From: Bradyrhizobium embrapense
GTDB taxonomy: Bacteria; Pseudomonadota; Alphaproteobacteria; Rhizobiales; Xanthobacteraceae
Reading direction: 5' to 3'
Length of the DNA: 64,000 nt
NCBI RefSeq assembly: GCF_001189235.2
Contig: NZ_LFIP02000003.1
Span: forward strand, 1 to 64,000
In this document: positions 1-64,000 of the stretch, one piece after another
Layout: every line of letters starts with the position of its first letter
Numbering within the stretch: position 1 is the stretch's first letter
The notes under the pieces: generated by a model
What the model was told of the DNA's origin: nothing
What the model saw: only the letters and a program-made list of their open reading frames with translations
Database searches by the model: none
Made by a program: the position numbers and the translations under genes

Positions 1-189
1 GGCCTTTTGATCGACCAGATCGGCGAGGTGTTGCGGCTGCCCGACGACGGCCGTGAGGACAACCCGGTCAACCTCGATCCCCGCATGGCCAAGCTCGCCG
101 GCGGCGTCCACCGCCTCGACGGCCAGCTCATGGTCGTCCTCGATATCGATCGCGTGCTCGAACTGGTGCCTGATGCCAAGGCGGCCTGA
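1..189 (+). CDS. cheW: CheW chemotaxis coupling protein, C-terminal part
   Basis: The reading frame is open at the left window edge and ends at a TGA, leaving the last 62 residues. They carry the typical CheW end: a short strand reading GLLIDQIGEVLRL, then a segment stating that the protein's own state is checked (GGVHRLDGQLMVVLDIDRVL). CheW is the cytoplasmic scaffold that links the histidine kinase CheA to chemoreceptors. The identity is supported by cheY, cheB and cheR following on the same strand. The start and the upstream genes, probably cheA, lie outside the window. Confidence 0.88.
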   Translation, partial: GLLIDQIGEVLRLPDDGREDNPVNLDPRMAKLAGGVHRLDGQLMVVLDIDRVLELVPDAKAA

Positions 190-252
190 GACGGGCCGAT
201 AGAACAGAAGAACTGAAACATCCCGCCGGGGATGAGGAAGTAGAGGTCGCAG

Positions 253-618
253 ATGAGAACGTGTCTTGTTGTCGATGACTCCAGCGTCATCCGCAAGGTC
301 GCCCGCCGTATCCTGGAAGGGCTCGATTTCCAGATCGTCGAAGCCGAGGACGGCGCCAAGGCGCTCGAAGCCTGCAAGCGCGCGATGCCCGAGGCCGTGC
401 TGCTCGACTGGAACATGCCTGTGATGGACGGCTACGAGTTTCTCGGCAATCTCCGCCGCATGCCCGGCGGCGATCAGCCCAAGGTCGTGTTCTGCACCAC
501 AGAGAACGATGTCGCGCATATCGCACGCGCGCTGCATGCCGGCGCCAACGAATACATCATGAAGCCGTTCGACCGGGACATCGTCACCGCGAAGTTCCAG
601 GAGGTCGGGCTAATCTAA
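253..618 (+). CDS. cheY: CheY-type single-domain response regulator
   Basis: The 121-residue protein is a lone receiver domain with no output domain. It shows the acidic pair D8-D9 (LVVDDSS), the phospho-acceptor D52 in LLDWNMP, the switch threonine in CTTEN near residue 83, and the invariant K104 in YIMKPFD. Phosphorylated by CheA, such proteins bind the flagellar switch and set the direction or speed of rotation. It starts 63 nt after cheW with a purine-rich stretch (gaggaagtagagg) ahead of the ATG. Its place between cheW and cheB fits a chemotaxis operon. Which of several possible CheY paralogues it is cannot be told. Confidence 0.93.
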
Positions 619-694
619 ATTCTACCTTCGATCCGGCGGCAGAAGCCTTCGGCTCAACGGTTGTTGTGCGTCGTGTTGCGTCGCTGGTGAAGTC

Positions 695-1855
695 ATGAGT
701 GTTGCGTTGACAAGTACTGTGGTCCCGACATCGACCCGATCCGACAAGGTGCGGGTGATGGTCGTTGACGATTCCGTGGTCATCCGCGGGATGATCTCGC
801 GCTGGATCGGCGCCGAGCCGGACATGGAGGTCGTGGCCTCGCTGCGCACCGGCCTCGATGCCGTCAACCAGCTCGAGCGCTTCAACCCCGACGTTGCGGT
901 GCTCGATATCGAGATGCCCGACCTCGACGGCATCTCGGCGCTGCCGCAGCTCCTGGCCAAGAAGCGCGACCTCGTCATCATCATGGCCTCGACGCTGACC
1001 CGCCGCAACGCGGAGATCAGCCTGAAGGCGCTCTCGCTCGGCGCGTCCGATTACATTCCGAAGCCTGAGAGCACGCGCGAGGCCACCGCCGCGGAAACTT
1101 TCCGCCACGACCTGATCCAGAAGATCCGTCATCTCGGCGCCAAGGCGCGGCGCAGCACGGTGCACACCACGGCGAGCCCGCCGCTCGCGCCCGGACATGA
1201 CAAGCCGCGCACGGGGCTGGCCCCCGCCGCAGCACCCGCCCAGGTCGCGCGCCGTTCGTTCGGCCTGCTGCAGCCGAAGGTGCTGCTGATCGGCTCCTCC
1301 ACCGGCGGCCCCCAGGCGCTGATGTCGCTGGTCGCAGAGATCGGCCCCGTGATCGATCGCGTGCCGGTGCTGATCACCCAGCACATGCCGCCGACCTTCA
1401 CCACCATTCTTGCCGAGCACCTGGCGCGCACCAGCAAGCGGCCAGCGCATGAGGGGATCGACGGCGAGACCATCAAGCCGGGCCAGATCTATCTGGCGCC
1501 GGGCGGACGCCATATGCGCATCGTCCGCCACGGCATCGATGCCACGATCGCGCTCGATGACGGGCCGCCGGTCAATTTCTGCAAGCCCGCGGTAGATCCG
1601 ATGTTCACCTCCGCGATCGATGTCTGGCAGGGCAGCATCATGTCGGTGATCCTGACCGGCATGGGCTCCGACGGCATGCGCGGCGGCAAGGACATCGTCG
1701 CCGCCGGCGGCAGCGTGATCGCCCAGGACGAAGCGAGCAGCGTGGTGTGGGGCATGCCCGGTGCCGCGGTCCATGCCGGCATCTGCGCAGCCGTGCTGCC
1801 GCTCAATCAGATCGCACCGAAGCTCGTTCGCGTGTTTGCGGGAGACCGTTCGTGA
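695..1855 (+). CDS. cheB: CheB, receptor-glutamate methylesterase/deamidase
   Basis: The protein has 386 residues. An N-terminal receiver domain (about 20-140) has phospho-acceptor D71 in VLDIEMP. A proline/alanine-rich linker (about 150-190) leads to the C-terminal methylesterase domain. The catalytic triad can be read: a serine in GSSTGG (201-202), H230 in ITQHMPP and D326 in GMGSDGM. CheB removes methyl groups from chemoreceptor glutamates and so resets sensitivity in adaptation. The stop overlaps the start of cheR by 4 nt (GTGA), which implies translational coupling of the opposing enzymes. Confidence 0.95.
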
Positions 1856-2721
1856 CGCCGCTGGACTACGAGTATCTGCGTAAGCTGCTGAAGGAACGTT
1901 CCGGTCTCGATCTGTCGGCCGACAAGCAATATCTCGTCGAGAGCCGCCTGTTGCCCCTGGCGCGCAGATCGAACCTCGCCGGCATTCCCGAACTCGTCCA
2001 GAAGATAAAGGGCGGCGCCGAGATCCTCACGTCGGAGGTGGTCGAGGCGATGACCACCAACGAGACCTTCTTCTTTCGCGACAAGATCCCGTTCGACCAT
2101 CTGAAAGAAGCGGTGCTGCCGGCGCTGGCGCAGGCTCGTGCCGCGCGCCGCAGCTTGCGGGTCTGGTGCGCGGCCTCGTCGACCGGGCAGGAGCCGTATT
2201 CGATCGCGATGCTGCTGAAGGAGATGACCGCGCTGTTCGCCGGCTGGCGCATCGAGATCATCGCCACCGACCTGTCGCAGGCGGTGCTGGAAAAGTCCAA
2301 GGCCGGCCTGTTCAGCCAGTTCGAGGTGCAGCGCGGGCTGCCGATCCAGCTGCTGGTCAAGCACTTCGTGCAGCAGGGCGAGTGCTGGCAGCTCAATGCC
2401 GATATCCGCGGCATGGTGCAGCACCGCCAGCTCAATCTGCTGCAGGACGTTTCGCATCTCGGCACCTTCGACGTGATCTTCTGCCGCAACGTGCTGATCT
2501 ATTTCGATCAGCAGACCAAGGCATCGATCTTCGGCAAGATCTCCCGGATGCTCGAGCCCGACGGCGTGCTGGCGCTCGGTGCGGCGGAATCCGTGGTCGG
2601 CATCACCAATCTGTTCAGGCCCTATCCGGACCGCCGCGGGCTCTATCAGCCCAGCACCGCGCCCGTCGCGCGCGCCGGCGCCGCGCATGTGCTGAAGGCG
2701 GTCGCGTCCGCTGCTCGTTGA
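1852..2721 (+). CDS. cheR: CheR, chemoreceptor glutamate methyltransferase
   Basis: The protein has 289 residues from a GTG start that overlaps the cheB stop. A start further upstream, inside cheB, would add 35 residues out of the cheB frame and is unlikely. An N-terminal helical domain ([19 protein letters not shown]) precedes the SAM-dependent methyltransferase fold, with motif I visible as [15 protein letters not shown] and later [13 protein letters not shown]. CheR methylates receptor glutamates using S-adenosylmethionine. It is the last gene of the chemotaxis operon here; a palindromic repeat follows its stop. Confidence 0.94.
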
Positions 2722-2756
2722 GCAGAATGCGCTGAGGCGGCGTCCGCTTTCTCCGT

Positions 2757-2840
2757 GTCATTGCGAGCGAAGCGAAGCAATCCATTCCGCCGCGAGCGAA
2801 GAAATGGATTGCTTCGTCGCTATCGCTCCTCGTAATGACG
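2757..2840. repeat. Palindromic intergenic repeat, family A copy 1
   Basis: The element starts GTCATTGCGAG and ends CTCGTAATGAC, with inner arms AAGCAATCCATT and AATGGATTGCTT. It can fold into one long hairpin. Copies of the same family lie at 12992-13080 and 34478-34597. It sits between convergent genes, directly after cheR, as is usual for such elements. Confidence 0.8.
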
Positions 2841-2901
2841 GCGATGCAAAGTCCATCTTCTCGGGATGACGGGGTGAAGACGCGCGCTTGCGTCAACGCC
2901 G

Positions 2902-4059
2902 CTACAAAATCGCGTGCGGCAGGAAGCGCGAAGTGTTGCCGGTGATCGGGTTCTCGTCCTCTCGGATCGAGAGCCCGCAGGGCGTGTGGTCGACCAGCCA
3001 GCTGCCGACCACCGGGTACTGCCCGGAGAAATTCGACAGCGGCGCGAGCGCCTGCTGGATGAAGCCCTCGGCGCCGTAGGGGCCTTGCTCCGCGACCAGC
3101 GTGATGCCGGCGCTGACCAGTTCGACATTGGCGCCCTCACGCGAATAGATCGGCTTGCGCACGAACGAGGTGCCGAGCTGCGCGGCCTGCGGGTCGTCCT
3201 CGAAATAGGCCGGCAGCAGGTTGGGATGATTTGGGAACATTTCCCACAACAGCGGCAGGATGCCCTTGTTGGAGAGGATCGCCTTCCATGGCGGCTCGAT
3301 CCATTGCGTCGGTGCCGTCGAGAGGTTCTTGCCAAACGCGTCGTGGAACATCCACTCCCATGGATAGAGCTTGAACGCGAGCGCGATCGGGCGTTCGTCG
3401 AGGTCGACGAACTGGCCGTCATTGCGCAGCCCGATCTGTTCGATGTCGAGCAGCGTCGTCTTCAGCCCGGCCTGCGCCGCGGTATCCTCGAGATAGGCGA
3501 GCGTGCCGGCGTCCTCGGAATTGCCGGTCAGTCCGGTGAGATGCAGCGGGCGGGTCGCGCCGATCGTCTTCCAGGCCGCGATCAACGCTTCGTGGATCGA
3601 GTTGAACTGGTCGGCGCGCTTCGGGATGATGTTGCGTTCGATTGCCTGTTCGAGCCAGGTCCATTGGAACACCGCGGCCTCGAAGATCGACGTCGGCGTG
3701 TCGGCATTGTATTCGAGCAGCTTGGCTGGGCCGCTGCCGCTGAATTTGAGGTCGAGCCGGCCGTAGAGGCTCGGCTCCTTGCGGCGCCAACTCGCCGCGA
3801 TCATATCCCAAAACGCCTCCGGTATCTTCATCCGGCGCAGATAGCGTTCATCCTTGACCGCACGCCCGGCGAGTTCGAGGCACATCGCGTCGATCTCGCC
3901 GGTCGGCGCCTCGATATCGCGCTCGATCTCGTCGAGCGTGAAGCCGTAATAGGCGCGCTCGTCCCAGTAACGTTCGCCGTCGATGGTGTGGAAGGTGAAG
4001 CCGGCGCTTTCGGCGGTCGCCTGCCAATCGTCGCGCTCGGAACATGCGATGCGTTGCAT
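2902..4059 (-). CDS. Glutathionylspermidine synthase-like ATP-grasp ligase (YjfC/YgiC type)
   Basis: The 385-residue protein matches the length of E. coli YgiC and YjfC and corresponds to the synthetase half of glutathionylspermidine synthetase without the amidase domain. The conserved metal/ATP-site segment EYNADTPT is at 116-123, after the R101 and D103 positions in GRLDLKF. Family members are thought to join an amine or peptide through an acyl phosphate; the true substrate of the YjfC type is not established. It is the third gene of a minus-strand set after a DUF350 membrane protein and a DUF1190-like protein, the same order as yjfL-yjfM-yjfC. There is no signal peptide, so it acts in the cytoplasm. 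Confidence 0.9.
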   Translation of the reverse strand: MQRIACSERDDWQATAESAGFTFHTIDGERYWDERAYYGFTLDEIERDIEAPTGEIDAMCLELAGRAVKDERYLRRMKIPEAFWDMIAASWRRKEPSLYGRLDLKFSGSGPAKLLEYNADTPTSIFEAAVFQWTWLEQAIERNIIPKRADQFNSIHEALIAAWKTIGATRPLHLTGLTGNSEDAGTLAYLEDTAAQAGLKTTLLDIEQIGLRNDGQFVDLDERPIALAFKLYPWEWMFHDAFGKNLSTAPTQWIEPPWKAILSNKGILPLLWEMFPNHPNLLPAYFEDDPQAAQLGTSFVRKPIYSREGANVELVSAGITLVAEQGPYGAEGFIQQALAPLSNFSGQYPVVGSWLVDHTPCGLSIREDENPITGNTSRFLPHAIL

Positions 4060-4101
4060 AAGGGAGTCCGTGATCTTCAGACGATGCGTGTCAGCTCGGT
4101 G

Positions 4102-4524
4102 TCAGCCGCCGCCGAAGCCGAACGCATGCGCAAACGAGCCGAAGCCGCCGCGGCTGACCGACGAAGTTGACGATGAACCCGACGAGGATGAAGAGCCGCC
4201 GGACGAGGAACTGCTGCTGTAGAAGCTGCTGCGCGACGAGCCGCCGCCTCCACCGCTGCCGCCCGATCCGGATGACGAACTGCGCGGCGCGCAATCGGCG
4301 CCGGGCTGCGGGACGGCCGGCGCGGTCACGCCCGCAGGCGTTGGTGGGATGGGCTGGCAATTCTGCCGCGGCATCAGCGCATAGGCGCCGCCGCCAACCG
4401 CGAGCGTGCCCATCACCAGCAGCGCGACATGGTTGGAGCGTTTGGAAGGCGGTTCCAATCGCGGCGGTACCGCCGGCACCACCGGCCGCCGCTTGCCGAA
4501 TTCCGGGTTCGGTTTGCGCGCCAT
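4102..4524 (-). CDS. Small Ser/Gly-rich DUF1190 (YjfM/YgiB)-like membrane-anchored protein
   Basis: The protein has 140 residues. A basic/proline-rich N-terminus leads to one membrane segment (about 33-50), then two cysteines (C56, C78), a low-complexity serine/glycine stretch (about 82-122) and a C-terminal tail with SRGGFGS (124-130). The RGGFG motif resembles the TRGGFG tail of E. coli YgiB as I recall it, and the position between DUF350 and ligase genes matches yjfM. The assignment therefore rests on context plus a short motif, not on overall similarity. The tail could be what the neighbouring ligase modifies, which is inference. It lies 15 nt after the DUF350 gene. Confidence 0.72.
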   Translation of the reverse strand: MARKPNPEFGKRRPVVPAVPPRLEPPSKRSNHVALLVMGTLAVGGGAYALMPRQNCQPIPPTPAGVTAPAVPQPGADCAPRSSSSGSGGSGGGGGSSRSSFYSSSSSSGGSSSSSGSSSTSSVSRGGFGSFAHAFGFGGG

Positions 4525-4539
4525 GGTCAGCTCAATCGC

Positions 4540-4944
4540 TCAGTAGATCATGCAGGCCGCGTTCAGCGCGCCTGCGGCCAGCGAGGACAGCCCGAGCCAG
4601 ATCGCCGCCGCCATCTCGCCGGAGGCGATCCGCGCCGACAGGTTCGGCACCGGGATCTTGACGATGTAGAAGACGATGATCTGCACGATCAGCGCGATGA
4701 TGCTCCAGATCATGCAGTCGATCACATTGGCCGAATGCGCGATGGCGCTGACAACAGGCAGCACGAAGCCGAGCAGGCTGAGGCCGAGCGCAATCGCCGC
4801 CGCCGGATCGTTGTCGCGGATCAGCTGGAATTCGTCATGCGGGGTGACGCGTGTGTAGACGAAGAGGTAGGCGACCACGGCGATCAGCGCTGTGCAGAAA
4901 TAGACCAGGAACGCCGGCAGGCCGGCGAGGGATTGCAGGATCAT
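4540..4944 (-). CDS. DUF350 family inner-membrane protein (YjfL type)
   Basis: The 134-residue protein is very hydrophobic with four likely membrane helices (about 8-30, 47-70, 76-98 and 108-130). The polar first loop TRVTPHDEFQLIRDNDPAAA is the typical DUF350 signature. Function is unknown, but DUF350 genes often accompany DUF1190 and glutathionylspermidine-synthase-like genes, as here, so a membrane role in the same process is likely. It is the first gene of the minus-strand operon. The 185 nt up to the divergent gene at 5130 should hold the promoter. Confidence 0.87.
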   Translation of the reverse strand: MILQSLAGLPAFLVYFCTALIAVVAYLFVYTRVTPHDEFQLIRDNDPAAAIALGLSLLGFVLPVVSAIAHSANVIDCMIWSIIALIVQIIVFYIVKIPVPNLSARIASGEMAAAIWLGLSSLAAGALNAACMIY

Positions 4945-5129
4945 GTGATGCGCCCGAACAGCCCTAGATAGTCATCCTATAGCTGATTGGTCGCGGTTCG
5001 CGAAGCTTCGGTTCGATTTGAGCTGTGGGCTGGCCGCCGACCGCCGGCAGAAAATTGCTGCGCGGCGGTGTGAGCCGCTTCACAGCGGTTTCAGCGATAG
5101 TCGTCTATACGATATGCAACCAGAAGTGA

Positions 5130-5414
5130 ATGTCGCGAATGGGCTCGGTGATCCCGATGACGACCAGCTTTGGCAACGACATCCTGCCGATGTTTCGACC
5201 GGGGGACATCGCCTGCATGGCGCCGAAGGGCGTTCGGCTCGGCGACGCCGACTGGATCTGCGACCCGGCCGGCAATGATGACTTCGCCGATCATGCCAAC
5301 GCACGCCGCGTCTTCGCTGCACTGTCGTCCGGCTTCATGCCGCCCGGTCACCGATGGTCGCAGGACGCGCTCGACACCTATGCGAGCTGGATGGGGGACG
5401 GATTCCAACCTTGA
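5130..5414 (+). CDS. Small FGND-type protein of unknown function
   Basis: The protein has 94 residues, or 85 if the ATG at 5157 is used. It is rich in acidic and aromatic residues with no signal peptide or membrane segment. The pattern FGNDILPMFRPGDIACM, then DDFADHANARRVFAAL, then MPPGHRWSQDALDTYASWM resembles a small, poorly described bacterial family that I recall only by its 'F..DI.PLFR..D...M ... MP....W......F..W' pattern. No catalytic residues can be pointed out. It precedes the CxxCH gene by 49 nt on the same strand and is probably cotranscribed with it. Confidence 0.62.
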   Translation: MSRMGSVIPMTTSFGNDILPMFRPGDIACMAPKGVRLGDADWICDPAGNDDFADHANARRVFAALSSGFMPPGHRWSQDALDTYASWMGDGFQP

Positions 5415-5463
5415 ACGGATTGCAACCTTGAACCCCAACCTTGAATCCAATGTGGAGAGCAAG

Positions 5464-6651
5464 ATGAGAAGATCGATCGACACGCTGCTCGTCTGTGGTC
5501 TGCTGGTGCTTCTCGGGCTTCCGGCTGCGGCGCAATCGCCGCCGAACCCTGCGATGAGCGCGCCGGATCAGGTCGCCTGGCAGCTCTTCATCCAGGCCAA
5601 CACCCGCGCCGGCGGCAGCAATTCGACGTTCGAGACTTGGGCGAGCGATACCGATCTGTTCCAGCCCAATCCGCAGTTCCCGGCCGCAGCGACGCCGCCG
5701 TCGCTGCGGCCGCCGATCCTGCCGCAGGTGGCGCGCGAAGGCGTGCAGCAGAGCGGCGGATTGTTGCCGGCGCTGCCGCCGGGCGCCGCGCAGGGGCAGA
5801 TGGAGGAAACGCGTCACAACAAGCCGACGTTCGATTTCATCGTGCAGAACAATCTCTACAAGCGCTCGGGCGTGAAGGCCGCCTTCGGCAAGCAGCTGTC
5901 GTTCCCGGTCGATTCGATCGAGGTGAAGGGCAATTGGATGCCGGTCAGCGACATTCCGCAATTCACCAACAACAAGGTGACGGTGGCGCAGGTGCCGCAG
6001 CTCTATCACGTCAACAGCGCGGCCGGCGTGCAGTACGCCCTGGTCTCGATGCATGTCATCAGCAAGCAGGTGCCGAACTGGACCTGGGCGACGTTCGAGC
6101 ACCGTTTCAATCCGGGCCGCTGCGACATCATCGGTTGCCGCGATAATTTCGGCGCGCAGACCGCATTCGTGCCGTCGAACCGGATCGCCGGCCAGGGCTA
6201 TCCGGATTGCGTGAAGACGGCCGCACTGACCGCGATGCTGTCGAGCGCGGATATCGATCCCGTCTACAACAACTACTGCCTGAAGGGATCACAGGCCGAT
6301 TTCGTCGACAACGTCGGGCTCGACATCAGGGTCGGCAATTCCGTCACCGAGGACGGCTTCGTCGCGACGTCGTCCTGCATCACCTGTCACGGACGAGCGG
6401 CCTTCAAGGCCGACGGCACGCCGGCCTCGCAGGCGGGATTCCTGTCGTTCGGTCCGAATGGCCCGGTCGCTCCGCTCGGGCCGCTGCTGCCGGAATGGTA
6501 CTGGAAGTTCTCGGGCCAGCCGCCGATCTTCGAAGGCAAGCCGGGCCTCACGCGCATCGCAACGGCTGCGGACTTCGTGTGGTCGATCCCGTTCTGCGCC
6601 TACGACGATACGCAAACTCCGGTACAGCCGACGCCATGTAGCGGCAAGTGA
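5464..6651 (+). CDS. Exported protein with a single CxxCH haem-type motif
   Basis: The protein has 395 residues. The start at 5464 is preceded by GGAGAG and gives a clear signal peptide (MRRSIDTLLVCGLLVLLGLP...AAAQ), so the mature protein is periplasmic or secreted. A single c-type haem attachment motif, CITCH, is at 305-309, within a longer domain with no cytochrome fold that I recognise. Further cysteines at 220, 225, 249 and 272 could form disulfides. The sequence does not match a named family that I know. The sedolisin gene begins 10 nt downstream, suggesting one transcript. Confidence 0.75.
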   Translation: MRRSIDTLLVCGLLVLLGLPAAAQSPPNPAMSAPDQVAWQLFIQANTRAGGSNSTFETWASDTDLFQPNPQFPAAATPPSLRPPILPQVAREGVQQSGGLLPALPPGAAQGQMEETRHNKPTFDFIVQNNLYKRSGVKAAFGKQLSFPVDSIEVKGNWMPVSDIPQFTNNKVTVAQVPQLYHVNSAAGVQYALVSMHVISKQVPNWTWATFEHRFNPGRCDIIGCRDNFGAQTAFVPSNRIAGQGYPDCVKTAALTAMLSSADIDPVYNNYCLKGSQADFVDNVGLDIRVGNSVTEDGFVATSSCITCHGRAAFKADGTPASQAGFLSFGPNGPVAPLGPLLPEWYWKFSGQPPIFEGKPGLTRIATAADFVWSIPFCAYDDTQTPVQPTPCSGK

Positions 6652-6661
6652 GATCGCAGCG

Positions 6662-8239
6662 ATGGCGGGCGCCTCCGAGCGCAGGGTTCCGCTAGCCGGC
6701 AGCAACCGCGCCGCGCCCGTCGGTGCGACGCTGGTCGGCGATGTCGATCCCGATGGGCGGATCCCCATCGTGGTCTATGTGAAGCGGCGCACCCCCGACA
6801 AGTTTGCGCCGGGCAGCGCCGGTGATCTTGCCCGGCTCGCCGGGCCGATCACGCGGCACCAGCTCGCGACGGAGCGTCACCGCAGTCATGCCCGCGCCAT
6901 CGCCCGCGTGGTGCGGCTGGCGGCCGAGCGAGGCTTGACCGTCGGCCGCAGCGATCCGGTCGCGCGCACGGTCGAGCTGCAAGGCACCGCGCGGCAGATG
7001 GCCGAGATCTTCGGCGCGACGCTGCGCACCTACCACGACGGCGAGCGCACGTTTCGCGCCCGCGTCGGCGGCCTGACGGTGCCGGCCGAGATCGCGCCAT
7101 GGACCCGCGCCATTCTCGGCTTCGATCAGCGGCCGCTGCGGACCAGGACGCCGCTTGTGAGGGCCGAGGCCGACACGGGCAGCGGCAGCGGACTGTGGCC
7201 GACCGACGTCGCGGCGCTCTACGGCATTCCGCTCGATCGCGACGTGTCGTCGATCTGCGTCGGCGTCATCGCGCTCGGTGGCGGCTATCTCGCGAGCGAT
7301 CTCGCCATGGCGGTGGCCGGCATGGACCGGCCGCCGCCGGTGGTCGTCAACGTGCCGCCGGCCGGCAATGATGGCAGCTTCGGCAGCAACGATGTCGCCG
7401 ATCAGGAGATCGCGCTCGATCTCCAGGTGCTCGCCGGCCTGCTGCCGAAGGGCAAGATCGCGGTCTACTTTGCCGAGAACTCCGCCGCCGGTCTCACCGG
7501 CGCGATCCATCAGGCGGTGTTCGATGAGAAGCACGCGCCGCAGGTAATCTCCGTCAGCTGGGGTAGCGCCGAGAAATACTGGACCGAGCCGGGGCGCGAC
7601 GCGATGCAGGCGGTGCTGGCCGATGCCGCGCGGCTGCGGGTCAGCGTGCTGTTCGCCTCGGGTGATCAGCTCGCGACCAGCGGCCTGACCGACGGCAAAG
7701 TCCATGTCTGGTTTCCCGCCTCGAGCCCCTATGCGACGAGCTGCGGCGGCACCCAGCCCGTGGGCAATGGGGCGGCCGCCGCGGAGGCGGTCTGGAACGC
7801 CGGCGCGGTCGGCACCGGCGGCGGCATCAGCGACGCGTTTCCCGTCCCCGACTATCAGTTGCATGTGACGCTGCCGGAATCGCAGAACGACGGCGCCATC
7901 AGGCGCGGCGTGCCCGATGTCGCCTGCGCGGCGTCGGCGAGCCCGGGCTACCGCATCATCGTCAACGGACAGGCAATGGCGATGAGCGGGACCAGCGCCG
8001 CGACGCCGCTATGGGCCGCGCTGGTCGCAATAGCTGTCGCCGCGCGCGGCGAGCAGATCGGCTTGCTCAACGCGGCGCTGTATTCCAACCCTGGCGCGTT
8101 CCGTGCGGTCGTGCAGGGCAATAACCGCGTCGGCGGCAGGGGTTACGATGCCGGCCCCGGTTGGAACGCCTGCACCGGGCTCGGCGTTCCGAAGGGCGCG
8201 GATCTGCTTGCCGCCTTGACCGCGATCCCGGTGGCGTAA
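6662..8239 (+). CDS. Sedolisin (S53, pro-kumamolisin type) serine-carboxyl peptidase
   Basis: The 525-residue protein has a prodomain (about 30-165) followed by the catalytic domain. The sedolisin triad and oxyanion residue can be read: E249 and D253 in DQEIALDLQ, D335 in FASGDQ, and S445 in MSGTSAATP. The C-terminal calcium-site region appears as YDAGPGWNACTGLG. Sedolisins are acid-active endopeptidases that mature by self-cleavage. Unusually, no N-terminal signal peptide is seen from the ATG at 6662, and earlier starts in this frame overlap the preceding gene. Export by another route or cytoplasmic action is open. It ends the 5130-8239 block. Confidence 0.92.
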   Translation: MAGASERRVPLAGSNRAAPVGATLVGDVDPDGRIPIVVYVKRRTPDKFAPGSAGDLARLAGPITRHQLATERHRSHARAIARVVRLAAERGLTVGRSDPVARTVELQGTARQMAEIFGATLRTYHDGERTFRARVGGLTVPAEIAPWTRAILGFDQRPLRTRTPLVRAEADTGSGSGLWPTDVAALYGIPLDRDVSSICVGVIALGGGYLASDLAMAVAGMDRPPPVVVNVPPAGNDGSFGSNDVADQEIALDLQVLAGLLPKGKIAVYFAENSAAGLTGAIHQAVFDEKHAPQVISVSWGSAEKYWTEPGRDAMQAVLADAARLRVSVLFASGDQLATSGLTDGKVHVWFPASSPYATSCGGTQPVGNGAAAAEAVWNAGAVGTGGGISDAFPVPDYQLHVTLPESQNDGAIRRGVPDVACAASASPGYRIIVNGQAMAMSGTSAATPLWAALVAIAVAARGEQIGLLNAALYSNPGAFRAVVQGNNRVGGRGYDAGPGWNACTGLGVPKGADLLAALTAIPVA

Positions 8240-8251
8240 TTTCTCAAACAA

Positions 8252-8276
8252 AAACCCCGCCATTTGCGGCGGGGTC
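8252..8276 (-). terminator. Rho-independent terminator of ctrA
   Basis: The arms CCCCGCC (8255-8261) and GGCGGGG (8268-8274) form a hairpin. On the minus strand it is followed by a T-run (complement of aaaaa), placed 30-50 nt after the ctrA stop. Confidence 0.85.
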
Positions 8277-8304
8277 CAGGAGGTTTGCTGTAGAAAGCGA
8301 AGCG

Positions 8305-9006
8305 TCAGGCGGGAATGCGTTCGTCAGCCTCGTGCGGCTCGCGCAGCACGTAGCCGCGGCCCCACACGGTCTCGATGAAATTGCGGCCCTCGGAGGCGTT
8401 GGCGAGCTTCTTGCGGAGCTTGCAGATGAAGACGTCGATGATCTTCAGCTCCGGCTCATCCATGCCGCCGTAGAGATGGTTGAGGAACATTTCCTTGGTG
8501 AGCGTGGTGCCCTTGCGGAGCGAGAGCAGCTCCAGCATCTGGTATTCCTTGCCGGTGAGGTGGACGCGCTGACCGCCGACCTCGACCGTCTTGGTGTCCA
8601 GATTGACCACGAGATCGCCGGTCTGGATCACCGACTGGGCGTGACCCTTGGAGCGGCGCACGATCGCGTGGATGCGGGCGACCAGCTCGTCCTTGTGGAA
8701 GGGTTTGGTCATGTAGTCGTCGGCGCCGACGCCGAGACCCTTGACCTTGTCCTCGATGCCGGCGAGGCCGGAGAGGATCAGAATGGGAGTCTTGATCTTC
8801 GAAACCCGGAGCTGCTTGAGCACGTCGTAGCCGGACATGTCGGGCAGGTTGAGGTCGAGCAGGATGATGTCGTAGTCGTAAAGCTTGCCGAGGTCGACGC
8901 CTTCTTCACCGAGATCCGTCGTGTAGACGTTGAAACTCTCGGATTTGAGCATCAATTCGATCGACTGCGCGACGGCGCTATCATCTTCAATCAGCAAAAC
9001 GCGCAT
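8305..9006 (-). CDS. ctrA: CtrA, master cell-cycle response regulator
   Basis: The 233-residue OmpR-class regulator has an N-terminal receiver with phospho-acceptor D51 ([15 protein letters not shown]) and K in [11 protein letters not shown]. The C-terminal winged-helix domain contains [12 protein letters not shown] and [10 protein letters not shown]. The wording is that of alphaproteobacterial CtrA rather than a generic OmpR protein. CtrA activates flagellar and division genes and, in Caulobacter, represses replication initiation. The gene is divergent from fliI. Its upstream region holds five GANTC sites and a TTAACCAT half-site, which fits methylation-dependent and autoregulated expression. 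Confidence 0.96.
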
Positions 9007-9083
9007 GCCAGTCCCCTATAGTCGCCGCTCCGGGCGTCAGGTCGGCCGCACTTGCGGCACTCACAAAACGCCTTTGAACAACT

Positions 9084-9252
9084 GATTCGGATCCTGACGA
9101 GATATGGTTAACAAAAACTGATTCCTCGACGCAAGCTCTAACCGTGCAATTTTTGTCGAATCGCCCTAAGATATTGCGTAGAAGAAGCTTTTCCTAACCG
9201 CGCTCGTTCAGTTTCCACATTAAGAGCCGGGCCTAACCGACTCTCGCGACTC
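9084..9252. promoter_or_regulatory. GANTC cluster in the ctrA-fliI intergenic region
   Basis: The 367 nt between ctrA and fliI contain five GANTC sites, the target of the CcrM methyltransferase: GATTC at 9084 and 9120, GAATC at 9158, GACTC at 9239 and 9248. Three CTAACCG direct repeats lie at 9138, 9194 and 9233. The region is AT-richer than its surroundings and is the promoter region for both genes. Confidence 0.7.
9104..9111 (-). promoter_or_regulatory. ctrA: CtrA half-site upstream of ctrA
   Basis: The minus strand reads TTAACCAT about 100 nt ahead of the ctrA ATG. This matches the extended CtrA half-site known from Caulobacter. The partner half seven bases away (ATCA) is poor, so this would be a single half-site for autoregulation. 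Confidence 0.5.
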
Positions 9253-9319
9253 GCCCTTCTTCTGATGGGCGAGCGACCTCAGTCACCAAAGACAGTGACG
9301 CAATGATTAATGATGCGGG

Positions 9320-9334
9320 TAAACACGAAGTTAA
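9320..9334 (+). promoter_or_regulatory. fliI: Candidate CtrA box upstream of fliI
   Basis: TAAA-N7-TTAA has one mismatch from the CtrA consensus TTAA-N7-TTAA. It ends 39 nt before the chosen fliI ATG, a plausible distance for a CtrA-activated promoter with a short leader. Confidence 0.4.
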
Positions 9335-9373
9335 GCGGCCGGAGCAAAATTGCCGAAACTTAAGGTTTTCGCA

Positions 9374-10699
9374 ATGAAGGCACTCGCGGAGCAGATCGGC
9401 GACATCGACGGCGTCAATATTTATGGCCGCGTGGTCGGCGTCCGCGGGCTGATGGTCGAGATCGCCGGTCCCATTCATGCGATGTCGGTCGGCGCGCGCA
9501 TCGTGATCGACGTCGGCGCCGGCCGCTCCATCCCGGCCGAGGTGATCGGCTTCTCCGGCGAGAACGCTGTGGTGATGCCGTTCGGCGGGCTCGAGGGCGT
9601 CAGGCGCGGCTGCCGCGCCGTGATCGCCAACGCGGCGAGCCAGGTGCGGCCGTCGCCGGCCTGGCTCGGCCGCGTCGTCAACGCGATGGGCGAACCGATC
9701 GACGGCAAGGGGCCGCTGGTCCAGGGCGCTTCGCCGATGTCCTACCGCAACTCGCCGCCCCCGGCACATTCGCGCAAGCGTGTGGGCCCGCCGCTCGACC
9801 TCGGCGTGCGCGGTCTCAATACTTTCCTGACCTGCTGCCGCGGCCAGCGGCTCGGCATCTTCGCCGGCTCCGGTGTCGGCAAGTCGGTGCTGCTGTCGAT
9901 GCTGGCACGCAATGTCGATGCCGCGATCTCGGTGATCGGGCTGATCGGCGAACGCGGCCGCGAGGTGCAGGAATTCCTCCAGGAGGATCTCGGCGAGGAG
10001 GGGCTGGCGCGCTCGGTCGTGGTGGTCGCCACCTCGGACGAGCCGGCCCTGATGCGGCGCCAGGCGGCCTACCTCACGCTCGCCATCGCGGAATATTTCC
10101 GCGACGAGGACCAGGACGTGCTGTGCCTGATGGATTCGGTGACGCGCTTTGCGATGGCGCAGCGCGAGATCGGGCTCTCGGCGGGCGAGCCGCCGACTGC
10201 CAAGGGCTACACGCCGACCGTGTTCACCGAACTGCCGAAGCTGCTCGAGCGGGCAGGGCCGGGCACCGGCGAGGGCACCATCACCGCGATCTTCACCGTG
10301 CTGGTCGACGGCGACGACCACAACGAGCCGATCGCTGACGCGGTGCGCGGCATCCTCGACGGCCACATCGTGATGCAGCGGGCGATCGCCGAGCGCGGCC
10401 GCTACCCCGCGGTCAACATCCTCAAGTCGGTTTCCCGCACCATGCCGCGGTCCGCCGACCCTGAGTTCCTGCCCTTCATCAACAAGGCGCGGCAGGTGAT
10501 GGCGACCTATGCCGACATGGAGGAACTGATCCGGCTCGGCGCCTACCGGCCGGGCTCCAGCCCGGAGGTCGACGAGGCGATCCGGCTGCACGAGCCGCTG
10601 GAGGCCTTCCTGCGCCAGGCCAAGGACGAAGCGACCAGTCTGGGCGATGGCTACCGGCAACTCGCTCAAATCCTGTCGGGTTTGGAAACGGAACGCTAA
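9374..10699 (+). CDS. fliI: FliI, flagellar type III export ATPase
   Basis: The 441-residue protein is homologous to the F1-ATPase beta chain. The P-loop GSGVGKS is at 165-171, Walker B is in [10 protein letters not shown], and the characteristic [10 protein letters not shown] and [11 protein letters not shown] segments follow. FliI hydrolyses ATP at the base of the flagellar export gate, together with FliH and FliJ. The ATG at 9374 is preferred; a TTG at 9350 in the same frame would add eight residues. It is followed by fliJ, and a candidate CtrA box lies just upstream. Confidence 0.95.
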
Positions 10700-10716
10700 C
10701 TTTGTCAGGCCATCAT

Positions 10717-10746
10717 CCCCGGCACACCATAGCTATGCCGGCGGGG
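10717..10746. other. Inverted repeat between fliI and fliJ
   Basis: CCCCGGCA (10717-10724) faces TGCCGGCGGGG (10736-10746), forming a GC-rich hairpin in the 108-nt gap. There is no T-run, so it may be an mRNA stability or processing structure rather than a terminator. Confidence 0.4.
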
Positions 10747-10807
10747 CCCAGCGGGGAGCCGGTTCTGTCCCGCGTTCAGAATTGGGACTTCTGGGGAGTA
10801 TGAGTCG

Positions 10808-11227
10808 ATGAAGTCACGTGAAACGCTGATCCGCCTGAAGAAGTTTCAGGTCGATGAAAAGCGCCGTCGGGTTACCCAGATCGAAGGCATGATCGCCGAC
10901 TTCCAGCGCATGTCCGTCGAGCTCGAGCGCGAGATCCAGACCGAGCAGGAGCGCGCCGGGATCAACGATCCCTCGCACTTCGCCTATCCGACCTACGCCA
11001 AGGCCGCGATCCAGCGCCGCGAGAACCTGACCCGTTCGGCCGACGAACTGCGTACCCAGCTCGACGACGCCAAGGCGCTGCTGTCGGAAGCATTCGAGGA
11101 GCTGAAGAAGGTCGAGCTGCTCGACGAGCGCGACCAGGCGCGCGAACGCGCGGAGGAGAGTGCCCGTGAACAAGCCGACATGGATTCGATCGGCCTGATG
11201 CGGGCCCGGCTCGGCGTCATCGCCTGA
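10808..11227 (+). CDS. fliJ: FliJ, flagellar export chaperone/stalk protein
   Basis: The 139-residue protein is almost entirely charged alpha-helix, predicted as two long antiparallel coiled-coil arms (about 1-75 and 78-130). It begins MKSRETLIRLKKFQVDEKRR, the usual FliJ opening. FliJ is the central stalk of the FliI ATPase ring and a chaperone escort in flagellar export. Its place after fliI is the normal order, and a strong terminator follows 30 nt after its stop. Confidence 0.92.
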   Translation: MKSRETLIRLKKFQVDEKRRRVTQIEGMIADFQRMSVELEREIQTEQERAGINDPSHFAYPTYAKAAIQRRENLTRSADELRTQLDDAKALLSEAFEELKKVELLDERDQARERAEESAREQADMDSIGLMRARLGVIA

Positions 11228-11257
11228 ACCTCGCTTTCCTCCGCTGACCAGATTGCG

Positions 11258-11284
11258 AGCCCGGGCCGATCACCCGGGCTTTTT
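11258..11284 (+). terminator. Rho-independent terminator of fliI-fliJ
   Basis: AGCCCGGG (11258-11265) and CCCGGGCT (11273-11280) form a perfect 8-bp stem with a 7-nt loop, followed by a run of T. Confidence 0.9.
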
Positions 11285-11432
11285 GCTGGGCGCCTGTCCA
11301 CAAGCCCGCCGTCTGTCGACCACTTGGCGGATCGTGGTGTCCCAAAATATGCTACCACCGGTCCGGACCAGATGATGATCGGCAGCGCGGTGGCAATGAG
11401 GCGGTGGGGGATGCAGGCTCGGAGGGCGCTGA

Positions 11433-11978
11433 ATGCTGACGCCGGCTGAGCTCGTCTGGCTGATCGCCGCCGTCGCGAAGGGGGATCAGGCCGCCTTCGA
11501 GCGGCTGTACGCCGCGACCCGGGCGAAACTCTTTGGCGTCGTGCTCCGTATCTTGCGGCGTCAGGACCTCGCCGAGGAGGTCATTCAGGAGGCTTACGTC
11601 AAGATCTGGAACAGCGCCGGGCAGTTCAATCCGGCCCTGTCTTCGCCGATCACATGGATGACGTCGATTGCGCGCAACCGCGCCATCGATGTCGTGCGCA
11701 AGCGAGGCGAGACCTCGCTGGAAGAAGAGCCGGCGGCGATGGAAGTCGCCGCCGACCAGCCCGATCCGCTGGCGCGGCGGGAAATGACGGAAGAGTTGAA
11801 GCGGTTGCTGGAGTGCGTCGGTCGTCTGGAGCCCGATCGTCAGAAGCTCGTGCTGCTCGCCTATTACAACGGCTGGAGCCGCGAGCAGCTCGCCGCAAAG
11901 TTCGAGACACCGGTGAATACGGTGAAGACCTGGCTGCGCCGCAGCCTGATGGATATCCGGGAGTGTCTTGGACTCTGA
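11433..11978 (+). CDS. ECF (group 4) RNA polymerase sigma factor, SigK/RskA type
   Basis: The protein has 181 residues. Sigma region 2 spans about 20-90 (FERLYAATRAKLFGVVLRIL, LAEEVIQEAYVKIWN, TWMTSIARNRAIDVVRKR). Region 4 spans about 120-178 with a helix-turn-helix in WSREQLAAKFETPVNTVKTWLRR. Regions 1 and 3 are absent, as in all ECF factors. The next gene, 3 nt after the stop, encodes an RskA-type anti-sigma factor, so the factor is probably held inactive at the membrane until a signal releases it. Its regulon cannot be read from this window. Confidence 0.93.
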   Translation: MLTPAELVWLIAAVAKGDQAAFERLYAATRAKLFGVVLRILRRQDLAEEVIQEAYVKIWNSAGQFNPALSSPITWMTSIARNRAIDVVRKRGETSLEEEPAAMEVAADQPDPLARREMTEELKRLLECVGRLEPDRQKLVLLAYYNGWSREQLAAKFETPVNTVKTWLRRSLMDIRECLGL

Positions 11979-11981
11979 TTG

Positions 11982-12965
11982 ATGGCCTATAGCGAAGACC
12001 ATATCGCGCTCGCCGCGGAATATGCGCTCGGTACCCTCGATGCCGACGAGCGTACGCAGGTCGAGACCATGATGGCCGTCGACAACGAGTTCGCAGCCCT
12101 CGTGCAGGCCTGGGAGTTCAGGCTCGGGACGCTGAACCAGATGGTCGGCCTCGTCGAGCCGCGTCCGGTGGTCTGGGAGAACATCAAGGCGGCGATCGGC
12201 CATGCCGGCCCGCCGCAGGCGCCGCTGGTGCTGCCTGAGACGCCGGCCGCGACGGTGACGCCGCCGCCTGCGCCGACGACCGACGATCCCGAATTCGGCT
12301 CGGCGTTCGATCCGGAGCCGCCGCCGTCAGCCGGGATGCCGCAGTCAGCCGAGCCTAGGCGGCTGCCCGAGCTCCGGCAGCCACGGGTCGTCTTCGACGA
12401 GCGCAACGTGACCGCGCTTTCGAACCGCGTGAAGCGCTGGCGCGGCATCGCCTCGGCCGCGACCGCGATCGCGGCCGCGCTGCTGGTGACACTCGGATTG
12501 CAGATCTACCGGCCCGACGCCTTGCCGAACGCGATCCGGCCGAAGCCGCGCATCCAGACCGTCGAAGTGAAGACGCCGGCGCCGGCGCTCGCGCCGTCGG
12601 CGCAATATGTCGCGCTGCTGCAGGGGCCGAATGGCGGGCCGGCCTTCATCATGACCATCGATGGCGCGACCAAGAATTTCACGGTGCGCAAGGTCGACGC
12701 CGCGTCCGAGCCCGGCAAGAGCTTCGAGCTCTGGCTGATCTCCGACAGACTGCCGCAGCCGCGCTCGCTCGGCGTGATCGGCGCCGATGATTTCACTGCG
12801 CGCCCGGTGCTGTCGGGCTACGATCCCGATGTAATCAACGGCGCGACCTACGCGGTGACGGTCGAGCAAGCCGGCGGTTCGCCGAACGGCCAGCCGACCT
12901 CGGCGCCGATCTTCACCGGCAAGCTGATCGAGACCGTGCCGGGCGCGTCGGGGTCGCCGCGATAG
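11982..12965 (+). CDS. RskA-family membrane anti-sigma factor
   Basis: The protein has 327 residues. The N-terminal cytoplasmic part (SEDHIALAAEYALGTLDADE) resembles anti-sigma domains that bind sigma regions 2 and 4. A proline-rich spacer (about 75-130), one membrane helix near residues 150-172 and a periplasmic RskA domain follow (FELWLISDRLPQPRSLGVI and onward). The zinc-binding HxxxCxxC motif of ZAS proteins is absent. Start ATG 11982 lies just after the sigma-factor stop, so the pair is almost certainly translationally linked. Confidence 0.9.
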   Translation: MAYSEDHIALAAEYALGTLDADERTQVETMMAVDNEFAALVQAWEFRLGTLNQMVGLVEPRPVVWENIKAAIGHAGPPQAPLVLPETPAATVTPPPAPTTDDPEFGSAFDPEPPPSAGMPQSAEPRRLPELRQPRVVFDERNVTALSNRVKRWRGIASAATAIAAALLVTLGLQIYRPDALPNAIRPKPRIQTVEVKTPAPALAPSAQYVALLQGPNGGPAFIMTIDGATKNFTVRKVDAASEPGKSFELWLISDRLPQPRSLGVIGADDFTARPVLSGYDPDVINGATYAVTVEQAGGSPNGQPTSAPIFTGKLIETVPGASGSPR

Positions 12966-12991
12966 GCGCGAACTCAATATTCCATTGTAGC

Positions 12992-13080
12992 CCGTCATTG
13001 CGAGGAGCGTCAGCGACGAAGCAATCCATCCTTCCGCGTGCTCGGTGACAATGGATTGCTTCGCTTCGCTCGCAATGACG
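12992..13080. repeat. Palindromic intergenic repeat, family A copy 2
   Basis: It starts CGTCATTGCGAGGAGC and ends GCTCGCAATGACG, with inner arms GAAGCAATCCAT and ATGGATTGCTTC. It is the same family as 2757-2840 and 34478-34597, and is located downstream of the anti-sigma gene. Confidence 0.85.
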
Positions 13081-13129
13081 TGGATGGAGTTTGTGCGTTT
13101 CAGGGTGTGACTTCGCGCAGCTCATCCGC

Positions 13130-13165
13130 AAAAAAAGAAAACGCCCGTGGGGAGCGGGCGTTTTC
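13130..13165 (-). terminator. Terminator of the small membrane-protein gene
   Basis: GAAAACGCCCG (13137-13147) and CGGGCGTTTTC (13155-13165) form a perfect 11-bp stem. Read on the minus strand it is followed by seven T (complement of the A-run at 13130-13136). It lies about 100 nt after the stop of the gene at 13262. Confidence 0.88.
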
Positions 13166-13261
13166 GATAGTCAACTTGGGGGTAGTTGGGGGTCTTAAAT
13201 ATCCACGTGGCGACTTTGGGGGGCTGTAAAGAACACCACGTGAATTCGTGAAACTCTCCTG

Positions 13262-13462
13262 TTAGCGGACCAGCGACGTGCCCGAACTAGTGATCGCGAC
13301 CGGCTTGCCGGCCTTCATGACCCGCGCCGTCTGCGTGTAACCATCATCCGACGAGTTATGTGCCGCGATGCCAAAGCCCGCGACCAGGATACCGGCGAAC
13401 AACGCCACGACCACAATCTTCAGGTGCGTCATACGATCGGCGCTGTAGATCGAGTGGTTCAT
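13262..13462 (-). CDS. Small single-pass membrane protein of unknown function
   Basis: The protein has 66 residues. AGGAG lies 6 nt before the ATG at 13462. A hydrophobic helix (about 14-34, LKIVVVALFAGILVAGFGIA) is followed by a polar tail (SSDDGYTQTARVMKAGKPVA). It could be a signal-anchored or exported peptide. I know of no assigned function; similar small proteins occur in Bradyrhizobium. It has its own strong terminator and a G/C-run-rich 3' untranslated stretch of about 100 nt. Confidence 0.72.
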   Translation of the reverse strand: MNHSIYSADRMTHLKIVVVALFAGILVAGFGIAAHNSSDDGYTQTARVMKAGKPVAITSSGTSLVR

Positions 13463-13870
13463 GGAAGTCTCCTGCCGCCTTCCTGCTCTCGCTAAATCTG
13501 TCGGTTCGGTTTGTTGTCCGGTTCAACGTCTCGTGCCCCACTAACGTAGGATTTGCCGATTCCGTTCCCCAGAGGTCATCACAAGGGCGTGATGATACGT
13601 GATCAATCGCGATCAAAAGCTGCCTTCAGCTTCCAAAGCCAACATTAACTGCACGTAATATCAGTAACTTGCTAAGTATCCGGATCATATTACCCGATAA
13701 AGGGCCGTTCCGGATAGTTTCACATAAATCAGTTGCCTGTGGCGAGAAAGCACAGGCGAAAACGCAAGTGATTTGCGACGGCTAGAGCGATTTTGAGTGA
13801 AGCCTATCTCGCACTTGATGCGGGATGGACGCCGGGTTTGCGTGAAGAAAACGCGTCCAGACAAGAAGCC
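13463..13870. other. 408-nt intergenic region between flhA and the small membrane protein
   Basis: No convincing coding frame is seen. It holds the promoter of the minus-strand small gene and the 3' end of flhA. A hairpin GCCTGTG (13735-13741) / CACAGGC (13751-13757) lies after flhA but lacks a clear T-run. An AT-rich stretch (13640-13700) and a TGATC/GATCA pair near 13600-13614 are the only other structures noticed. Confidence 0.5.
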
Positions 13871-16003
13871 CTACACGCTGCCGACGGTCTTCAGCCGGGC
13901 CCGCGGATGGATCTCGGCCTGCGACAAAACGGTGGTCTGCGAGCGGAACCGTTCCACCAGAGAGCGAACGAACGGCCGGATCGCCGCCGATGTCACCAGT
14001 ACCGGCGCCTCGCCTTCGCGCGCCGCCTGCTCGAAGGCGTTGCGCACGGCCGTCATGAATTCCGACAGCTTCGAGGGCTGCATCGCCAGGCTGCGGTCGT
14101 CGCCGGTGCCGACGATCGACTCGGCAAACGCCTGCTCCCAGCGCGCCGACAGCGCGATCAGCGGCAGGTAGCCGTTCGGCGAGGTGTTCTGGGCGCAGAT
14201 CTGGCGCGCCAGCCGGGCGCGGACGTGCTCGACCATGGTGGCCGGATTGCGCGAGAACGCCAGCGCGTCGGCGATGCCCTCGAGGATGGTCGAGAGGTCG
14301 CGGATCGAGATCCGCTCGGCGAGCAGCAATTGCAGCACGCGCTGGATGCCCGACACCGTGACCTGGCTCGGGACGATGTCCTTGATCAACTCGCCCTGCT
14401 CCTTCGGCAGGTCCTTCAAGAGCTTCTGCACCTCGCCGTAGGACAGCAAGTCCGACATGTTGGTCTTCAGCAGCTCGGTCAGGTGCGTCGACAGCACGGT
14501 CGCGGCGTCGACCACGGTGTAGCCCTTCAGCGCGGCCTCTTCCTTCAGGCCGGCGTCGACCCATGTCGCGGGCAGGCCGAAGGTCGGCTCGATGGTGTGG
14601 ATGCCGGGCAGCTGCACTTGGTTGCCGGCGGGATCCATGACCATGAACTGGCTCGGCCAGATCTTGCCGGTGCCGGCGTCGACTTCCTTGATCTTGATGG
14701 CGTAGCTGTTGGCCTCGAGCTGCACATTGTCGAGGATGCGCACCGCCGGCATCACGAAACCCATCTCGATCGCGAGCGAACGGCGCAGCGCCTTGATCTG
14801 CTCGGTGAGGCGATCGGTGCCGTCGGGGCCGTTGACCAGCGGCAGCAGCGCATAGCCGAGCTCGATCTTGAGGTCGTCGATCTTCAGCGCGGCGGCGATC
14901 GGCTCCTCCGCGGCGGCAGCGGCGGCGGCCGCGGCTGCAGCGGGGGCGGCGGCCGCTGCCGTTTCGGCCGCCTTGGCCGCGCGCTTCTGGTTGCGGGCAT
15001 TCCAGGCCAGCGCCGCGGCGCCAGAGCCCAGCGCCAGGAACGGCAATGTCGGAATGCCCGGCAGCAGCGCCAGCACCAGCATGACGCCGGCCGACATACC
15101 GAGCGCCTGCGGATAGCCGGAGAGCTGGCGCATCAGCGCCTTGTCGGCGGCGCCGGTGATGCCGGCCTTGGAAACCAGGAGGCCGGCGGCGGTCGAGACG
15201 ATCAGCGCGGGCACCTGGGTGACGAGGCCGTCGCCCACCGTCAGCACGGTGTAGGTGCGGGCGGCTTCGCCGAAGGAGAGGCCCTGCTGGGCGACGCCGA
15301 TGATGATGCCGCCGACGATGTTGATGCCGACGATCAGGAGGCCGGCGATGGCGTCGCCGCGGACGAATTTCGAGGCACCGTCCATCGCGCCGAAGAAGCC
15401 GCTCTCGTCTTCCAGTGCCTTGCGGCGCTCCTTGGCGGCCTTCTCGTCGATCAGGCCGGCGGACAGGTCGGCGTCGATCGCCATCTGCTTGCCGGGCATC
15501 GAGTCCAGCTGGAAGCGTGCCGCGACTTCGGCGATACGGCCCGAACCCTTGGTGATGACCACGAAGTTCACGATCACCAGGATCGCGAACACGATGATGC
15601 CGATCACGAAGTTGCCGCCCATCACGAAGTTGCCGAACGCCTCGATGACGTGGCCGGCGGCCGCGGTGCCCTCGTGGCCGTGGCTCAGGATCAGGCGGGT
15701 CGAGGCCATGTTCAGCGACAGCCGCAGCATGGTCGAGATCAGCAGGATGGTCGGAAACGACGAGAATTCCAGCGGCGCCTGGATGAACAGCGAGGTCATC
15801 AGGATCAGGATCGAGACAGTGATCGAGACCGCCAAAAACAGGTCGAGCACGATCGCGGGCAGCGGCAGGATCAGCACCACCAGGATGGTGAGGACGCCGA
15901 GCGCCAGCGCGAGATCGCCGCGCTTGAGGATGTCGCCGATCTCGCCGAGACCAGGCAATCCGCCCTTGCCTGCCGTGCCTTGCCCCGCCGTGACGTCGAC
16001 CAT
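13871..16003 (-). CDS. flhA: FlhA, flagellar type III export gate protein
   Basis: From ATG 16003 the protein has 710 residues. It has eight membrane helices in the first half, with the FHIPEP-family signature around TMLRLSLNMASTRLIL and the loop TVGDGLVTQVPALIVSTAAG. A cytoplasmic domain that docks chaperone-substrate complexes follows. The linker carries a long alanine run. FlhA forms the nonameric gate ring of the flagellar export apparatus. The start is uncertain: a GTG at 16105 also has a GGAG 6 nt upstream and would add 34 low-quality residues. It appears as a single gene, with a CtrA box upstream. Confidence 0.95.
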   Translation of the reverse strand: MVDVTAGQGTAGKGGLPGLGEIGDILKRGDLALALGVLTILVVLILPLPAIVLDLFLAVSITVSILILMTSLFIQAPLEFSSFPTILLISTMLRLSLNMASTRLILSHGHEGTAAAGHVIEAFGNFVMGGNFVIGIIVFAILVIVNFVVITKGSGRIAEVAARFQLDSMPGKQMAIDADLSAGLIDEKAAKERRKALEDESGFFGAMDGASKFVRGDAIAGLLIVGINIVGGIIIGVAQQGLSFGEAARTYTVLTVGDGLVTQVPALIVSTAAGLLVSKAGITGAADKALMRQLSGYPQALGMSAGVMLVLALLPGIPTLPFLALGSGAAALAWNARNQKRAAKAAETAAAAAPAAAAAAAAAAAEEPIAAALKIDDLKIELGYALLPLVNGPDGTDRLTEQIKALRRSLAIEMGFVMPAVRILDNVQLEANSYAIKIKEVDAGTGKIWPSQFMVMDPAGNQVQLPGIHTIEPTFGLPATWVDAGLKEEAALKGYTVVDAATVLSTHLTELLKTNMSDLLSYGEVQKLLKDLPKEQGELIKDIVPSQVTVSGIQRVLQLLLAERISIRDLSTILEGIADALAFSRNPATMVEHVRARLARQICAQNTSPNGYLPLIALSARWEQAFAESIVGTGDDRSLAMQPSKLSEFMTAVRNAFEQAAREGEAPVLVTSAAIRPFVRSLVERFRSQTTVLSQAEIHPRARLKTVGSV

Positions 16004-16171
16004 GGTAGCCGCTCTCCCCCGCGACTGGCGGCTACGGCCGCCAAGCGTCTGCGCGACGGCCGCAGGGCCGCCGTTCCGAAAGTGAGGCACCGCGCTGGCG
16101 TTCACGGGGATCTCCGCCCGTTAGACGCGTTCGACGACACTCGACTTCACTCGGCAATTCTTGCCGGGTGT

Positions 16172-16190
16172 ATGGTTAGCAAAGGGTTAA
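16172..16190 (-). promoter_or_regulatory. flhA: CtrA box upstream of flhA
   Basis: The minus strand reads TTAA-N7-CTAACCAT: one full half-site plus a seven-of-eight match to the extended half TTAACCAT, at the correct 7-nt spacing. It lies 70 nt before the GTG at 16105 and about 170 nt before the ATG at 16003. Confidence 0.6.
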
Positions 16191-16301
16191 TAAATGCCGT
16201 CCAGGGGCCGCGCGGGACGTCGCAGGCTTCAGGTCACTGGGATTTTGGGCCAGGAGGGGCGGGACCCGCCCGGCGGTTCCGGGCGCGGGGGTCACCGGCC
16301 T

Positions 16302-16598
16302 CTATCGGAGCGCACCGAGCACGGTGCCCGAAGCTGCGATGATGCCGAGCCCGATGACGCTGGCGCGCCACAGCAATTGCCGCCGGGCGGCGCGCCGATC
16401 GTGGAAGGCCAGCCAGTCGTGGACAAAGCCGGCAGGGATGTCGAACACGACTGCCGCCTGATCGCGATAGTGCGTCTCATGCTCGCAATACATCGTCCGG
16501 ACCGTCGGCACGCCCAGCCGCTCGAGCTCGCAATGCCATTCCCAGGCATGCTTGCCGTTCGTCCAGCGATTTTCGAACGGGATTACGTGTGATTCCAT
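16302..16598 (-). CDS. Conserved small hypothetical protein with C-terminal membrane helix
   Basis: The 98-residue protein starts at ATG 16598 behind an AGGAGG seven bases away. The first 60 residues are soluble and rich in His, Trp and Glu (HAWEWHCELERLGVPTVRTM, CEHETHYRD). The last 20 form a hydrophobic segment (WRASVIGLGIIAASGTVLGA). It is probably a tail-anchored membrane protein. No family is recognised. It lies upstream of flhA on the same strand but is separated by the flhA promoter. Confidence 0.68.
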   Translation of the reverse strand: MESHVIPFENRWTNGKHAWEWHCELERLGVPTVRTMYCEHETHYRDQAAVVFDIPAGFVHDWLAFHDRRAARRQLLWRASVIGLGIIAASGTVLGALR

Positions 16599-16699
16599 GA
16601 CGAGCCTCCTGGCCCACCCTTGAACCTCACGTGGCAATCCTAGCTCAATCTACCGAGCGGCGCGAGATCGGCGTTGGCCTGGAGCCGGTCATGGCCGCC

Positions 16700-16909
16700 T
16701 TAATTGGCTGACTGCACCCATCTGCGCCAATGCGTCGGCTGGATGTCGAGTGGCTTGCTGCTGGCATGGTGGACCCACGCAGTGCCGTCGCGGTGGCAGG
16801 GGAACATGAGCGCGTGAACCATGCCGTCATAGTCGAGGACGCAGACCTCGAGCTCCCGGTCCGACGGCGCTGACGCAACGGGTAACCATTCTGCTGACAA
16901 CGAATGCAT
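16700..16909 (-). CDS. Small conserved hypothetical protein
   Basis: The 69-residue soluble protein starts with MHSLSAEWLPVASAPSDREL and ends with PTHWRRWVQSAN. GGAGG lies seven bases before the ATG. The pattern W-P-V-x-SAP followed by a strand and H-W-R-x-W is reminiscent of small phage-like 'DUF551-type' proteins, but this is only a resemblance. Function is unknown. The rest of 16599-17175 shows no other gene. Confidence 0.62.
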   Translation of the reverse strand: MHSLSAEWLPVASAPSDRELEVCVLDYDGMVHALMFPCHRDGTAWVHHASSKPLDIQPTHWRRWVQSAN

Positions 16910-17175
16910 GACGATCCTCCGGCAGTGTGCGCTTCGATCCGGCTACCTTGCGAGCTGCGCGCCATCCGACGGGATGATAGGTCCGGACGGCAAGCCGCCA
17001 ATGTGAACCGGCTCGCATTGTAGCAGTTTTTCTCGTCAGTATGGATCGCGGCTCGACGGGCGATATTCCCGGTCGGGTGGACTGCGATTCCCGCGGCGCA
17101 CAACGCAGATTGAACTTTAGCGGCCCGGTCCCCGACGAAACGCCAGCAACGCCACTCAGCCGCCAGAGGCCATCC

Positions 17176-17619
17176 ATGACCAATCAGGCAGGTCGAACCG
17201 TGACGGCAGGATTTGCTGCCGCAATTGCGCTGCTGTCGCTGCCGGCATCGGCCGCAACGCTGCCGGACGACCGCGCCTGGATGATCCGCATGATCGCCTG
17301 CAAGGGTAACGGTGTCCTGATGGAGGTCTACCTGCCGCAATCGGTGGTCTTCGCGCCGCATGGCGGCATGGCCGCAGGCAAGACGGCGGATGGCTACTAC
17401 ACGCTCGATCTGACCGAGCTCAACAAGGGCAAGGATCTCGAGCCGGTGCACGTGACGATGAGCGCGGACAAGAAATTCGTCACCGTCGACCAGTACACGC
17501 GCGGCTTGCCGCCGACGCGCATACCGGTTGGCGGTGGCACCGTGGACTTCGACCACCGCTTTGGCCTCGATGCGAAGTGCGGTCCGTTCCAGGCACAGGA
17601 TCCGAACTACGGCAATTGA
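17176..17619 (+). CDS. Exported hypothetical protein
   Basis: The 147-residue protein from ATG 17176 has a signal peptide (GFAAAIALLSLPASAATLP) with cleavage near residue 27. The mature part of about 120 residues is rich in beta-strand and has two cysteines (in IACKGNG and DAKCGPF) that could form one disulfide. No family is recognised. It stands alone, followed after about 100 nt by an MFS gene. Confidence 0.66.
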   Translation: MTNQAGRTVTAGFAAAIALLSLPASAATLPDDRAWMIRMIACKGNGVLMEVYLPQSVVFAPHGGMAAGKTADGYYTLDLTELNKGKDLEPVHVTMSADKKFVTVDQYTRGLPPTRIPVGGGTVDFDHRFGLDAKCGPFQAQDPNYGN

Positions 17620-17726
17620 GGCGCGTCACGCATCGGTGGGTTCGGCGCGTCCCCTTGTTGGTGCATGCCTAATCTCTCGGCAACGCGCTTGACCTCGAGG
17701 CAAATGCCGACGAAGTTCCGCGTGCC

Positions 17727-18962
17727 GTGGTAATTTCTTCTGAATATTCCCCCGAAGCCGCATTGTTCATTCCGGACTCGCGCCGGGCATGGCTGCGCCT
17801 CGCCGTCGCCGTCGTCATCGGCTCGCTCGGCAGCGTCGGCATGTGGTCGGTGGTGGTGGCGCTGCCAGCGGTGCAGACCGACTTCGGCGCGACGCGCGGA
17901 ACGGCCTCGCTCGCCTTCACGATGGTGATGCTCGGCTTCGGCATCGGCCAGGTCGTGACCGGCAAGATCAGCGATCGCTTCGGCATCGTCGCCGCGATCG
18001 GCGCCGGGATCGGCATTCTCGGTCTCGGCTATATCGGCGCCGGCTACGCGCCGTCGGTCTGGGCCTTCATCCTGCTGCATTTCGCGATCGGCCTGTCGTC
18101 GGCTGCGACCTTCGGTCCGCTGATGGCGGAGGCCTCGCACTGGTTCGAGCGCTACCGTGGCCTTGCGGTCGCGATCGCCGCGAGCGGCAATTACATCGGT
18201 GGCACGGTGTGGCCGCCGCTGGTCAATTTCGGCATCCAGAGCGTCGGCTGGCGGACCACCCACATCGTGATCGGCATTTTCACCGCGGTCGCGATGATGC
18301 TTGCACTCATGTTGCTGCGCTTGTTGATGGGGGCGGCCGTCAGGCGCAACCATGTCAACGCGGCGCCGCCGCGGGTCGACATGCGGCTCTCCACCAATGC
18401 GCTGACCGCGATGCTGTCGCTCGCATCAATCGCGTGCTGCGTGGCAATGGCGATGCCGCAGGTCCACATCGTCGCCTATTGCGGCGATCTCGGCTACGGC
18501 GTGGCGCGCGGCGCCGAGATGCTGTCGCTGATGCTCGGCTTCGGCATCATCAGCCGAATCGGCTCCGGCTTCCTCGCCGACCGGATCGGCGGCATCCGCA
18601 CGCTCTTGATCGGCTCGATCGCGCAGGGCACAGCGCTGCTGTTCTATCTGTTCTTCGACAGCCTGACCTCGCTCTACATCATCTCGGCGATGTTTGGCCT
18701 GTTCCAGGGCGGCATCGTGCCGAGCTACGCCATCATCGTGCGGGAGGCGATGCCGGCGTCGGAGGCTGCGACCCGGATCGGCATCGTGATCTTCGCCTCG
18801 GTGTTCGGCATGTCGTTCGGCGGCTGGATCTCCGGCGTGATCTTCGACGCCACCGGCTCCTACGCCGCTGCCTTCACCAATGGTCTCGCCTGGAACCTGC
18901 TCAATGTCAGCATCATGCTGCTGCTCCTGATGCGGGCGCGGCAGCGGCTCGCCATCGCCTGA
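17727..18962 (+). CDS. Major facilitator superfamily transporter
   Basis: The 411-residue protein has twelve predicted membrane helices. The MFS motif A between helices 2 and 3 reads GKISDRFG and its repeat between helices 8 and 9 reads GFLADRIGG. The start is a GTG. The sequence resembles the oxalate/formate-antiporter-like branch of MFS uptake proteins, but the substrate cannot be inferred. It converges with a MarR gene only 4 nt downstream, so co-regulation by that MarR protein is possible but not shown. Confidence 0.88.
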   Translation: MVISSEYSPEAALFIPDSRRAWLRLAVAVVIGSLGSVGMWSVVVALPAVQTDFGATRGTASLAFTMVMLGFGIGQVVTGKISDRFGIVAAIGAGIGILGLGYIGAGYAPSVWAFILLHFAIGLSSAATFGPLMAEASHWFERYRGLAVAIAASGNYIGGTVWPPLVNFGIQSVGWRTTHIVIGIFTAVAMMLALMLLRLLMGAAVRRNHVNAAPPRVDMRLSTNALTAMLSLASIACCVAMAMPQVHIVAYCGDLGYGVARGAEMLSLMLGFGIISRIGSGFLADRIGGIRTLLIGSIAQGTALLFYLFFDSLTSLYIISAMFGLFQGGIVPSYAIIVREAMPASEAATRIGIVIFASVFGMSFGGWISGVIFDATGSYAAAFTNGLAWNLLNVSIMLLLLMRARQRLAIA

Positions 18963-18966
18963 TCCA

Positions 18967-19455
18967 TTAAAGATCGAGCGAGATCCGCGCGATCGCCTTT
19001 TCCAGGCGGTTCTTGATGGAGTCCATCTTGCCGGTGAGTTGCTGCAGCTCGCGCAGGTCGAGGTCGGCATAGACGAACTCGTTCAACTCCTTGCGCTGCG
19101 CCGACAGGTTCGCCATTTGCTTCTTCGCATGCTCGGTCAGCGACAGGTTCACGACCCGGGCATCCTCGGTCGAATTTTTGCGGCGCAGCAGGTTCTTCTT
19201 CTCGAGCAGCTTCGACTGCGTCACCACAAACGACTGATCGACGCGCAGCGCCCGCGAAACCGCGCCGACCGGCAGGCCGACGCTGCGGTCCTCGGCGTTC
19301 GCCAGCACCGTCATGATCATCCATTGCGGTCCGGTGACCCCGATCATCTTGGCCCAGATGCTGCGCAACTCGTCGAGTCGGATGCTGGTCGACACGATCT
19401 CCCAAGCCAAACGTTCAGCCGCGTCCTGCACTTTGTCGGTCGATCTGCGCTCGCT
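18967..19455 (-). CDS. MarR-family transcriptional regulator
   Basis: The 162-residue protein starts at ATG 19455 with AAGGA ahead of it. The winged-helix core is visible as GVTGPQWMIMTVLANAEDRS, a recognition helix in SRALRVDQSFVVTQSKLLEK, and a wing with RRKNSTEDARVVNLSLTE. C-terminal dimer helices follow. MarR proteins are dimeric repressors released by small aromatic or phenolic ligands. A further upstream start would add a poor N-terminus. The targets may be the convergent MFS gene or its own promoter. Confidence 0.88.
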   Translation of the reverse strand, partial: SERRSTDKVQDAAERLAWEIVSTSIRLDELRSIWAKMIGVTGPQWMIMTVLANAEDRSVGLPVGAVSRALRVDQSFVVTQSKLLEKKNLLRRKNSTEDARVVNLSLTEHAKKQMANLSAQRKELNEFVYADLDLRELQQLTGKMDSIKNRLEKAIARISLDL

Positions 19456-19771
19456 CATGGCGTTCCTTAACAAAAATTCATCTTCACCTATATCGGGCGA
19501 TTTTTGAAGCTGGCCTGACAAAAATGTTCGTCGATGCGTTGCCTGAATGACACATGGGTGCGCAAACATATGGTGACTAACTAATATAAGTTGAATATGT
19601 GACTACCCGATTGCATTGTTCCCCGTCGTAGATGGGGGGCATCCACCATCTCACGCCTGCAGTGGCCGAGTTTGACCACGAGCATCTTGAAAATGGCTGC
19701 GCCGCAGCGGTTTTCGGGAGGGGAACGTTTGTCGCTTTGCCAGCAGTGCAAGGCATCACTTGGAGGATAGC
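19456..19771. other. 316-nt intergenic region between marR and the porin
   Basis: No gene is seen. It is AT-rich from 19470 to 19620 (for example aacatatggtgactaacta) and should hold the divergent promoters of the MarR and porin genes. The porin leader appears long, and a GGAGG lies just before its ATG. Confidence 0.5.
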
Positions 19772-21331
19772 ATGAAGATAATTAAGGGCCTCTTGTTGGC
19801 CTCGGTGGCAACTCTCGCCGCGAGCAGTGGAGCCATGGCGGCCGATCTTCCGGTCAAGGCCAAGGCAGTCGAGTACGTGAAGGTCTGCTCGCTCTATGGC
19901 CCGGGCTTCTACTTCATTCCGGGCACCGACACCTGCATCAAGCTGGGCGGCTACCTGCGCGTCGACGTTCTGGCGAACACCAACTCGGACCACACCGGCA
20001 ACTACGCCGGCGCGGGCGGCGCACAGAACCGCTTCACCAACGGATACACCTGGCGCTCGCGTGAAGACCTCAACGTCGACACCCGCACCGCGACCGAGTA
20101 CGGCGTGGTTCGCACCTTCTTCGATGCGACCTTCAGCTGGACCTCGGACAGCTACGGCGCGGGCGCGGCGGCTGGCTCGACGGTCTACTCGCCGATCGGA
20201 ACGTCTGCTGCGCCGAACAACGCAAGTTCGGGCGGTGTCGCCGCCGGCACGGTCGGCGTCTACTACGCCTTCATCCAGTTCGCCGGCTTCACCATGGGTA
20301 AGGCGGTCTCGCAGTTCGCGACGCCATGGGCCAACTATCCCGGCAACAACTTCGACGGTCTCGTCGGTGGCGGCGGTACGGTCACGGGTGTGAACCAGTT
20401 CACCTACACCGCGCAGTTCGGCAACGGCGTGTCGCTGGCTTTGTCGGCCCAGGATCAGTCGGCCTACTATCAGGCCGGCGTGCAGAATCTCGGCGTGCAG
20501 GGGACCGGCGCGCTCGGTCCTTACGGTGCGAGCGACTATGCCGGCACGATTGCTCCGGATCTGGTCGCCTCGCTCCGCGTCGACCAAGCCTGGGGTCTGT
20601 TCCAGGCGTCGTTCGCGGCGCATGACAATCACGCGGCCTATTACGGCGCCACCGAGTTGACCGGTCATCCCGACGACAAGTGGGGCTGGGCGGGTCAGCT
20701 GGCGCTGTCGATCAAGAACATCCCGACCGGACCCGGCGATACCATCAACGTCCAGGGCGTCTATACCAACGGTGCGACGCGCTACAACATCCAGGATCTC
20801 TCGGGGGCCGGTGCGTTCACCACCTTCGGCAACACCAGCGTTCCCGGTGCCTACCAGAGCATCGGCTTCGGCATCGCGCCGGACAGCGTGTTCGTCAGCG
20901 GCGGCTCGCAGCAGCTGATCACGACGTACGGCGTGCGCGGTGCATACGTGCACAACTGGAATCCCTATTGGAACACCAGTGTCTATGGTGCGTGGGCCCA
21001 GGTGAACTACAACGGCACCGCCAAGAGCTACATCTGCGGCCCGGGCGGGACCGGCGTGGGCGGCTCGTTCGGCGTCCTGATCGGCGCCACCTCGAACCTG
21101 ACCTCGTGCAATCCGGACTACAGCGTTGCCCAGATCGGTACGCAGACCCAGTGGACCCCGGTGAAGAACCTGACCTTCTCGGCTGACTTCACCTACACCC
21201 ATCTGGATCAGAACTACGCGGGCACGATCACCTACCCGGGTAGCGCTGCGATCGGCAAGCCGGCCGCGGTCTACTCCCTCAGCAACCAGGATACCTACAT
21301 GTTGCTGCTGCGCGCGCAGCGCAACTGGTAA
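19772..21331 (+). CDS. Rhizobial-type outer-membrane porin
   Basis: The 519-residue protein has a signal peptide (MKIIKGLLLASVATLAASSG, cleavage after AMA). The mature N-terminus is the hallmark of the alphaproteobacterial Porin_2 family: ADLPVKAKAVEYVKVC, then YGPGFYFIPGTDTCIKLGG. Alternating polar/non-polar strands run to a C-terminal aromatic (RAQRNW), as expected for a 16-strand beta barrel. The protein forms general diffusion pores in the outer membrane. A GGAGG precedes the ATG. Two hairpins downstream can terminate the transcript. Confidence 0.95.
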   Translation: MKIIKGLLLASVATLAASSGAMAADLPVKAKAVEYVKVCSLYGPGFYFIPGTDTCIKLGGYLRVDVLANTNSDHTGNYAGAGGAQNRFTNGYTWRSREDLNVDTRTATEYGVVRTFFDATFSWTSDSYGAGAAAGSTVYSPIGTSAAPNNASSGGVAAGTVGVYYAFIQFAGFTMGKAVSQFATPWANYPGNNFDGLVGGGGTVTGVNQFTYTAQFGNGVSLALSAQDQSAYYQAGVQNLGVQGTGALGPYGASDYAGTIAPDLVASLRVDQAWGLFQASFAAHDNHAAYYGATELTGHPDDKWGWAGQLALSIKNIPTGPGDTINVQGVYTNGATRYNIQDLSGAGAFTTFGNTSVPGAYQSIGFGIAPDSVFVSGGSQQLITTYGVRGAYVHNWNPYWNTSVYGAWAQVNYNGTAKSYICGPGGTGVGGSFGVLIGATSNLTSCNPDYSVAQIGTQTQWTPVKNLTFSADFTYTHLDQNYAGTITYPGSAAIGKPAAVYSLSNQDTYMLLLRAQRNW

Positions 21332-21361
21332 GGCCCGGTAGATCCGGACTTGATCGCGACC

Positions 21362-21398
21362 CAAAGCCTCGACGGGAAACTGTCGGGGCTTTGATTTT
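21362..21398 (+). terminator. Terminator of the porin gene
   Basis: CAAAGCCTCGAC (21362-21373) pairs with GTCGGGGCTTTG (21382-21393), with one G-T pair, followed by ATTTTG. It lies 31 nt after the porin stop. Confidence 0.82.
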
Positions 21399-21505
21399 GA
21401 AAGAAGAGCCCAATATGTGATTTACTAACATTATTGCATCATGTACAAACCGTGTGTCGGTTGCTCTGCCGACCATGACGAGGAGATATCAGACTTCTTC
21501 ATGAA

Positions 21506-21763
21506 CTAGCCTCCAAGCCTCCGGCAATGCCCTGCCGGAGGCTTTTTATTTGCGATGAACGACGATGAATTCGCGATCTGTGAAGTCACGGCCGAGTGAA
21601 GTGCGGCACGCTGGTTCTCGCGATCTCGTGAGCGCGCTGCAAGTTCGCTGCACGAGGCAAGCGAGTTGGCGGTATCCTGAACATGACCGAGCATCTGCTC
21701 GGCAACGATTGCCGCAGCAACATTCCACTCAGGCATAAGCGCAACGCATTCCTGCGCCGCCAT
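21506..21763 (-). CDS. Doubtful small protein or gene remnant
   Basis: The 85-residue frame begins MAAQECVALMPEWNVAAAIV and has a protein-like composition for its first 70 residues. However, it has no ribosome binding site, and its last 11 residues are encoded by the arm of a plus-strand terminator. It may be the leftover of a decayed gene or a chance frame. The remaining sequence up to 21968 shows nothing that can be supported. Confidence 0.28.
   Translation of the reverse strand: MAAQECVALMPEWNVAAAIVAEQMLGHVQDTANSLASCSELAARSRDRENQRAALHSAVTSQIANSSSFIANKKPPAGHCRRLGG
21516..21548 (+). terminator. Second plus-strand terminator
   Basis: AGCCTCCGGCA (21516-21526) and TGCCGGAGGCT (21533-21543) form a perfect 11-bp stem followed by TTTTATTT. 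No annotated gene ends between the porin terminator and this one. Confidence 0.85.
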
Positions 21764-21968
21764 ATCAACATTTGCCGCCGCCGAATTACTTCAATTATAT
21801 GAATCAGTATTGGAATAATTTCTTGGGAGAGCCGGGTGATTGGCGTTCGCGATTTCAGCGCCGATTTCGCGCGGCCACCGAGGCGCCGGCACGCCGACGC
21901 CAATGGGCGGACTCGTATCGATAACGCGTACCGGCGGCAGAGCCGGGCTGCGAACGAGTTGACCAAAT

Positions 21969-23111
21969 ATGCGTGACCACTGTGGGGCGCGTGGTGCCTC
22001 GTCGAGCAGCGTCGAGTTCGATGACAAGGGCTGGCCCGCCTGGCCGGATCGCGAGGATCTGTCGGCGGAGTTCATCAAGCTGCTGGCCGCAGCACAGGAA
22101 GGCGGTTCGACGGTCTCCGAATGCTGGTTGACATTGAGCAAGATAAACCTCGCTTCGGAGAGCTCGTGGTCCGCGGAGTGGATCAAGACCGCGGAACGGA
22201 ACGAGACGAGAGCCGAGCATTCGCTGCTGAACAACAATCTGGTCACCGCACGTCGCAACTGGCTTCGGGCTACGACCTACTTTCACGCCGCCGCAAGGCC
22301 TCCCGGATACGCCAACGATTTGCTGAACCGTGCCGTCGACGGCATGCGGCGGTGCGCAACCAGCTTCTTGAAGAGCCGGGTTCCGGTCGGCCAGGTGCTC
22401 TCGATTCCCTGGACCGAGGACCTGTCCCTTCAAGCCTACTATCTGCCGTCAGCCTTTCGCGACGATGGACCCGTCATCGTGTGCGTCGGCGAGCCGGGTT
22501 CCTACAAGGAAGAGTTGATCACCAAATACGCAGGTCATGCCAACGAGCGCGGGTTCTCGCTGCTCGCCGTGGATCTGCTGGGGACGCAGACGGCCTTGTC
22601 GCCGGAACGGCTCGAGGGCCACAAGTTCGAAGCCGCCATGAGCCGGGTGCTCGATTTTCTTTCGGAGAAGCCCGGTGTCGACAGCACGCGGATCGCCATC
22701 GTCGCGGACGCCTGCAACTCCTCCTTGGTCGCCCGCGCGGCCGCAAGTGACGCCCGCTTTGCCGCCGCGGTGTGCGACGCCGGAATTTGGGACTCGCACG
22801 AGAAGAGTTTCTTCTATCGGCAAGCCGGCGACGGCGAGCAGGCCGGATGGCTCGACGAAGCCAATGCGATCTCGCGGAGCATCGATTGTCCGCTCCTGGT
22901 CACCGCGGGCGAGGGCGGCTGGCTTCTTCCCGGCGCCCTGATCGAATTCGGCGATCAATTGAGCAGCATTCATCGCGACGCCAGCCTGATCCTGTTCAGG
23001 CGCGCCGAAACCGCTGCGATGCAGGGGCATATCGACAATCCTACTTTGGCGAATGAAGTCATCTTCGACTGGCTTGAAGACAGGCTTCGGCTGAGAAAAG
23101 GCTTGTCCTGA
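21969..23111 (+). CDS. FrsA-like alpha/beta hydrolase with altered nucleophile site
   Basis: The protein has 380 residues. A helical N-terminal domain (about 30-130, with LLAAAQEGGSTVSECWLT and NWLRATTYFHAAA) is typical of FrsA/DUF1100-like hydrolases. The alpha/beta hydrolase domain follows from about 145. At the nucleophile elbow, where GxSxG is expected, it reads D-A-C-N-S with C249. A late histidine, H354 in MQGHIDNP, is present. It may be a cysteine hydrolase like dienelactone hydrolase, or inactive. No signal peptide is seen, the gene is single, and the substrate is unknown. Confidence 0.8.
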   Translation: MRDHCGARGASSSSVEFDDKGWPAWPDREDLSAEFIKLLAAAQEGGSTVSECWLTLSKINLASESSWSAEWIKTAERNETRAEHSLLNNNLVTARRNWLRATTYFHAAARPPGYANDLLNRAVDGMRRCATSFLKSRVPVGQVLSIPWTEDLSLQAYYLPSAFRDDGPVIVCVGEPGSYKEELITKYAGHANERGFSLLAVDLLGTQTALSPERLEGHKFEAAMSRVLDFLSEKPGVDSTRIAIVADACNSSLVARAAASDARFAAAVCDAGIWDSHEKSFFYRQAGDGEQAGWLDEANAISRSIDCPLLVTAGEGGWLLPGALIEFGDQLSSIHRDASLILFRRAETAAMQGHIDNPTLANEVIFDWLEDRLRLRKGLS

Positions 23112-23154
23112 AGCGACCGGCCCAAGGCGACCGATGCGGCGCCGATCCGTGCGG

Positions 23155-23559
23155 TCACACCGCCTGGCCTGCCTTCTGCAATGAGCAGCCGGTGATCTTC
23201 AAACTGCCGTCGGCCTGCCGCTCCAGCGTATAGAGCGCCTCCCACGCCTCGCCATTGGCGTCGACGATCTGAACGCGCTGCGCGATCCGGTCGCCGTCGC
23301 TCTGCGCCGCGCCGAATTCGAAGCTCCTGTGGCGATAGACCGGCGCGTACTGGTTCTGCACCATCGACATGAAGATATCGGCCTGCGGAAAGATCTGCCG
23401 GATCGCCGGCGCGGCATAGGAATAGGCCGCCGCGGCATCGTCGCGGCCGAACGCCTGCTCCTGGGCGCGGATCACGCCTTGCGCGGTGGCGACGTCATCG
23501 GCGATCGCCGGCGAGGCGAGGGCGAACAGGATGGCGGCAATGAGGGCGATCGCGCGCAT
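23155..23559 (-). CDS. Exported DUF4864-domain protein
   Basis: The 134-residue protein starts at ATG 23559 behind GGAG at a 7-nt distance. The signal peptide is MRAIALIAAILFALASPAIA. The mature domain is small and resembles the NTF2-like DUF4864 fold, with VIRAQEQAFGRDDAAAAYSYA, then IFPQADIFMSMVQNQYAPVY and the closing KITGCSLQK. Function is unknown; a periplasmic location is likely. It is not obviously in an operon. Confidence 0.78.
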   Translation of the reverse strand: MRAIALIAAILFALASPAIADDVATAQGVIRAQEQAFGRDDAAAAYSYAAPAIRQIFPQADIFMSMVQNQYAPVYRHRSFEFGAAQSDGDRIAQRVQIVDANGEAWEALYTLERQADGSLKITGCSLQKAGQAV

Positions 23560-23706
23560 GCGGATGCTCCGTGGCGACTGCCCCAGCTTACGTGAAAGCC
23601 GGTCGCATGGTTTCACCAACGATCGATCTCCTCAGAAAATTGATCTGCCGCAAGGTTCCTTCCGGCCGGCGCACTAGCCTTGATTCGTCAACCTTGGAGG
23701 ACTGCC

Positions 23707-23808
23707 ATGACCCTCGATACCATTCTCGTTGTCATCGCCGTAACCATGATGTTCGGGACGGTCGCCTTCGTGATCGCCTATGGCGACAGGCAGACGCGCA
23801 ATTTGTGA
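23707..23808 (+). CDS. 33-residue membrane protein
   Basis: The short gene has a clear GGAGG six bases before its ATG. It encodes a single hydrophobic helix (about 5-25, TILVVIAVTMMFGTVAFVIA) with a charged tail YGDRQTRNL. Composition and signals are those of a real small membrane protein. I recall similar short proteins in Bradyrhizobium genomes but no function. It lies between two minus-strand genes and appears to be expressed alone. Confidence 0.65.
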   Translation: MTLDTILVVIAVTMMFGTVAFVIAYGDRQTRNL

Positions 23809-23833
23809 CCGTAACAGCCCGCCATCCGACTCT

Positions 23834-25348
23834 TCAGCGGATCGAGCCCTTGAGATTGTCGATGTCGGGCGAGGGGCGGGCGGGAAACAGCCGCGCAGTC
23901 GAGGAGTTGTCGAGCCGGCGCTTGCATTTGGCTTCGTCGGCGCCGTCGTCGGTGCGCTTCTTGGCAAAGGCGTCGTCCTGCCGGTTGACGATCAGCATCG
24001 CGTGGTCGCGCTCGAGCGTATCCGGATTCTTGCGCTGCGCGTCGGAGCGGAATGCGCCGCCGATCATCTTGCCCGTCATCTCGTAATCGCAGCCGGCCCT
24101 CCAGTCGCCCTGGTCCCACTTCCATCCGACGGCCTTCAGCGTGCCGTCCTTCTCCGCGGTGACCTTGATGATGGCGTTGTAGGCGAGCCAGATGCCGGCC
24201 AGCCCGCTGCGCTTGTCGTCGAAGCCGTCGAGCAGCGCCAGGCGCTCGCGCTGCAAGCCGTTGACGTGATCGCGCGCATCGACGGTGAAGTGGACCTGCG
24301 AGCTCTGCTTGTTCCAGGCCGGATGCAGGAATTCCGGGAATTGTTCGGTCTGGCTCTTCACCCAGTTGCGCTGGTCGTCGATCAGCGCGCGTCGCGTCGC
24401 CGCGTCGAGCCGCGGCTGTAGCGTCTTCCAGGCGCGGTTCAGCCGCTGGTCGTTGTCGGCGAGATCAGGATCGGCGCAGATCTCCTCGTCGGTTGCGGTC
24501 TCGGGCCTGGTGCAGTCGAAGGTCGGCGCGACGAACGCGGTGTCGGCCTTGTCGGATGCCGCATCCTTGCCGACAGCAAAGTAGCTGCCGGTGACCTGCC
24601 ACATCGACGAGCAGTCGTTGAGCCCGGCAAACTCCTCGTCATCGATGCTGCCGACGATCCGCAAGGTCTCGCCCTGGCGGCGGAGTTTTATTGAAGGTGG
24701 TTTGGCGGGGACGGCGGCCGCGTCTGTCTTGGGCTTGTCGGCGGATGCGTCCGCTTCGATCACCACGGCACCAGAGGGCCAGCCAGTCCCCGAGGTCTTC
24801 AACTCGGCGGTGAGCTTGCAGCTCCGCCTGCGGTCGCCGCCATAATCGCCGCGCAGATCGGCGGCGAGGCGATAGCCGCCGCCGTCGGCCGGCGTCAGCT
24901 TGACACTGCCGAACGCATTGACCCATGTGCCTGACAGGCCGCTCCGGCCGGATCCGATACCGTTGAGGGCTGCCGCCCGGCGCCGTAAAGCCTCGGCAAA
25001 AGCCTGCTTCAGCTCGTCCTCGTTGGCATCGGCGAGCACCTCGGCGGCGTCGATGATCATCTCGTTGAACCAGGCTTGGTCGCGCTTCAGCAGCGGCTTG
25101 ACATTGGCCGGCAGCTTGCTAAGCGCCGCATCGAACGCCTTGTCGATCTGCGCCACGAGCTTGTCATAGCCGGCCTTCCTGCAGTCGGCAGTCTTGATCC
25201 GGTCGTCGCCGCTATTGCCGCACAGGCTGATCGTGGTCGGTGCGCTGCTCAAGGCCCGCAGATAATCGTCCATCGCCAGCGATGGGCCGCCGGAGGCAAG
25301 GACCGTGATGGCCGCGACGGCGGCGGCAAGCCATGGGGAGCGAGGCAT
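23834..25348 (-). CDS. Exported LprI-like (DUF1311) protein with two Cys-rich modules
   Basis: The 504-residue protein from ATG 25348 has a signal peptide (WLAAAVAAITVLASGGPSLA). An N-terminal helical module begins with CGNSGDDRIKTADCRKAGYD. A beta-rich middle is followed by a classical lysozyme-inhibitor LprI/DUF1311 module with FDCTRPETATDEEICADPDL and NDQRLNRAWKTL. A last domain carries WKWDQGDWRAGCDYEM. LprI-type domains bind or inhibit lysozyme in some bacteria; the role here is inferred only by family. The protein should be periplasmic. Confidence 0.8.
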   Translation of the reverse strand: MPRSPWLAAAVAAITVLASGGPSLAMDDYLRALSSAPTTISLCGNSGDDRIKTADCRKAGYDKLVAQIDKAFDAALSKLPANVKPLLKRDQAWFNEMIIDAAEVLADANEDELKQAFAEALRRRAAALNGIGSGRSGLSGTWVNAFGSVKLTPADGGGYRLAADLRGDYGGDRRRSCKLTAELKTSGTGWPSGAVVIEADASADKPKTDAAAVPAKPPSIKLRRQGETLRIVGSIDDEEFAGLNDCSSMWQVTGSYFAVGKDAASDKADTAFVAPTFDCTRPETATDEEICADPDLADNDQRLNRAWKTLQPRLDAATRRALIDDQRNWVKSQTEQFPEFLHPAWNKQSSQVHFTVDARDHVNGLQRERLALLDGFDDKRSGLAGIWLAYNAIIKVTAEKDGTLKAVGWKWDQGDWRAGCDYEMTGKMIGGAFRSDAQRKNPDTLERDHAMLIVNRQDDAFAKKRTDDGADEAKCKRRLDNSSTARLFPARPSPDIDNLKGSIR

Positions 25349-25415
25349 CGATGTCACCCGCAAGGCCGCGACATGCGGCTCTTGCGGCTTGGGTCGCGCA
25401 GCGCCTGCGCCGGGT

Positions 25416-25964
25416 TCAAAATGTCGGCGGCGTGCAGGCCGAGATCACCTCGCATGGCTTGGCGCCGATGCAGCGGAAGCGGTGCGGGCGGCGGCTTTCG
25501 AAGTAATAGGCATCGCCGGCATTGAGCACCCGCCGCTCGTCGTCGACCGTGACCTCGAGCCGGCCCGAGACCACGATCCCGCCTTCCTCGCCTTCGTGCA
25601 CCAGCGGCACCCGGCCGGTGTCGCTGCCGGGCTCGTAGCGCTCTTTCAGGATCTGCAACGCCCGTCCGAACAGGCTGTCGCCGATCTGCAGGTAGGAGAT
25701 CGGCTTCTTGCCGATCTCGGTCAGCTCGTCGGCGCGATAGAACGCCTTGCGCGGCCGCTCCGGCTCGATCGCGAAGAACTCCGCAAGCCCCATCGGAATG
25801 CCGTCGAGGATCCGCTTCAGCGCGCCGACCGACGGGTTCATCTGGTTGGATTCGATCAGCGAGATCGTCGAATTGGTCACGCCGGAGCGCTTGGCGAGCT
25901 CGCGCTGCGACATCTTGTGCCGCGCGCGGATGAATCGAAGCCGACCGCCGATGTCGACGCTCAT
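25416..25964 (-). CDS. XRE-family regulator with cupin domain (PuuR-like)
   Basis: The 182-residue protein starts at ATG 25964 with AGGGA upstream. An N-terminal helix-turn-helix (RLRFIRARHKMSQRELAKRS, then TNSTISLIESNQMNPSVG) is joined to a C-terminal cupin (EGEEGGIVVSGRLEV, DAYYFESRRPHRF). This architecture is that of PuuR-type repressors, which control putrescine and amino-acid breakdown. It is divergent from an omega-aminotransferase gene, 136 nt away, which it probably controls together with the dadA-like gene. Confidence 0.9.
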   Translation of the reverse strand: MSVDIGGRLRFIRARHKMSQRELAKRSGVTNSTISLIESNQMNPSVGALKRILDGIPMGLAEFFAIEPERPRKAFYRADELTEIGKKPISYLQIGDSLFGRALQILKERYEPGSDTGRVPLVHEGEEGGIVVSGRLEVTVDDERRVLNAGDAYYFESRRPHRFRCIGAKPCEVISACTPPTF

Positions 25965-26100
25965 GACAGATCCCTGTTGCAGGTGTTGCGGATCGAACAA
26001 ATCTTGGCAGACCGCCTCAGCAAGATCAATGGCTTGCGCTGCGACAGAAAAGGACTTGTTGAGTGCACCGAAGAGTGGTCCGACTACGCATCCCCAGCCC

Positions 26101-27441
26101 ATGGAGTGCGCCGTGACCGTTCATCAGATTCCGAACACCATCAAGACCGATTCGTTCTGGATGCCGTTCACGGCCAACCGGCAGTTCAAGAAGGCGCCGC
26201 GGCTGTTCTCCTCCGCCAAGGGCATGTACTACACCTCGGTCGATGGCCGGCAGGTGATCGACGGCTCCGCGGGTCTCTGGTGCGTCAACGCCGGCCATGG
26301 CCGGCCGCAGATCGCAGCCGCGGTCGAGCGCCAGCTGTCGACGCTGGACTTCGCGCCCTCGTTCAACATGGGCCACCCGCTGGCGTTCGATTTCGCCGAG
26401 CGGCTCGCCGAGATCGCCCCGAAGGGGCTGGACCGGATCTTCTTCACCAATTCGGGCTCCGAATCGGTCGACACCGCGCTGAAGATCGCGCTGGCCTATC
26501 ATCGCGCCGCCGGCCAGCCGACCCGCACCCGGCTGATCGGCCGCGAGCGCGGCTATCACGGCGTCGGCTTCGGCGGCATGTCGGTCGGCGGCATGGTCGC
26601 CAACCGCCGCCAGTTCGCGACCCATCTGCCGGGCGTCGACCACATCCGCCACACCCATGACCTCGCCCGCAACGCCTTCGCCAAGGATCAGCCCGACCAT
26701 GGCGCCGAGCTCGCCGACGACGTCGAGCGGATGGTCGCGCTGCATGGTGCGGACACCATCGCGGCCGTGATCGTCGAGCCTGTGCCGGGTTCGACCGCGG
26801 TGCTGCCGGCGCCGAAGGGCTATCTGCAGCGGCTGCGCGAGCTCTGCACCAAGCACGGCATCCTGTTGATCTTCGACGAGGTCATCACCGGCTTCGGCCG
26901 CCTCGGCGCGCCGTTCGCCGCCAACTTCTACGGCGTGACGCCGGACATGATGACCACCGCCAAGGGCATCACCAACGGCACCGTGCCGTGCGGCGCGGTG
27001 TTCGCCAGCCGCCAGATCCATGACGGGCTGATGGTCGGTCCTGATAACGCCATGGAGCTGTTCCACGGCTACACCTATTCGGCGCATCCGGTGGCCTGCG
27101 CGGCGGGTCTTGCCACGCTCGACATCTACAAGGACGAGGGTCTGTTGACCCGCGGCGCCTCGCTCTCCGAATACTGGCGCGATGGCCTGCATTCGCTCAA
27201 GGGCCTGCCGAACGTCGTCGACATCCGCAATCAGGGCCTGATGGGCGCGGTCGAAGTCGCACCGCGCGAGGGCGTCGTCGGCGCGCGCGGCTACGACATC
27301 ATGGTCGACTGCTTCAACCGCGGCCTCTACTTCCGCATGAGCGGCGACTCGCTCGCGCTGTCGCCGCCCTTGATCGTCGAGAAGTCGCACATCGACGACA
27401 TCGTCTCGATCCTCGGTGACTCCATCAAGCGGGTGGCCTGA
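26101..27441 (+). CDS. Class III omega-amino acid:pyruvate aminotransferase
   Basis: The 446-residue PLP enzyme shows TNSGSESVDTALKIA for phosphate binding, DEVITGFGR with the pyridine-binding Asp, and the Schiff-base lysine in TTAKGITNG. The wording is that of beta-alanine:pyruvate transaminases, which convert beta-alanine (or other omega-amines) and pyruvate to malonate semialdehyde and alanine. A GTG at 26113 is another possible start. It is divergent from a PuuR-like regulator and followed 106 nt later by a DadA-type gene that could recycle alanine if it is racemised. Confidence 0.92.
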   Translation: MECAVTVHQIPNTIKTDSFWMPFTANRQFKKAPRLFSSAKGMYYTSVDGRQVIDGSAGLWCVNAGHGRPQIAAAVERQLSTLDFAPSFNMGHPLAFDFAERLAEIAPKGLDRIFFTNSGSESVDTALKIALAYHRAAGQPTRTRLIGRERGYHGVGFGGMSVGGMVANRRQFATHLPGVDHIRHTHDLARNAFAKDQPDHGAELADDVERMVALHGADTIAAVIVEPVPGSTAVLPAPKGYLQRLRELCTKHGILLIFDEVITGFGRLGAPFAANFYGVTPDMMTTAKGITNGTVPCGAVFASRQIHDGLMVGPDNAMELFHGYTYSAHPVACAAGLATLDIYKDEGLLTRGASLSEYWRDGLHSLKGLPNVVDIRNQGLMGAVEVAPREGVVGARGYDIMVDCFNRGLYFRMSGDSLALSPPLIVEKSHIDDIVSILGDSIKRVA

Positions 27442-27547
27442 TAATTGCTAGCTGGCTGATCGCTAGCTCTACAAATTGCTGTCGCCGTTGCGAAGCAGAG
27501 TGGTTTCGCAGCGGCGATTGCGTTTTCGCTGCAGGATGTGAGGAAAA

Positions 27548-28813
27548 GTGAAGGTCCTGGTTCTCGGCAGTGGCGTGATCGGCGTCACCTCGGCCTATTA
27601 TCTTGCGCGCGCCGGCCACGAGGTGACGGTGATCGACCGTCAGCCGAAGCCCGCGCTCGAAACGTCCTTTGCCAATGCCGGCGAGGTGTCGCCGGGCTAT
27701 TCGTCGCCCTGGGCCGGCCCCGGCGTGCCGGTCAAGGCGGTGAAGTGGCTCTTGATGAAGCACGGCCCGCTGGTGATCCGCCCGAAGCTCGATCCCGTGA
27801 TGTGGCTCTGGCTTCTGAAGATGCTGCGCAACTGCACCACGGCGCGCTACGCGGTGAACAAGAGCCGGATGATCCCGATCGCGGAATACAGCCGCGACTG
27901 CCTGCAGGCGTTGCGCAGCGAGATCGGCATCAAATACGACGAGCGCGCGCAGGGCACGCTGCAGCTGTTTCGCGAGCAGGCCCAGCTCGACCACACCGGC
28001 GACGACATCGCCGTACTCAAGCAGTATGGCGTCCCATTCGAAGTGCTCGACCGTGACGGCTGCATCAAGGCAGAGCCGGCGCTGGCCGGCGTGAAAGAGA
28101 AATTCGCCGGCGGGCTGCGGTTGCCGCATGACGAGACCGGCGACTGCCACATGTTCACGCAGGCCCTAGCGCTGGAAGCCGAGAAGATCGGCGTGCGCTT
28201 CAACTTCAATATCGGCATCGACGGCTTGAACGCGGATGCCACCCGCATCACCGGCGTTGCCACCAGTGCCGGCCTGATGACCGCCGACGCCTATGTGCTC
28301 GCGCTCGGCAGCTACTCGCCGCATCTGGTGCGGCCGCTCGGCATCTCGCTGCCCGTCTATCCCGTGAAAGGCTATTCGATCACGGTGCCGATCAAGGACG
28401 CGGCGGGTGCGCCGGAATCCACCGTGATGGATGAGAGTTACAAGGTCGCGATCACCCGGCTCGGCGATCGCATCCGGGTCGGCGGCACCGCGGAGATCTC
28501 GGGCTATTCGACCAAGCTCTACGACGCGCGGCGCGCGACGCTGGACCATTCGCTGACCGATCTGTTTCCGCGCGGCGGCGATCTTCCGAAGGCCACCTTC
28601 TGGTGCGGCCTGCGCCCGATGACGCCGGACGGCCCGCCGGTGATCGGCGCGACACGGTTTGCCAATCTGCATCTCAACACCGGCCACGGCACGCTGGGCT
28701 GGACCATGGCCTGCGGCTCGGGCCGGGTGCTGGCCGACATGCTGTCCGGCAACAAGCCCGAGATCGACACCAAGGAGCTGTCGATCAAGCGATACGACGC
28801 GAGGTTCGGCTGA
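27548..28813 (+). CDS. dadA: D-amino acid dehydrogenase, DadA type
   Basis: The 421-residue flavoprotein has the FAD dinucleotide motif GSGVIG at 7-12 and the conserved [15 protein letters not shown] of DadA, with the C-terminal substrate/FAD region [13 protein letters not shown] and [11 protein letters not shown]. DadA oxidises D-alanine and other D-amino acids to keto acids and passes electrons to the respiratory chain at the membrane. The start is a GTG behind GAGGAAA. No alanine racemase gene (dadX) is adjacent, so D-substrates may come from elsewhere. Confidence 0.93.
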
Positions 28814-28935
28814 CCACTCAAGCGGGCGGGCTAGTCGTAGCCCGCGCGCCTGATCAGCGGCGGGGCAGTGCCGGCGAGAGGCGAGGCTGGCCTTCCTCGG
28901 CGATGTCCCAGCTGCAATTTGCGCGCGCACCGGGC

Positions 28936-29139
28936 CTAGGCGATGTCGAACTCGTCCTGCATCGCCGTCACGGTGTCGCGCAGTTCTCTTTTCTTTGCCT
29001 CATCCAGCGCGGTCTGTCGCGTGCCGCCGAGATCCCAACTTGGGCTGTAGCCCTTCAGGCGGATCAGCTTCAGTCCTTTGACGCCGGATCGCCTTTCCAG
29101 TTCGGCCGTGATCTCGTGCTGCATCTGAAGTGCTTTCAT
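28936..29139 (-). CDS. Small hypothetical protein
   Basis: The 67-residue soluble, charged protein starts at ATG 29139 with GGAG seven bases upstream. The sequence MKALQMQHEITAELERRSGV is followed by LIRLKGYSPSWDLGGTRQT and a helical end. No family is recognised. Composition and ribosome binding site support a real gene. It is divergent from the Gly/Thr-rich exported protein gene. Confidence 0.6.
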   Translation of the reverse strand: MKALQMQHEITAELERRSGVKGLKLIRLKGYSPSWDLGGTRQTALDEAKKRELRDTVTAMQDEFDIA

Positions 29140-29283
29140 CGGGCATCTCCGGGGAACGCTGTTTCCGCTCAACAGGGCAGCCCGCATCATGTTCCTCGCG
29201 CTGCGCTGAACGTGAACCTGCTGCCCAGGAACGACTGCCTCGCGGACTTCGTTGCTCCGGCTCGAACCAGGAAAGGATGTCAC

Positions 29284-29652
29284 ATGAAGAAATTGGCTAT
29301 GATCGGGTTGGCCGCGGCGATGGTGCTCTCGACACCGCTCGCCTTTGCGCAAGGAGCGGGTGGTGGAGCAGGCGGGGCCGGGGGCGGATCGGCTGGCGGC
29401 GCGGGCGCAGGGACGGGAAGTTCGAGCTCAGGAACCGGCACCGGCACCGGCTCGTCGGGCACCGGCGGCACCACGGGAATGGGAACGGGCTCGGGCATGA
29501 GCAATCCACCCGGCAGCAGCACCGGCAACATGAACAACCCCGGCAGTTCGACGCCGAATTATTCGACCGATCCGAATAACAATTCCGCGACCGGGACCGG
29601 AACGTCGAACCTTCCAGGCAACAACAGCGGAACGCGGACCAATCCGCGATAG
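29284..29652 (+). CDS. Exported Gly/Ser/Thr-rich low-complexity protein
   Basis: The 122-residue protein has a signal peptide (MKKLAMIGLAAAMVLSTPLAFA). Nearly all of the mature part is glycine, serine, threonine and asparagine (GGAGG, GTGTGTGSSGTGG, NNPGSS). No fold can be predicted; it is likely disordered and extracytoplasmic. Proteins of this style are common in rhizobia and have no assigned role. AAAGGA precedes the ATG and a strong terminator follows. Confidence 0.7.
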   Translation: MKKLAMIGLAAAMVLSTPLAFAQGAGGGAGGAGGGSAGGAGAGTGSSSSGTGTGTGSSGTGGTTGMGTGSGMSNPPGSSTGNMNNPGSSTPNYSTDPNNNSATGTGTSNLPGNNSGTRTNPR

Positions 29653-29656
29653 TCAT

Positions 29657-29686
29657 AAAAGCCCCGCCTCGCGCGGGGCTTTTCGT
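29657..29686 (+). terminator. Terminator of the Gly/Thr-rich protein gene
   Basis: AAAAGCCCCGC (29657-29667) and GCGGGGCTTTT (29673-29683) form a perfect stem with a 5-nt loop ending in T-run. The element is nearly symmetric and may work in both directions. Confidence 0.88.
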
Positions 29687-29702
29687 TGCCCAGGATCGAT
29701 CA

Positions 29703-29730
29703 ACGAAAAGCCCGGCACGCCGGCCGGGCT
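29703..29730 (-). terminator. Terminator facing the TetR gene
   Basis: AGCCCGGC (29709-29716) and GCCGGGCT (29723-29730) form a stem that, on the minus strand, is followed by TTTTCG. It lies about 130 nt after the TetR stop, back to back with the plus-strand terminator. Confidence 0.7.
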
Positions 29731-29860
29731 GGATCGCAAATATTCACTACAGCAAATATGAGTTTGGACTTAGCAATGTGCCGATCTAGCCGAAAGCCGG
29801 CCAGTTGGTCTGTGCACTTTGGCACATTTGCCGGGGGCTTCTTTCGACTGCTCCGGTAGG

Positions 29861-30502
29861 CTATGCTTGGCGCGGTTTTCGCTTCGGTTTCTTCGCAGGC
29901 TTTGCCGTCGGCGCCTTGTGATCGGGCTGCACCCGCAAGCCGTCCACGAACACATCGAGCAGCCTGAGCGCCGTGGTCTGCCAGCCCGGCTGGTCGTGCA
30001 TGTAGCACATGCCGATCAGCGCGCGCAGCACGTCCTCGGCGCTGATGTCGTCGCGAATGGCGCCGGCGGCGACGGCGCGCGCGAGCAGGGTGCCGATCGC
30101 CTTGGTCAGGCGATCGAACGAATAGGCTTGTAGCTCGCTCGAGCCGGCCGCGACCAGCGCCAGCGCTGCGACCATGCCCTTCTTGGTCGCGACGAATTCA
30201 ACATTGGCGCGCAGCCAGCGCCGCAGCGCCGCAACCGGCTCGGGCGCGCATTGCAACTGCTCGGCAAGATCGCCGAGCTGCGCGACCTCGCGGCGATAGA
30301 CCGCCTCATACAGCGCCTCGCGGGTCGGGAAGTGGCGATACAGCGTGCCGATGCCGACGCCGGCATGGCGCGCCACGGCCTCCAGACTCGCCTCGTTGCC
30401 GCCGGCCGAGAACACAGCCTTGGCCGCTTCCAGCACGCGCTCGCGGTTGCGCACCGCGTCGGCGCGCGGCTTGCGGACTATTTCTGGTGAAGAATCGGCC
30501 AT
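29861..30502 (-). CDS. TetR-family transcriptional regulator
   Basis: The 213-residue protein has an N-terminal TetR helix-turn-helix (RERVLEAAKAVFSAGGNEAS, then VGIGTLYRHFPTREALYEAV), a helical ligand domain and a lysine/proline-rich tail (APTAKPAKKPKRKPRQA). TetR proteins are dimeric repressors freed by small ligands. It is divergent from the three-subunit molybdenum aldehyde oxidoreductase operon, and a 17-bp palindrome lies between the two starts, so it most likely represses that operon and itself. Confidence 0.9.
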   Translation of the reverse strand: MADSSPEIVRKPRADAVRNRERVLEAAKAVFSAGGNEASLEAVARHAGVGIGTLYRHFPTREALYEAVYRREVAQLGDLAEQLQCAPEPVAALRRWLRANVEFVATKKGMVAALALVAAGSSELQAYSFDRLTKAIGTLLARAVAAGAIRDDISAEDVLRALIGMCYMHDQPGWQTTALRLLDVFVDGLRVQPDHKAPTAKPAKKPKRKPRQA

Positions 30503-30528
30503 CCTTTTCTTTTCATCCTCCCTTGTAA

Positions 30529-30545
30529 ACGGAGGATGCCTCCGT
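30529..30545. promoter_or_regulatory. Candidate TetR operator
   Basis: ACGGAGG-ATG-CCTCCGT is a perfect palindrome (7-bp arms, 3-bp spacer) 27 nt before the TetR ATG and within the divergent promoter region. A partly overlapping repeat, CATCCTCC (30514-30521) / GGAGGATG (30531-30538), adds a second arrangement. Confidence 0.6.
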
Positions 30546-30653
30546 ATATGGCGGACCAGCACCGGGCCTGACAAGGCGCGCCGATCATGCATCGGCGGCC
30601 ACGGGTTCGCGTTGCCTCGATTCAACCCGACCATACACGGATCGGAGCCCCGC

Positions 30654-31151
30654 ATGAATCTTCCACTCAGTCTCACCATCAACGGCGTGCGCAGGGAAAT
30701 TACCCTCGACGACCCCCGCGTCACCCTGCTCGACCTGCTCCGCGAGCGGCTCGACCTCACCGGAACCAAGAAGGGATGTGACCGCGGCCAGTGCGGCGCC
30801 TGCACCATCCTGGTCGACGGCCGCCGCATCAATTCCTGCCTCGCGCTCGCCGTCAGCCATGACGGCGCCGAGATCGTCACCATCGAAGGCGTCGGGCACG
30901 GCGGCGAGCTACATCCGGTGCAGGCCGCCTTCATCGCCCATGACGGCTTCCAGTGCGGCTTCTGCACCCCGGGCCAGATCATGAGCGGCATCGGCCTGAT
31001 CGGGGAAGGCCAGGCCGGCGACGACCCGGAGCGGGTGCGCGAATGCATGAGCGGCAATTTGTGCCGCTGCGGCGCCTATCAGGGGATCACCGAAGCCGTG
31101 CTCGAGGCACAATCCAACATGACCGCCAGCAAGCAGAGGCGCTCCGCATGA
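30654..31151 (+). CDS. Molybdenum aldehyde oxidoreductase, 2Fe-2S subunit (PaoA/YagT type)
   Basis: The 165-residue protein carries two 2Fe-2S clusters: a plant-type ferredoxin domain with C42, C47, C50 and C62 (GCDRGQCGAC), and a helical domain with C101, C104, C137 and C139 (CGFC, CRC). It passes electrons from the molybdenum site to FAD. E. coli PaoA has a Tat signal peptide; none is present here, so the complex should be cytoplasmic. The stop overlaps the next start by 4 nt (ATGA), showing tight coupling of the subunit genes. Confidence 0.92.
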   Translation: MNLPLSLTINGVRREITLDDPRVTLLDLLRERLDLTGTKKGCDRGQCGACTILVDGRRINSCLALAVSHDGAEIVTIEGVGHGGELHPVQAAFIAHDGFQCGFCTPGQIMSGIGLIGEGQAGDDPERVRECMSGNLCRCGAYQGITEAVLEAQSNMTASKQRRSA

Positions 31152-32194
31152 TGAACTTCGATTATGTCAGGCCGGCCAGCGTCGCGGACGCGATCGCGGT
31201 GGGCTCCGAGAAGGGCGCGAGCTATCTCGCCTCCGGCACCAATCTGCTCGATCTGATGAAGGGCGGCGTCAGCCGGCCGAGCCGTCTCGTCGACCTCACG
31301 CGGCTGCCCGGGCTCGATCGCATCGAGCATCTCGCCGACGGTGGCCTGCGCATCGGCGCGCTGGTGCGCAACGCCGATCTCGCGCATGACGCCGGCTTCG
31401 CGCGCAATTATCCCGCGGTCGCCGAGGCATTGTTGTCGGGCGCGTCTGCGCAGCTGCGCAATGCCGCGACGGTCGGCGGCAATCTGATGCAGCGGACCCG
31501 CTGCGCCTATTTCTACGACGCCGGCAGCGCCTGCAACCGGCGCTGGCCGGGTGCCGGCTGCGATGCGCTGAACGGCGAGAACCGCCTGCACGCGGTGCTC
31601 GGCTGGAGCGAGGGTTGCATCGCGACCCATCCGTCGGATTTCTGCGTGCCGCTGGTCGCGCTCGATGCCATCGTCGAGATCGAGGGCAAAAGCGGCCGGC
31701 GCGAGCTGCCGCTCGAGGCGCTGCATCGGTTGCCCGGTGAGACGCCGGAGCGCGAGACCGCGCTGGAACGCGGCGATCTGATCGTCGCGCTGCGCCTGCC
31801 GGCCGAGGCGCAGGGCTTTGCGAAGCATGCCCGTTACATCAAGGTGCGCGAGCGGACCTCCTACGCCTTCGCCGTTGTCTCGGCGGCAGCTAGCCTGCGC
31901 ATCGAGGACGGCAGCATCCGCGAGGCGCGGATTGCGCTCGGCGGCGTCGCCGCCAAACCGTGGCGGGCGCGCGAGGCCGAGCAGGTGCTCGCAGGCGCTG
32001 CGCCGGATGTGGCTGCTTATCGCGAGGCGGCACGCGCCGCACTCGCCGGCGCGAAACCGTCCGGCGACAACGCCTTCAAGATCGAGCTCGCGCAGCGCAT
32101 CCTCGTGCGCGCGCTCACCCTTGCTGCCGCAGGCACGCCGGACCGGATTCCCGCTTTGCCCGGCTCTCCCTTTTCCTCCGTTGCAGGAGCGTAA
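31148..32194 (+). CDS. Molybdenum aldehyde oxidoreductase, FAD subunit (PaoB/YagS type)
   Basis: The 348-residue FAD-binding subunit of the xanthine dehydrogenase family shows FAD-site motifs LASGTNLLDLMKGG and ATVGGNLMQRTRC. Four cysteines (C119, C129, C138, C157) in an insert reading RRWPGAGCDALNG match the extra 4Fe-4S cluster described for E. coli PaoB, which classic CO/xanthine dehydrogenase FAD subunits lack. The gene is translationally coupled on its upstream side and 3 nt from the large-subunit gene. Confidence 0.92.
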   Translation: MMNFDYVRPASVADAIAVGSEKGASYLASGTNLLDLMKGGVSRPSRLVDLTRLPGLDRIEHLADGGLRIGALVRNADLAHDAGFARNYPAVAEALLSGASAQLRNAATVGGNLMQRTRCAYFYDAGSACNRRWPGAGCDALNGENRLHAVLGWSEGCIATHPSDFCVPLVALDAIVEIEGKSGRRELPLEALHRLPGETPERETALERGDLIVALRLPAEAQGFAKHARYIKVRERTSYAFAVVSAAASLRIEDGSIREARIALGGVAAKPWRAREAEQVLAGAAPDVAAYREAARAALAGAKPSGDNAFKIELAQRILVRALTLAAAGTPDRIPALPGSPFSSVAGA

Positions 32195-32197
32195 CGC

Positions 32198-34468
32198 ATG
32201 ACGGTTGAACTCAGTCTGACCCGCGACCCCGCCCATATCAGGCACGGCTCGAATATCGGCCAGCCGATGACCCGCACCGACGGTGTGCTGAAGGTCACCG
32301 GCAAGGCGCGCTACGCCGCCGACAACCATCCGCCCGGCATGGTCTATGCCGTGATCGCGACCAGCTGCATCGCACGCGGCCGTGTCAAATCGCTCGACGT
32401 CGCCGCCGCCAAGCGCCATCCCGGCGTGATCGACGTGATGACGCCGGCGCACAAGCCTGAACTTGCCGAAGACCCCGACGCCAAGGGCAACCCGTTCGCC
32501 TTCCGCATGGAGCTGTTGCAGAGCGACGAGGTGCGCTACGCCAACCAGGCGATCGCGGTCGTGATCGCCGAGACGCTGGAGGCCGCGACCGAGGGCGCCG
32601 CGCTGCTGTCGCCGCGCTATCAGGTCGAGATCGCACGCGTCGGCCTCGACGCCGGCGAGCCCTACACGCCGCCGGTGGTCGGTATCGGCAATCCCGCCGA
32701 AGTCCGCCACGGCGACATCGACGCCGGCATCGCTGCCGCGTCGAAGCTGACCGATTCGACCTACGAAACCCCGGCGCAATATCACAACGCGATGGAGCCG
32801 CATGCGATCGTCGCGGTGTGGGACGGCGACCGGCTGTTCATCGATACGCCGAGCCAGGGCATGGGCTTCGCACAGATGCGCATCGCCGGCTTGTTCGGCA
32901 TTCCGCCGGCGAACATCCACATCAACAGCCCGTTCCTCGGCGGCGGCTTCGGCTCCAAGGGGCTGATCTCCGGGCCGCAGGTGCTCGGGATCATGGCCGC
33001 CAGGCTGATCGGCCGTCCGGTGAAGCTCGTGCTGCGCCGCAGCCAGATGTATGGCCCGGTCGGCCATCGTCCGCCGACCCGCCAGCGCATCCGGATCGGC
33101 ACCGACGATGCGGGCCAGCTCACCGCGATCAATCACGAGGCGCGCGTCACGACGTCGAGCTTCGACGATTTCTACGAGCCCGCCGCCGACGCCTCGCATA
33201 CGCTCTATGCCAGTCCTGCGATCCGCACCGCGCACGAAGCGGTGCGCGTCGACACCGGCACGCCGCTGTTCATGCGCGCGCCGGGCGAGGCTACCGGCTC
33301 AATCGTGCTGGAGAGCGCGATCGACGAGGCGGCGTTCGCCTGCGGCATCGATCCGCTGGAGTTTCGGCTGAAGAACTACGCCGAGGTCGAGCCGACCACC
33401 GGCAAGCCGTTCTCCTCCAAGGCGCTGCGCCAGTGCTACGCCAAGGCCGCCGAACGGTTCGGCTGGGCGGGCCGTCCGTTGCAGCCGAAGCAGATGCGCG
33501 ACGAGAACGGCTTTCTGGTCGGCTGGGGCATGGGTACCGCGACGTTCCCGGCGATCATGTTCCAGGGCAATGCGCGGGCGGTGATCCGCGCCGATGGCAA
33601 GGGCGTGATGGAGACCGGCGCGCACGACATGGGGCAGGGCGCCTGGACCGCGCTGGCGCAGATCTCGGCCGACTCGCTTGGTCTGAATTTCGATCAGCTG
33701 ACGTTCCGCTCCGGCAGCTCCGATCTGCCCGATGCCGGCATCGCCGGCGGTTCGGGGCATACCGCAACCGTCGGTGCTGCGATCCACAATGCAGGTGCGG
33801 CCGTGATCGCAAAGCTCGCCGAGCTTGCGACCTCGGATGAGCGCTCGCCGCTGTTCGGCGCCGGCAATGCCGGCGTGGTGGCGCGGGCCGGGCGGCTGCA
33901 CCGCCGCGACGACGATGCGCGCAGCGAAAGCTATGCCGAGATCCTGGCGCGCGCCGGCCTCGCCGAGGTCGACGCGACAGGCAGCGGGGCAGCCGATGCG
34001 ACGGCGCAGTCGCAATATGCGATGCACGCGCACGGTGCTGTCTTTGCCGAGGTCAAGGTCGATCCGGAGCTCGGCCAGATCCGCGCCACGCGGCTGGTCG
34101 GCGCATTCGCTGCGGGCCGCATCATCAATCCGTTGCTGGTCGAGAGCCAGCTCCGCGGCGGCATGATCTGGGGCCTGTCCTTTGCGCTGCACGAGGAGGC
34201 GGTGATGGACCATCGTTCCGGCCGCATCCTCAATGCGAACCTCGCCGAGTATCATGTGCCCGTGAATGCCGACGTGCCGCCGATGGATGTCATCACCGTC
34301 GACGAGCACGATCCGCACGTGAACCCGCTCGGCATCAAGGGCGTCGGCGAGATCGGCATCACCGGCAGCGCCGGCGCCGTCGCCAACGCCGTCTTCCACG
34401 CCACCGGCATCCGGGTGCGGAATTTCCCGATCAAGATCGAGGAGATCGTGATGGGGTTGGGAAGCTAG
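32198..34468 (+). CDS. Molybdenum aldehyde oxidoreductase, molybdopterin subunit (PaoC/YagR type)
   Basis: The 756-residue large subunit of the xanthine oxidase family binds the molybdopterin cofactor. Cofactor motifs include SPFLGGGFGSKG, MRAPGEATGS and HDMGQGAWT. The catalytic glutamate is E718 in GVGEIGITG near the C-terminus. Together with the two preceding genes it should oxidise aldehydes to acids; aromatic aldehydes are the usual PaoABC substrates, but here the substrate is not shown. No chaperone gene like paoD is adjacent. Confidence 0.93.
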   Translation: MTVELSLTRDPAHIRHGSNIGQPMTRTDGVLKVTGKARYAADNHPPGMVYAVIATSCIARGRVKSLDVAAAKRHPGVIDVMTPAHKPELAEDPDAKGNPFAFRMELLQSDEVRYANQAIAVVIAETLEAATEGAALLSPRYQVEIARVGLDAGEPYTPPVVGIGNPAEVRHGDIDAGIAAASKLTDSTYETPAQYHNAMEPHAIVAVWDGDRLFIDTPSQGMGFAQMRIAGLFGIPPANIHINSPFLGGGFGSKGLISGPQVLGIMAARLIGRPVKLVLRRSQMYGPVGHRPPTRQRIRIGTDDAGQLTAINHEARVTTSSFDDFYEPAADASHTLYASPAIRTAHEAVRVDTGTPLFMRAPGEATGSIVLESAIDEAAFACGIDPLEFRLKNYAEVEPTTGKPFSSKALRQCYAKAAERFGWAGRPLQPKQMRDENGFLVGWGMGTATFPAIMFQGNARAVIRADGKGVMETGAHDMGQGAWTALAQISADSLGLNFDQLTFRSGSSDLPDAGIAGGSGHTATVGAAIHNAGAAVIAKLAELATSDERSPLFGAGNAGVVARAGRLHRRDDDARSESYAEILARAGLAEVDATGSGAADATAQSQYAMHAHGAVFAEVKVDPELGQIRATRLVGAFAAGRIINPLLVESQLRGGMIWGLSFALHEEAVMDHRSGRILNANLAEYHVPVNADVPPMDVITVDEHDPHVNPLGIKGVGEIGITGSAGAVANAVFHATGIRVRNFPIKIEEIVMGLGS

Positions 34469-34477
34469 CTTTCTCCG

Positions 34478-34597
34478 TCATTGCGAGCCACCCGATCGGC
34501 GCGAAGCGGCGCCGGATGACAGGCTCCGCGAAGCAATCCATATCACCGCGCATGCGGAACGATGGATTGCTTCGTCGCTTCGCTCCTCGCAATGACG
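34478..34597. repeat. Palindromic intergenic repeat, family A copy 3 with an insert
   Basis: The element runs from CGTCATTGCGAG to CTCGCAATGACG, with inner GAAGCAATCCAT / ATGGATTGCTTC. About 30 nt longer than copies 1 and 2, it carries an extra segment (about 34490-34530, with GCGAAGCGGCGCCGGATGAC) in the left arm. Confidence 0.82.
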
Positions 34598-34608
34598 GCA
34601 GCCGAAAA

Positions 34609-35256
34609 TCACCCCGCCGCCGTCACGGAATTCACCCACAGCACCACGGCCTTGGCATCGCGGGCCGGATTGGAAAAGCGATGCGGCCTGCGGCTGGCGA
34701 AGCGGAAGCTGTCGCCCTGCTTCAGCGTCCAAGTCTCGCTATCGACGGTCAGCGTCATCTCGCCTGACAGTACGAGGCCAGCCTCCTCGCCGTCATGGGT
34801 GTAGAACTCGTCGCCGGTGTTGCCGCCGGGGTCGAGATGGACCAGGAACAGATTGAGCCGGCTCTCGCTGCCCGCCGGGCTCAGCAGCTGCTTTGAAATG
34901 CCGGTGCGCCACAGCTTCAGCTCGGCGCGCTGCACCTCCCGGGTGACAACGCCATTGGTGTTGTCATCCCGCGGCGCTGCGCCGAACAGCGCGGCGATGC
35001 CGACGCCGAGCACGTCGGCGAGTGTCGCCAGCACGCGCAGCGAGGGCGACGACAGGCCGCGCTCGATCTGGCTGATGAAGCCGATCGAAAGCTCGCTGCG
35101 CGCGGCGACAGTTTCCAGCGACAAGTGCTTGGTGCGACGCAGGTCGCGGATCCGGCGTCCGACCGCGAGATCCATCGCGGGTTCGGCCGGCTTCTTCACG
35201 GGCTTTTTGGCCGCACGGCGGGCTGTCACGAGCTTCGCTGCCGCGCCTTTGCGCAT
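34609..35256 (-). CDS. XRE-family regulator with cupin domain
   Basis: The 215-residue protein from ATG 35256 (a TTG at 35274 is also possible) has a lysine/alanine-rich N-terminal extension, an XRE helix-turn-helix (VAARSELSIGFISQIERGLS) and a cupin (DGEEAGLVLSGEMTL, DSFRFASRRPHRF). It is of the same architecture as the regulator at 25416 but clearly a separate paralogue. It is divergent from an amino-acid ABC importer operon and a PuuB-like oxidase, which are its likely targets. Confidence 0.9.
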   Translation of the reverse strand: MRKGAAAKLVTARRAAKKPVKKPAEPAMDLAVGRRIRDLRRTKHLSLETVAARSELSIGFISQIERGLSSPSLRVLATLADVLGVGIAALFGAAPRDDNTNGVVTREVQRAELKLWRTGISKQLLSPAGSESRLNLFLVHLDPGGNTGDEFYTHDGEEAGLVLSGEMTLTVDSETWTLKQGDSFRFASRRPHRFSNPARDAKAVVLWVNSVTAAG

Positions 35257-35337
35257 TCTCCTGCCGCCGCTCAAGTCAGTCCGCTTCCTTCATGTGCATG
35301 AAAACCGCTTGCATTGGCCGCGGTTTCGTGACCACAA

Positions 35338-35353
35338 TTTCATATTGGTGAAA
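35338..35353. promoter_or_regulatory. Candidate operator in the XRE-ABC divergent region
   Basis: TTTCA-TATTGG-TGAAA, an inverted repeat with 5-bp arms, lies in the AT-rich centre of the 180-nt divergent intergenic region, about 85 nt from either start. Confidence 0.35.
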
Positions 35354-35436
35354 ATAGGCCGGAACGGCGTGGCCCGCAACCAAAAGCGCCGAAACAGCGG
35401 GCGAGGCGGCACCGGCGCCAGTTTGGGAGTGGTGCG

Positions 35437-36204
35437 ATGTCCTTTCAGCGTCTCGTTCAGGCCGCAGTCGCGGCGCTCGCCCTTGCCGTGAGCGCGCCGT
35501 CGGGCGCGCAGCAGGTGCTCAAGGTCGGCTCGACGCCGACCGGCATCCCCTTCACCTTCCTCGACACCAAGACCAATTCGATCCAGGGCATCATGGTCGA
35601 TCTCGCCACCGAGATCGGCAAGGACGCCGGCTTCACCGTGCAGATCGAGCCGATGCAATTCTCGGCGCTGATCCCCTCGCTGACCGCGAACAAGATCGAC
35701 ATCATTGCCGCCGCGATGTTCGCCACCGCCGCGCGCAAGGAGGTGATCGACTTCTCCGAGCCGGTCTACACCTATGGCGAAGGTCTGGTGGTGCCGAAGG
35801 CCGACACCAAGGCATATGCGTCGCAGGAGGACCTGAAGGGCACGGTGGTCGGCGCCCAGGTCGGCACGGCGTTCGTCGACGCGCTGAAGAAGACCGGGCT
35901 GTTCAGCGAGGTCAAGGTCTACGACACCATTCCCGACATCCTGCGCGATGTGAATGCCGGCCGCCTCAAGGCCGGCTTCGCCGACTATCCGATCCTCGCC
36001 TACAACCTGCAGCAGGGCAATTTCGCGGACGTCCGGCTGGTCGACGGCTACAAGCCGGTCACCGTCGGCACGGTCGCGATCGGTGTCCGCAAGAGCGACA
36101 CCGAGCTATTGGCCAAGATCAATGCCTCGCTGGCGAAGCTGAAGGCCAACGGCACGATCGCCAAGATCCTGGAGAAATGGGGCCAGAAGGCCAGCGCGTC
36201 GTGA
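35437..36204 (+). CDS. Polar amino-acid ABC transporter, periplasmic binding protein
   Basis: The 255-residue protein has a signal peptide (LVQAAVAALALAVSAPSGA). The mature SBP_bac_3 fold is read from KVGSTPTGIPFTFLDTKTN, GIMVDLATEIGKDAGF and the hinge segment MFATAARKEVIDFSEP. Such proteins capture polar amino acids or related amines and deliver them to the permease. It is the first gene of an importer set whose permease gene is 177 nt downstream, separated by a palindromic repeat. Confidence 0.92.
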   Translation: MSFQRLVQAAVAALALAVSAPSGAQQVLKVGSTPTGIPFTFLDTKTNSIQGIMVDLATEIGKDAGFTVQIEPMQFSALIPSLTANKIDIIAAAMFATAARKEVIDFSEPVYTYGEGLVVPKADTKAYASQEDLKGTVVGAQVGTAFVDALKKTGLFSEVKVYDTIPDILRDVNAGRLKAGFADYPILAYNLQQGNFADVRLVDGYKPVTVGTVAIGVRKSDTELLAKINASLAKLKANGTIAKILEKWGQKASAS

Positions 36205-36235
36205 AGGCCGGTGCTTCGGCGGAATTCAAGTGATC

Positions 36236-36338
36236 CGTCATCCTGAGGAGCCTGCGCAGCAGGCGTCTCGAAGGATGCACGGCCCGGCCGGTGGCCGTCG
36301 ACCCTTCGAGACGCGTTGCGCGCTCCTCAGGGTGACGG
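36236..36338. repeat. Palindromic intergenic repeat, family B
   Basis: The element starts CCGTCATCCTGAGGAGC and ends GCTCCTCAGGGTGACGG, with inner CGTCTCGAAGG / CCTTCGAGACG arms. It can fold as one long hairpin and interrupts the ABC operon between the binding-protein and permease genes. Confidence 0.85.
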
Positions 36339-36381
36339 AAACGATATTCGAGCGTGTGACGGGACTGGATATCTCTAACCG

Positions 36382-37035
36382 ATGCAGAAATTCTTCCATG
36401 ACGCCGTCGAGTTCGTGCCGATCCTGTTGCAGGGCGTCTGGCTGACCATCGTCGTCACGGTCGGCTCGCTCCTGCTGTCGACCGTGCTCGGGCTGGTGTG
36501 GGCCTTGATGCGGGTGTCGGGAATTCGCATCCTCACAGGGCTCAGCGCCGCGCTGATCAACGTGATCCGCGGCATCCCGATCATCGTGCTGCTGTTCTAC
36601 ATCTATTTCGTGATGCCCGATTTCGGCATCGCGCTGTCGGCGCTGCAGGCCGCGATCATCGGCCTCGGCATCGCCTATTCGGCCTATCAGGCGGAGAACT
36701 TCCGCGCCGGCATCGAGGCGATCGACAAGGGGCAGATCGAGGCGGCGCAGACCATCGGGATGGGCTGGTGGCTCACCATGCGGCGCGTGGTGCTGCCGCA
36801 GGCGGTCAGGATCATCCTGCCGCCCTACGGCAACATCATGATCATGATGCTGAAGGACTCCTCGCAGGCATCGACCATCACGGTGGCCGAGCTCGCATTG
36901 CAAGGCAAGCTGATCGCCTCCTCGACCTTCAAGAACACCAGCGTGTTCACGCTGGTGGCGCTGATGTATCTCACCATGAGCATCCCGCTCATCCTGCTGG
37001 TTCGGCACTTCGAGAACAAGGCGAACCGCAAATGA
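36382..37035 (+). CDS. Polar amino-acid ABC transporter permease
   Basis: The 217-residue HisM/GlnP-type permease has about five membrane helices. The cytoplasmic EAA loop is visible as [18 protein letters not shown]. It forms the membrane channel and may work as a homodimer, since only one permease gene is present. Its stop overlaps the ATPase start (ATGA, 37032-37035). Confidence 0.93.
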
Positions 37036-37763
37036 TCGAGCTGCGCGACGTCCACAAGAGCTTTGGCAAGGTCGAGGTGCTGAAGGGCATCACGGCCTCG
37101 GTCGCCAGGAGCGAGGTGGTCTGCATCATCGGTCCGTCCGGCTCCGGCAAGTCGACCATCCTGCGCTGCATCAACGGGCTCGAGAGCTACGATCGCGGCG
37201 AGATCAGCGTCGAGGGCGCACGCGTCGACAGCAATGACCGCTCGATCGTCGCGATCCGTACCCAGGTCTCGATGGTGTTCCAGCGCTTCAACCTGTTTCC
37301 GCACCGCACCGCGCTCGAGAACGTCATCGAGGGCCCGCTCTATGTGAAGAAGGAGCCGCGCGAACAGGCGATCGCCCGCGGCCGCGCGCTGCTGGCGCAG
37401 GTCGGCCTTGCCGACAAGGCCGAGGTGCATCCGCCAAAGCTCTCCGGCGGCCAGCAGCAGCGCGTCGCGATCGCGCGAGCGTTGGCGATGCAGCCGAAGG
37501 CGATCCTGTTCGACGAGCCGACCTCGGCGCTCGATCCCGAACTGGTCGGCGAGGTGCTCTCGGTGATGCGCAAGCTTGCCGATGACGGCATGACCATGGT
37601 GGTCGTTACCCATGAGATGGGCTTTGCCCGCGACGTCGCCGACCGGGTGCTGTTCATCGACGGCGGCGTCGTCGTCGAGCAGGGCGCCGCCAAATCCGTC
37701 CTCAACCAACCGCAACACCCGCGCACCCAGGATTTCCTGCGCCGCGTGCTGCACCCGTTGTGA
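37032..37763 (+). CDS. Polar amino-acid ABC transporter ATPase
   Basis: The 243-residue nucleotide-binding subunit of the GlnQ/HisP type has Walker A GPSGSGKS at 34-41, ABC signature [15 protein letters not shown], Walker [15 protein letters not shown] and the H-loop VVTHEMGF. It powers the importer formed with the two preceding genes and is translationally coupled to the permease. A third repeat family separates it from the oxidase gene downstream. Confidence 0.95.
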
Positions 37764-37804
37764 TTGGAAGATGATGTCGTCTGGTCGAGTCGTTGCATCA
37801 ACGG

Positions 37805-37938
37805 TTCACCTCTCCCCTTGTGGGAGAGGTCGGATTGCATCGTCAGATGCAATCCGGGTGAGGGGTTACGCTCTCTCGTGGGACCTGAATCCCTCACCCG
37901 CGCCTTCGGCGCGACCTCTCCCCGATGGGGAGAGGTGA
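37805..37938. repeat. Palindromic intergenic repeat, family C (multi-hairpin)
   Basis: The outer arms are CACCTCTCCCC and GGGGAGAGGTG. Inside are hairpins TCTCCCCTTGTGGGAGAG, GGATTGCATC/GATGCAATCC and GGGTGAGGG/CCCTCACCC, and GCGCCTTCGGCGC. It sits 16 nt before the start of the next gene, so it forms part of that gene's leader. Confidence 0.85.
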
Positions 37939-37954
37939 AACGCGAGCTCCAGTC

Positions 37955-39247
37955 ATGACCGCAATATCACGCCTGCCGCTGCCACCGAGTCTCTACGCCG
38001 ACACCGCGGTGGAGGCGACGCCGACGCCACCGCTGACATCGGACAAGAGCGTGCCGGTCGCGATCATCGGTGGCGGCTTCACGGGTCTGTCCACCGCGCT
38101 GCATCTCGCCGAGCAGGGCGTGTTCGCGACCGTGCTGGAGGCGCAGGAACCGGGCTGGGGCGCCTCCGGCAACAATGGCGGCCAGACCAATCCCGGGCTG
38201 AAGCACGACCCCGACCAGATCGAGCAGGATTTCGGCGCCGATCTCGGTCGCCGCATGATCGAATTTTCCTACGGCACCACCAACTTCACCCACGATCTGA
38301 TCCGCCGCTACCAGATCCCCTGCGAGGCGCGGCAGAACGGCACGCTGCGCGCCGCCTACAATGAAGCCAGCGCGACCGCGATCGAGACCACGGCCAAGCA
38401 GTGCATCCGGCGCGGCATGCCGGTGAAACTGCTCAACGCCGCCGAGCTGCGCGAGATGACCGGCAGCGACCGCTATCTCTGCGCCATGCTGGATGCGCGT
38501 GGCGGCGACCTGCAGCCGCTGAGCTACGCGCGCGGCCTGGCGCGTGCCGCGATCGGCGCCGGCGCCGCCGTCCATGGCGAGACGCCGGCGCTGTCGCTCC
38601 GCCGTGATGGCGGCCGCTGGCGGATCGAAACGCCGCGTGCAATCGTCCATGCCGACAAGGTGCTGCTCGCGACCAACGGCTTTACCGACGATCTCTGGCC
38701 GGCGCTCCGCCGTACCATCGTGCCGGTGTTCTCGTCGATCGCGGCGACCGCGCCGCTGTCCGACGCGGTCGCAGCCTCGATCATGCCGGGCCGCCCGGTG
38801 CTCTACGAAAGCGGCCACATCACGGTCTATTACCGCATCGACCAGCACAACCGCCTCTTGATGGGCGGCCGCGGCCCGATGCACTGGATCAGCAAGTCGA
38901 CCGACGTCGCCTACCTGATTCGCTACGCCGAGCGGCTGTGGCCGCAGCTCAAAGGCGTCAGCTGGACCCATGGCTGGAACAGCCGTCTTGCCATCACCGC
39001 CGATCACTATCCGCACGTCCATGCGCCGGCCGAGAATCTGCTGATCTCGCTCGGCTGCAACGGCCGCGGCGTCGCGCTCTCGACCGCGATGGGCGCGCAA
39101 CTCGCCCGCCGGCTGATCGGAGGTGCGAATGCCGAGATCGACATGCCAGTGACCGGCATCAAGCCGATCCCGCTGCACGCCTTCTGGCGGGTCGGCGTCA
39201 CCACGGCGGTGCTGACCGGGCGGGTGAGGGACCGGCTCGGTGTGTGA
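37955..39247 (+). CDS. FAD-dependent amine/amino-acid oxidase (DAO family, PuuB-like)
   Basis: The 430-residue DAO-family flavoprotein has a dinucleotide motif GGGFTG (residues 48-53, VAIIGGGFTGLSTALHLAE). The region GWGASGNNGGQTNPG and the C-terminal ISLGCNGRGVALSTAMGAQL resemble gamma-glutamylputrescine oxidase (PuuB). It would oxidise an amine or amino acid to an aldehyde or keto acid, with ammonia and hydrogen peroxide as by-products. Following an amino-acid importer, it probably acts on the imported compound; the substrate is inferred only. Confidence 0.88.
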   Translation: MTAISRLPLPPSLYADTAVEATPTPPLTSDKSVPVAIIGGGFTGLSTALHLAEQGVFATVLEAQEPGWGASGNNGGQTNPGLKHDPDQIEQDFGADLGRRMIEFSYGTTNFTHDLIRRYQIPCEARQNGTLRAAYNEASATAIETTAKQCIRRGMPVKLLNAAELREMTGSDRYLCAMLDARGGDLQPLSYARGLARAAIGAGAAVHGETPALSLRRDGGRWRIETPRAIVHADKVLLATNGFTDDLWPALRRTIVPVFSSIAATAPLSDAVAASIMPGRPVLYESGHITVYYRIDQHNRLLMGGRGPMHWISKSTDVAYLIRYAERLWPQLKGVSWTHGWNSRLAITADHYPHVHAPAENLLISLGCNGRGVALSTAMGAQLARRLIGGANAEIDMPVTGIKPIPLHAFWRVGVTTAVLTGRVRDRLGV

Positions 39248-39327
39248 AGGATTTAACACAATTACAGAATGTGCTGGGCTAATCTGACGCGTCGGATATA
39301 TTCGCAGTCTTTATTGAAAGGCTGTTC

Positions 39328-42300
39328 ATGCAGTGCGAGCGATGCGGTCATGCAAACCGGGCTGGCAACGATTATTGTGAAGATTGCGGTGCGCCGTTAG
39401 GCCTCAAATGTGATTCCTGTCACCATGTGAACGGGCCGTCCAGCCGCTTCTGCGGCCGCTGCGGAACCGTGCTCACCGCGACAGCCGCCCGTCCCGACGT
39501 GCCCTCGCAGCGGATGCTCCGTTCGCTCAGCAGCAAGGGCGGCGAGCGCAAGAACCTCACTCTGCTGTTTGCCGATATCCGCAATTCGACCAATCTGATC
39601 GACAGCCTCGGTGATCCCGAACTCGGCATGCGGCGCCTGGAGCCGGTGCTCGACCTGATGAAGGAAGCCGTCCACCGCTACGACGGCATCGTCAACAAGA
39701 TTCAGGGCGACGGTGTGATGGCGCTGTTCGGCGCACCGCCGCGCCCCCATGAGGACCATGCGGTCCGCGGCTGTCTCGCCGCTCTTGCGATGCAGGATTC
39801 GGTTGCACGGCTGGGCGATCCCGGCATGCAGATCCGGGTCGGGCTGCACACCGGCGAAGTCGTCGTTCAGACGGTGGAAAACACCATCTATCAGACCTAC
39901 GACGCCGCCGGCGCCAACGTCCATATCGCCAACCGGATGGAGCAGATGGCGGATGAGGGGGCGATCCTGGTCACCCGCGACACTTATCTCGGCGCCAGGC
40001 AATTCGTCGAGGTCCTGCCGCTCGGTATGCAGACCATTCGCGGCATCTCGACGCCCGTGGAGGTCTTCAGGCTGACCGGGCTGCTCAATGCGCCCGCGAG
40101 CGACGTCTTCCGCAGCGGCCGGCGCCTGACCTCGATGGTCAACCGAGTCGCGCAGACGGCGGCGCTCGACCATGAGCTGTCGCGTGCGGTTGGCGGCGCC
40201 GGCCGGGTCGTCGGCATGGTCGGCGACGCCGGCATCGGCAAGAGCCGGCTCTGCTTCGAGTTCACCGAAAGCTGCCGGCGCAAGGGTATTCGCGTCTACG
40301 AGGCCCGTGTGCTGGCGCACGGGCGCGCAACACCGTTCCAGCCCGTGCTCGAGCTGCTGCGCGACATCTTCGGCATCCGCAACAAGGAGCCGGTCGAGAC
40401 CTCCCGGCGTCGCGTCATCGACCGGTTTGCCGAGATGGGCTCGTCGGACCAGGAACTGCTCGTGATGCTCGAGTTTCTCGGGCTCGCCGATCCGGAGCGG
40501 CCGGCTCCAAAGCTCGATCCGCGCGCGCTGAAGCTGCAGCTGCTCGATCTCGTTCGAACGCTGGTGCGTGTCCGCCCCGGTGATACGCCGACGGTCGTCC
40601 TGATCGAGGATTTGCACTGGATCGACGCCGCGAGCGAGGAGTTCATCGAGACGCTGGTCGATGCGACCGTCGGCACCCCGACCTTGCTCGTGGTCAATTT
40701 CAGGCCCGGCTTCGCCGCTCCGTTCATGCAGCGTTCCCATTACCGTCAGATCGCGATACCTCCGCTGCCTTGGTCCGATTCGAACGAGCTGCTGCGCGAG
40801 CATTTTGGCAAGCATCCCTCGCTGGCCGCGCTGAGCAGCAATGTCATCGAACGGGCGCAGGGCAATCCGTTCTTCATCGAGGAACTTGCCAACACCGTCG
40901 TGGAACGCGGCAATGTCGAGGGCGAGCGCGGCAATTACCGGCTCAAGCACGGCGTCGACGCGGTGCCGCTGCCCGCGACGGTGCAGGCCGTCGTTGCCGC
41001 CCGTATCGATCATCTCGAGGAAGTCGCCAAGCAGGTGCTCGAAACGGCGGCCGTCATCGGCCGGCTTGTCGCGATGTCGGTGCTGCGTCCGGTTGCGGCG
41101 CTGCCGAACGACGATCTGCAGAACGCCATCGCGCAGCTCCGGCAGGCCGAGCTGCTGTACGACCTGCCGCCTTACGACAAGGGACTGCTGGCGTTTCGCC
41201 ATCCATTGATCCAGGAAGTGGCCTATGCAACCCAGTTGCGATCGCGGCTCGTCACATTGCATGCCACCGTCGCCAAGGCGATCGAGAGCTTCGACTGGGG
41301 CAAGCTCGACGAGTTTGCCGGGTTGCTCGCCTATCACTACGAGGCCGCGGGCCAGCCACTGGAGGCGGTCTCGCATTTGCAGCGGGCGGCGCGCTGGATC
41401 GGCAAGACCAACTCCGCCGAGGCGATGAAGAGCTGGAAAAAGGTACGTGCCCTGCTGCAGGACCTGCCTTCGTCCGAATACGTCGACCGGCTGCGGGCGA
41501 TGTCGAGCGGCCAGATCCTCAATTTCGGCTGGCGCGAGGGGATGTCCGCCGAAGAGGTCAAGCCCTACGCCGAGGAGGCGATCAAGTACGCACGCGCGGC
41601 GGACCCGGTGCACGAGCCGATCCTGCTCGGCGCCTATGGCAGGATCCTGGCCGCGACCGCGGCCGCCGACGACTATGTCAATCTCGTGCAGGGCGCCTTG
41701 AAGCTCACCTCCGGCACCGGAGACGTCGGACGATTTGCGACGGTCAACGCCATGCTGAGCCAGGCGTTCTTCCTGTCGGGCCGCCTCGGCGAGGCGCTGG
41801 ATGCCGGGCAGGTCGCGGTCGACGCCATCGCCGAGCAGGGTGGTTTTCACGACAACGTCACACTCGGCCTCAACCCGAACCAGATTCTCGGCTTCGACGT
41901 CGAGCATTGGATCAAGTGCCTTGGCACCAGGATTCTGGTTCGGCTGGGCCGGTTCGATGAGGCCGAACGGCGGATTGCCGAGCTGTTGCGGGCCGAGCCG
42001 GAACGCTTCGCGGCCGTCGTGCAGTTCATTCCACATTTCGCGATGGTGGAGATGGGCTGGAGCCGCGGCCGGCCGGAACTCGCAAAGCCGCATGCGGCGA
42101 GGATCGCCGAACTGGCCGAGCAGTCCGGAACGCCCTACCTCAGGGTTGCCGCGGTCGCCAGTGCCGGCCTCGCCAGCGGCGCTGCCGGCGACTTCAAGGT
42201 CGCCGCGGCCCAGCTTCGGGAGGCAATCGACTTTGCACGCTCCGCGCGAGCCGGGCTGGAATTCGAGGCTCGCATGCTCGCCGATCTGGCCGAAGCGCTG

Positions 42301-42558
42301 TATCGCGCCGCCGACCATCACGCGGCCCTGCAAACGGCGGACGAGGCGCTGATGGTCGCGCGGCGAAGGACCGATCGCATCGCCGAGCTGCACGCGACCG
42401 TCATGCGCGGCCTGATCATCTGTGCCTTGGGCAGTACGTCACATGATGAGCTTGACGAGATTGTCGGCGGCGCTCAGAATCTGCTCGATGTCTCCGGGGC
42501 AGTCTACTTCACGCCACAACTCGATCAGCTTCGATTGCACCTTGAGCGACGCCACTAA
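39328..42558 (+). CDS. Zinc-ribbon / class III cyclase / AAA ATPase / helical-repeat signalling protein
   Basis: The protein has 1076 residues. Two zinc ribbons use C3, C6, C17, C20 and C28, C31, C42, C45. A class III nucleotide cyclase domain (about 72-245) has metal ligands D83 (FADIRNST) and D128 (NKIQGDG) with K124 for adenine choice. The usual transition-state Asn position reads His (NVHIANRM), as in many proteins of this architecture. An ATPase domain with P-loop GDAGIGKS (299-306) and Walker B VLIEDLHWID follows, then TPR-like helices to the end. It is probably a cytoplasmic cAMP-forming or ATP-sensing regulator. It is followed by a hypothetical and a methyltransferase gene. Confidence 0.9.
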   Translation: MQCERCGHANRAGNDYCEDCGAPLGLKCDSCHHVNGPSSRFCGRCGTVLTATAARPDVPSQRMLRSLSSKGGERKNLTLLFADIRNSTNLIDSLGDPELGMRRLEPVLDLMKEAVHRYDGIVNKIQGDGVMALFGAPPRPHEDHAVRGCLAALAMQDSVARLGDPGMQIRVGLHTGEVVVQTVENTIYQTYDAAGANVHIANRMEQMADEGAILVTRDTYLGARQFVEVLPLGMQTIRGISTPVEVFRLTGLLNAPASDVFRSGRRLTSMVNRVAQTAALDHELSRAVGGAGRVVGMVGDAGIGKSRLCFEFTESCRRKGIRVYEARVLAHGRATPFQPVLELLRDIFGIRNKEPVETSRRRVIDRFAEMGSSDQELLVMLEFLGLADPERPAPKLDPRALKLQLLDLVRTLVRVRPGDTPTVVLIEDLHWIDAASEEFIETLVDATVGTPTLLVVNFRPGFAAPFMQRSHYRQIAIPPLPWSDSNELLREHFGKHPSLAALSSNVIERAQGNPFFIEELANTVVERGNVEGERGNYRLKHGVDAVPLPATVQAVVAARIDHLEEVAKQVLETAAVIGRLVAMSVLRPVAALPNDDLQNAIAQLRQAELLYDLPPYDKGLLAFRHPLIQEVAYATQLRSRLVTLHATVAKAIESFDWGKLDEFAGLLAYHYEAAGQPLEAVSHLQRAARWIGKTNSAEAMKSWKKVRALLQDLPSSEYVDRLRAMSSGQILNFGWREGMSAEEVKPYAEEAIKYARAADPVHEPILLGAYGRILAATAAADDYVNLVQGALKLTSGTGDVGRFATVNAMLSQAFFLSGRLGEALDAGQVAVDAIAEQGGFHDNVTLGLNPNQILGFDVEHWIKCLGTRILVRLGRFDEAERRIAELLRAEPERFAAVVQFIPHFAMVEMGWSRGRPELAKPHAARIAELAEQSGTPYLRVAAVASAGLASGAAGDFKVAAAQLREAIDFARSARAGLEFEARMLADLAEALYRAADHHAALQTADEALMVARRRTDRIAELHATVMRGLIICALGSTSHDELDEIVGGAQNLLDVSGAVYFTPQLDQLRLHLERRH

Positions 42559-42606
42559 CGCGACGATTTTTTCATTTCTGGAAACAGCGTACTGAGGGGG
42601 TTTTTG

Positions 42607-43107
42607 ATGGGACGGATGATTCAAGACGATACGACGCGCGATGTGCTGGACATGCTGAACAAGCGGTTTGGTCCCGGCGGGATCATGGAGATGGTCGAGC
42701 TGCAAAAGGAGTTCGACATCTTCTCTTCCGATCATCCCCTCGAGCAGTCCTTCAGGCTGATCGGGATCGAGCCGGCGGACCGGGGCGAGCGGCAGCGTTG
42801 GTACAACTTCCTCGGCACGCTGAAGGACTATCCGTCCGATCAGCCCAATGTGAACGGATACAAGCGGGTGATCCAGGCGTTCCGGCAAGCGCTCACGCAG
42901 AGCCCGTATCTGCCGGTGCTCGTGAGCGTTCACGCCATGAAGGAAAACCCGCAGGTGACGTTTGCGGCCGATGGCAGCGCGCCGCTGATCTACTCGACCC
43001 AGTCGTATCGGGTGCTGTCGATCCCGACCAAGCCGAGCCAGGTCGCCCGCAAGGAGCTTGCGGCGGTGGCAAAGCAACGGCGGGCCAAGAAGGCCGCCAA
43101 GAAATGA
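42607..43107 (+). CDS. Conserved hypothetical protein with basic tail
   Basis: The 166-residue soluble protein starts at ATG 42607 after GAGGGGG. The body is alpha/beta with DVLDMLNKRFGPGGIMEMVE and WYNFLGTLKDYPSDQPNVNG. The last 20 residues are a lysine/alanine-rich tail (KQRRAKKAAKK) that could bind nucleic acid or membrane. No family is recognised. It lies 48 nt after the cyclase and 7 nt before the methyltransferase, so it belongs to that operon. Confidence 0.72.
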   Translation: MGRMIQDDTTRDVLDMLNKRFGPGGIMEMVELQKEFDIFSSDHPLEQSFRLIGIEPADRGERQRWYNFLGTLKDYPSDQPNVNGYKRVIQAFRQALTQSPYLPVLVSVHAMKENPQVTFAADGSAPLIYSTQSYRVLSIPTKPSQVARKELAAVAKQRRAKKAAKK

Positions 43108-43114
43108 GTGAGAC

Positions 43115-43810
43115 ATGAGCATGGCAACGGAGACCGCAGGTTCCGGCGTCGACGGCAACCGGGCGCGGTTCTCCGGTCTGTGTGCCGATGTCGAATCCTA
43201 CTACAGCGCGCGGGTCGCCAAATACGGCGCCACCCCGCGCGGAGTGGACTGGTCTTGCCAGGCCACCCAGGACCTGCGTTTCGTCCAGCTGCTCAAGCTC
43301 TGCGATTTTTCCGCGCCGTTCAGCCTGAACGACATCGGCTGCGGATACGGCGCGCTGTGCGCCTATCTCGCGAAGCGCCACCCGCAGGCCGCGATCGACT
43401 ATCTGGGGATCGACCTGTCGCTCTCCATGGTCAGCCGCGCGCGCCGCCGTTTCTCGGCGTCGGGACGGCGTTTCAAGGTCGGCAAAGTCAGTCCGCGTCG
43501 CGCGACCTATTCGGTCGCGAGCGGCATCATGAACATCAATGTCGGCGGCTCCCGTGCATCATGGGAAGCGTTCGTCGCCGAAATGCTGGCCGACCTCTGC
43601 CGCGCCAGCCTGCGCGGCTTCAGCGTCAACTTCATCATCGGCGAGGTCGCAGGCACGGCGGATGCGGATGCAGCACCAGTGCAGCTCTATCGCACCAGCC
43701 CCGAGCCTTGGATCCAATATTGCGAACGGGAGCTCGGCTGCACTGTCGAGACGATCGACGGCTACGGCATGAACGAAGTCACCCTGCTGGCGCGGTGCAA
43801 CGAGTCCTGA
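43115..43810 (+). CDS. SAM-dependent class I methyltransferase
   Basis: The 231-residue protein has motif I DIGCGYG at 73-79, the acidic motif LGIDLSLSM at the end of the second strand and a later FSVNFIIGEVAG segment. The Rossmann methyltransferase fold is clear; the substrate is not. It begins 7 nt after the hypothetical gene and ends the cyclase operon. Confidence 0.85.
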   Translation: MSMATETAGSGVDGNRARFSGLCADVESYYSARVAKYGATPRGVDWSCQATQDLRFVQLLKLCDFSAPFSLNDIGCGYGALCAYLAKRHPQAAIDYLGIDLSLSMVSRARRRFSASGRRFKVGKVSPRRATYSVASGIMNINVGGSRASWEAFVAEMLADLCRASLRGFSVNFIIGEVAGTADADAAPVQLYRTSPEPWIQYCERELGCTVETIDGYGMNEVTLLARCNES

Positions 43811-43827
43811 TCGGACCGCGTCCGCGC

Positions 43828-44817
43828 TCAGCGCGTTCCCGCTTCGCCCAGATGCTTTCTGAAGAACGCGACGGCCTCGGCGTGCAAGCGCTGATGAAAC
43901 GCGACGCGATCGAAACCGGGCGCGTCGGTGCAGATGCTTGGAATCTTCTCGGCCTCCTTCGGTGTGCAGGTTGCAAGGAAAGAGAAGTGCTTTGCGTCCT
44001 TCACCAAATGATAGTCGGGCGGCGACGGAAGCATGTCCCTGACGTCGGCGGCGCAACAGCCCGACAGACCGTCGCCGCTTTGCGCGGGATCCGAGCTCCA
44101 GAGTTGCACGGGGATCGTGACAGTCTTGAGGTTCTCGACCGCGAAGAACAGCACCGGATATGGGTCGACGATGATCGCGGCCTTGATCCGTGGATCATGG
44201 ACCACCGGCCCGCTCGGGTGCAGTCCAGCTCCGAGTTCCTTGCATGCTCGCAAGCTCGAGGCCTGGCAGTTCGGCAGTCCCTCGCGGAGATCGGGTGCGG
44301 CGCCGATCGCGACAAGGCCGGTGTACCCGCCCCAGGAAAACCCATAGAGACCGATGCGTGCGGCATCGATGCGCGCCGCGTCCGGCCAGCTTCCGAGGGC
44401 GTAATCGATTGCGCGCTTGATGTCGGCAGGGCGCTCGACGGTGACGGCAAGACTGTCCGTCCCGCTGGTGTCGCGCTCGGTATCGGTCGGATGATTGATC
44501 GTCAGAACGATGAATCCTGCATCCGCCAGCGCCGCGGCAGTGTCGTGATGACCGCCAAGCCATCCACGCCTTCCATGCGAGATCACGATAAATGGCAGCT
44601 TGTCGCCCACGATCGGGCAGTCGTTCACGCCGAAGAATGTCCTGCCACCGCGGGCATCGATCTCGTGCGGCGTCTCCGCACAGGGATGCCATATGAGCCC
44701 TCGGATCGCGGGGCCGTCAGGACCGGCAGGCACGTCGAAGGCTCGTAGCCCGGCGGCCTGTGCCGCAGAGAGGCCAAGCAACAGCAGCGCGGACAATATC
44801 AAGGGAAGATGACGCAT
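43828..44817 (-). CDS. Exported alpha/beta hydrolase (dienelactone hydrolase / PAF-acetylhydrolase-like)
   Basis: The 329-residue protein has a signal peptide (LPLILSALLLLGLSAAQAAG). The alpha/beta hydrolase core shows FIVISHGRRGWLGGHHDTAA and a nucleophile elbow GFSWGG with S161. A likely histidine follows in VKDAKHFSF. Several cysteines suggest an oxidising location, the periplasm. The start overlaps the stop of the thioesterase gene (TGATG), placing it last in a three-gene minus-strand operon. Confidence 0.85.
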   Translation of the reverse strand: MRHLPLILSALLLLGLSAAQAAGLRAFDVPAGPDGPAIRGLIWHPCAETPHEIDARGGRTFFGVNDCPIVGDKLPFIVISHGRRGWLGGHHDTAAALADAGFIVLTINHPTDTERDTSGTDSLAVTVERPADIKRAIDYALGSWPDAARIDAARIGLYGFSWGGYTGLVAIGAAPDLREGLPNCQASSLRACKELGAGLHPSGPVVHDPRIKAAIIVDPYPVLFFAVENLKTVTIPVQLWSSDPAQSGDGLSGCCAADVRDMLPSPPDYHLVKDAKHFSFLATCTPKEAEKIPSICTDAPGFDRVAFHQRLHAEAVAFFRKHLGEAGTR

Positions 44818-45221
44818 CACGATCGCTTGTCGAGAATTCGCAGTTCGGCGGTGGCGGTGGCGACGGTGATGTTTTCGGCGTCGGTCAGATCGGCCTCGAC
44901 GATCATGTCGCGCCCGGTCTGCGAGATGACCTTCGCCTTCGCCGTGATCGGACCAACTCGCGCCGGCTTGAGAAATCGCGTGGCGAGGGCTTTGGTCACC
45001 ACCGTCTGTGTTGCGGGAAGTGCTGCAAGCGCGCCGAGGCCCGTGGCCGAGTCCAGCATTGCGGCGAGGAAGCCGCCCTGGATCGTGCCATGGCGGTTGG
45101 TGAACAAGGGTTTCGCCTCGAAGCGGATCGAGGTGGTCTCGCCGTCGAAGCCCAGCCATTCGCGTCCAAGGAGCTGCGCGCCGGGCGGTACGTCTGCACT
45201 TGCTTCACTCAATTCGGTCAC
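44817..45221 (-). CDS. PaaI-family hotdog thioesterase
   Basis: The 134-residue protein begins at a GTG that overlaps the stop of the upstream NIPSNAP gene (GTGA). It is a hotdog-fold protein with the catalytic loop NRHGTIQGGFLAAMLDSATG, followed by KALATRFLKPARVGPITAKA. PaaI-type enzymes hydrolyse acyl- or aryl-CoA thioesters in the cytoplasm. Earlier in-frame starts would overlap the NIPSNAP gene by a long way and are rejected. It is translationally coupled on both sides. Confidence 0.86.
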   Translation of the reverse strand: MTELSEASADVPPGAQLLGREWLGFDGETTSIRFEAKPLFTNRHGTIQGGFLAAMLDSATGLGALAALPATQTVVTKALATRFLKPARVGPITAKAKVISQTGRDMIVEADLTDAENITVATATAELRILDKRS

Positions 45222-45547
45222 CGCGCTTGCTGCTCGGCCGCCTTCGGAAACAGCGGCCGGAAGAACGACCGATCGTACCGCGTGAAGCAGCCCGTCTCCT
45301 TTGCGAAGGCGATCGCCTTCTGAACGTCCGGATCGGCTGCGGAATCCTTTCGATATTGCTCGTAAGCGGCGAGGCTGGGAAAGCTGAACATCGCCAGCGC
45401 GACGTCGCTCGCGCCTTCGGATGGCAGGAAGTAGCCGTGATGGATGCCGCCAAACCGCGGCAGCAGGTCGAGCCACATTGCAGCATAGGCTTCGAACTCG
45501 GCGAGCTTGCCCAGCCTGACCTCGTAACGCAGGTAACAGGTAATCAT
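45218..45547 (-). CDS. NIPSNAP-family protein
   Basis: The 109-residue ferredoxin-like alpha/beta-barrel protein has the typical opening CYLRYEVRLGKLAEFEAY and then FGGIHHGYFLPSEGASDVAL and MFSFPSLAAYEQYRKD. NIPSNAP proteins are small dimers whose exact chemistry is unknown; many accompany catabolic genes. It is the first gene of the operon with the thioesterase and the hydrolase. Confidence 0.88.
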   Translation of the reverse strand: MITCYLRYEVRLGKLAEFEAYAAMWLDLLPRFGGIHHGYFLPSEGASDVALAMFSFPSLAAYEQYRKDSAADPDVQKAIAFAKETGCFTRYDRSFFRPLFPKAAEQQAR

Positions 45548-45680
45548 CCCGCAGTGCTCCGAACCGTCGTCGAACTACCCGTCGTCACTATATCCCGGCG
45601 GTGGATTCGCGCCACTCCGGGCGTGCGCTCGATCGGGCAATCATGTCGCGAGAATGCGGAGCCGGATCCCATCCTCACCT

Positions 45681-45757
45681 GTCATCGCCCGGCCCGTGCG
45701 CAATTGCGCACATGGACCGGGCAATCCAGCGCGCCGCCGGAACGGCGGCGATGACGG
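45681..45757. repeat. Palindromic intergenic repeat, family D
   Basis: The outer arms are GTCATCGCC and GGCGATGAC. Inside, TGCGCAATTGCGCA is a perfect 14-bp palindrome, then CCGGGCAATCCAGCGCGCC. It sits between the divergent-to-convergent genes at 45547 and 45770, downstream of the gamma-glutamyltransferase gene. Confidence 0.75.
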
Positions 45758-45769
45758 ATGTCCGCGCCT

Positions 45770-47359
45770 TCACCGCTCCGCGATCGCATCGCTCCACGGA
45801 TGAAACGGCTCGCTGGCGCCGCTGTTGGTCGTGCCGTCGCGCAGCACGATGCTGGGGCAGGCGAACTTCTTCGGCTGGGTCTGGATGCGCGCCTCCTCAT
45901 AGTCGAAGCGGCCGCGCAGCGCTTCACGCACAGCCTGGGGCAGGCGCACATCGCCGATCACGATGGCGCCTTCGCTGGCGTCGATCCGCGGCTGGTGGAT
46001 CGCCGCGTCGAGGTCCATCCCGAAATCCATCACAAAGGAGAGCAGCTGCGACACCGCCGGCAGGATGCGGCGGCCGCCGGATGCGCCGGCGGCAAGTCGG
46101 CGACCGTCGGCAGCCTCGGCCACCACGGGCGTGTAGTTGGTCAGGCAGCGCTTGCCGGGCGCGAGCGAGTTCGGATTGCCTTGCGTCGGATCGAACCACA
46201 TGATGCCGTTGTTCATGGTGAGGCCGGTGTTCGGCGTCACGAATTTGGAGCCGAAGGTCGACAGCAGGGTTTGCGTCACCGCGGCCATGTTGCCGTCGCG
46301 ATCGACCGCGGAGAAATGCGTGGTGCAGCTTGGCGCGACCGCCTCGGCGCCGAGCGCGCGGCGGCCGTCGACATCGCCCATGTCCTTCAGCCGCTCGCGA
46401 TAGGCGGCCTGCAGCGCCTCGGCGTACGCCGTATAGGCCGTCGCATCCGGACCGCCTTGCGCGGGCGCGAGCGCCTTTTGCAGCAGACCGAGCGTGCGCG
46501 CCATGGTCGGACCCGCGGTCAGTTCCGGCGTCGCGTAGACCGTGCCGCCGCGATAGGGGATCTTGAGCGGCTCGCGCAGATGGGCGCGGAACGAGGCGAG
46601 ATCGCGCACCGACAGCGCACCGCCGGCGGCCTGGATATCGTCGGCGAGGCTGCGCGCCAGGTCGCCCTCGTAGAAATCGCGAGGGCCGGCTGCGGCAAGC
46701 TGCGCCATCGTCGCCTGCAGCCTGTCCTGTGGCATGCGGACCTCCGAGCGGATGCCCCATTGCGCATTCGGCGGCAGGCCGTCCAGCAGATATGCCGCGG
46801 CGCTGGCCGGATAGCGCCGCAGATCGGCGGCCGAGCTTGCGATCATGTCGGTGGTCCACCAATCCACCAAGAGGCCTTCGCCGGCGAGCTTGACGCTCGG
46901 CGCCAGCAGGTCCTTCCACGGCATTTTGGCGTGACGGCGATGCGCCTCTTCCATGCCGGCGACGACGCCGGGCACCGCGATCGAGCCGGGACCATGCAGG
47001 TTGCGGTCGTCCTTGACCCGCGCCCACGGGAACAGGTCGGAGGCCGCGCCGCCGGTCAGCGGATAATCCTCGAGGCGCAGGCCGTCCGGCGCGCGCATGC
47101 CGTAGTCGATCACCTCGACGCGGTTCTCCTTGGCGCGATACAGCACCATCGCGCCGCCGCCGCCGGCGCCGCTCATCCATGGCTCGAGCACGCCGAGGGC
47201 AAAGGTGGTTGCGATCACGGCGTCGACGCAATCGCCGCCCGCGGCCAATACCTCCGCGCCGACTTCGGCCGCCTTGCGCGATTGCGCGGCGACGATGCCG
47301 CCCTTGGCGCTGACGGCCGGCTTGCGGATCACTTGCGAGTTGGAGAACTGGTCGGACAT
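45770..47359 (-). CDS. Gamma-glutamyltransferase-family protein, no signal peptide
   Basis: The 529-residue N-terminal-nucleophile hydrolase of the GGT family shows SGAGGGGAMVLYR early on. The self-cleavage site is CTTHFSAVDRDGN, where T346 would become the nucleophile of the small chain; the later GGRRILPAVSQLL is the usual glycine-rich loop. GGTs transfer or hydrolyse the gamma-glutamyl group of glutathione and related compounds. Most are periplasmic, but no signal peptide is present here, so this one is probably cytoplasmic. It is divergent from the enoyl-CoA hydratase. Confidence 0.92.
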   Translation of the reverse strand: MSDQFSNSQVIRKPAVSAKGGIVAAQSRKAAEVGAEVLAAGGDCVDAVIATTFALGVLEPWMSGAGGGGAMVLYRAKENRVEVIDYGMRAPDGLRLEDYPLTGGAASDLFPWARVKDDRNLHGPGSIAVPGVVAGMEEAHRRHAKMPWKDLLAPSVKLAGEGLLVDWWTTDMIASSAADLRRYPASAAAYLLDGLPPNAQWGIRSEVRMPQDRLQATMAQLAAAGPRDFYEGDLARSLADDIQAAGGALSVRDLASFRAHLREPLKIPYRGGTVYATPELTAGPTMARTLGLLQKALAPAQGGPDATAYTAYAEALQAAYRERLKDMGDVDGRRALGAEAVAPSCTTHFSAVDRDGNMAAVTQTLLSTFGSKFVTPNTGLTMNNGIMWFDPTQGNPNSLAPGKRCLTNYTPVVAEAADGRRLAAGASGGRRILPAVSQLLSFVMDFGMDLDAAIHQPRIDASEGAIVIGDVRLPQAVREALRGRFDYEEARIQTQPKKFACPSIVLRDGTTNSGASEPFHPWSDAIAER

Positions 47360-47374
47360 GGCGTTGCTTTCGCT

Positions 47375-47441
47375 GTTCTTGTTGCGGGCGGGACACGTTG
47401 GCGTAGCATGCCAAGCTTGGCGCTGTCAGTGCAACAAGAAC
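47375..47441. promoter_or_regulatory. Nested inverted repeats between GGT and enoyl-CoA hydratase
   Basis: GTTCTTGTTGC (47375-47385) and GCAACAAGAAC (47431-47441) are perfect 11-bp inverted arms, flanking an inner perfect palindrome GCCAAGCTTGGC (47410-47421). They fill the 101-nt divergent promoter region. Confidence 0.5.
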
Positions 47442-47460
47442 CAATTTCGGGGAGCGGAAA

Positions 47461-48234
47461 ATGAGCAGTGTGAAGCGCGAACGGGACGGCAAGGTCGGGA
47501 TCCTGACGCTGAACGATCCGGCCAGCCTGAACGCGATGACGCCGGAACTGCTCGGCGATCTCGCACGCGCCGTCGGCGAGATGGGCATCGAACCCGGCAT
47601 CCGCGCCCTGATCCTGACCGGGGAGGGACGCGGCTTCTGCTCCGGGCAGAATCTCAAGGCGTTCAACTCGCTCGGCGACAATATCTATACCGGCGTGATG
47701 AAGCATTACTGGCCGGCGATGCAGGCCTTGCGCGAATGCCGGATGCCGGTGGTGGTCGCGGTCAACGGCGTTGCGGCCGGCGGCGGCTTCAGCCTGGCGA
47801 TGTCCGGCGACATCATCCTGGCCGCGCGCTCGGCGAGCTTCATCCAGGTGTTCAGCCGGATCGGCCTGGTGCCTGACCTCGGCTCGACCTGGCTGTTGCC
47901 GCGGCTGATCGGGCGCCAGCGCGCGCTCGAGCTGATGCTGCTGAACGAGCCGCTGCCGGCCGAGCGGGCCAAGGAGTGGGGACTGGTGCGCGACGTGGTC
48001 GATGACGCAAGGCTGCTCGAGGAGGCGAGGGCGCTCGCCGGTCGCCTCGCGGATGGCCCGACCCGCGCGCTGGTCGCGACACGGCAATTGCTCGAGGAGA
48101 GCGAGCACGCCAGCTACGCCGATCAGTTCCGCCGCGAGATCGAGCTGCAGCAGGTGATCCGCGAAAGCGCCGACGCGAAGGAAGGCCGCCAGGCCTTCGT
48201 CGAGAAGCGCAAGGCGCAATTCACGGGGCGCTAG
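47461..48234 (+). CDS. Enoyl-CoA hydratase/isomerase (PaaG-like)
   Basis: The 257-residue crotonase has oxyanion-hole segments GRGFCSGQNLK and GVAAGGGFSLAMSGD. The region RIGLVPDLGSTWLLPRLIG resembles PaaG-type epoxyphenylacetyl-CoA isomerases, but a generic enoyl-CoA hydratase cannot be excluded. No other phenylacetate gene is in the window. AGCGGA lies upstream of the ATG. Confidence 0.92.
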   Translation: MSSVKRERDGKVGILTLNDPASLNAMTPELLGDLARAVGEMGIEPGIRALILTGEGRGFCSGQNLKAFNSLGDNIYTGVMKHYWPAMQALRECRMPVVVAVNGVAAGGGFSLAMSGDIILAARSASFIQVFSRIGLVPDLGSTWLLPRLIGRQRALELMLLNEPLPAERAKEWGLVRDVVDDARLLEEARALAGRLADGPTRALVATRQLLEESEHASYADQFRREIELQQVIRESADAKEGRQAFVEKRKAQFTGR

Positions 48235-48252
48235 GCCTTGGTGGTGGGCAAA

Positions 48253-49266
48253 TCAGCCGATCGCAATCGCGATCTTGCCGAAATGCGCGCCGCTCGCCAT
48301 GTGAGCGAACGCGTCCTTGACCTGGTCGAATGCGAACACCTTGTCGATCACGGGCTTGACGCCGTGCATGCTGATGCCGTCGCACAATGCCTGCAGATCC
48401 TCGATCGAGCCGACGGTGACGCCCTGCAGCCGCTGCTGCTGCATCACCATCAGCGGCAGCCTGCTGTCGGACGAGGCGGGACCGGCGAGCACGCCGATGA
48501 AGGCGATGGTGCCGCCGATCTTCGTCGCGCGGATCGACTCGTTCAGCGTGCCGACGCCGCCGACCTCGACGACGAGATCGACGCCGCGCCCGGTTACTTC
48601 GCGCGCCTTCTTGCCCCAGTCCGGCGTGGTCTTGTAGTTCAGCGTGACGTCGGCGCCGAGCTCTTTCAGCCGCGCGATCTTGGCGTCGCTGGAGGAGGTC
48701 GCGACGACGCGGGCGCCGCACATCTTGGCGAATTGCAGCGCGAACAGCGAGACGCCGCCGGTGCCCTGGGTCAGCACCGTCTGTCCCGGCTTGATGTCGC
48801 CGAGCTTGACCACGGCGCTCCACGCGGTGAGGCCGGCGCAGGGCAGCGCCGCGGCCTCGACGTCGTTCAGATGCTCCGGCGTGCGCACCAGCGCGTGCGC
48901 CGGAAACACCCGGTATTCGGTCAGCACGCCGTCGACGCTGCCGCCGAGCGCTGCGCGCATCCGCGCCTCGCTCGGCGCGCCGCCGAGCCAGCTTTCGAAG
49001 AAGCTGCCGATCACGCGATCGCCGGCCGCAAAACTCCTGACCCCGGCGCCGACCGCCTCGACCACACCCGCGCCGTCGGAGACCGGCACCAGCGGAAACT
49101 TCTGGCGCGAGCCGTAGCCGCCCTTGACCGTGAGCAGGTCGCGATAGTTCAGCGTCGCCGCCGTCAGCCGCACCAGCACCTCGCCGGGGCCGGCCTGCGG
49201 AACCGGCTTGTCGACCAGCGCAAGCGCGTCGACGCCGCCGGGGCCTTGCAACTCATAGCATTTCAC
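48253..49266 (-). CDS. Medium-chain dehydrogenase, NAD(P)H:quinone oxidoreductase type
   Basis: The 337-residue protein starts at a GTG with AGGAG eight bases upstream. The GroES-like N-terminal domain lacks zinc-ligand cysteines (LTAATLNYRDLLTVKGGYG), so it belongs to the zinc-free quinone-oxidoreductase or acryloyl-CoA-reductase-like branch. The Rossmann motif is GTGGVSLFALQFA. It uses NAD(P)H to reduce quinones or activated enones. It converges with the hydratase gene 18 nt away. Confidence 0.9.
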   Translation of the reverse strand: MKCYELQGPGGVDALALVDKPVPQAGPGEVLVRLTAATLNYRDLLTVKGGYGSRQKFPLVPVSDGAGVVEAVGAGVRSFAAGDRVIGSFFESWLGGAPSEARMRAALGGSVDGVLTEYRVFPAHALVRTPEHLNDVEAAALPCAGLTAWSAVVKLGDIKPGQTVLTQGTGGVSLFALQFAKMCGARVVATSSSDAKIARLKELGADVTLNYKTTPDWGKKAREVTGRGVDLVVEVGGVGTLNESIRATKIGGTIAFIGVLAGPASSDSRLPLMVMQQQRLQGVTVGSIEDLQALCDGISMHGVKPVIDKVFAFDQVKDAFAHMASGAHFGKIAIAIG

Positions 49267-49461
49267 GGGACGTCTCCTGCTGCGTGTTGTGATGGGCGGC
49301 GCCGGGCGCCGCCGCGCTTTCACCGAGCATATGTCAGGCCTGCCGTGCGTGGCCATAGCGCGCGTTCTAGCCGATGGAATGGCGCCCATGTCCGAACGGA
49401 TTGGCGCTGCCGGAAAATACCGCCAATGTGCCGTTGATGACGTGAGCGAGCGGAGGTGACG

Positions 49462-50322
49462 ATGGCTGCCTTGCTTGAGACGAAACGCAATCCAATCGCG
49501 GCGTTCGCGCGCGGCGCGATCTTGCTTGCCGCTGCATTGATCTGTTGCAGCGTTGCGATGGCGGCGGATGACAGCCTCTACCGCGCGCAGACCGTCGTCA
49601 CTGGCCAGGGCGAGCCTAACCGCATCATCGGGTTCGGTGCATGCCTGGAGGACGTGCTGATCAAGGTCTCCGGCCAGCCGATGCTGGCAAGCGACCGTCG
49701 ACTGGCAGGCTACAAGTCCAGGGCGCGGGCGTTCGTCAGCAGTTTCGACTATCACGACCAATATGCCGGCAAGCCGCATCATGACGAGCAGGGCACCCGC
49801 GACCGGCCTTACGACCTGACGGTCGCTTTCGACCAGAACAAGATCGACGGCATTCTCGGCGAGCTCGGCCTCAAGCCGTGGCGAGCGCAGCGGCCGGCGC
49901 TCGGCGTCTTCGTCGAGATGCTGCACGGCCCGAAGGACTATGTCGTCACGTCGGACGGGACGCAGTCCGATCTGCAGCGCGATGCGCTGGCGGCTGCGGC
50001 CGGCAAGCGCGGCATGCGCGTCGTGCTGCCGGATACGGCTGCCGTGACGCGCGCCAACGTCGCGGCGGCCGGGCTCCTGAAGATGCCGCCCGCGCAGTTG
50101 AGCCCGATCGTGGCGCCGCAGGGCGGCGAGGCCATTCTGGTCGGGCAGCTGGTCTGGGACGACAAGGATCTCGGCTGGGCCACGCAATGGCGGATGGGGT
50201 GGCGCGGCAAGGACTACAGATGGCAGTTTCGCGGCGTCACCTTCGATGAGGCCTTCCGCCGCGGCGTCGGCGGCGCCGCGCAGGTGCTGTCCGGCAATGG
50301 CGATCCGGGCCGATCGAAATGA
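49462..50322 (+). CDS. Exported DUF2066-domain protein
   Basis: The 286-residue protein starts at ATG 49462 with GGAGGTGA upstream. A hydrophobic signal segment (FARGAILLAAALICCSVAMA) ends near residue 36. The mature domain opens with LYRAQTVVTGQGEPNRIIGF and includes FGACLEDVLIKVSGQPMLA, typical of DUF2066. Function is unknown; an outer-envelope location is likely. It converges with the AraC gene 7 nt downstream. Confidence 0.83.
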   Translation: MAALLETKRNPIAAFARGAILLAAALICCSVAMAADDSLYRAQTVVTGQGEPNRIIGFGACLEDVLIKVSGQPMLASDRRLAGYKSRARAFVSSFDYHDQYAGKPHHDEQGTRDRPYDLTVAFDQNKIDGILGELGLKPWRAQRPALGVFVEMLHGPKDYVVTSDGTQSDLQRDALAAAAGKRGMRVVLPDTAAVTRANVAAAGLLKMPPAQLSPIVAPQGGEAILVGQLVWDDKDLGWATQWRMGWRGKDYRWQFRGVTFDEAFRRGVGGAAQVLSGNGDPGRSK

Positions 50323-50329
50323 ACGTGCT

Positions 50330-51283
50330 TCAGCCGGCGTAGCCCAGCGTCTGCGACGGGTACTCCCCGAACATCGCGCGGTAGTATTGCGAGAAGCGCC
50401 CGAGCTCGATGAAGCCCTGTTCGATCGCAACCCTGGACACGGTGGTCTGCTCCGGCGTGCTTTCGCGCAGGATCTCGCGGACCGTGCAGAGCCGCTTGTA
50501 GCGCAGGAAGGTCACCGGACCGACGCCGAACACCTCGTGGAAAGCGCGGTGCAGGCTGCGCCGCGACAGCCGAAGCTCGGTGCAGATTTCCGAGACATGC
50601 ACCGGGCGGGCGCCCGCGGCATGCAGATAGTCCTCGACGTCGCGGACCAGCCTCATCGCCGACGGCAGATAGCTGGTTCCGTCTGGCGGCAACGATGTGA
50701 TCGCCGTCGGCCTGATGCAATCGATGATCGCGCGCTTCCAGAACTCGGACGAGGTGTCCGACAGCGCGTCCGGATACCGGGCGAGATGCGCGATGATTTG
50801 CGGCAGCCTGGTCGCCCCAGCCATGCCGAGCGCGGGGTCGGCGCGAAAGTGGTTCTTGGCTTGCCATGTTTCGGCATCCGCCAGCCGCGGCTCGTCGCCG
50901 AATATGTCGGGCAGATCGGCCATGTCGAAGCGAATCGCGGCATAGGACGAGGCCTTGTGAAAGACGCCGTCGTGCTCGACCGAGGGAGGGATCACCAGCA
51001 CGTCGGCCGGCTGCATGTCGAATGCCCAATGCGTGACGCGGTCGGTGGCGTTAAGCAGCATTCCGATGATCAGCTTGTCATCGGCCGAGGTGCGCTGGGT
51101 GCGGACCCCGACGTTGAATGCGCCGATGCTGAGCGAGAAATCGCCGATCCCGACATGGGACAACGTTCCGCGCAGCTTGCCGCGCTCAAGCTGCATGACC
51201 TCGACATGCGAGCCTCTGACGGCGTCGTGGAGCCCCTCGAAGCCGTCAAGCTCGCCGGTGTGAACCGTCAGGTGCTGGCCCAT
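50330..51283 (-). CDS. AraC-family transcriptional regulator
   Basis: The 317-residue protein from ATG 51283 (GTG 51298 possible) has a C-terminal double helix-turn-helix (about 220-317) with ICTELRLSRRSLHRAFHEVF and IEQGFIELGRFSQYYRAMFG. The N-terminal ligand-binding half is of the type often seen in regulators of carbon-source use. No divergent structural gene is adjacent, so its target is not evident from this window. Confidence 0.9.
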   Translation of the reverse strand: MGQHLTVHTGELDGFEGLHDAVRGSHVEVMQLERGKLRGTLSHVGIGDFSLSIGAFNVGVRTQRTSADDKLIIGMLLNATDRVTHWAFDMQPADVLVIPPSVEHDGVFHKASSYAAIRFDMADLPDIFGDEPRLADAETWQAKNHFRADPALGMAGATRLPQIIAHLARYPDALSDTSSEFWKRAIIDCIRPTAITSLPPDGTSYLPSAMRLVRDVEDYLHAAGARPVHVSEICTELRLSRRSLHRAFHEVFGVGPVTFLRYKRLCTVREILRESTPEQTTVSRVAIEQGFIELGRFSQYYRAMFGEYPSQTLGYAG

Positions 51284-51508
51284 ATCCACGCGTCCCACGG
51301 CGGAATCGTCGGTGGGATTCTTGCCGGTTTTGCCCGGGAAGGCAACGTGGACGACGGCACGGGATCGACGGGACGGGGCGTCGGTTGGTCAGACCGCGCG
51401 CCCCTGGGGGGCGGGACTGGCACAAAATGCATATCGCCCCGCCGCATGGCGGGCAATCGGTTGATCTTAAAGCAAATTGAGCAGCCGCTAGGTGCTCTGC
51501 GCCGGCGG

Positions 51509-51790
51509 CTAGGCCGCCATCAGGTGCTCAAGCGCAACAGCCTGCTCGCGGGTCTGGAATGCGATGGCGGTATGCGTGAAGCCCGACGAGGCCTGGGTCT
51601 GCGCGATGTGATTGAGAACCTCGGTGCCCTTGACCACGTGAAGGTCCATTCCGGGGCCGGCCGGGAAGATGCCGAGAACGACGTCGTAGGCGTCGACGAT
51701 GGCCTTCAGCGCGCCACCCTTGTCTTCCGAAGCATCGATGAAGATACGAACATCCGCGGCGATACTACGAAGTTCGTCAAAGTCGATCAC
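51509..51790 (-). CDS. Small conserved hypothetical protein
   Basis: The 93-residue protein starts at a GTG with AGGAG eight bases upstream. It is soluble, alpha/beta, and acidic at the start (IDFDELRSIAADVRIFIDAS), ending HTAIAFQTREQAVALEHLMA. The alternating helix/strand pattern suggests a compact small domain. No family is recognised. The 210 nt between it and the AraC gene show no gene. Confidence 0.62.
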   Translation of the reverse strand: MIDFDELRSIAADVRIFIDASEDKGGALKAIVDAYDVVLGIFPAGPGMDLHVVKGTEVLNHIAQTQASSGFTHTAIAFQTREQAVALEHLMAA

Positions 51791-51936
51791 TGGAAGTCTC
51801 CTGTACGCAACTCACTGATCGATCCTAGCTACAACTTGCTTACTGAAACATAAATTACGCCGGGTTCCCTCGTGCGCTCACCGCACCGTGAATCGAATCT
51901 CGATCTGCGATCGGCCGCCGTCCCGGCTCGCCGCGT

Positions 51937-52530
51937 TCAGGCGCCGCTTGGCGGTCTCCGCTTTGCAATGCGCTTGACCGGTGCATGGGCCGGCGCGGCG
52001 TGTTCGGACGGATCTGCCATATGAGGAATGCGGTGCTCGATGTGATCGACGACACGGAAGAAGGTCTCCAGCGTCCTGGCGTCGAGGCCGGCCGTGAGGT
52101 TGCTGTGCCGGCGCAGGATTTCGTCGAGGCTGCGGTCGAGCAGCGCCACGCCCTGCGCCGTCAGGCGGATCTCGCTCCGGTTCCGGGCGCTGCCACGGAC
52201 TGGGGTCAGCGCGATCAGCCCCTTCTTCTTCAGCGACGTCGTCTCGCGGCTGACGACGGCCTTGTCCAGCTGCGCGTTGGTCCAGATGTCGTAGGCGCTG
52301 GCGGGCTCATGCTCCCTGAGAAAGGACAGCACCCGCCATTCCGCGAGCGATACGCCGTAGGCCTGCGGGAAGAACGCGTTGGCGTTGGCGCGCAGCTTCG
52401 CGACCAGGCTCGACAGCACCGTCGGCACGTAGCGTTCGAAATCGATCACCAGTTCCGATCCCGCGTCCTCCTGCGGGGGGCGGCGCGGATCAGCGACTTT
52501 GGTACGACTTGTTGCAGTCCGGCTCTTCAT
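51937..52530 (-). CDS. MarR-family regulator of the ring-hydroxylating operon
   Basis: The 197-residue protein has a winged helix with YGVSLAEWRVLSFLREHEPA and the recognition helix NAQLDKAVVSRETTSLKKKG, then a wing with SARNRSEIRLTAQG. Basic/proline-rich tails lie at both ends. The ATG overlaps the stop of the MFS gene (ATGA), so it is the last gene of the Rieske oxygenase operon. A perfect palindrome upstream of that operon (56183-56202) is a likely binding site, giving autoregulation with the ring-cleavage precursor as ligand; this is inference. Confidence 0.9.
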   Translation of the reverse strand: MKSRTATSRTKVADPRRPPQEDAGSELVIDFERYVPTVLSSLVAKLRANANAFFPQAYGVSLAEWRVLSFLREHEPASAYDIWTNAQLDKAVVSRETTSLKKKGLIALTPVRGSARNRSEIRLTAQGVALLDRSLDEILRRHSNLTAGLDARTLETFFRVVDHIEHRIPHMADPSEHAAPAHAPVKRIAKRRPPSGA

Positions 52531-53837
52531 TCTTTCACGAGTTGTGTGCGCGCGATCAAGACCAGGACCGCCGCGACCAGGAGAACGCCTGTGACCACGA
52601 GGAATCCGGTGGTGAAGCTGCCCGAGGCATCCTTGGCGCGTCCGATCACGATCGGGATCGTCGCGCCTCCGATGCTGCCGATCATGCCGACCAGACCGAT
52701 CGCTCCCGGCGCGCTCTGCCGCGACATGTAGGACTGCGGAATGGTCCAGAACACGGCCTGCGTACCATAGACGCCGACATTGGCAACCATGAATCCGATG
52801 ATGATCCAGGCCGGCGATGTGGAGAACGCAGCGATGGCGAAGCCCACCGCCGCGATCACGAAGGTCGTCGCGGCATAGTAGAACCGCTCACCGACGTGAT
52901 CGGAGTGCCGCGACAGTGCAATCATGCCGATCAGGCCGGCGATCGGCGGGATCGCGGTGACGAAGCCGACCTGCGAATTCGGCAGGCCGAACGACTTGAT
53001 GATCTGCGGCAGCCAGGGAAACAGCGACGCCAGCCCGCAGAACAGGCCGAAGTTGCACAGGCCGAACAGCAGCACCATCGGCTTGGTGATGGTCCTGAGC
53101 ACGCCCTCGGCGTGCACCACGCCGGTTGCCTTGGCATCGCGCTCCAGCGCGCCGGTCAGCCAGTTGCGCTGCGCCGTCGACAGCCAGCTCGCCTGCTGTG
53201 GATGGTCGGTCAGATAGAAGATGCCGACGATCCCCAGGATCACGGGCGGCACGCCTTCGAGGATGAACAGCCATTTCCAGCCGGAAATGCCGAACACCCC
53301 GTTCAGCTCGAGGATGGCGCCTGAAATCAGCGAGGCGAAGATGTAGGAGATCGGTACCGCATAATTGAACATGGCGTTGTAGCGGGCGCGATAGCTGAAC
53401 GGAAACCAGAGGCTCAGCAGCAGCATGACGCCGGGAAACAGGCCGGACTCGGCAAAGCCGAGGAAGCCGCGGAAAGCATAGAGGCTCAATGGGCCCTGCG
53501 TGAAGGCCATTAGCACGGTGGCGATGCCCCACAGGATCGCGATCCGCGTCAGCGTGATACGGGCGCCGTATTTGCTGAGGATGAGATTGCTCGGGATCTC
53601 GAAGATCGAATAGGTGAAATACATGATCCCGACCGCGATGCCGAACATCTCGGCATTGAGGCCGAGTTCCTTGTTCATCTGCAACGCGGCAAAGGAGATG
53701 TTGCCGCGGTCGAGAATGGCGAGGAAGTACATCGCCATCACGAACCACATCAGGCGCAGCGCGACCTTGCGGACGGTGCTGCGCTCGATCTCATCGGCGG
53801 TCGCACTCGCCCCCTTGTCCATCACGACTTCGGTCAT
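52527..53837 (-). CDS. MFS transporter, anion:cation symporter (ACS) type
   Basis: The 436-residue protein has twelve membrane helices. It resembles the tartrate/phthalate permease group (ACS family): AILDRGNISFAALQMNKELG in helix 1, GFLGFAESGLFPGVMLLLSL in helix 4, and a charged N-terminus. Such carriers import organic acids, often aromatic ones, which fits its place between the oxygenase subunits and the MarR gene. The substrate is presumably that of the oxygenase. Confidence 0.9.
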   Translation of the reverse strand: MTEVVMDKGASATADEIERSTVRKVALRLMWFVMAMYFLAILDRGNISFAALQMNKELGLNAEMFGIAVGIMYFTYSIFEIPSNLILSKYGARITLTRIAILWGIATVLMAFTQGPLSLYAFRGFLGFAESGLFPGVMLLLSLWFPFSYRARYNAMFNYAVPISYIFASLISGAILELNGVFGISGWKWLFILEGVPPVILGIVGIFYLTDHPQQASWLSTAQRNWLTGALERDAKATGVVHAEGVLRTITKPMVLLFGLCNFGLFCGLASLFPWLPQIIKSFGLPNSQVGFVTAIPPIAGLIGMIALSRHSDHVGERFYYAATTFVIAAVGFAIAAFSTSPAWIIIGFMVANVGVYGTQAVFWTIPQSYMSRQSAPGAIGLVGMIGSIGGATIPIVIGRAKDASGSFTTGFLVVTGVLLVAAVLVLIARTQLVKE

Positions 53838-53875
53838 CCGGCTTCCCCCCGATTCTTGATTATTTGACGGTCGCG

Positions 53876-54199
53876 CTATGCGGGCAGGCAGACTTCCAGC
53901 CTGTCGCCAACCACACGGACCGGATAGGTCTGGATGTCGACCTCGACCGGACTGGTCAGCGCCTCGCCGGTCCTGATGTCGAAGCGGCCCATATGCAGCG
54001 GGCATTCGATCTCGCAGCCGTCCAGCATGCCGTCGGACAGCAGCGCTTCCGCGTGGGTGCAGATGTTGCTGGTGGCGTAGTACTCGCTGCCGACGCGATA
54101 GAGCGCGATGTGGCGGCCTGCGATCTCGATGCCGTGGGGCTCGCCTTCGTTCAGCGCGCCGAGCGCGGCGGCCTCGTGCCAGATTTCCTGATCCGCCAT
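53876..54199 (-). CDS. Rieske 2Fe-2S ferredoxin of the aromatic oxygenase
   Basis: The 107-residue protein starts at ATG 54199 after GAGAGG. Rieske cluster ligands are C47 and H49 (CTHAE) and C66 and H69 (CPLHMGRFD). It shuttles electrons to the terminal oxygenase. Its gene follows the beta-subunit gene by 8 nt. The matching ferredoxin reductase is not in the window. Confidence 0.93.
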   Translation of the reverse strand: MADQEIWHEAAALGALNEGEPHGIEIAGRHIALYRVGSEYYATSNICTHAEALLSDGMLDGCEIECPLHMGRFDIRTGEALTSPVEVDIQTYPVRVVGDRLEVCLPA

Positions 54200-54207
54200 A
54201 TAGCCTC

Positions 54208-54726
54208 TCAAATGCTGTAGAAATCGAGCACGGTCGGGACCCGGTCATTGACCAGCGTGATGACCTTGCGCGTGATCTTCCAAATGTCGCCGTCACGCCG
54301 CAGCGTGTGCGCGTAGCGTCCATGGCGCAGATGCTCCTTGGCGACGCGCGGGTCGTAGACGTGGACCGAGAACACCGAGTGACAGGTGATCTCGCCAGGC
54401 GCGCTCTCGGACGCCTCCAGGTTCGAGATCTGGTGCACGGTGCGCGGCAACGGCAGCGCGGTGATCGACTTGCGCGACTCGATGCGCGCGATCCGCTCTT
54501 CCAGCCCGCGCCGTGCATCGTGGTAGAGCAGCGAGACCTGCGTCTTGGGATCGCTGGTGGTGGTGTATTCGTCGAGCCATCCCGGCACCCAATAGACGGC
54601 GTCCTCGCTGTACATCGCGACCCAATCGGTCCATTCGCCGGTATCGAGCAGGCGGGCCTCGCGGAAGATGATCGCGGCCGCGATCGCGTGCGCGTCGGCT
54701 TGTTCGATTGCGCTAGCAGCCATCAT
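54208..54726 (-). CDS. Aromatic-ring-hydroxylating dioxygenase, beta subunit
   Basis: The 172-residue NTF2-like subunit opens with FREARLLDTGEWTDWVAMYS and closes with ITLVNDRVPTVLDFYSI, typical of the small subunits of Rieske non-haem iron oxygenases. It is structural and supports the hexamer. The start ATG 54726 overlaps the alpha-subunit stop by 4 nt. Confidence 0.93.
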   Translation of the reverse strand: MMAASAIEQADAHAIAAAIIFREARLLDTGEWTDWVAMYSEDAVYWVPGWLDEYTTTSDPKTQVSLLYHDARRGLEERIARIESRKSITALPLPRTVHQISNLEASESAPGEITCHSVFSVHVYDPRVAKEHLRHGRYAHTLRRDGDIWKITRKVITLVNDRVPTVLDFYSI

Positions 54727-56096
54727 GCCGGCTCCCCCGCGGCGTGCTGCAACAGCCTGCGCCACTCGCGATAGCCGGGGTGGAAATTGGTCTCGCCGCC
54801 GAAGCTGGTGGGGCCGAACGACCATTCGGACGCCGTAATCCCGAGCTCGCGCGAATGCGCGCTCTCGCCGTGGCCGACGTCTGCAACGCCCCGCAGATAG
54901 CCTTGCGTGGGTGCGGCTGATGTCGCTTCATAGCCGGTCTGGCAGAATTCATACATCACGTTGTCGTCGGAGCTCGCGAGCCCCGAAGCGTTGAAGAAAT
55001 CCTCGTAGTTGCGAATCCGAAGGGTGCGCGCCGCGGCGCTTTCGCCGACCGGAGCGAGACAATGCGACACCATCTCGGTCTTGTCCGGTGCCAGCGGCCG
55101 CCAGGTCCGCACCTGCGCCGACAGGATGTCGATCACCTGCAGGTTCGGAAAGATCGTGAGGTTGCGCTGGCGAAGCATCCACTTGGCGCGGGTACTGCCG
55201 ACCCGCTGCCGCACCGCATCGAGACGCGCCGGGTCCATCCCGAGCGGACGGCCATAGAGCTGCGTTCGCTTGATCGACCAGTTCACGGCGTGGCCATAGT
55301 CGAAGCTGAAGCTGCCTTGTCCTTCCTGCTCGCCCTCCGGCTCCACCGTGAAGCCGGCGTCGGGTCCGGCGTTAGCGTTGCGCTTCTTCAGGATATCGAC
55401 GTAGGAGCTGTGGGTGGTGGCGAAATGATAATAGTCGAGGCCGTTCTCGAACTGCAGCTTCCAGTTCGCATCGAACGTATAGGTGCTGGCGCCGGGCACG
55501 AACTCGACCTGGCCGCTGTCGCTCTGATCGATGATGAGGTCGAGGAAGGCGCGGGTGTCGCCGAGAAATTCTTCCAGCGGCGGGACGTCGGCCGAGAGGC
55601 TGGCGAACATGAATCCGCGGTATGAGCCGAGCCGCGCGACCGGGAGCAGGTCGTGGTTCTGGTTCGAGAATGACGGCGGATACTGCCCGCTCGCTTCCTC
55701 CGTCACCGAGATGTTGCGCCCGCTCGAGTCATAGGCCCAGCCATGATAGCGGCAGACATGGAATTTCTGCCGGCCCTGCTTGAACGGGCAGACGATCGTG
55801 CCGCGATGCCGGCAGGTGTTGAGGAACGCGCCGACCTTGCCGTCGGCGCTGCGCATCACCAGAATCGGATGCCGGCCGATATGGGTGGTGACGAAGTCGT
55901 TGGGCCGCGCGACCTGGGATTCCAGGCCGATGAAATTCCACGTGGCCTCGAAGATATGCCTGAGCTCGGCATCGAATACGTCCGGATCAGTGAATATCCG
56001 GCGATCGACCTCGAATATGCGTTCGCTGGGGCGGTCGTCAATCAGCCGGGAAATCTCGCGCAGCCGTGCCGCGTGGTTCTGCGAAGCAGCGTTCAT
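54723..56096 (-). CDS. Aromatic-ring-hydroxylating dioxygenase, alpha subunit
   Basis: The 457-residue catalytic subunit starts at ATG 56096 behind AGGGAGG. Rieske ligands are C95, H97, C115 and H118. The non-haem iron ligands are H224 and H229 in DYYHFATTH with bridging D221, and an Asp near 377-378 (SSDDNVMYE). It adds O2 to an aromatic ring using electrons from the ferredoxin. The overall style is that of benzoate/anthranilate/salicylate-type oxygenases; the actual substrate is not determined. It heads the operon alpha-beta-ferredoxin-MFS-MarR. Confidence 0.94.
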   Translation of the reverse strand: MNAASQNHAARLREISRLIDDRPSERIFEVDRRIFTDPDVFDAELRHIFEATWNFIGLESQVARPNDFVTTHIGRHPILVMRSADGKVGAFLNTCRHRGTIVCPFKQGRQKFHVCRYHGWAYDSSGRNISVTEEASGQYPPSFSNQNHDLLPVARLGSYRGFMFASLSADVPPLEEFLGDTRAFLDLIIDQSDSGQVEFVPGASTYTFDANWKLQFENGLDYYHFATTHSSYVDILKKRNANAGPDAGFTVEPEGEQEGQGSFSFDYGHAVNWSIKRTQLYGRPLGMDPARLDAVRQRVGSTRAKWMLRQRNLTIFPNLQVIDILSAQVRTWRPLAPDKTEMVSHCLAPVGESAAARTLRIRNYEDFFNASGLASSDDNVMYEFCQTGYEATSAAPTQGYLRGVADVGHGESAHSRELGITASEWSFGPTSFGGETNFHPGYREWRRLLQHAAGEPA

Positions 56097-56182
56097 CACG
56101 TCCTCCCTACGACTTGCCGCCGGCCGCAAGGCGCGTTCCGCGGCGGGAACAGCCGGCTTGATCGCCAATCTTGAACGACTCT

Positions 56183-56202
56183 ATAGTTGTCATGACAACT
56201 AT
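56183..56202. promoter_or_regulatory. Perfect 20-bp palindrome, likely MarR operator
   Basis: ATAGTTGTCATGACAACTAT is perfectly self-complementary and lies 87 nt before the alpha-subunit ATG in an AT-rich dip. Size, symmetry and the operon's own MarR gene fit a MarR-dimer site. Confidence 0.75.
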
Positions 56203-56309
56203 GGTCAAGGCGATTGGTGGACCTGACCGGACGCTGTGAGGCCGGGGCCGCGTGGAACGGGCGGCGGGATGCCGCGAATGGAGCCCGCGCGTGCAGCGCG
56301 GAATCATGC

Positions 56310-57206
56310 TCAGGTCTTGCGCGCCGGCGCGGTCAGGATGATCCCGTCATCGATCAAAGTGCGGCAGATCTTCTTCAACGTTGCAATCGCTTCGCGCGTC
56401 GCCCGGCTCACCGGCCGTCCGCGCGGCAGCGCCAGCACGCGGTCGGCGCGCATCCACGGCAACAACGCTGCCGATAGCACGCCGTCGGCCACTTCCTGGT
56501 GAATGCCGGAGAACGGCAGCAATGCATAGCCGAGGCCGGATGCCACCATGCGCTTCATCGGGGTGCTGTTGTCGACCCGCACCGCACAGCGCATTGTCGA
56601 CGGGAACGGGTTGCGGCTGAGCGGGCCAACGGCGGCCGGCAAGGCGTCGAACTCTTTGCGGGTCAGCCTGCCGCGCTTCAGTAGCGGATCGCGCGCTGGC
56701 CCGATCAGAAACACCTGCTCGACAACCAGCGTTTCATAGTCGAGATGGTCATTGGGGGACGGCGTCGTCACGATCGCCAGATCGAGCTCGCCCCGCAACA
56801 GGCGTTCGGACGCGTTCTCGGTCAGGCCTTCATTCAACTCGAGCCGCACGCGCGGAAATTGCTTCACGAAGGCCTGGGCAAGCGGCGGGTAGAGGATATC
56901 GCCGAGGCTTGGCGGCGCGCCGATCCGCACCGTGCCGCTCGGCTCGCGATTTTCCGTGCGTACCTCGGCCTTGATGTCGTCGATGGTGCCAAGCAGCCAG
57001 CGCCCGCGCGCGAGCAGCACCTTGCCGGATTCCGTGACCGAGACGCCGCGTGCGCCGCGTTCGAGCAGGGCGCCGCCCAATTCGTCTTCGAGTTCCTTGA
57101 CGTGGCGGCTGAGCGCCGATTGGGCGACGTTCAGCGTGCTCGCGGCGGCGGCAAAGCCGCTGCGCTCGGCAACGGCGACGAAATAGCGGATCTGCCGCAG
57201 GTCCAT
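56310..57206 (-). CDS. LysR-family transcriptional regulator
   Basis: The 298-residue protein has an N-terminal winged helix (DLRQIRYFVAVAERSGFAAA and NVAQSALSRHVKELEDELGG) and a periplasmic-binding-like effector domain (VRIGAPPSLGDILYPPLAQA). ATG 57206 is favoured by a GGAG upstream; 57221 is possible. It is divergent from the FAD monooxygenase gene, the normal arrangement for LysR activators, and also lies upstream of the oxygenase operon on the same strand. Confidence 0.92.
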   Translation of the reverse strand: MDLRQIRYFVAVAERSGFAAAASTLNVAQSALSRHVKELEDELGGALLERGARGVSVTESGKVLLARGRWLLGTIDDIKAEVRTENREPSGTVRIGAPPSLGDILYPPLAQAFVKQFPRVRLELNEGLTENASERLLRGELDLAIVTTPSPNDHLDYETLVVEQVFLIGPARDPLLKRGRLTRKEFDALPAAVGPLSRNPFPSTMRCAVRVDNSTPMKRMVASGLGYALLPFSGIHQEVADGVLSAALLPWMRADRVLALPRGRPVSRATREAIATLKKICRTLIDDGIILTAPARKT

Positions 57207-57218
57207 GACGGGGCACTC

Positions 57219-57235
57219 CATCTCAAATCGAGATG
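57219..57235. promoter_or_regulatory. Inverted repeat at the LysR-monooxygenase promoter
   Basis: CATCTC-AAATC-GAGATG is a perfect 6-bp inverted repeat 13 nt upstream of the LysR ATG. Together with the GATACC copies at 57235-57277 it marks the AT-rich 110-nt divergent region. Confidence 0.4.
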
Positions 57236-57316
57236 GATACCATATCAAACATATTCTTGTGAGATACCAAAAAGAGCGCAGTCTCTTCGCAACGGTCAAA
57301 CGGAGGAGAGACGAGG

Positions 57317-58936
57317 ATGGGCATCGCCACCGATGAGGCACGCCAGACGTCCGTATTCATCGCCGGCGGCGGGCCGGTCGGGCTTGCGATGTCACTGCTG
57401 CTCGATCGCTTCGGCATCGACTGCGTGGTGGTCGAGAAGAGCCCGACGACGACGGATCATCCGAAGTCGCGCGGCTGCTGGGTCCGCACCATGGAGATCT
57501 TCCGGCAGTGGGGGATCGAGCAGGCGATCCGCGAGCGCGGCCTGCAGGACAACTCCGACATGTTCGTGTTCCTCGACAGCATCGCGGGTCACGAGTTCGG
57601 CCGCACCCGTCCCGAGCCGAATGTCGGTCACACCCCCGCCTGGAAGAGCCTGGTTGCCCAGGACGCCGTCGAGGAGGAAATCCTGCGGGTGGTCGAGAAG
57701 TCCAGACACGCCACCGTGCTGTTCAACACGGCCTGTGAATCGTTCGAGGAGACCAACAGCGGCGTTAACGTCACGACACGTTGCGAGAAGAGCGGCGAGG
57801 TGACGCAGTGGACGGCGACTTATTTGATCGCCGCCGATGGCGCGGGCAGCCAGACCCGGCGCAGCGCCGGGATCGAGATGGTCGGGCCGTCCACGCTGGC
57901 GGTGATGTCGAACGAGTACTGGCGGGCCGACCTGTCGCGGCTGCCGATCGCGCGCGAGGCCGCCGGCTTCATCATCGTCCCTGACAGGCCCGATCTGCCG
58001 CGCGCCGCCATCCTGAACACCAACGGCCGGGATCGCTGGCTGACCGTGACGCAAATCGGCCTGACCAAGGACGATCGCGAGCGGCCTTGGACCGACCAGG
58101 AGTTCATCGAGATCGCGCGCGGTCATGTCGGCATTCCCGACCTCGATGTCACGCTTCTGAACCGTTCGATCTGGCGCGTCAGCATGCAGGTGGCCGAGAC
58201 CTTTCGAAAGGGGCGGGTGTTTCTCGTCGGCGACTGCGCGCACCGCTTTCCGCCCACCGGCGGCTTCGGCCTCAACTCCGGCGTTCAGGACGCGCATAAT
58301 CTCGCCTGGAAGCTCGCCTTCGTGCTCAAGGGCCTCGCGGACGAGAAGCTGCTCGACAGCTATTCCAGTGAGCGCCGCCCGATCGCGCAATCCAATGCCA
58401 ATTTCAGCTACGGCAATCGGCTGCGGTTCGGGCTGACCGACGACGCCGTGCGTTCGCGCAATCCGGACCGGATCAGGTTCTGGATCAACGACATGGACAA
58501 TCATTTGCACAGCATCGGGCAGAACCTCGGGCACAATTACGAGGAAGGCGCTGTCATCCCCGATGGCACCGTCGCGAAGGCGTTGAACTCCCGCTACTAC
58601 ACGCCGACCGACCGTCCCGGCGCGCGCTTTCCGCATATGTGGCTCGAGCCGTCGCGCAAGACATCGACGCTCGACTGGTTCGACAAGGAATTCACCGTCG
58701 TCACCGGGCCGCTCGGCGCCGAATGGCTCGAGGCGGGAAGGCAGGTGTCGGAGAAGACCGGCATGCCGCTATCGCTGAAACAGCTGCCGTCAGCCGACCC
58801 GGCGGATGGATTCCAGCTCGGCATGCGCGGCGCCGTGCTGGTGCGGCCCGATGGGCACGTGGCGTGGCGGATGCCGTGGCTGCCGTCGGATCCGGCGAAG
58901 GAATTGGCCGGCGCCCTTTCAACGCTGCTGCATTGA
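57317..58936 (+). CDS. FAD-dependent aromatic monooxygenase (MhpA-like)
   Basis: The 539-residue class A flavoprotein hydroxylase has an FAD motif GGGPVG at 17-22, the DG motif DGAGS (174-178) and the GD motif VGDCAHRFPP (304-313). It would hydroxylate a phenolic ring using NAD(P)H and O2. GGAGGAGAG precedes the ATG. It is the first gene of a plus-strand set with a hydrolase 11 nt on, an MFS transporter and an M24 hydrolase, divergent from a LysR regulator. Confidence 0.93.
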   Translation: MGIATDEARQTSVFIAGGGPVGLAMSLLLDRFGIDCVVVEKSPTTTDHPKSRGCWVRTMEIFRQWGIEQAIRERGLQDNSDMFVFLDSIAGHEFGRTRPEPNVGHTPAWKSLVAQDAVEEEILRVVEKSRHATVLFNTACESFEETNSGVNVTTRCEKSGEVTQWTATYLIAADGAGSQTRRSAGIEMVGPSTLAVMSNEYWRADLSRLPIAREAAGFIIVPDRPDLPRAAILNTNGRDRWLTVTQIGLTKDDRERPWTDQEFIEIARGHVGIPDLDVTLLNRSIWRVSMQVAETFRKGRVFLVGDCAHRFPPTGGFGLNSGVQDAHNLAWKLAFVLKGLADEKLLDSYSSERRPIAQSNANFSYGNRLRFGLTDDAVRSRNPDRIRFWINDMDNHLHSIGQNLGHNYEEGAVIPDGTVAKALNSRYYTPTDRPGARFPHMWLEPSRKTSTLDWFDKEFTVVTGPLGAEWLEAGRQVSEKTGMPLSLKQLPSADPADGFQLGMRGAVLVRPDGHVAWRMPWLPSDPAKELAGALSTLLH

Positions 58937-58947
58937 CGGAGGCTCCG

Positions 58948-59739
58948 ATGCAATCGTTCGAGTCCAGCGGCGTGGTCACGGCGTTTGAGAAGACCGGACG
59001 TGGCGAGCCGATCGTGTTGCTGCATGGCGGCGAGGCCGATCATTCGATGTTCGACGGCCTTGCGCCTGCCCTCGCGGCGGATTTCACGGTGATCGCTTAC
59101 GACCAGCGCGATTCCGGCGCTACCAAAAATCCTCCGTCGTCCTATTCGCTGGCCGACCTGGCCGATGATGCCGCGGCCTTGATCAGGGGCCTCGGCTATG
59201 ATCGCGCCCATGTCTTCGGAACTTCGCTGGGCGGACAGATCGCGCAAGTGCTGGCGGCCCGCCATCCCGGCTGTATCGAACGCCTGATCCTGAGCAGCAC
59301 CTGGAAGGTCAACAGAAGCCCTCTCGACGTCAATGCGGATGTCTTCCGCACACTCGCGTCCTACCGCGCGGACACCGCCGGCAATGCGGCGAAGATCGCC
59401 GAGTTCTTCTTTCCACCTGACTATCTGCGCGCGCGGCCCGAGCTGATCGACATCTTCCGTGGCTCGAACCGCGACGACGGCCAGAAGGCACGACGCGGCG
59501 CCTTGCTCGCGCAGCCCGTCGCCGCCGATCTGACCGGCTTTGATCGTCCGACCTTGCTGCTCGCGGGCGGTGACGACCGGCTGATCCCGAACGCGGAGAC
59601 ATTTGCGCTCGCACGCGATCTTGCGCGCGTCGAGACGATGACCATCGCGGATGTCGGCCATGTCGCGTCGATCCAGGCCCCCGAGCGGGTGGCGGAAGCG
59701 GTGACGGCATTTCTCAGTTCAAAAAAGAAGGCGGCTTGA
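58948..59739 (+). CDS. Alpha/beta hydrolase (MhpC-like)
   Basis: The 263-residue protein has a nucleophile elbow GTSLGG with S93, an oxyanion segment LLHGGEADHSMFD, acid D209/D210 in LAGGDDRLIP and H238 in VGHVAS. The triad is complete. In aromatic pathways such enzymes cleave ring-fission products or esters and enol-lactones. It lies 11 nt after the monooxygenase gene. Confidence 0.9.
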   Translation: MQSFESSGVVTAFEKTGRGEPIVLLHGGEADHSMFDGLAPALAADFTVIAYDQRDSGATKNPPSSYSLADLADDAAALIRGLGYDRAHVFGTSLGGQIAQVLAARHPGCIERLILSSTWKVNRSPLDVNADVFRTLASYRADTAGNAAKIAEFFFPPDYLRARPELIDIFRGSNRDDGQKARRGALLAQPVAADLTGFDRPTLLLAGGDDRLIPNAETFALARDLARVETMTIADVGHVASIQAPERVAEAVTAFLSSKKKAA

Positions 59740-59757
59740 CAACAACAGGGGGAGACC

Positions 59758-61176
59758 ATGGCTGAGCAAACGCACGCTGTGCCGTTCGACGAAGCGCCTG
59801 TGACGACGCGCTACTGGCTATCGATCATCATCTTCGCCGTCACTGGCGTCGTCGATTTCTTCGATTTCTTTGTGGTCGGCTTTCTGGTCTCGGTGCTGGC
59901 GCCGAAATGGCACCTGACGTTCGGGCAGACCTCGATCATGCTGATGAGCGCCGGCATCGGTGCGATGCTCGGCGCGTTCGCCGCGGGGGTCCTCGCCGAT
60001 CGCTTCGGGCGCAAGCCGATGGCGGTTGCCGGCGTCCTGCTGTGCGGCCTGACCTCGGGCGCCATCGCATTCATTCCGGAGGACGGCTGGGTCGCGTTTG
60101 CGATCCTGCGTTTCTTCGTCGGCTTCGGCCTTGCCGCGGGCGCGGCCGCGGCGGTTCCTGCCATCGTCGAATTCGCGCCGACCCGGCATCGCACGCTGGT
60201 CACGAGCCTCGTGGTCGTCCCGGTCGCGTTCGGAGTGCTGTCGGCGTCGGTGACGGCGAGCTTCCTGTTGCCGCTGGTCGGCTGGCGCGGCCTGGCGGCG
60301 GTCGGCTTCCTGCCGATCATCCTCGGGATTCTCACCATGATGATCATGCCGGAATCGCCGCGCTGGCTAATCAGCAAGGGCCGCGTGCGCGAGGCGCAGG
60401 CGAGCATCCGAAAGCTCTATCGGGTCGGCGGCGATGCGTTCGCCTTGCCGGCGTTGCCGCCGGCGAACCCGGCGACATTTGCCGATCTGTTTGCCGAGCA
60501 GCGGCGCTTCTGGCTGACGGTCCTGATCTGGTTCGGCGCCAGCACGGCAAACTATGGCGTCTTCCTGTGGGGGCCGACCATCGTGGCGTTGCTGCTCGGC
60601 GTCGCGCCCCAGGATGCGGCGAAGATGTTCATCTATGTCAGCCTCGCCGGCGTCGTTGGCCGGACCGGCTTTGCCTTTCTCGCCCATCGGATTGGCCGCA
60701 AGCCATGCGGCCAGTTGATGGGCTACGGCACCGCGATCTCGCTGGCGCTTGCTGCCTGTTTCCACAACGACTTTGCCGGCTCGGTCCCGCTATTCCTGGT
60801 CTTCCTGATCATCGGCGCCGTGTTCTTCGATGGTGGCTTCTCCAACATCGGGCCCTATCCGGCGGAGATTTTTCCGGTCCAGCTTTCGGGGCGCGCGGTC
60901 GGGCTTGCCCAGCTCTCGAACGGTGTCGGCAAGATCGTGGGTCCCCTGTGTCTCGCATTGATTGCCGGTGCGGACAATGTCGTGCAACCCAGCGCGACCG
61001 CGTCGGCGGTGGCGCCGGCGTTTTTGTTTCTCGCCGGCGCGGGCCTTCTGATCGGACTTGCCTTCACCTTCCTCGGCGTCGAGCCGCACGGACGTCCGGT
61101 CGCTCTGTTTGGTGACAACATGGGCTCGAACGCCGCGCCGAAACCGCTGGCAGCAAAAGCGTCCGCGGGACAGTGA
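59758..61176 (+). CDS. MFS transporter, sugar-porter/aromatic-acid type
   Basis: The 472-residue protein has twelve helices. MFS motif LADRFGRKP follows helix 2, and PESPRWLISKGRVREA in the central loop is the pattern of sugar-porter-like and niacin/aromatic acid carriers. It is probably the importer of the pathway substrate and lies 18 nt after the hydrolase gene. The stop overlaps an in-frame GTG of the next gene. Confidence 0.9.
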   Translation: MAEQTHAVPFDEAPVTTRYWLSIIIFAVTGVVDFFDFFVVGFLVSVLAPKWHLTFGQTSIMLMSAGIGAMLGAFAAGVLADRFGRKPMAVAGVLLCGLTSGAIAFIPEDGWVAFAILRFFVGFGLAAGAAAAVPAIVEFAPTRHRTLVTSLVVVPVAFGVLSASVTASFLLPLVGWRGLAAVGFLPIILGILTMMIMPESPRWLISKGRVREAQASIRKLYRVGGDAFALPALPPANPATFADLFAEQRRFWLTVLIWFGASTANYGVFLWGPTIVALLLGVAPQDAAKMFIYVSLAGVVGRTGFAFLAHRIGRKPCGQLMGYGTAISLALAACFHNDFAGSVPLFLVFLIIGAVFFDGGFSNIGPYPAEIFPVQLSGRAVGLAQLSNGVGKIVGPLCLALIAGADNVVQPSATASAVAPAFLFLAGAGLLIGLAFTFLGVEPHGRPVALFGDNMGSNAAPKPLAAKASAGQ

Positions 61177-61193
61177 AAACGAAAGGGCATATC

Positions 61194-62384
61194 ATGGACA
61201 ATGCGCTCGATACGATCGCAACGGCTGTGCCGTTCGATACCGCCAAGCTCGATCGGCTGATGGACGAGGCAGGGCTCGACATCCTGGTCGTCACCTCGCG
61301 TCACAATGTGCAGTATCTGCTCGGCGGATACCGCTTTTTCTTCTTCGACGTCATGGAAGCGATCGGCACGAGCCGCTATCTGCCGGTGTTCGTCTATCAG
61401 AAAGGCCACCCCGAGAACTCCGCATATATCGGTAACCGGATGGAGAAGTTCGAGCACGCGCTCGGACGGATATGGACGCCGGCCGTCAAGGCGGATGCCT
61501 GGGGAACGATCGATGCGATCGGCCTCGCCATCGATCACGTGAGAAAGCTCGGGGGCGCGACGAGGCGCATCGGCATCGAGGCAGGTTTTCTGCCGGCCGA
61601 CGCCAGGGATCATCTGCTTGCCCGCCTTGGCCATGTCGAGCTCCGCGAGGCCCATTTCACGCTGGAACGGCTTCGTGCCGTGAAGTCGCCGGCCGAACTC
61701 GACCTCATCAAGGAGGCGTCCGAACGGGTTGTCGATGCGATGATGGCGACGTTCAAGGCCTGTGCGCCGGGCATGACCAAGAACGATGTCGTCGCCTGCC
61801 TGCGCCGTGAGGAGCAGCAACGTGATCTCGTCTTCGAATACTGCCTGATCGCCGCGGGCAAGAGCCATAACCGCGCGCCGTCGGACCAGCGTCTTGCGGA
61901 GGGCGACGTGATCTCGATCGATTCCGGCGGAAACTACCGGGGCTATATCGGCGATCTCAGCCGCATGGGTATTCTCGGTGAGCCCGATAGCGAGCTGTGC
62001 GAATTGCTGCAAGAAATCGAGGACATCCAGCAGGTGGCCCGGCGCGCCATCCGGCCGGGCGCCATGGGCGGCGACATCATTGCGGCGGGGGAGACCGCTG
62101 CCAGGTCATCGCCGCATCGCGCGGTGCTCGACTTCACCGCGCATGGCATCGGGCTTGTCAGTCACGAGGCGCCGCGCCTCACCGCGACCGGCCCGGTGCC
62201 TTACGCTGCCTATGACGCCGACCGGCCGCTCGAATGCGGGATGGTGATCTCGATCGAAACCGCGCTGCTGCATCCGGCGCGCGGCTACATCAAGCTCGAG
62301 GACACCCTGATTGTCGCGGAAACGGGCTGGGAGGCGCCCGGAGACCATTGCCGGGGGTGGAATTCGTCGCGTCTCATGGCGTGA
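61194..62384 (+). CDS. M24-family metallohydrolase (Xaa-Pro peptidase/creatinase-like)
   Basis: The 396-residue pita-bread-fold protein has all five metal ligands: D243 and D254 (DSGGNYRGYIGD), H317 (AHGIG), E355 (ISIETAL) and E369 (KLEDTL). M24 members cleave Xaa-Pro peptides, creatine, ectoine or other amide-like bonds; which applies here is unknown. Its position at the end of an aromatic cluster suggests removal of an amino-acid or amine part from an aromatic amide, an inference. GTG 61173 is an alternative start overlapping the MFS stop. Confidence 0.9.
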   Translation: MDNALDTIATAVPFDTAKLDRLMDEAGLDILVVTSRHNVQYLLGGYRFFFFDVMEAIGTSRYLPVFVYQKGHPENSAYIGNRMEKFEHALGRIWTPAVKADAWGTIDAIGLAIDHVRKLGGATRRIGIEAGFLPADARDHLLARLGHVELREAHFTLERLRAVKSPAELDLIKEASERVVDAMMATFKACAPGMTKNDVVACLRREEQQRDLVFEYCLIAAGKSHNRAPSDQRLAEGDVISIDSGGNYRGYIGDLSRMGILGEPDSELCELLQEIEDIQQVARRAIRPGAMGGDIIAAGETAARSSPHRAVLDFTAHGIGLVSHEAPRLTATGPVPYAAYDADRPLECGMVISIETALLHPARGYIKLEDTLIVAETGWEAPGDHCRGWNSSRLMA

Positions 62385-62659
62385 CGCGCTCAGCGCCGAA
62401 CTTCGGAATACTAGAAGTGTATCCCTGAGTTGCCCGACATGTCAAGTGGCCCGGTCGCTCGGCCGCCGCCGGCTACTGTGCATGGGGTTGTTTTCGATAT
62501 TTTTGGCAGCGGCGGTCTTTGCTTCACTCCAGCCTCCGGTCATGCGATGCTTCGACCCGGATGTAGCGGTCGGTTCGGTGCCGTCTGCTCGCCAGGTCGG
62601 CGCCGACGATGGGCAGGTGCAACCGATAAGGATTGCCTCCCATCGACAGCAGCGACCCG
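62385..62659. other. 275-nt intergenic region before ilvA
   Basis: No convincing gene is seen; an in-frame stretch at 62430-62663 has poor protein character. It presumably carries the ilvA promoter. No attenuator with a run of Ile or Leu codons was noticed. Confidence 0.5.
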
Positions 62660-64000
62660 ATGACCGCCAACGCGCTCCGTGACTACGCCCAAAGCATCCT
62701 GACCGCCCGTGTCTACGACGTCGCGGTGGAGACGCCGCTCGATCCGATGCCGCGGCTCTCGGAGCGTTTGTCGCGCACCGTCCTGCTGAAGCGGGAAGAC
62801 TTCCAGCCGATCTTCTCGTTCAAGCTTCGCGGCGCCTACAACAAGATCGTCAGGCTGCCGGATGCGCAGCGGAGACAGGGCGTGATCTGCGCGTCGGCCG
62901 GCAATCACGCGCAGGGCGTGGCGATGTCGGCGCGCAAGCTCGGCATTTCCGCGACGATCGTGATGCCGCGGACGACGCCCGCCATCAAGGTGGAAGCCGT
63001 CCGGCGCCTGGGCGGCGACGTCGTGCTGCATGGCGACACCTTCGACGACGCGCAAACCAAGGCCAGGGAGATCGAGGTCGCGCGGGGCCTGACCTTCGTG
63101 CATCCGTTCGACGATCCCGACGTGATCGCCGGCCAGGGCACCGTCGGGATGGAGATCCTGCGCCAGCATCCCGATCCGATCGAGGCGATCTTCGTGCCGA
63201 TCGGCGGCGGCGGGCTGGCGGCCGGCGTCGCCGCTTTCGTGAAGTTTCTCAATCCGTCGATCAAGGTCGTCGGGGTGGAGCCGGCCGACGCTGCCTCGAT
63301 GGCGGCGGCGCTCGCCAAGGGGAGCGTCGTCGCGTTGGACCAGGTCGGGCTGTTCGCCGACGGCGTCGCGGTCCGCAAGGTCGGAGCGGAGACGTTCCGG
63401 CTCTGCCGCGACCTGCTCGACGAGGTCGTCACCGTCGATACCGACGCGATGTGTGCGGCCATCAAGGATATCTTCGACGATTTGCGATCGGTCGCCGAGC
63501 CGTCCGGGGCATTGGCGCTTGCCGGCCTCAAGGCCTATGCCGAACGCGGCACGCTGAGCGACGGGAGCCTGATTGCCGTCAACAGCGGCGCCAACCTGAA
63601 TTTCGACCGGCTGCGCACGATTGCCGATCGCGCCGAGGTCGGCGAACATCGCGAGGCGCTGCTTGCGGTCACCGTGCCGGAGAAGCCGGGCAGCTATCGC
63701 CACTTCATCCGCATCCTCGGCTCGCGCGCCATCACGGAATTCAATTACCGCTTTGCCGAGACGACCGCGCCGGCGCAGCTGTTCGTCGGCATCGCGCTGA
63801 GCCGTGGCGAAGCCGAGAAGCGGGAAGTCATGGAGCTGCTGCGGCGCGAGGGCTATCCGATCCTGGATCTGAGCGAGAACGAGATGGCCAAGGACCATGT
63901 GCGCTACATGGTGGGCGGCCGCGCGCCGCTGCTCAAGGACGAGGTGATCTACCGCTTCGAGTTTCCGGAGCGTCCCGGTGCGTTGCTGAAGTTCCTTGAG
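62660..64000 (+). CDS. ilvA: Threonine ammonia-lyase, biosynthetic, 3'-truncated by the window edge
   Basis: The frame is open to the right edge, giving the first 447 residues. The PLP lysine is K55 in SFKLRGAYNK, and the glycine-rich phosphate loop is PIGGGGLAAG. After about residue 325 there are two ACT-like regulatory domains, LAVTVPEKPGSYRHFIRI and, at the edge, YRFEFPERPGALLKFLE. This two-ACT form is the biosynthetic IlvA that deaminates threonine to 2-oxobutanoate and is inhibited by isoleucine. About 55-65 residues are missing. Confidence 0.94.
   Translation, partial: MTANALRDYAQSILTARVYDVAVETPLDPMPRLSERLSRTVLLKREDFQPIFSFKLRGAYNKIVRLPDAQRRQGVICASAGNHAQGVAMSARKLGISATIVMPRTTPAIKVEAVRRLGGDVVLHGDTFDDAQTKAREIEVARGLTFVHPFDDPDVIAGQGTVGMEILRQHPDPIEAIFVPIGGGGLAAGVAAFVKFLNPSIKVVGVEPADAASMAAALAKGSVVALDQVGLFADGVAVRKVGAETFRLCRDLLDEVVTVDTDAMCAAIKDIFDDLRSVAEPSGALALAGLKAYAERGTLSDGSLIAVNSGANLNFDRLRTIADRAEVGEHREALLAVTVPEKPGSYRHFIRILGSRAITEFNYRFAETTAPAQLFVGIALSRGEAEKREVMELLRREGYPILDLSENEMAKDHVRYMVGGRAPLLKDEVIYRFEFPERPGALLKFLE

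Follow-up and report, generated by a model that had tools for sequence, protein, structure and literature searches.

The window, that is, the whole stretch of 64,000 nucleotides of Bradyrhizobium embrapense DNA that was analyzed, carries near its start a block of three genes encoding an FGND-type small protein, a protein with a CxxCH motif and a sedolisin (Table 1). The first-pass annotation had described them as close neighbours on one strand, and the ORF check bears this out, since all three frames lie on the + strand with gaps of 49 nt between the FGND and CxxCH genes and of 10 nt between the CxxCH and sedolisin genes. The open reading frame of FGND spans 5130-5414 and had been assigned its first Met as the start; however, locus L029 has Lys and locus L022 has Ile in place of the Met at 5130, and the Met at 5157 is shared by the window and the 10 aligned Bradyrhizobium copies without exception; therefore, the protein is probably 85 residues long and starts at 5157. 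All three genes are under purifying selection: compared with the window, 8 homologues of FGND give dN/dS values of 0.04-0.24, 11 homologues of the CxxCH gene give 0.08-0.19 and 11 of the sedolisin gene give 0.14-0.37. The gene ctrA directly follows the block in 10 of the 11 named Bradyrhizobium loci (the named contigs overlap with the genome-survey set considered below, and the counts of the two sets are not additive); in the exception, L031, other genes are placed between the block and ctrA. The searches for promoters (none) and terminators (two, versus 2.2 expected) gave nothing exceeding chance. None of the three proteins matches PADLOC-DB, which thus lends no support to the secreted defence unit suggested earlier; the other early suggestion, a peptidase that matures or degrades the haem protein, is likewise unsupported. 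Among the papers listed by literature searches, no title describes the three-gene block; the literature drawn on here comprises PMC11928373, PMC6427953 and PMC2964644.

Table 1. Genes of the block, with the evidence on which each assignment is based.
Feature	Position	Strand	Evidence
FGND-type small protein, probably 85 aa	5157..5414	+	start comparison, dN/dS
Putative exported 395-aa c-type cytochrome, P460/c'-beta-like	5464..6651	+	profile comparison with controls, invariant residues
Sedolisin (S53, prokumamolisin-like) with prodomain	6662..8239	+	Pfam, 1t1e match, dN/dS

The sedolisin includes the prodomain PF09286 (35.4 bits versus a cut-off of 23.5), this being the single match to the prodomain in the 8.27-Mb genome, and its residues 6-520 match prokumamolisin (1t1e) with an E value of 2.7e-92. 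The residues E249, D253, D335 and S445, which form the E-D-S triad and the oxyanion Asp, are present in 15 of 15 aligned sedolisins, and no signal peptide is apparent by inspection, in agreement with the earlier description of a peptidase with a full triad and no export signal. This absence may not be odd, because the match begins at residue 6 here and at residue 12 in 1t1e. Kumamolisin and the block sedolisin are alike in the prodomain, the triad, the oxyanion Asp and the N-terminal extent; unlike kumamolisin, the block sedolisin is encoded next to a haem protein. A hypothetical secreted protein of R. etli with a serine-peptidase domain is listed in PMC2964644.

The CxxCH protein shows a Sec-type N-terminus by inspection and a single CxxCH at C305-H309; the first-pass view of a secreted protein with one haem motif stands in this respect, whereas its domain, then taken as unknown, now appears P460-like. 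Eleven residues are invariant in the 30 members of the family alignment, and K155, H197, W206, C305 and H309 are present in all the rows of a 46-row alignment that includes near-identical Bradyrhizobium rows and excludes the partial sequences L038, L039, L070, L076 and L077. No Pfam or NCBIfam model matches the family above its cut-off, and in PHROGs the haem protein has one weak match (E 2.5e-4), placed on the Trp motif and with no function assigned. Structure prediction from 14 sequences gave a poor model (mean pLDDT 39.5), with which a fold search yielded no match below E 0.3.

Cytochrome P460 is a type of enzyme that converts hydroxylamine to nitrous oxide. From profile comparison we strongly infer that the CxxCH family belongs to the cytochrome P460/c'-beta superfamily, as a branch that has diverged and become larger; the assignment falls short of proof, because all members score below the Pfam cut-off and structure prediction was unsuccessful. 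The template set comprised 24 of 30 PF16694 loci (L078-L107), leaving out L083 (no clean match), L091, L093 and L105 (internal stops), and L106 and L107 (weaker); shuffles and reversed templates served as controls. The uncut full-length family profile matched these 24 proteins with an E value of 0.003, a level reached by none of 60 column shuffles. Locally, the family and the templates match separately at the Lys, Trp and CxxCH motifs, with their order kept, and the uncut default alignment spans only 21-23 columns. With relaxed gap costs a single alignment of 132 columns was obtained (score 49.6 versus at most 28.6 in 60 shuffles), and one relaxed setting reported merely 7 columns. When the insertion columns were removed, the probability was 82.6-93.7% against the full and Lys-type template sets for cuts, picked with the motifs in view, that ended at 318-335 or retained the last motif alone; it was 45% for the cut retaining 290-380, 36-51% in global mode and 51-73% against the non-Lys set. 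The Lys-type subset (4 of the 24) was separated by a crude pattern, and other Lys-type proteins ended up in the non-Lys set. For segment 105-218 by itself, 1 of 60 shuffles scored as high.

Among the Pfam models, PF16694 is the commonest match of the CxxCH members, although it is found in 2 of 30 and in both cases under the cut-off of 27 bits, the best of the 30 scoring 16.6 bits; for the window protein, Pfam gave no P460 match. In L062 this curated model matches residues 194-267 with an E value of 0.011, a segment that spans Lys 213, His 248 and Trp 257. These sub-threshold scores, the poor model, and a PDB profile search with the family in which no P460 entry was among the matches listed would also fit a c-type cytochrome of another fold, whose short Lys, Trp and CxxCH motifs resemble P460 by chance; given the motif order, the shuffle and reversed-template controls and the reach of the L062 match over the Lys, His and Trp motifs, we consider this doubtful.

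The alignment places K155 on the position of the haem cross-link of P460, with Lys in 46 of 46 rows, and H197, equally constant, four residues before the Lys of the VMVK motif, at the position of G82/Glu96/Asp102. C305 and H309 come after the Lys and Trp motifs, nearer the C-terminus and collinear with the superfamily, and the numbering of McCP-beta recovers F61, G82, M84, T94, W97 and H123. The CxxCH protein and cytochrome P460 (PF16694; 2je3, 6hiu, 6amg) have in common the order of Lys, Trp and CxxCH, the Lys at the cross-link position and an N-terminus resembling an export signal; in contrast, the CxxCH protein carries long insertions that bring it to more than twice the length of the P460 domain, and its distal base is His where the NH2OH-oxidising P460s have a carboxylate (Glu96/Asp102). 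A further difference concerns Gly73, which in McP460 sits five residues before the Lys according to the literature; this position is D150 in the window, and in the 46 rows it is Gly in 14 and Asp in 17. With cytochrome c'-beta (6hih, 7s5o) the protein shares the superfamily motifs and a distal residue that is not a carboxylate, but it retains the Lys that is replaced in c'-beta. NsP460 is reported to lack the distal carboxylate as well and to be inactive; hence the carboxylate would define P460 activity and not membership.

Based on these aligned residues, our first choice is a P460-type oxidation in which the His acts as a proton relay. K155 would lie next to the edge of the porphyrin, where it may make a Lys-haem cross-link, and H197 would sit above the iron, replacing the catalytic Glu/Asp; if H197 is a proton relay, the enzyme would therefore most likely oxidise a small N-OH-type substrate. 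A distal His is also a peroxidase-like feature. The protein could thus be a P460-related peroxidase or NO binder that has no Lys-haem bond, with the His either peroxidase-like or capping a gas-binding haem, and a review associates peroxidase-like activity in the superfamily with the combination of a polar distal residue and no Lys bond; nonetheless, the Lys does not vary in this family, and in NeP460 the Lys is described as suppressing that activity, so we regard this as unlikely.

The P460-type oxidation would be part of a wider reading, held tentatively and at somewhat less than even confidence, in which the three genes form an exported accessory unit that combines redox chemistry with proteolysis and is built on a new P460/c'-beta branch. 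The CxxCH protein would cross by the Sec route, gain haem c in the periplasm and adopt a fold whose core is a P460-like beta-sheet, extended by long insertions; the sedolisin would be a zymogen that reaches the outside by an export route other than an apparent signal peptide and that is active solely in acid surroundings outside the cytoplasm, where it would act on a protein; FGND would be accessory, with the cytochrome-peptidase pair managing without it.

The neighbourhood of the CxxCH gene, to which the first-pass annotation had pointed, reveals the three genes as a recurrent unit: in the 30 best-scoring Bradyrhizobium loci (29 examined plus the window; 57 of the 265 genomes had a match) a sedolisin gene is present in 28 and FGND in 19. 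The CxxCH-sedolisin pair is also carried by a plasmid of B. barranii, by Rhizobium and by one further genus. The first-pass annotation would have been refuted had the CxxCH homologues always lacked a sedolisin or FGND-type neighbour, and this is not the case. In other rhizobia some relatives have, less often than peptidases, redox neighbours, i.e. a multicopper oxidase, a tyrosinase, a GMC oxidoreductase, a Rieske protein, a multihaem cytochrome or a cytochrome c, a true cytochrome c following the family gene in L060; many relatives have neither a peptidase nor an oxidase nearby. The redox neighbours would suit a P460-related protein in which H197 is the sixth haem ligand; bis-His coordinated, it would carry electrons for a secreted tyrosinase, multicopper oxidase or GMC oxidoreductase, and Bradyrhizobium would have kept it after this oxidase was lost or moved. 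Nevertheless, a copper oxidase was found in at least 4 of the 28 distant loci (the 30-member alignment minus the window and L030; neighbour counts are lower bounds given some short contigs, incomplete plasmid gene tables and a scan that took in some of the neighbours), none adjoins the block in the window, and a carrier would not require the invariance of K155 (46/46); we judge it improbable.

FGND has no family in Pfam, NCBIfam, PADLOC or PHROGs, with one Pfam match at E 0.18, far under the cut-off, and a 7-row profile searched against 299 genomes of the phylum matched its own genome alone. A small gene is found immediately 5' of the haem gene in several genera. FGND contains no CxxCH, no apparent signal peptide and no leader, it is conserved over its entire length, and its fold model (10 sequences) has a mean pLDDT of 54.6. 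A cytochrome c fold was considered: the Bradyrhizobium copies have D-I-x-C-M where cytochrome c has CxxCH, and the profile match, to the Met-loop half of the small c-type cytochromes of PF13442, which do bear CxxCH, is short and weak (E 0.004, 27 columns, probability 8.5%). FGND is missing in 9 of the 28 Bradyrhizobium loci that bear a sedolisin, has a frameshift in L027 and is truncated in L030, and a related domain opens an Embleya protein of 166 aa whose gene has no P460-like neighbour within 5 kb; we read FGND as a small haem-less partner, dispensable for the cytochrome-peptidase pair. A peptide-modification system, with FGND as the precursor, modified by the haem protein and cut by the sedolisin, would account for the small gene 5' and the peptidase 3' of the haem gene and for the oxidases in related clusters, yet it is very improbable in view of the full-length conservation, the lack of a leader, the losses and the Embleya protein.

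The exported haem protein looks like a large, previously unrecognised relative of P460, and the assignment would give a chemical role, now testable, to a family with no Pfam or NCBIfam model. According to PMC11928373, cytochrome P460 is a proposed contributor to NO and N2O emission by nitrifying bacteria. A root-nodule bacterial branch in which the cross-link Lys is retained and the distal base is His would offer a natural test of the roles of the Lys and the base. A bolder proposal is a separate P460 class, formed by exported cytochromes of about 400 aa with a Lys-cross-linked haem and a distal His as acid-base residue, encoded both on chromosomes of rhizobia and on conjugative plasmids, in some cases together with dedicated peptidases and copper oxidases, and carrying out an N-oxide or phenol/protein oxidation new to the superfamily; it is conceivable, although we lean against it.

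The family is repeatedly linked with peptidases of three families, since relatives with peptidases of other clans carry S8 (L061 and L064) or M4 (L063) enzymes beside the haem gene. It also occurs on plasmids of Rhizobium, Sinorhizobium, Mesorhizobium, Bradyrhizobium, Azospirillum and Paracoccus, in 43 records, 33 of which are typed as conjugative.

The first-pass annotation had proposed that a small FGND-type gene, a gene for an exported haem protein with one CxxCH motif and a sedolisin (S53) gene form a block, and this unit is real: the three genes are consecutive on the forward strand and all are under purifying selection. The FGND and CxxCH genes are separated by 49 nt in the window and by 19-49 nt across relatives (nine loci, window counted), and the CxxCH and sedolisin genes by 10 nt and by 7-13 nt (12 loci, window counted). 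At the start of the FGND gene, the Met at 5157 is conserved and that at 5130 is not. The source genome has 8.27 Mb, and close relatives of the CxxCH protein occur at 13 named loci, 11 of them in Bradyrhizobium. In 10 of these 11, ctrA immediately follows the block; 3' of the block in the window are ctrA- and fliI-like genes, whose names come from their translations. Upstream of the block, a trio of glutathionylspermidine-synthase-like, Ser/Gly-rich and DUF350 genes is also present in 10 of the 11; at the relative locus L030 the first of these genes occurs without the other two.

Features of the block, its surroundings and related loci (L, retrieved relative loci; G000, source genome)
Feature	Location	Strand	Remarks
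Three consecutive genes: glutathionylspermidine-synthase-like, Ser/Gly-rich, DUF350	window 2902-4944	-	5' of block
FGND small gene	window 5130 or 5157 to 5414	+	ORF, start comparison
CxxCH protein	window 5464-6651	+	395 aa, Sec-type N-terminus, one CxxCH
Sedolisin	window 6662-8239	+	525 aa
Genuine PF16694 cytochrome P460 genes	G000:C1:622011-622382, 544754-545122		outside window; far above cut-off
FGND, frameshifted near its end	L027:5645-6091		
FGND with early stop	L030:4440-4688		
Multihaem cytochrome, P460 domain match	L034:104-3106	-	1000 aa; two genes past CxxCH-sedolisin pair
Proteins about 51% identical	L040:139-2403; L041:6415-7659	- (L040)	3' of P460-like gene
Sinorhizobium M4 metallopeptidase with C-terminal cytochrome c domain	L063:5824-7983, L075:5825-7978		PF13442 in L063; same stretch in L075 by tblastn
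GMC oxidoreductase gene	L071:8447-10072	-	overlaps start of P460-like gene by few bases
Embleya (Actinobacterial) plasmid ORF, FGND-type domain at start	L108:4986-5486		166 aa

The haem protein had been described as carrying an unknown domain; indeed, it has no family in Pfam or NCBIfam, but profile comparison now gives the domain a most likely identity, a divergent relative of cytochrome P460 and cytochrome c'-beta in which two invariant residues form an unusual combination. In 30 diverse relatives 11 residues are invariant (P73, K155, H197, W206, W208, F211, Y271, E296, C305, C308 and H309). The family was compared with P460 because the multihaem protein of L034 had a P460 match; the comparison set consisted of 24 proteins with PF16694, all encoded in genomes of the same class. 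The uncut full-length profile matched P460 at FPxDSIEVK (E 0.003, 23 columns), and none of 60 column shuffles scored as high; for the segment 105-218 on its own, one of 60 shuffles did as well. A second alignment, of the 30 diverse members, gave E 0.004 over 21 columns, with the Lys, Trp and CxxCH motifs as separate local matches in conserved order. With relaxed gap costs a single alignment of 132 columns was obtained (score 49.6; highest of 60 shuffles, 28.6), and another relaxed setting reported only seven columns. Removal of insertion columns by three cuts gave probabilities of 88, 83 and 45% in local mode and 51, 42 and 36% in global mode; three further cuts gave 84-93% against all templates, 93-94% when only a four-protein Lys subset was used and 51-73% with the remaining templates. 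In the first set of cuts 0 of 40 shuffles reached the observed score in each test; in the second the highest of 30 shuffles was 21.7, against observed scores of at least 29, and reversed templates scored 10.8-14.0. Given that the cuts were chosen with the motifs in view, the P460 assignment rests first on the uncut results. The relation is distant: for comparison, true P460 proteins split into two subsets give a mutual match at E 1.9e-27. When the 30 members were scanned singly against Pfam, P460 was the commonest match, yet in only two of them and below the cut-off; in L062 it had E 0.011 and covered residues 194-267, a stretch with all three motifs: Lys (213), His (248) and Trp (257). No P460 entry was listed when the family profile was run against the PDB. 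Altogether, membership of the P460/c'-beta superfamily is probable on these profile data. The source genome carries two genuine P460 genes in addition to this divergent relative.

The cytochrome c'-beta McCP-beta has Phe61 and Gly82 as counterparts of the cross-linking Lys and the distal carboxylate, according to the part of the review PMC11928373 used here. Counting the 6hih chain with an offset of 20 recovered both residues, as well as Met84, Thr94, Trp97 and His123 as named in the portion consulted of PMC6427953; therefore, the distal position is four residues before the Lys/Arg of VMVK. In the alignment K155 falls on the cross-linking Lys and H197 on the distal position, so the family has the P460 lysine together with an invariant His where NeP460 has Glu96 and McP460 has Asp102. 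If the superfamily relation holds, the chances that this Lys is cross-linked to the haem are about even. In the review, NsP460 is described as cross-linked yet inactive, lacking the carboxylate; a superfamily member without the Lys and with a distal Arg shows peroxidase-like activity, and in NeP460 Lys70 suppresses such activity. Following the logic of these cases, P460-type oxidation is the favoured chemistry for a protein with both the Lys and a distal base, and H197 would be the proton acceptor. Alternatively, the protein may carry out peroxide chemistry, bind NO or serve as a bis-His electron carrier. The terms "distal histidine" and "distal His" do not occur in the text of the review. Any one specific substrate has at best a fairly low probability.

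The sedolisin is, from its sequence, a complete prokumamolisin-type zymogen, with no visible route out of the cytoplasm. FGND is a small conserved protein whose second half bears a faint likeness to the Met loop of cytochrome c. In L027 and L030 the cytochrome and sedolisin genes are open despite a broken FGND gene.

A CxxCH protein match was found in 57 of 265 Bradyrhizobium genomes. Examination of the neighbourhoods upheld the association of the three genes: among the best 30 Bradyrhizobium loci, window included, the sedolisin gene lies downstream of the CxxCH gene in 28 and FGND is present in 19. Beyond that clade, the CxxCH gene is again flanked by a sedolisin gene in Rhizobium sp. CB3171, where FGND and a multicopper oxidase accompany the pair, in a plasmid of B. 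barranii and in L034, from another genus of the same family. With FGND as the starting query, the gene was present in 3 of 248 genomes of the family, in all three with a CxxCH-family gene directly 3'. A plasmid search with two FGND queries gave five places in five records; four of these (two Rhizobium, two B. septentrionale) were also among the CxxCH plasmid matches, and the fifth, Embleya, has no CxxCH-family gene within 5 kb.

Peptidases of the S53, S8 or M4 type are clear neighbours at at least six of the 28 distant loci (L034, L053, L054, L061, L063 and L064), and copper oxidases at at least four (L053, L061, L063 and L074). Linkage to peptidases and oxidases is thus recurrent, not general, because at many other distant loci, e.g. 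Rhizobium plasmid loci, neither was seen nearby. Family members are accompanied by a tyrosinase in B. septentrionale, S. meliloti and S. medicae, together with an S8 peptidase in the first, an M4 peptidase with a terminal cytochrome c domain in the second and weak S8-like matches in the third. In M. huakuii the neighbours are an S8 peptidase and a caspase-like gene, which lie behind genes of the luxR and luxI types, and in R. ruizarguesonis they are FGND and a trypsin-like protein (sub-cut-off in Pfam). Bradyrhizobium sp. 187 has a cytochrome c beside the family member, and L036 a Rieske-domain protein. The related proteins of L040 (754 aa) and L041 (interrupted by the contig end) have no Pfam match. 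In L071, the overlap with the GMC oxidoreductase gene looks as if the P460-like cytochrome were an electron-transfer subunit of that enzyme. The M4-cytochrome c gene of L063 and L075 lies directly 3' of the P460-like gene and a tyrosinase gene.
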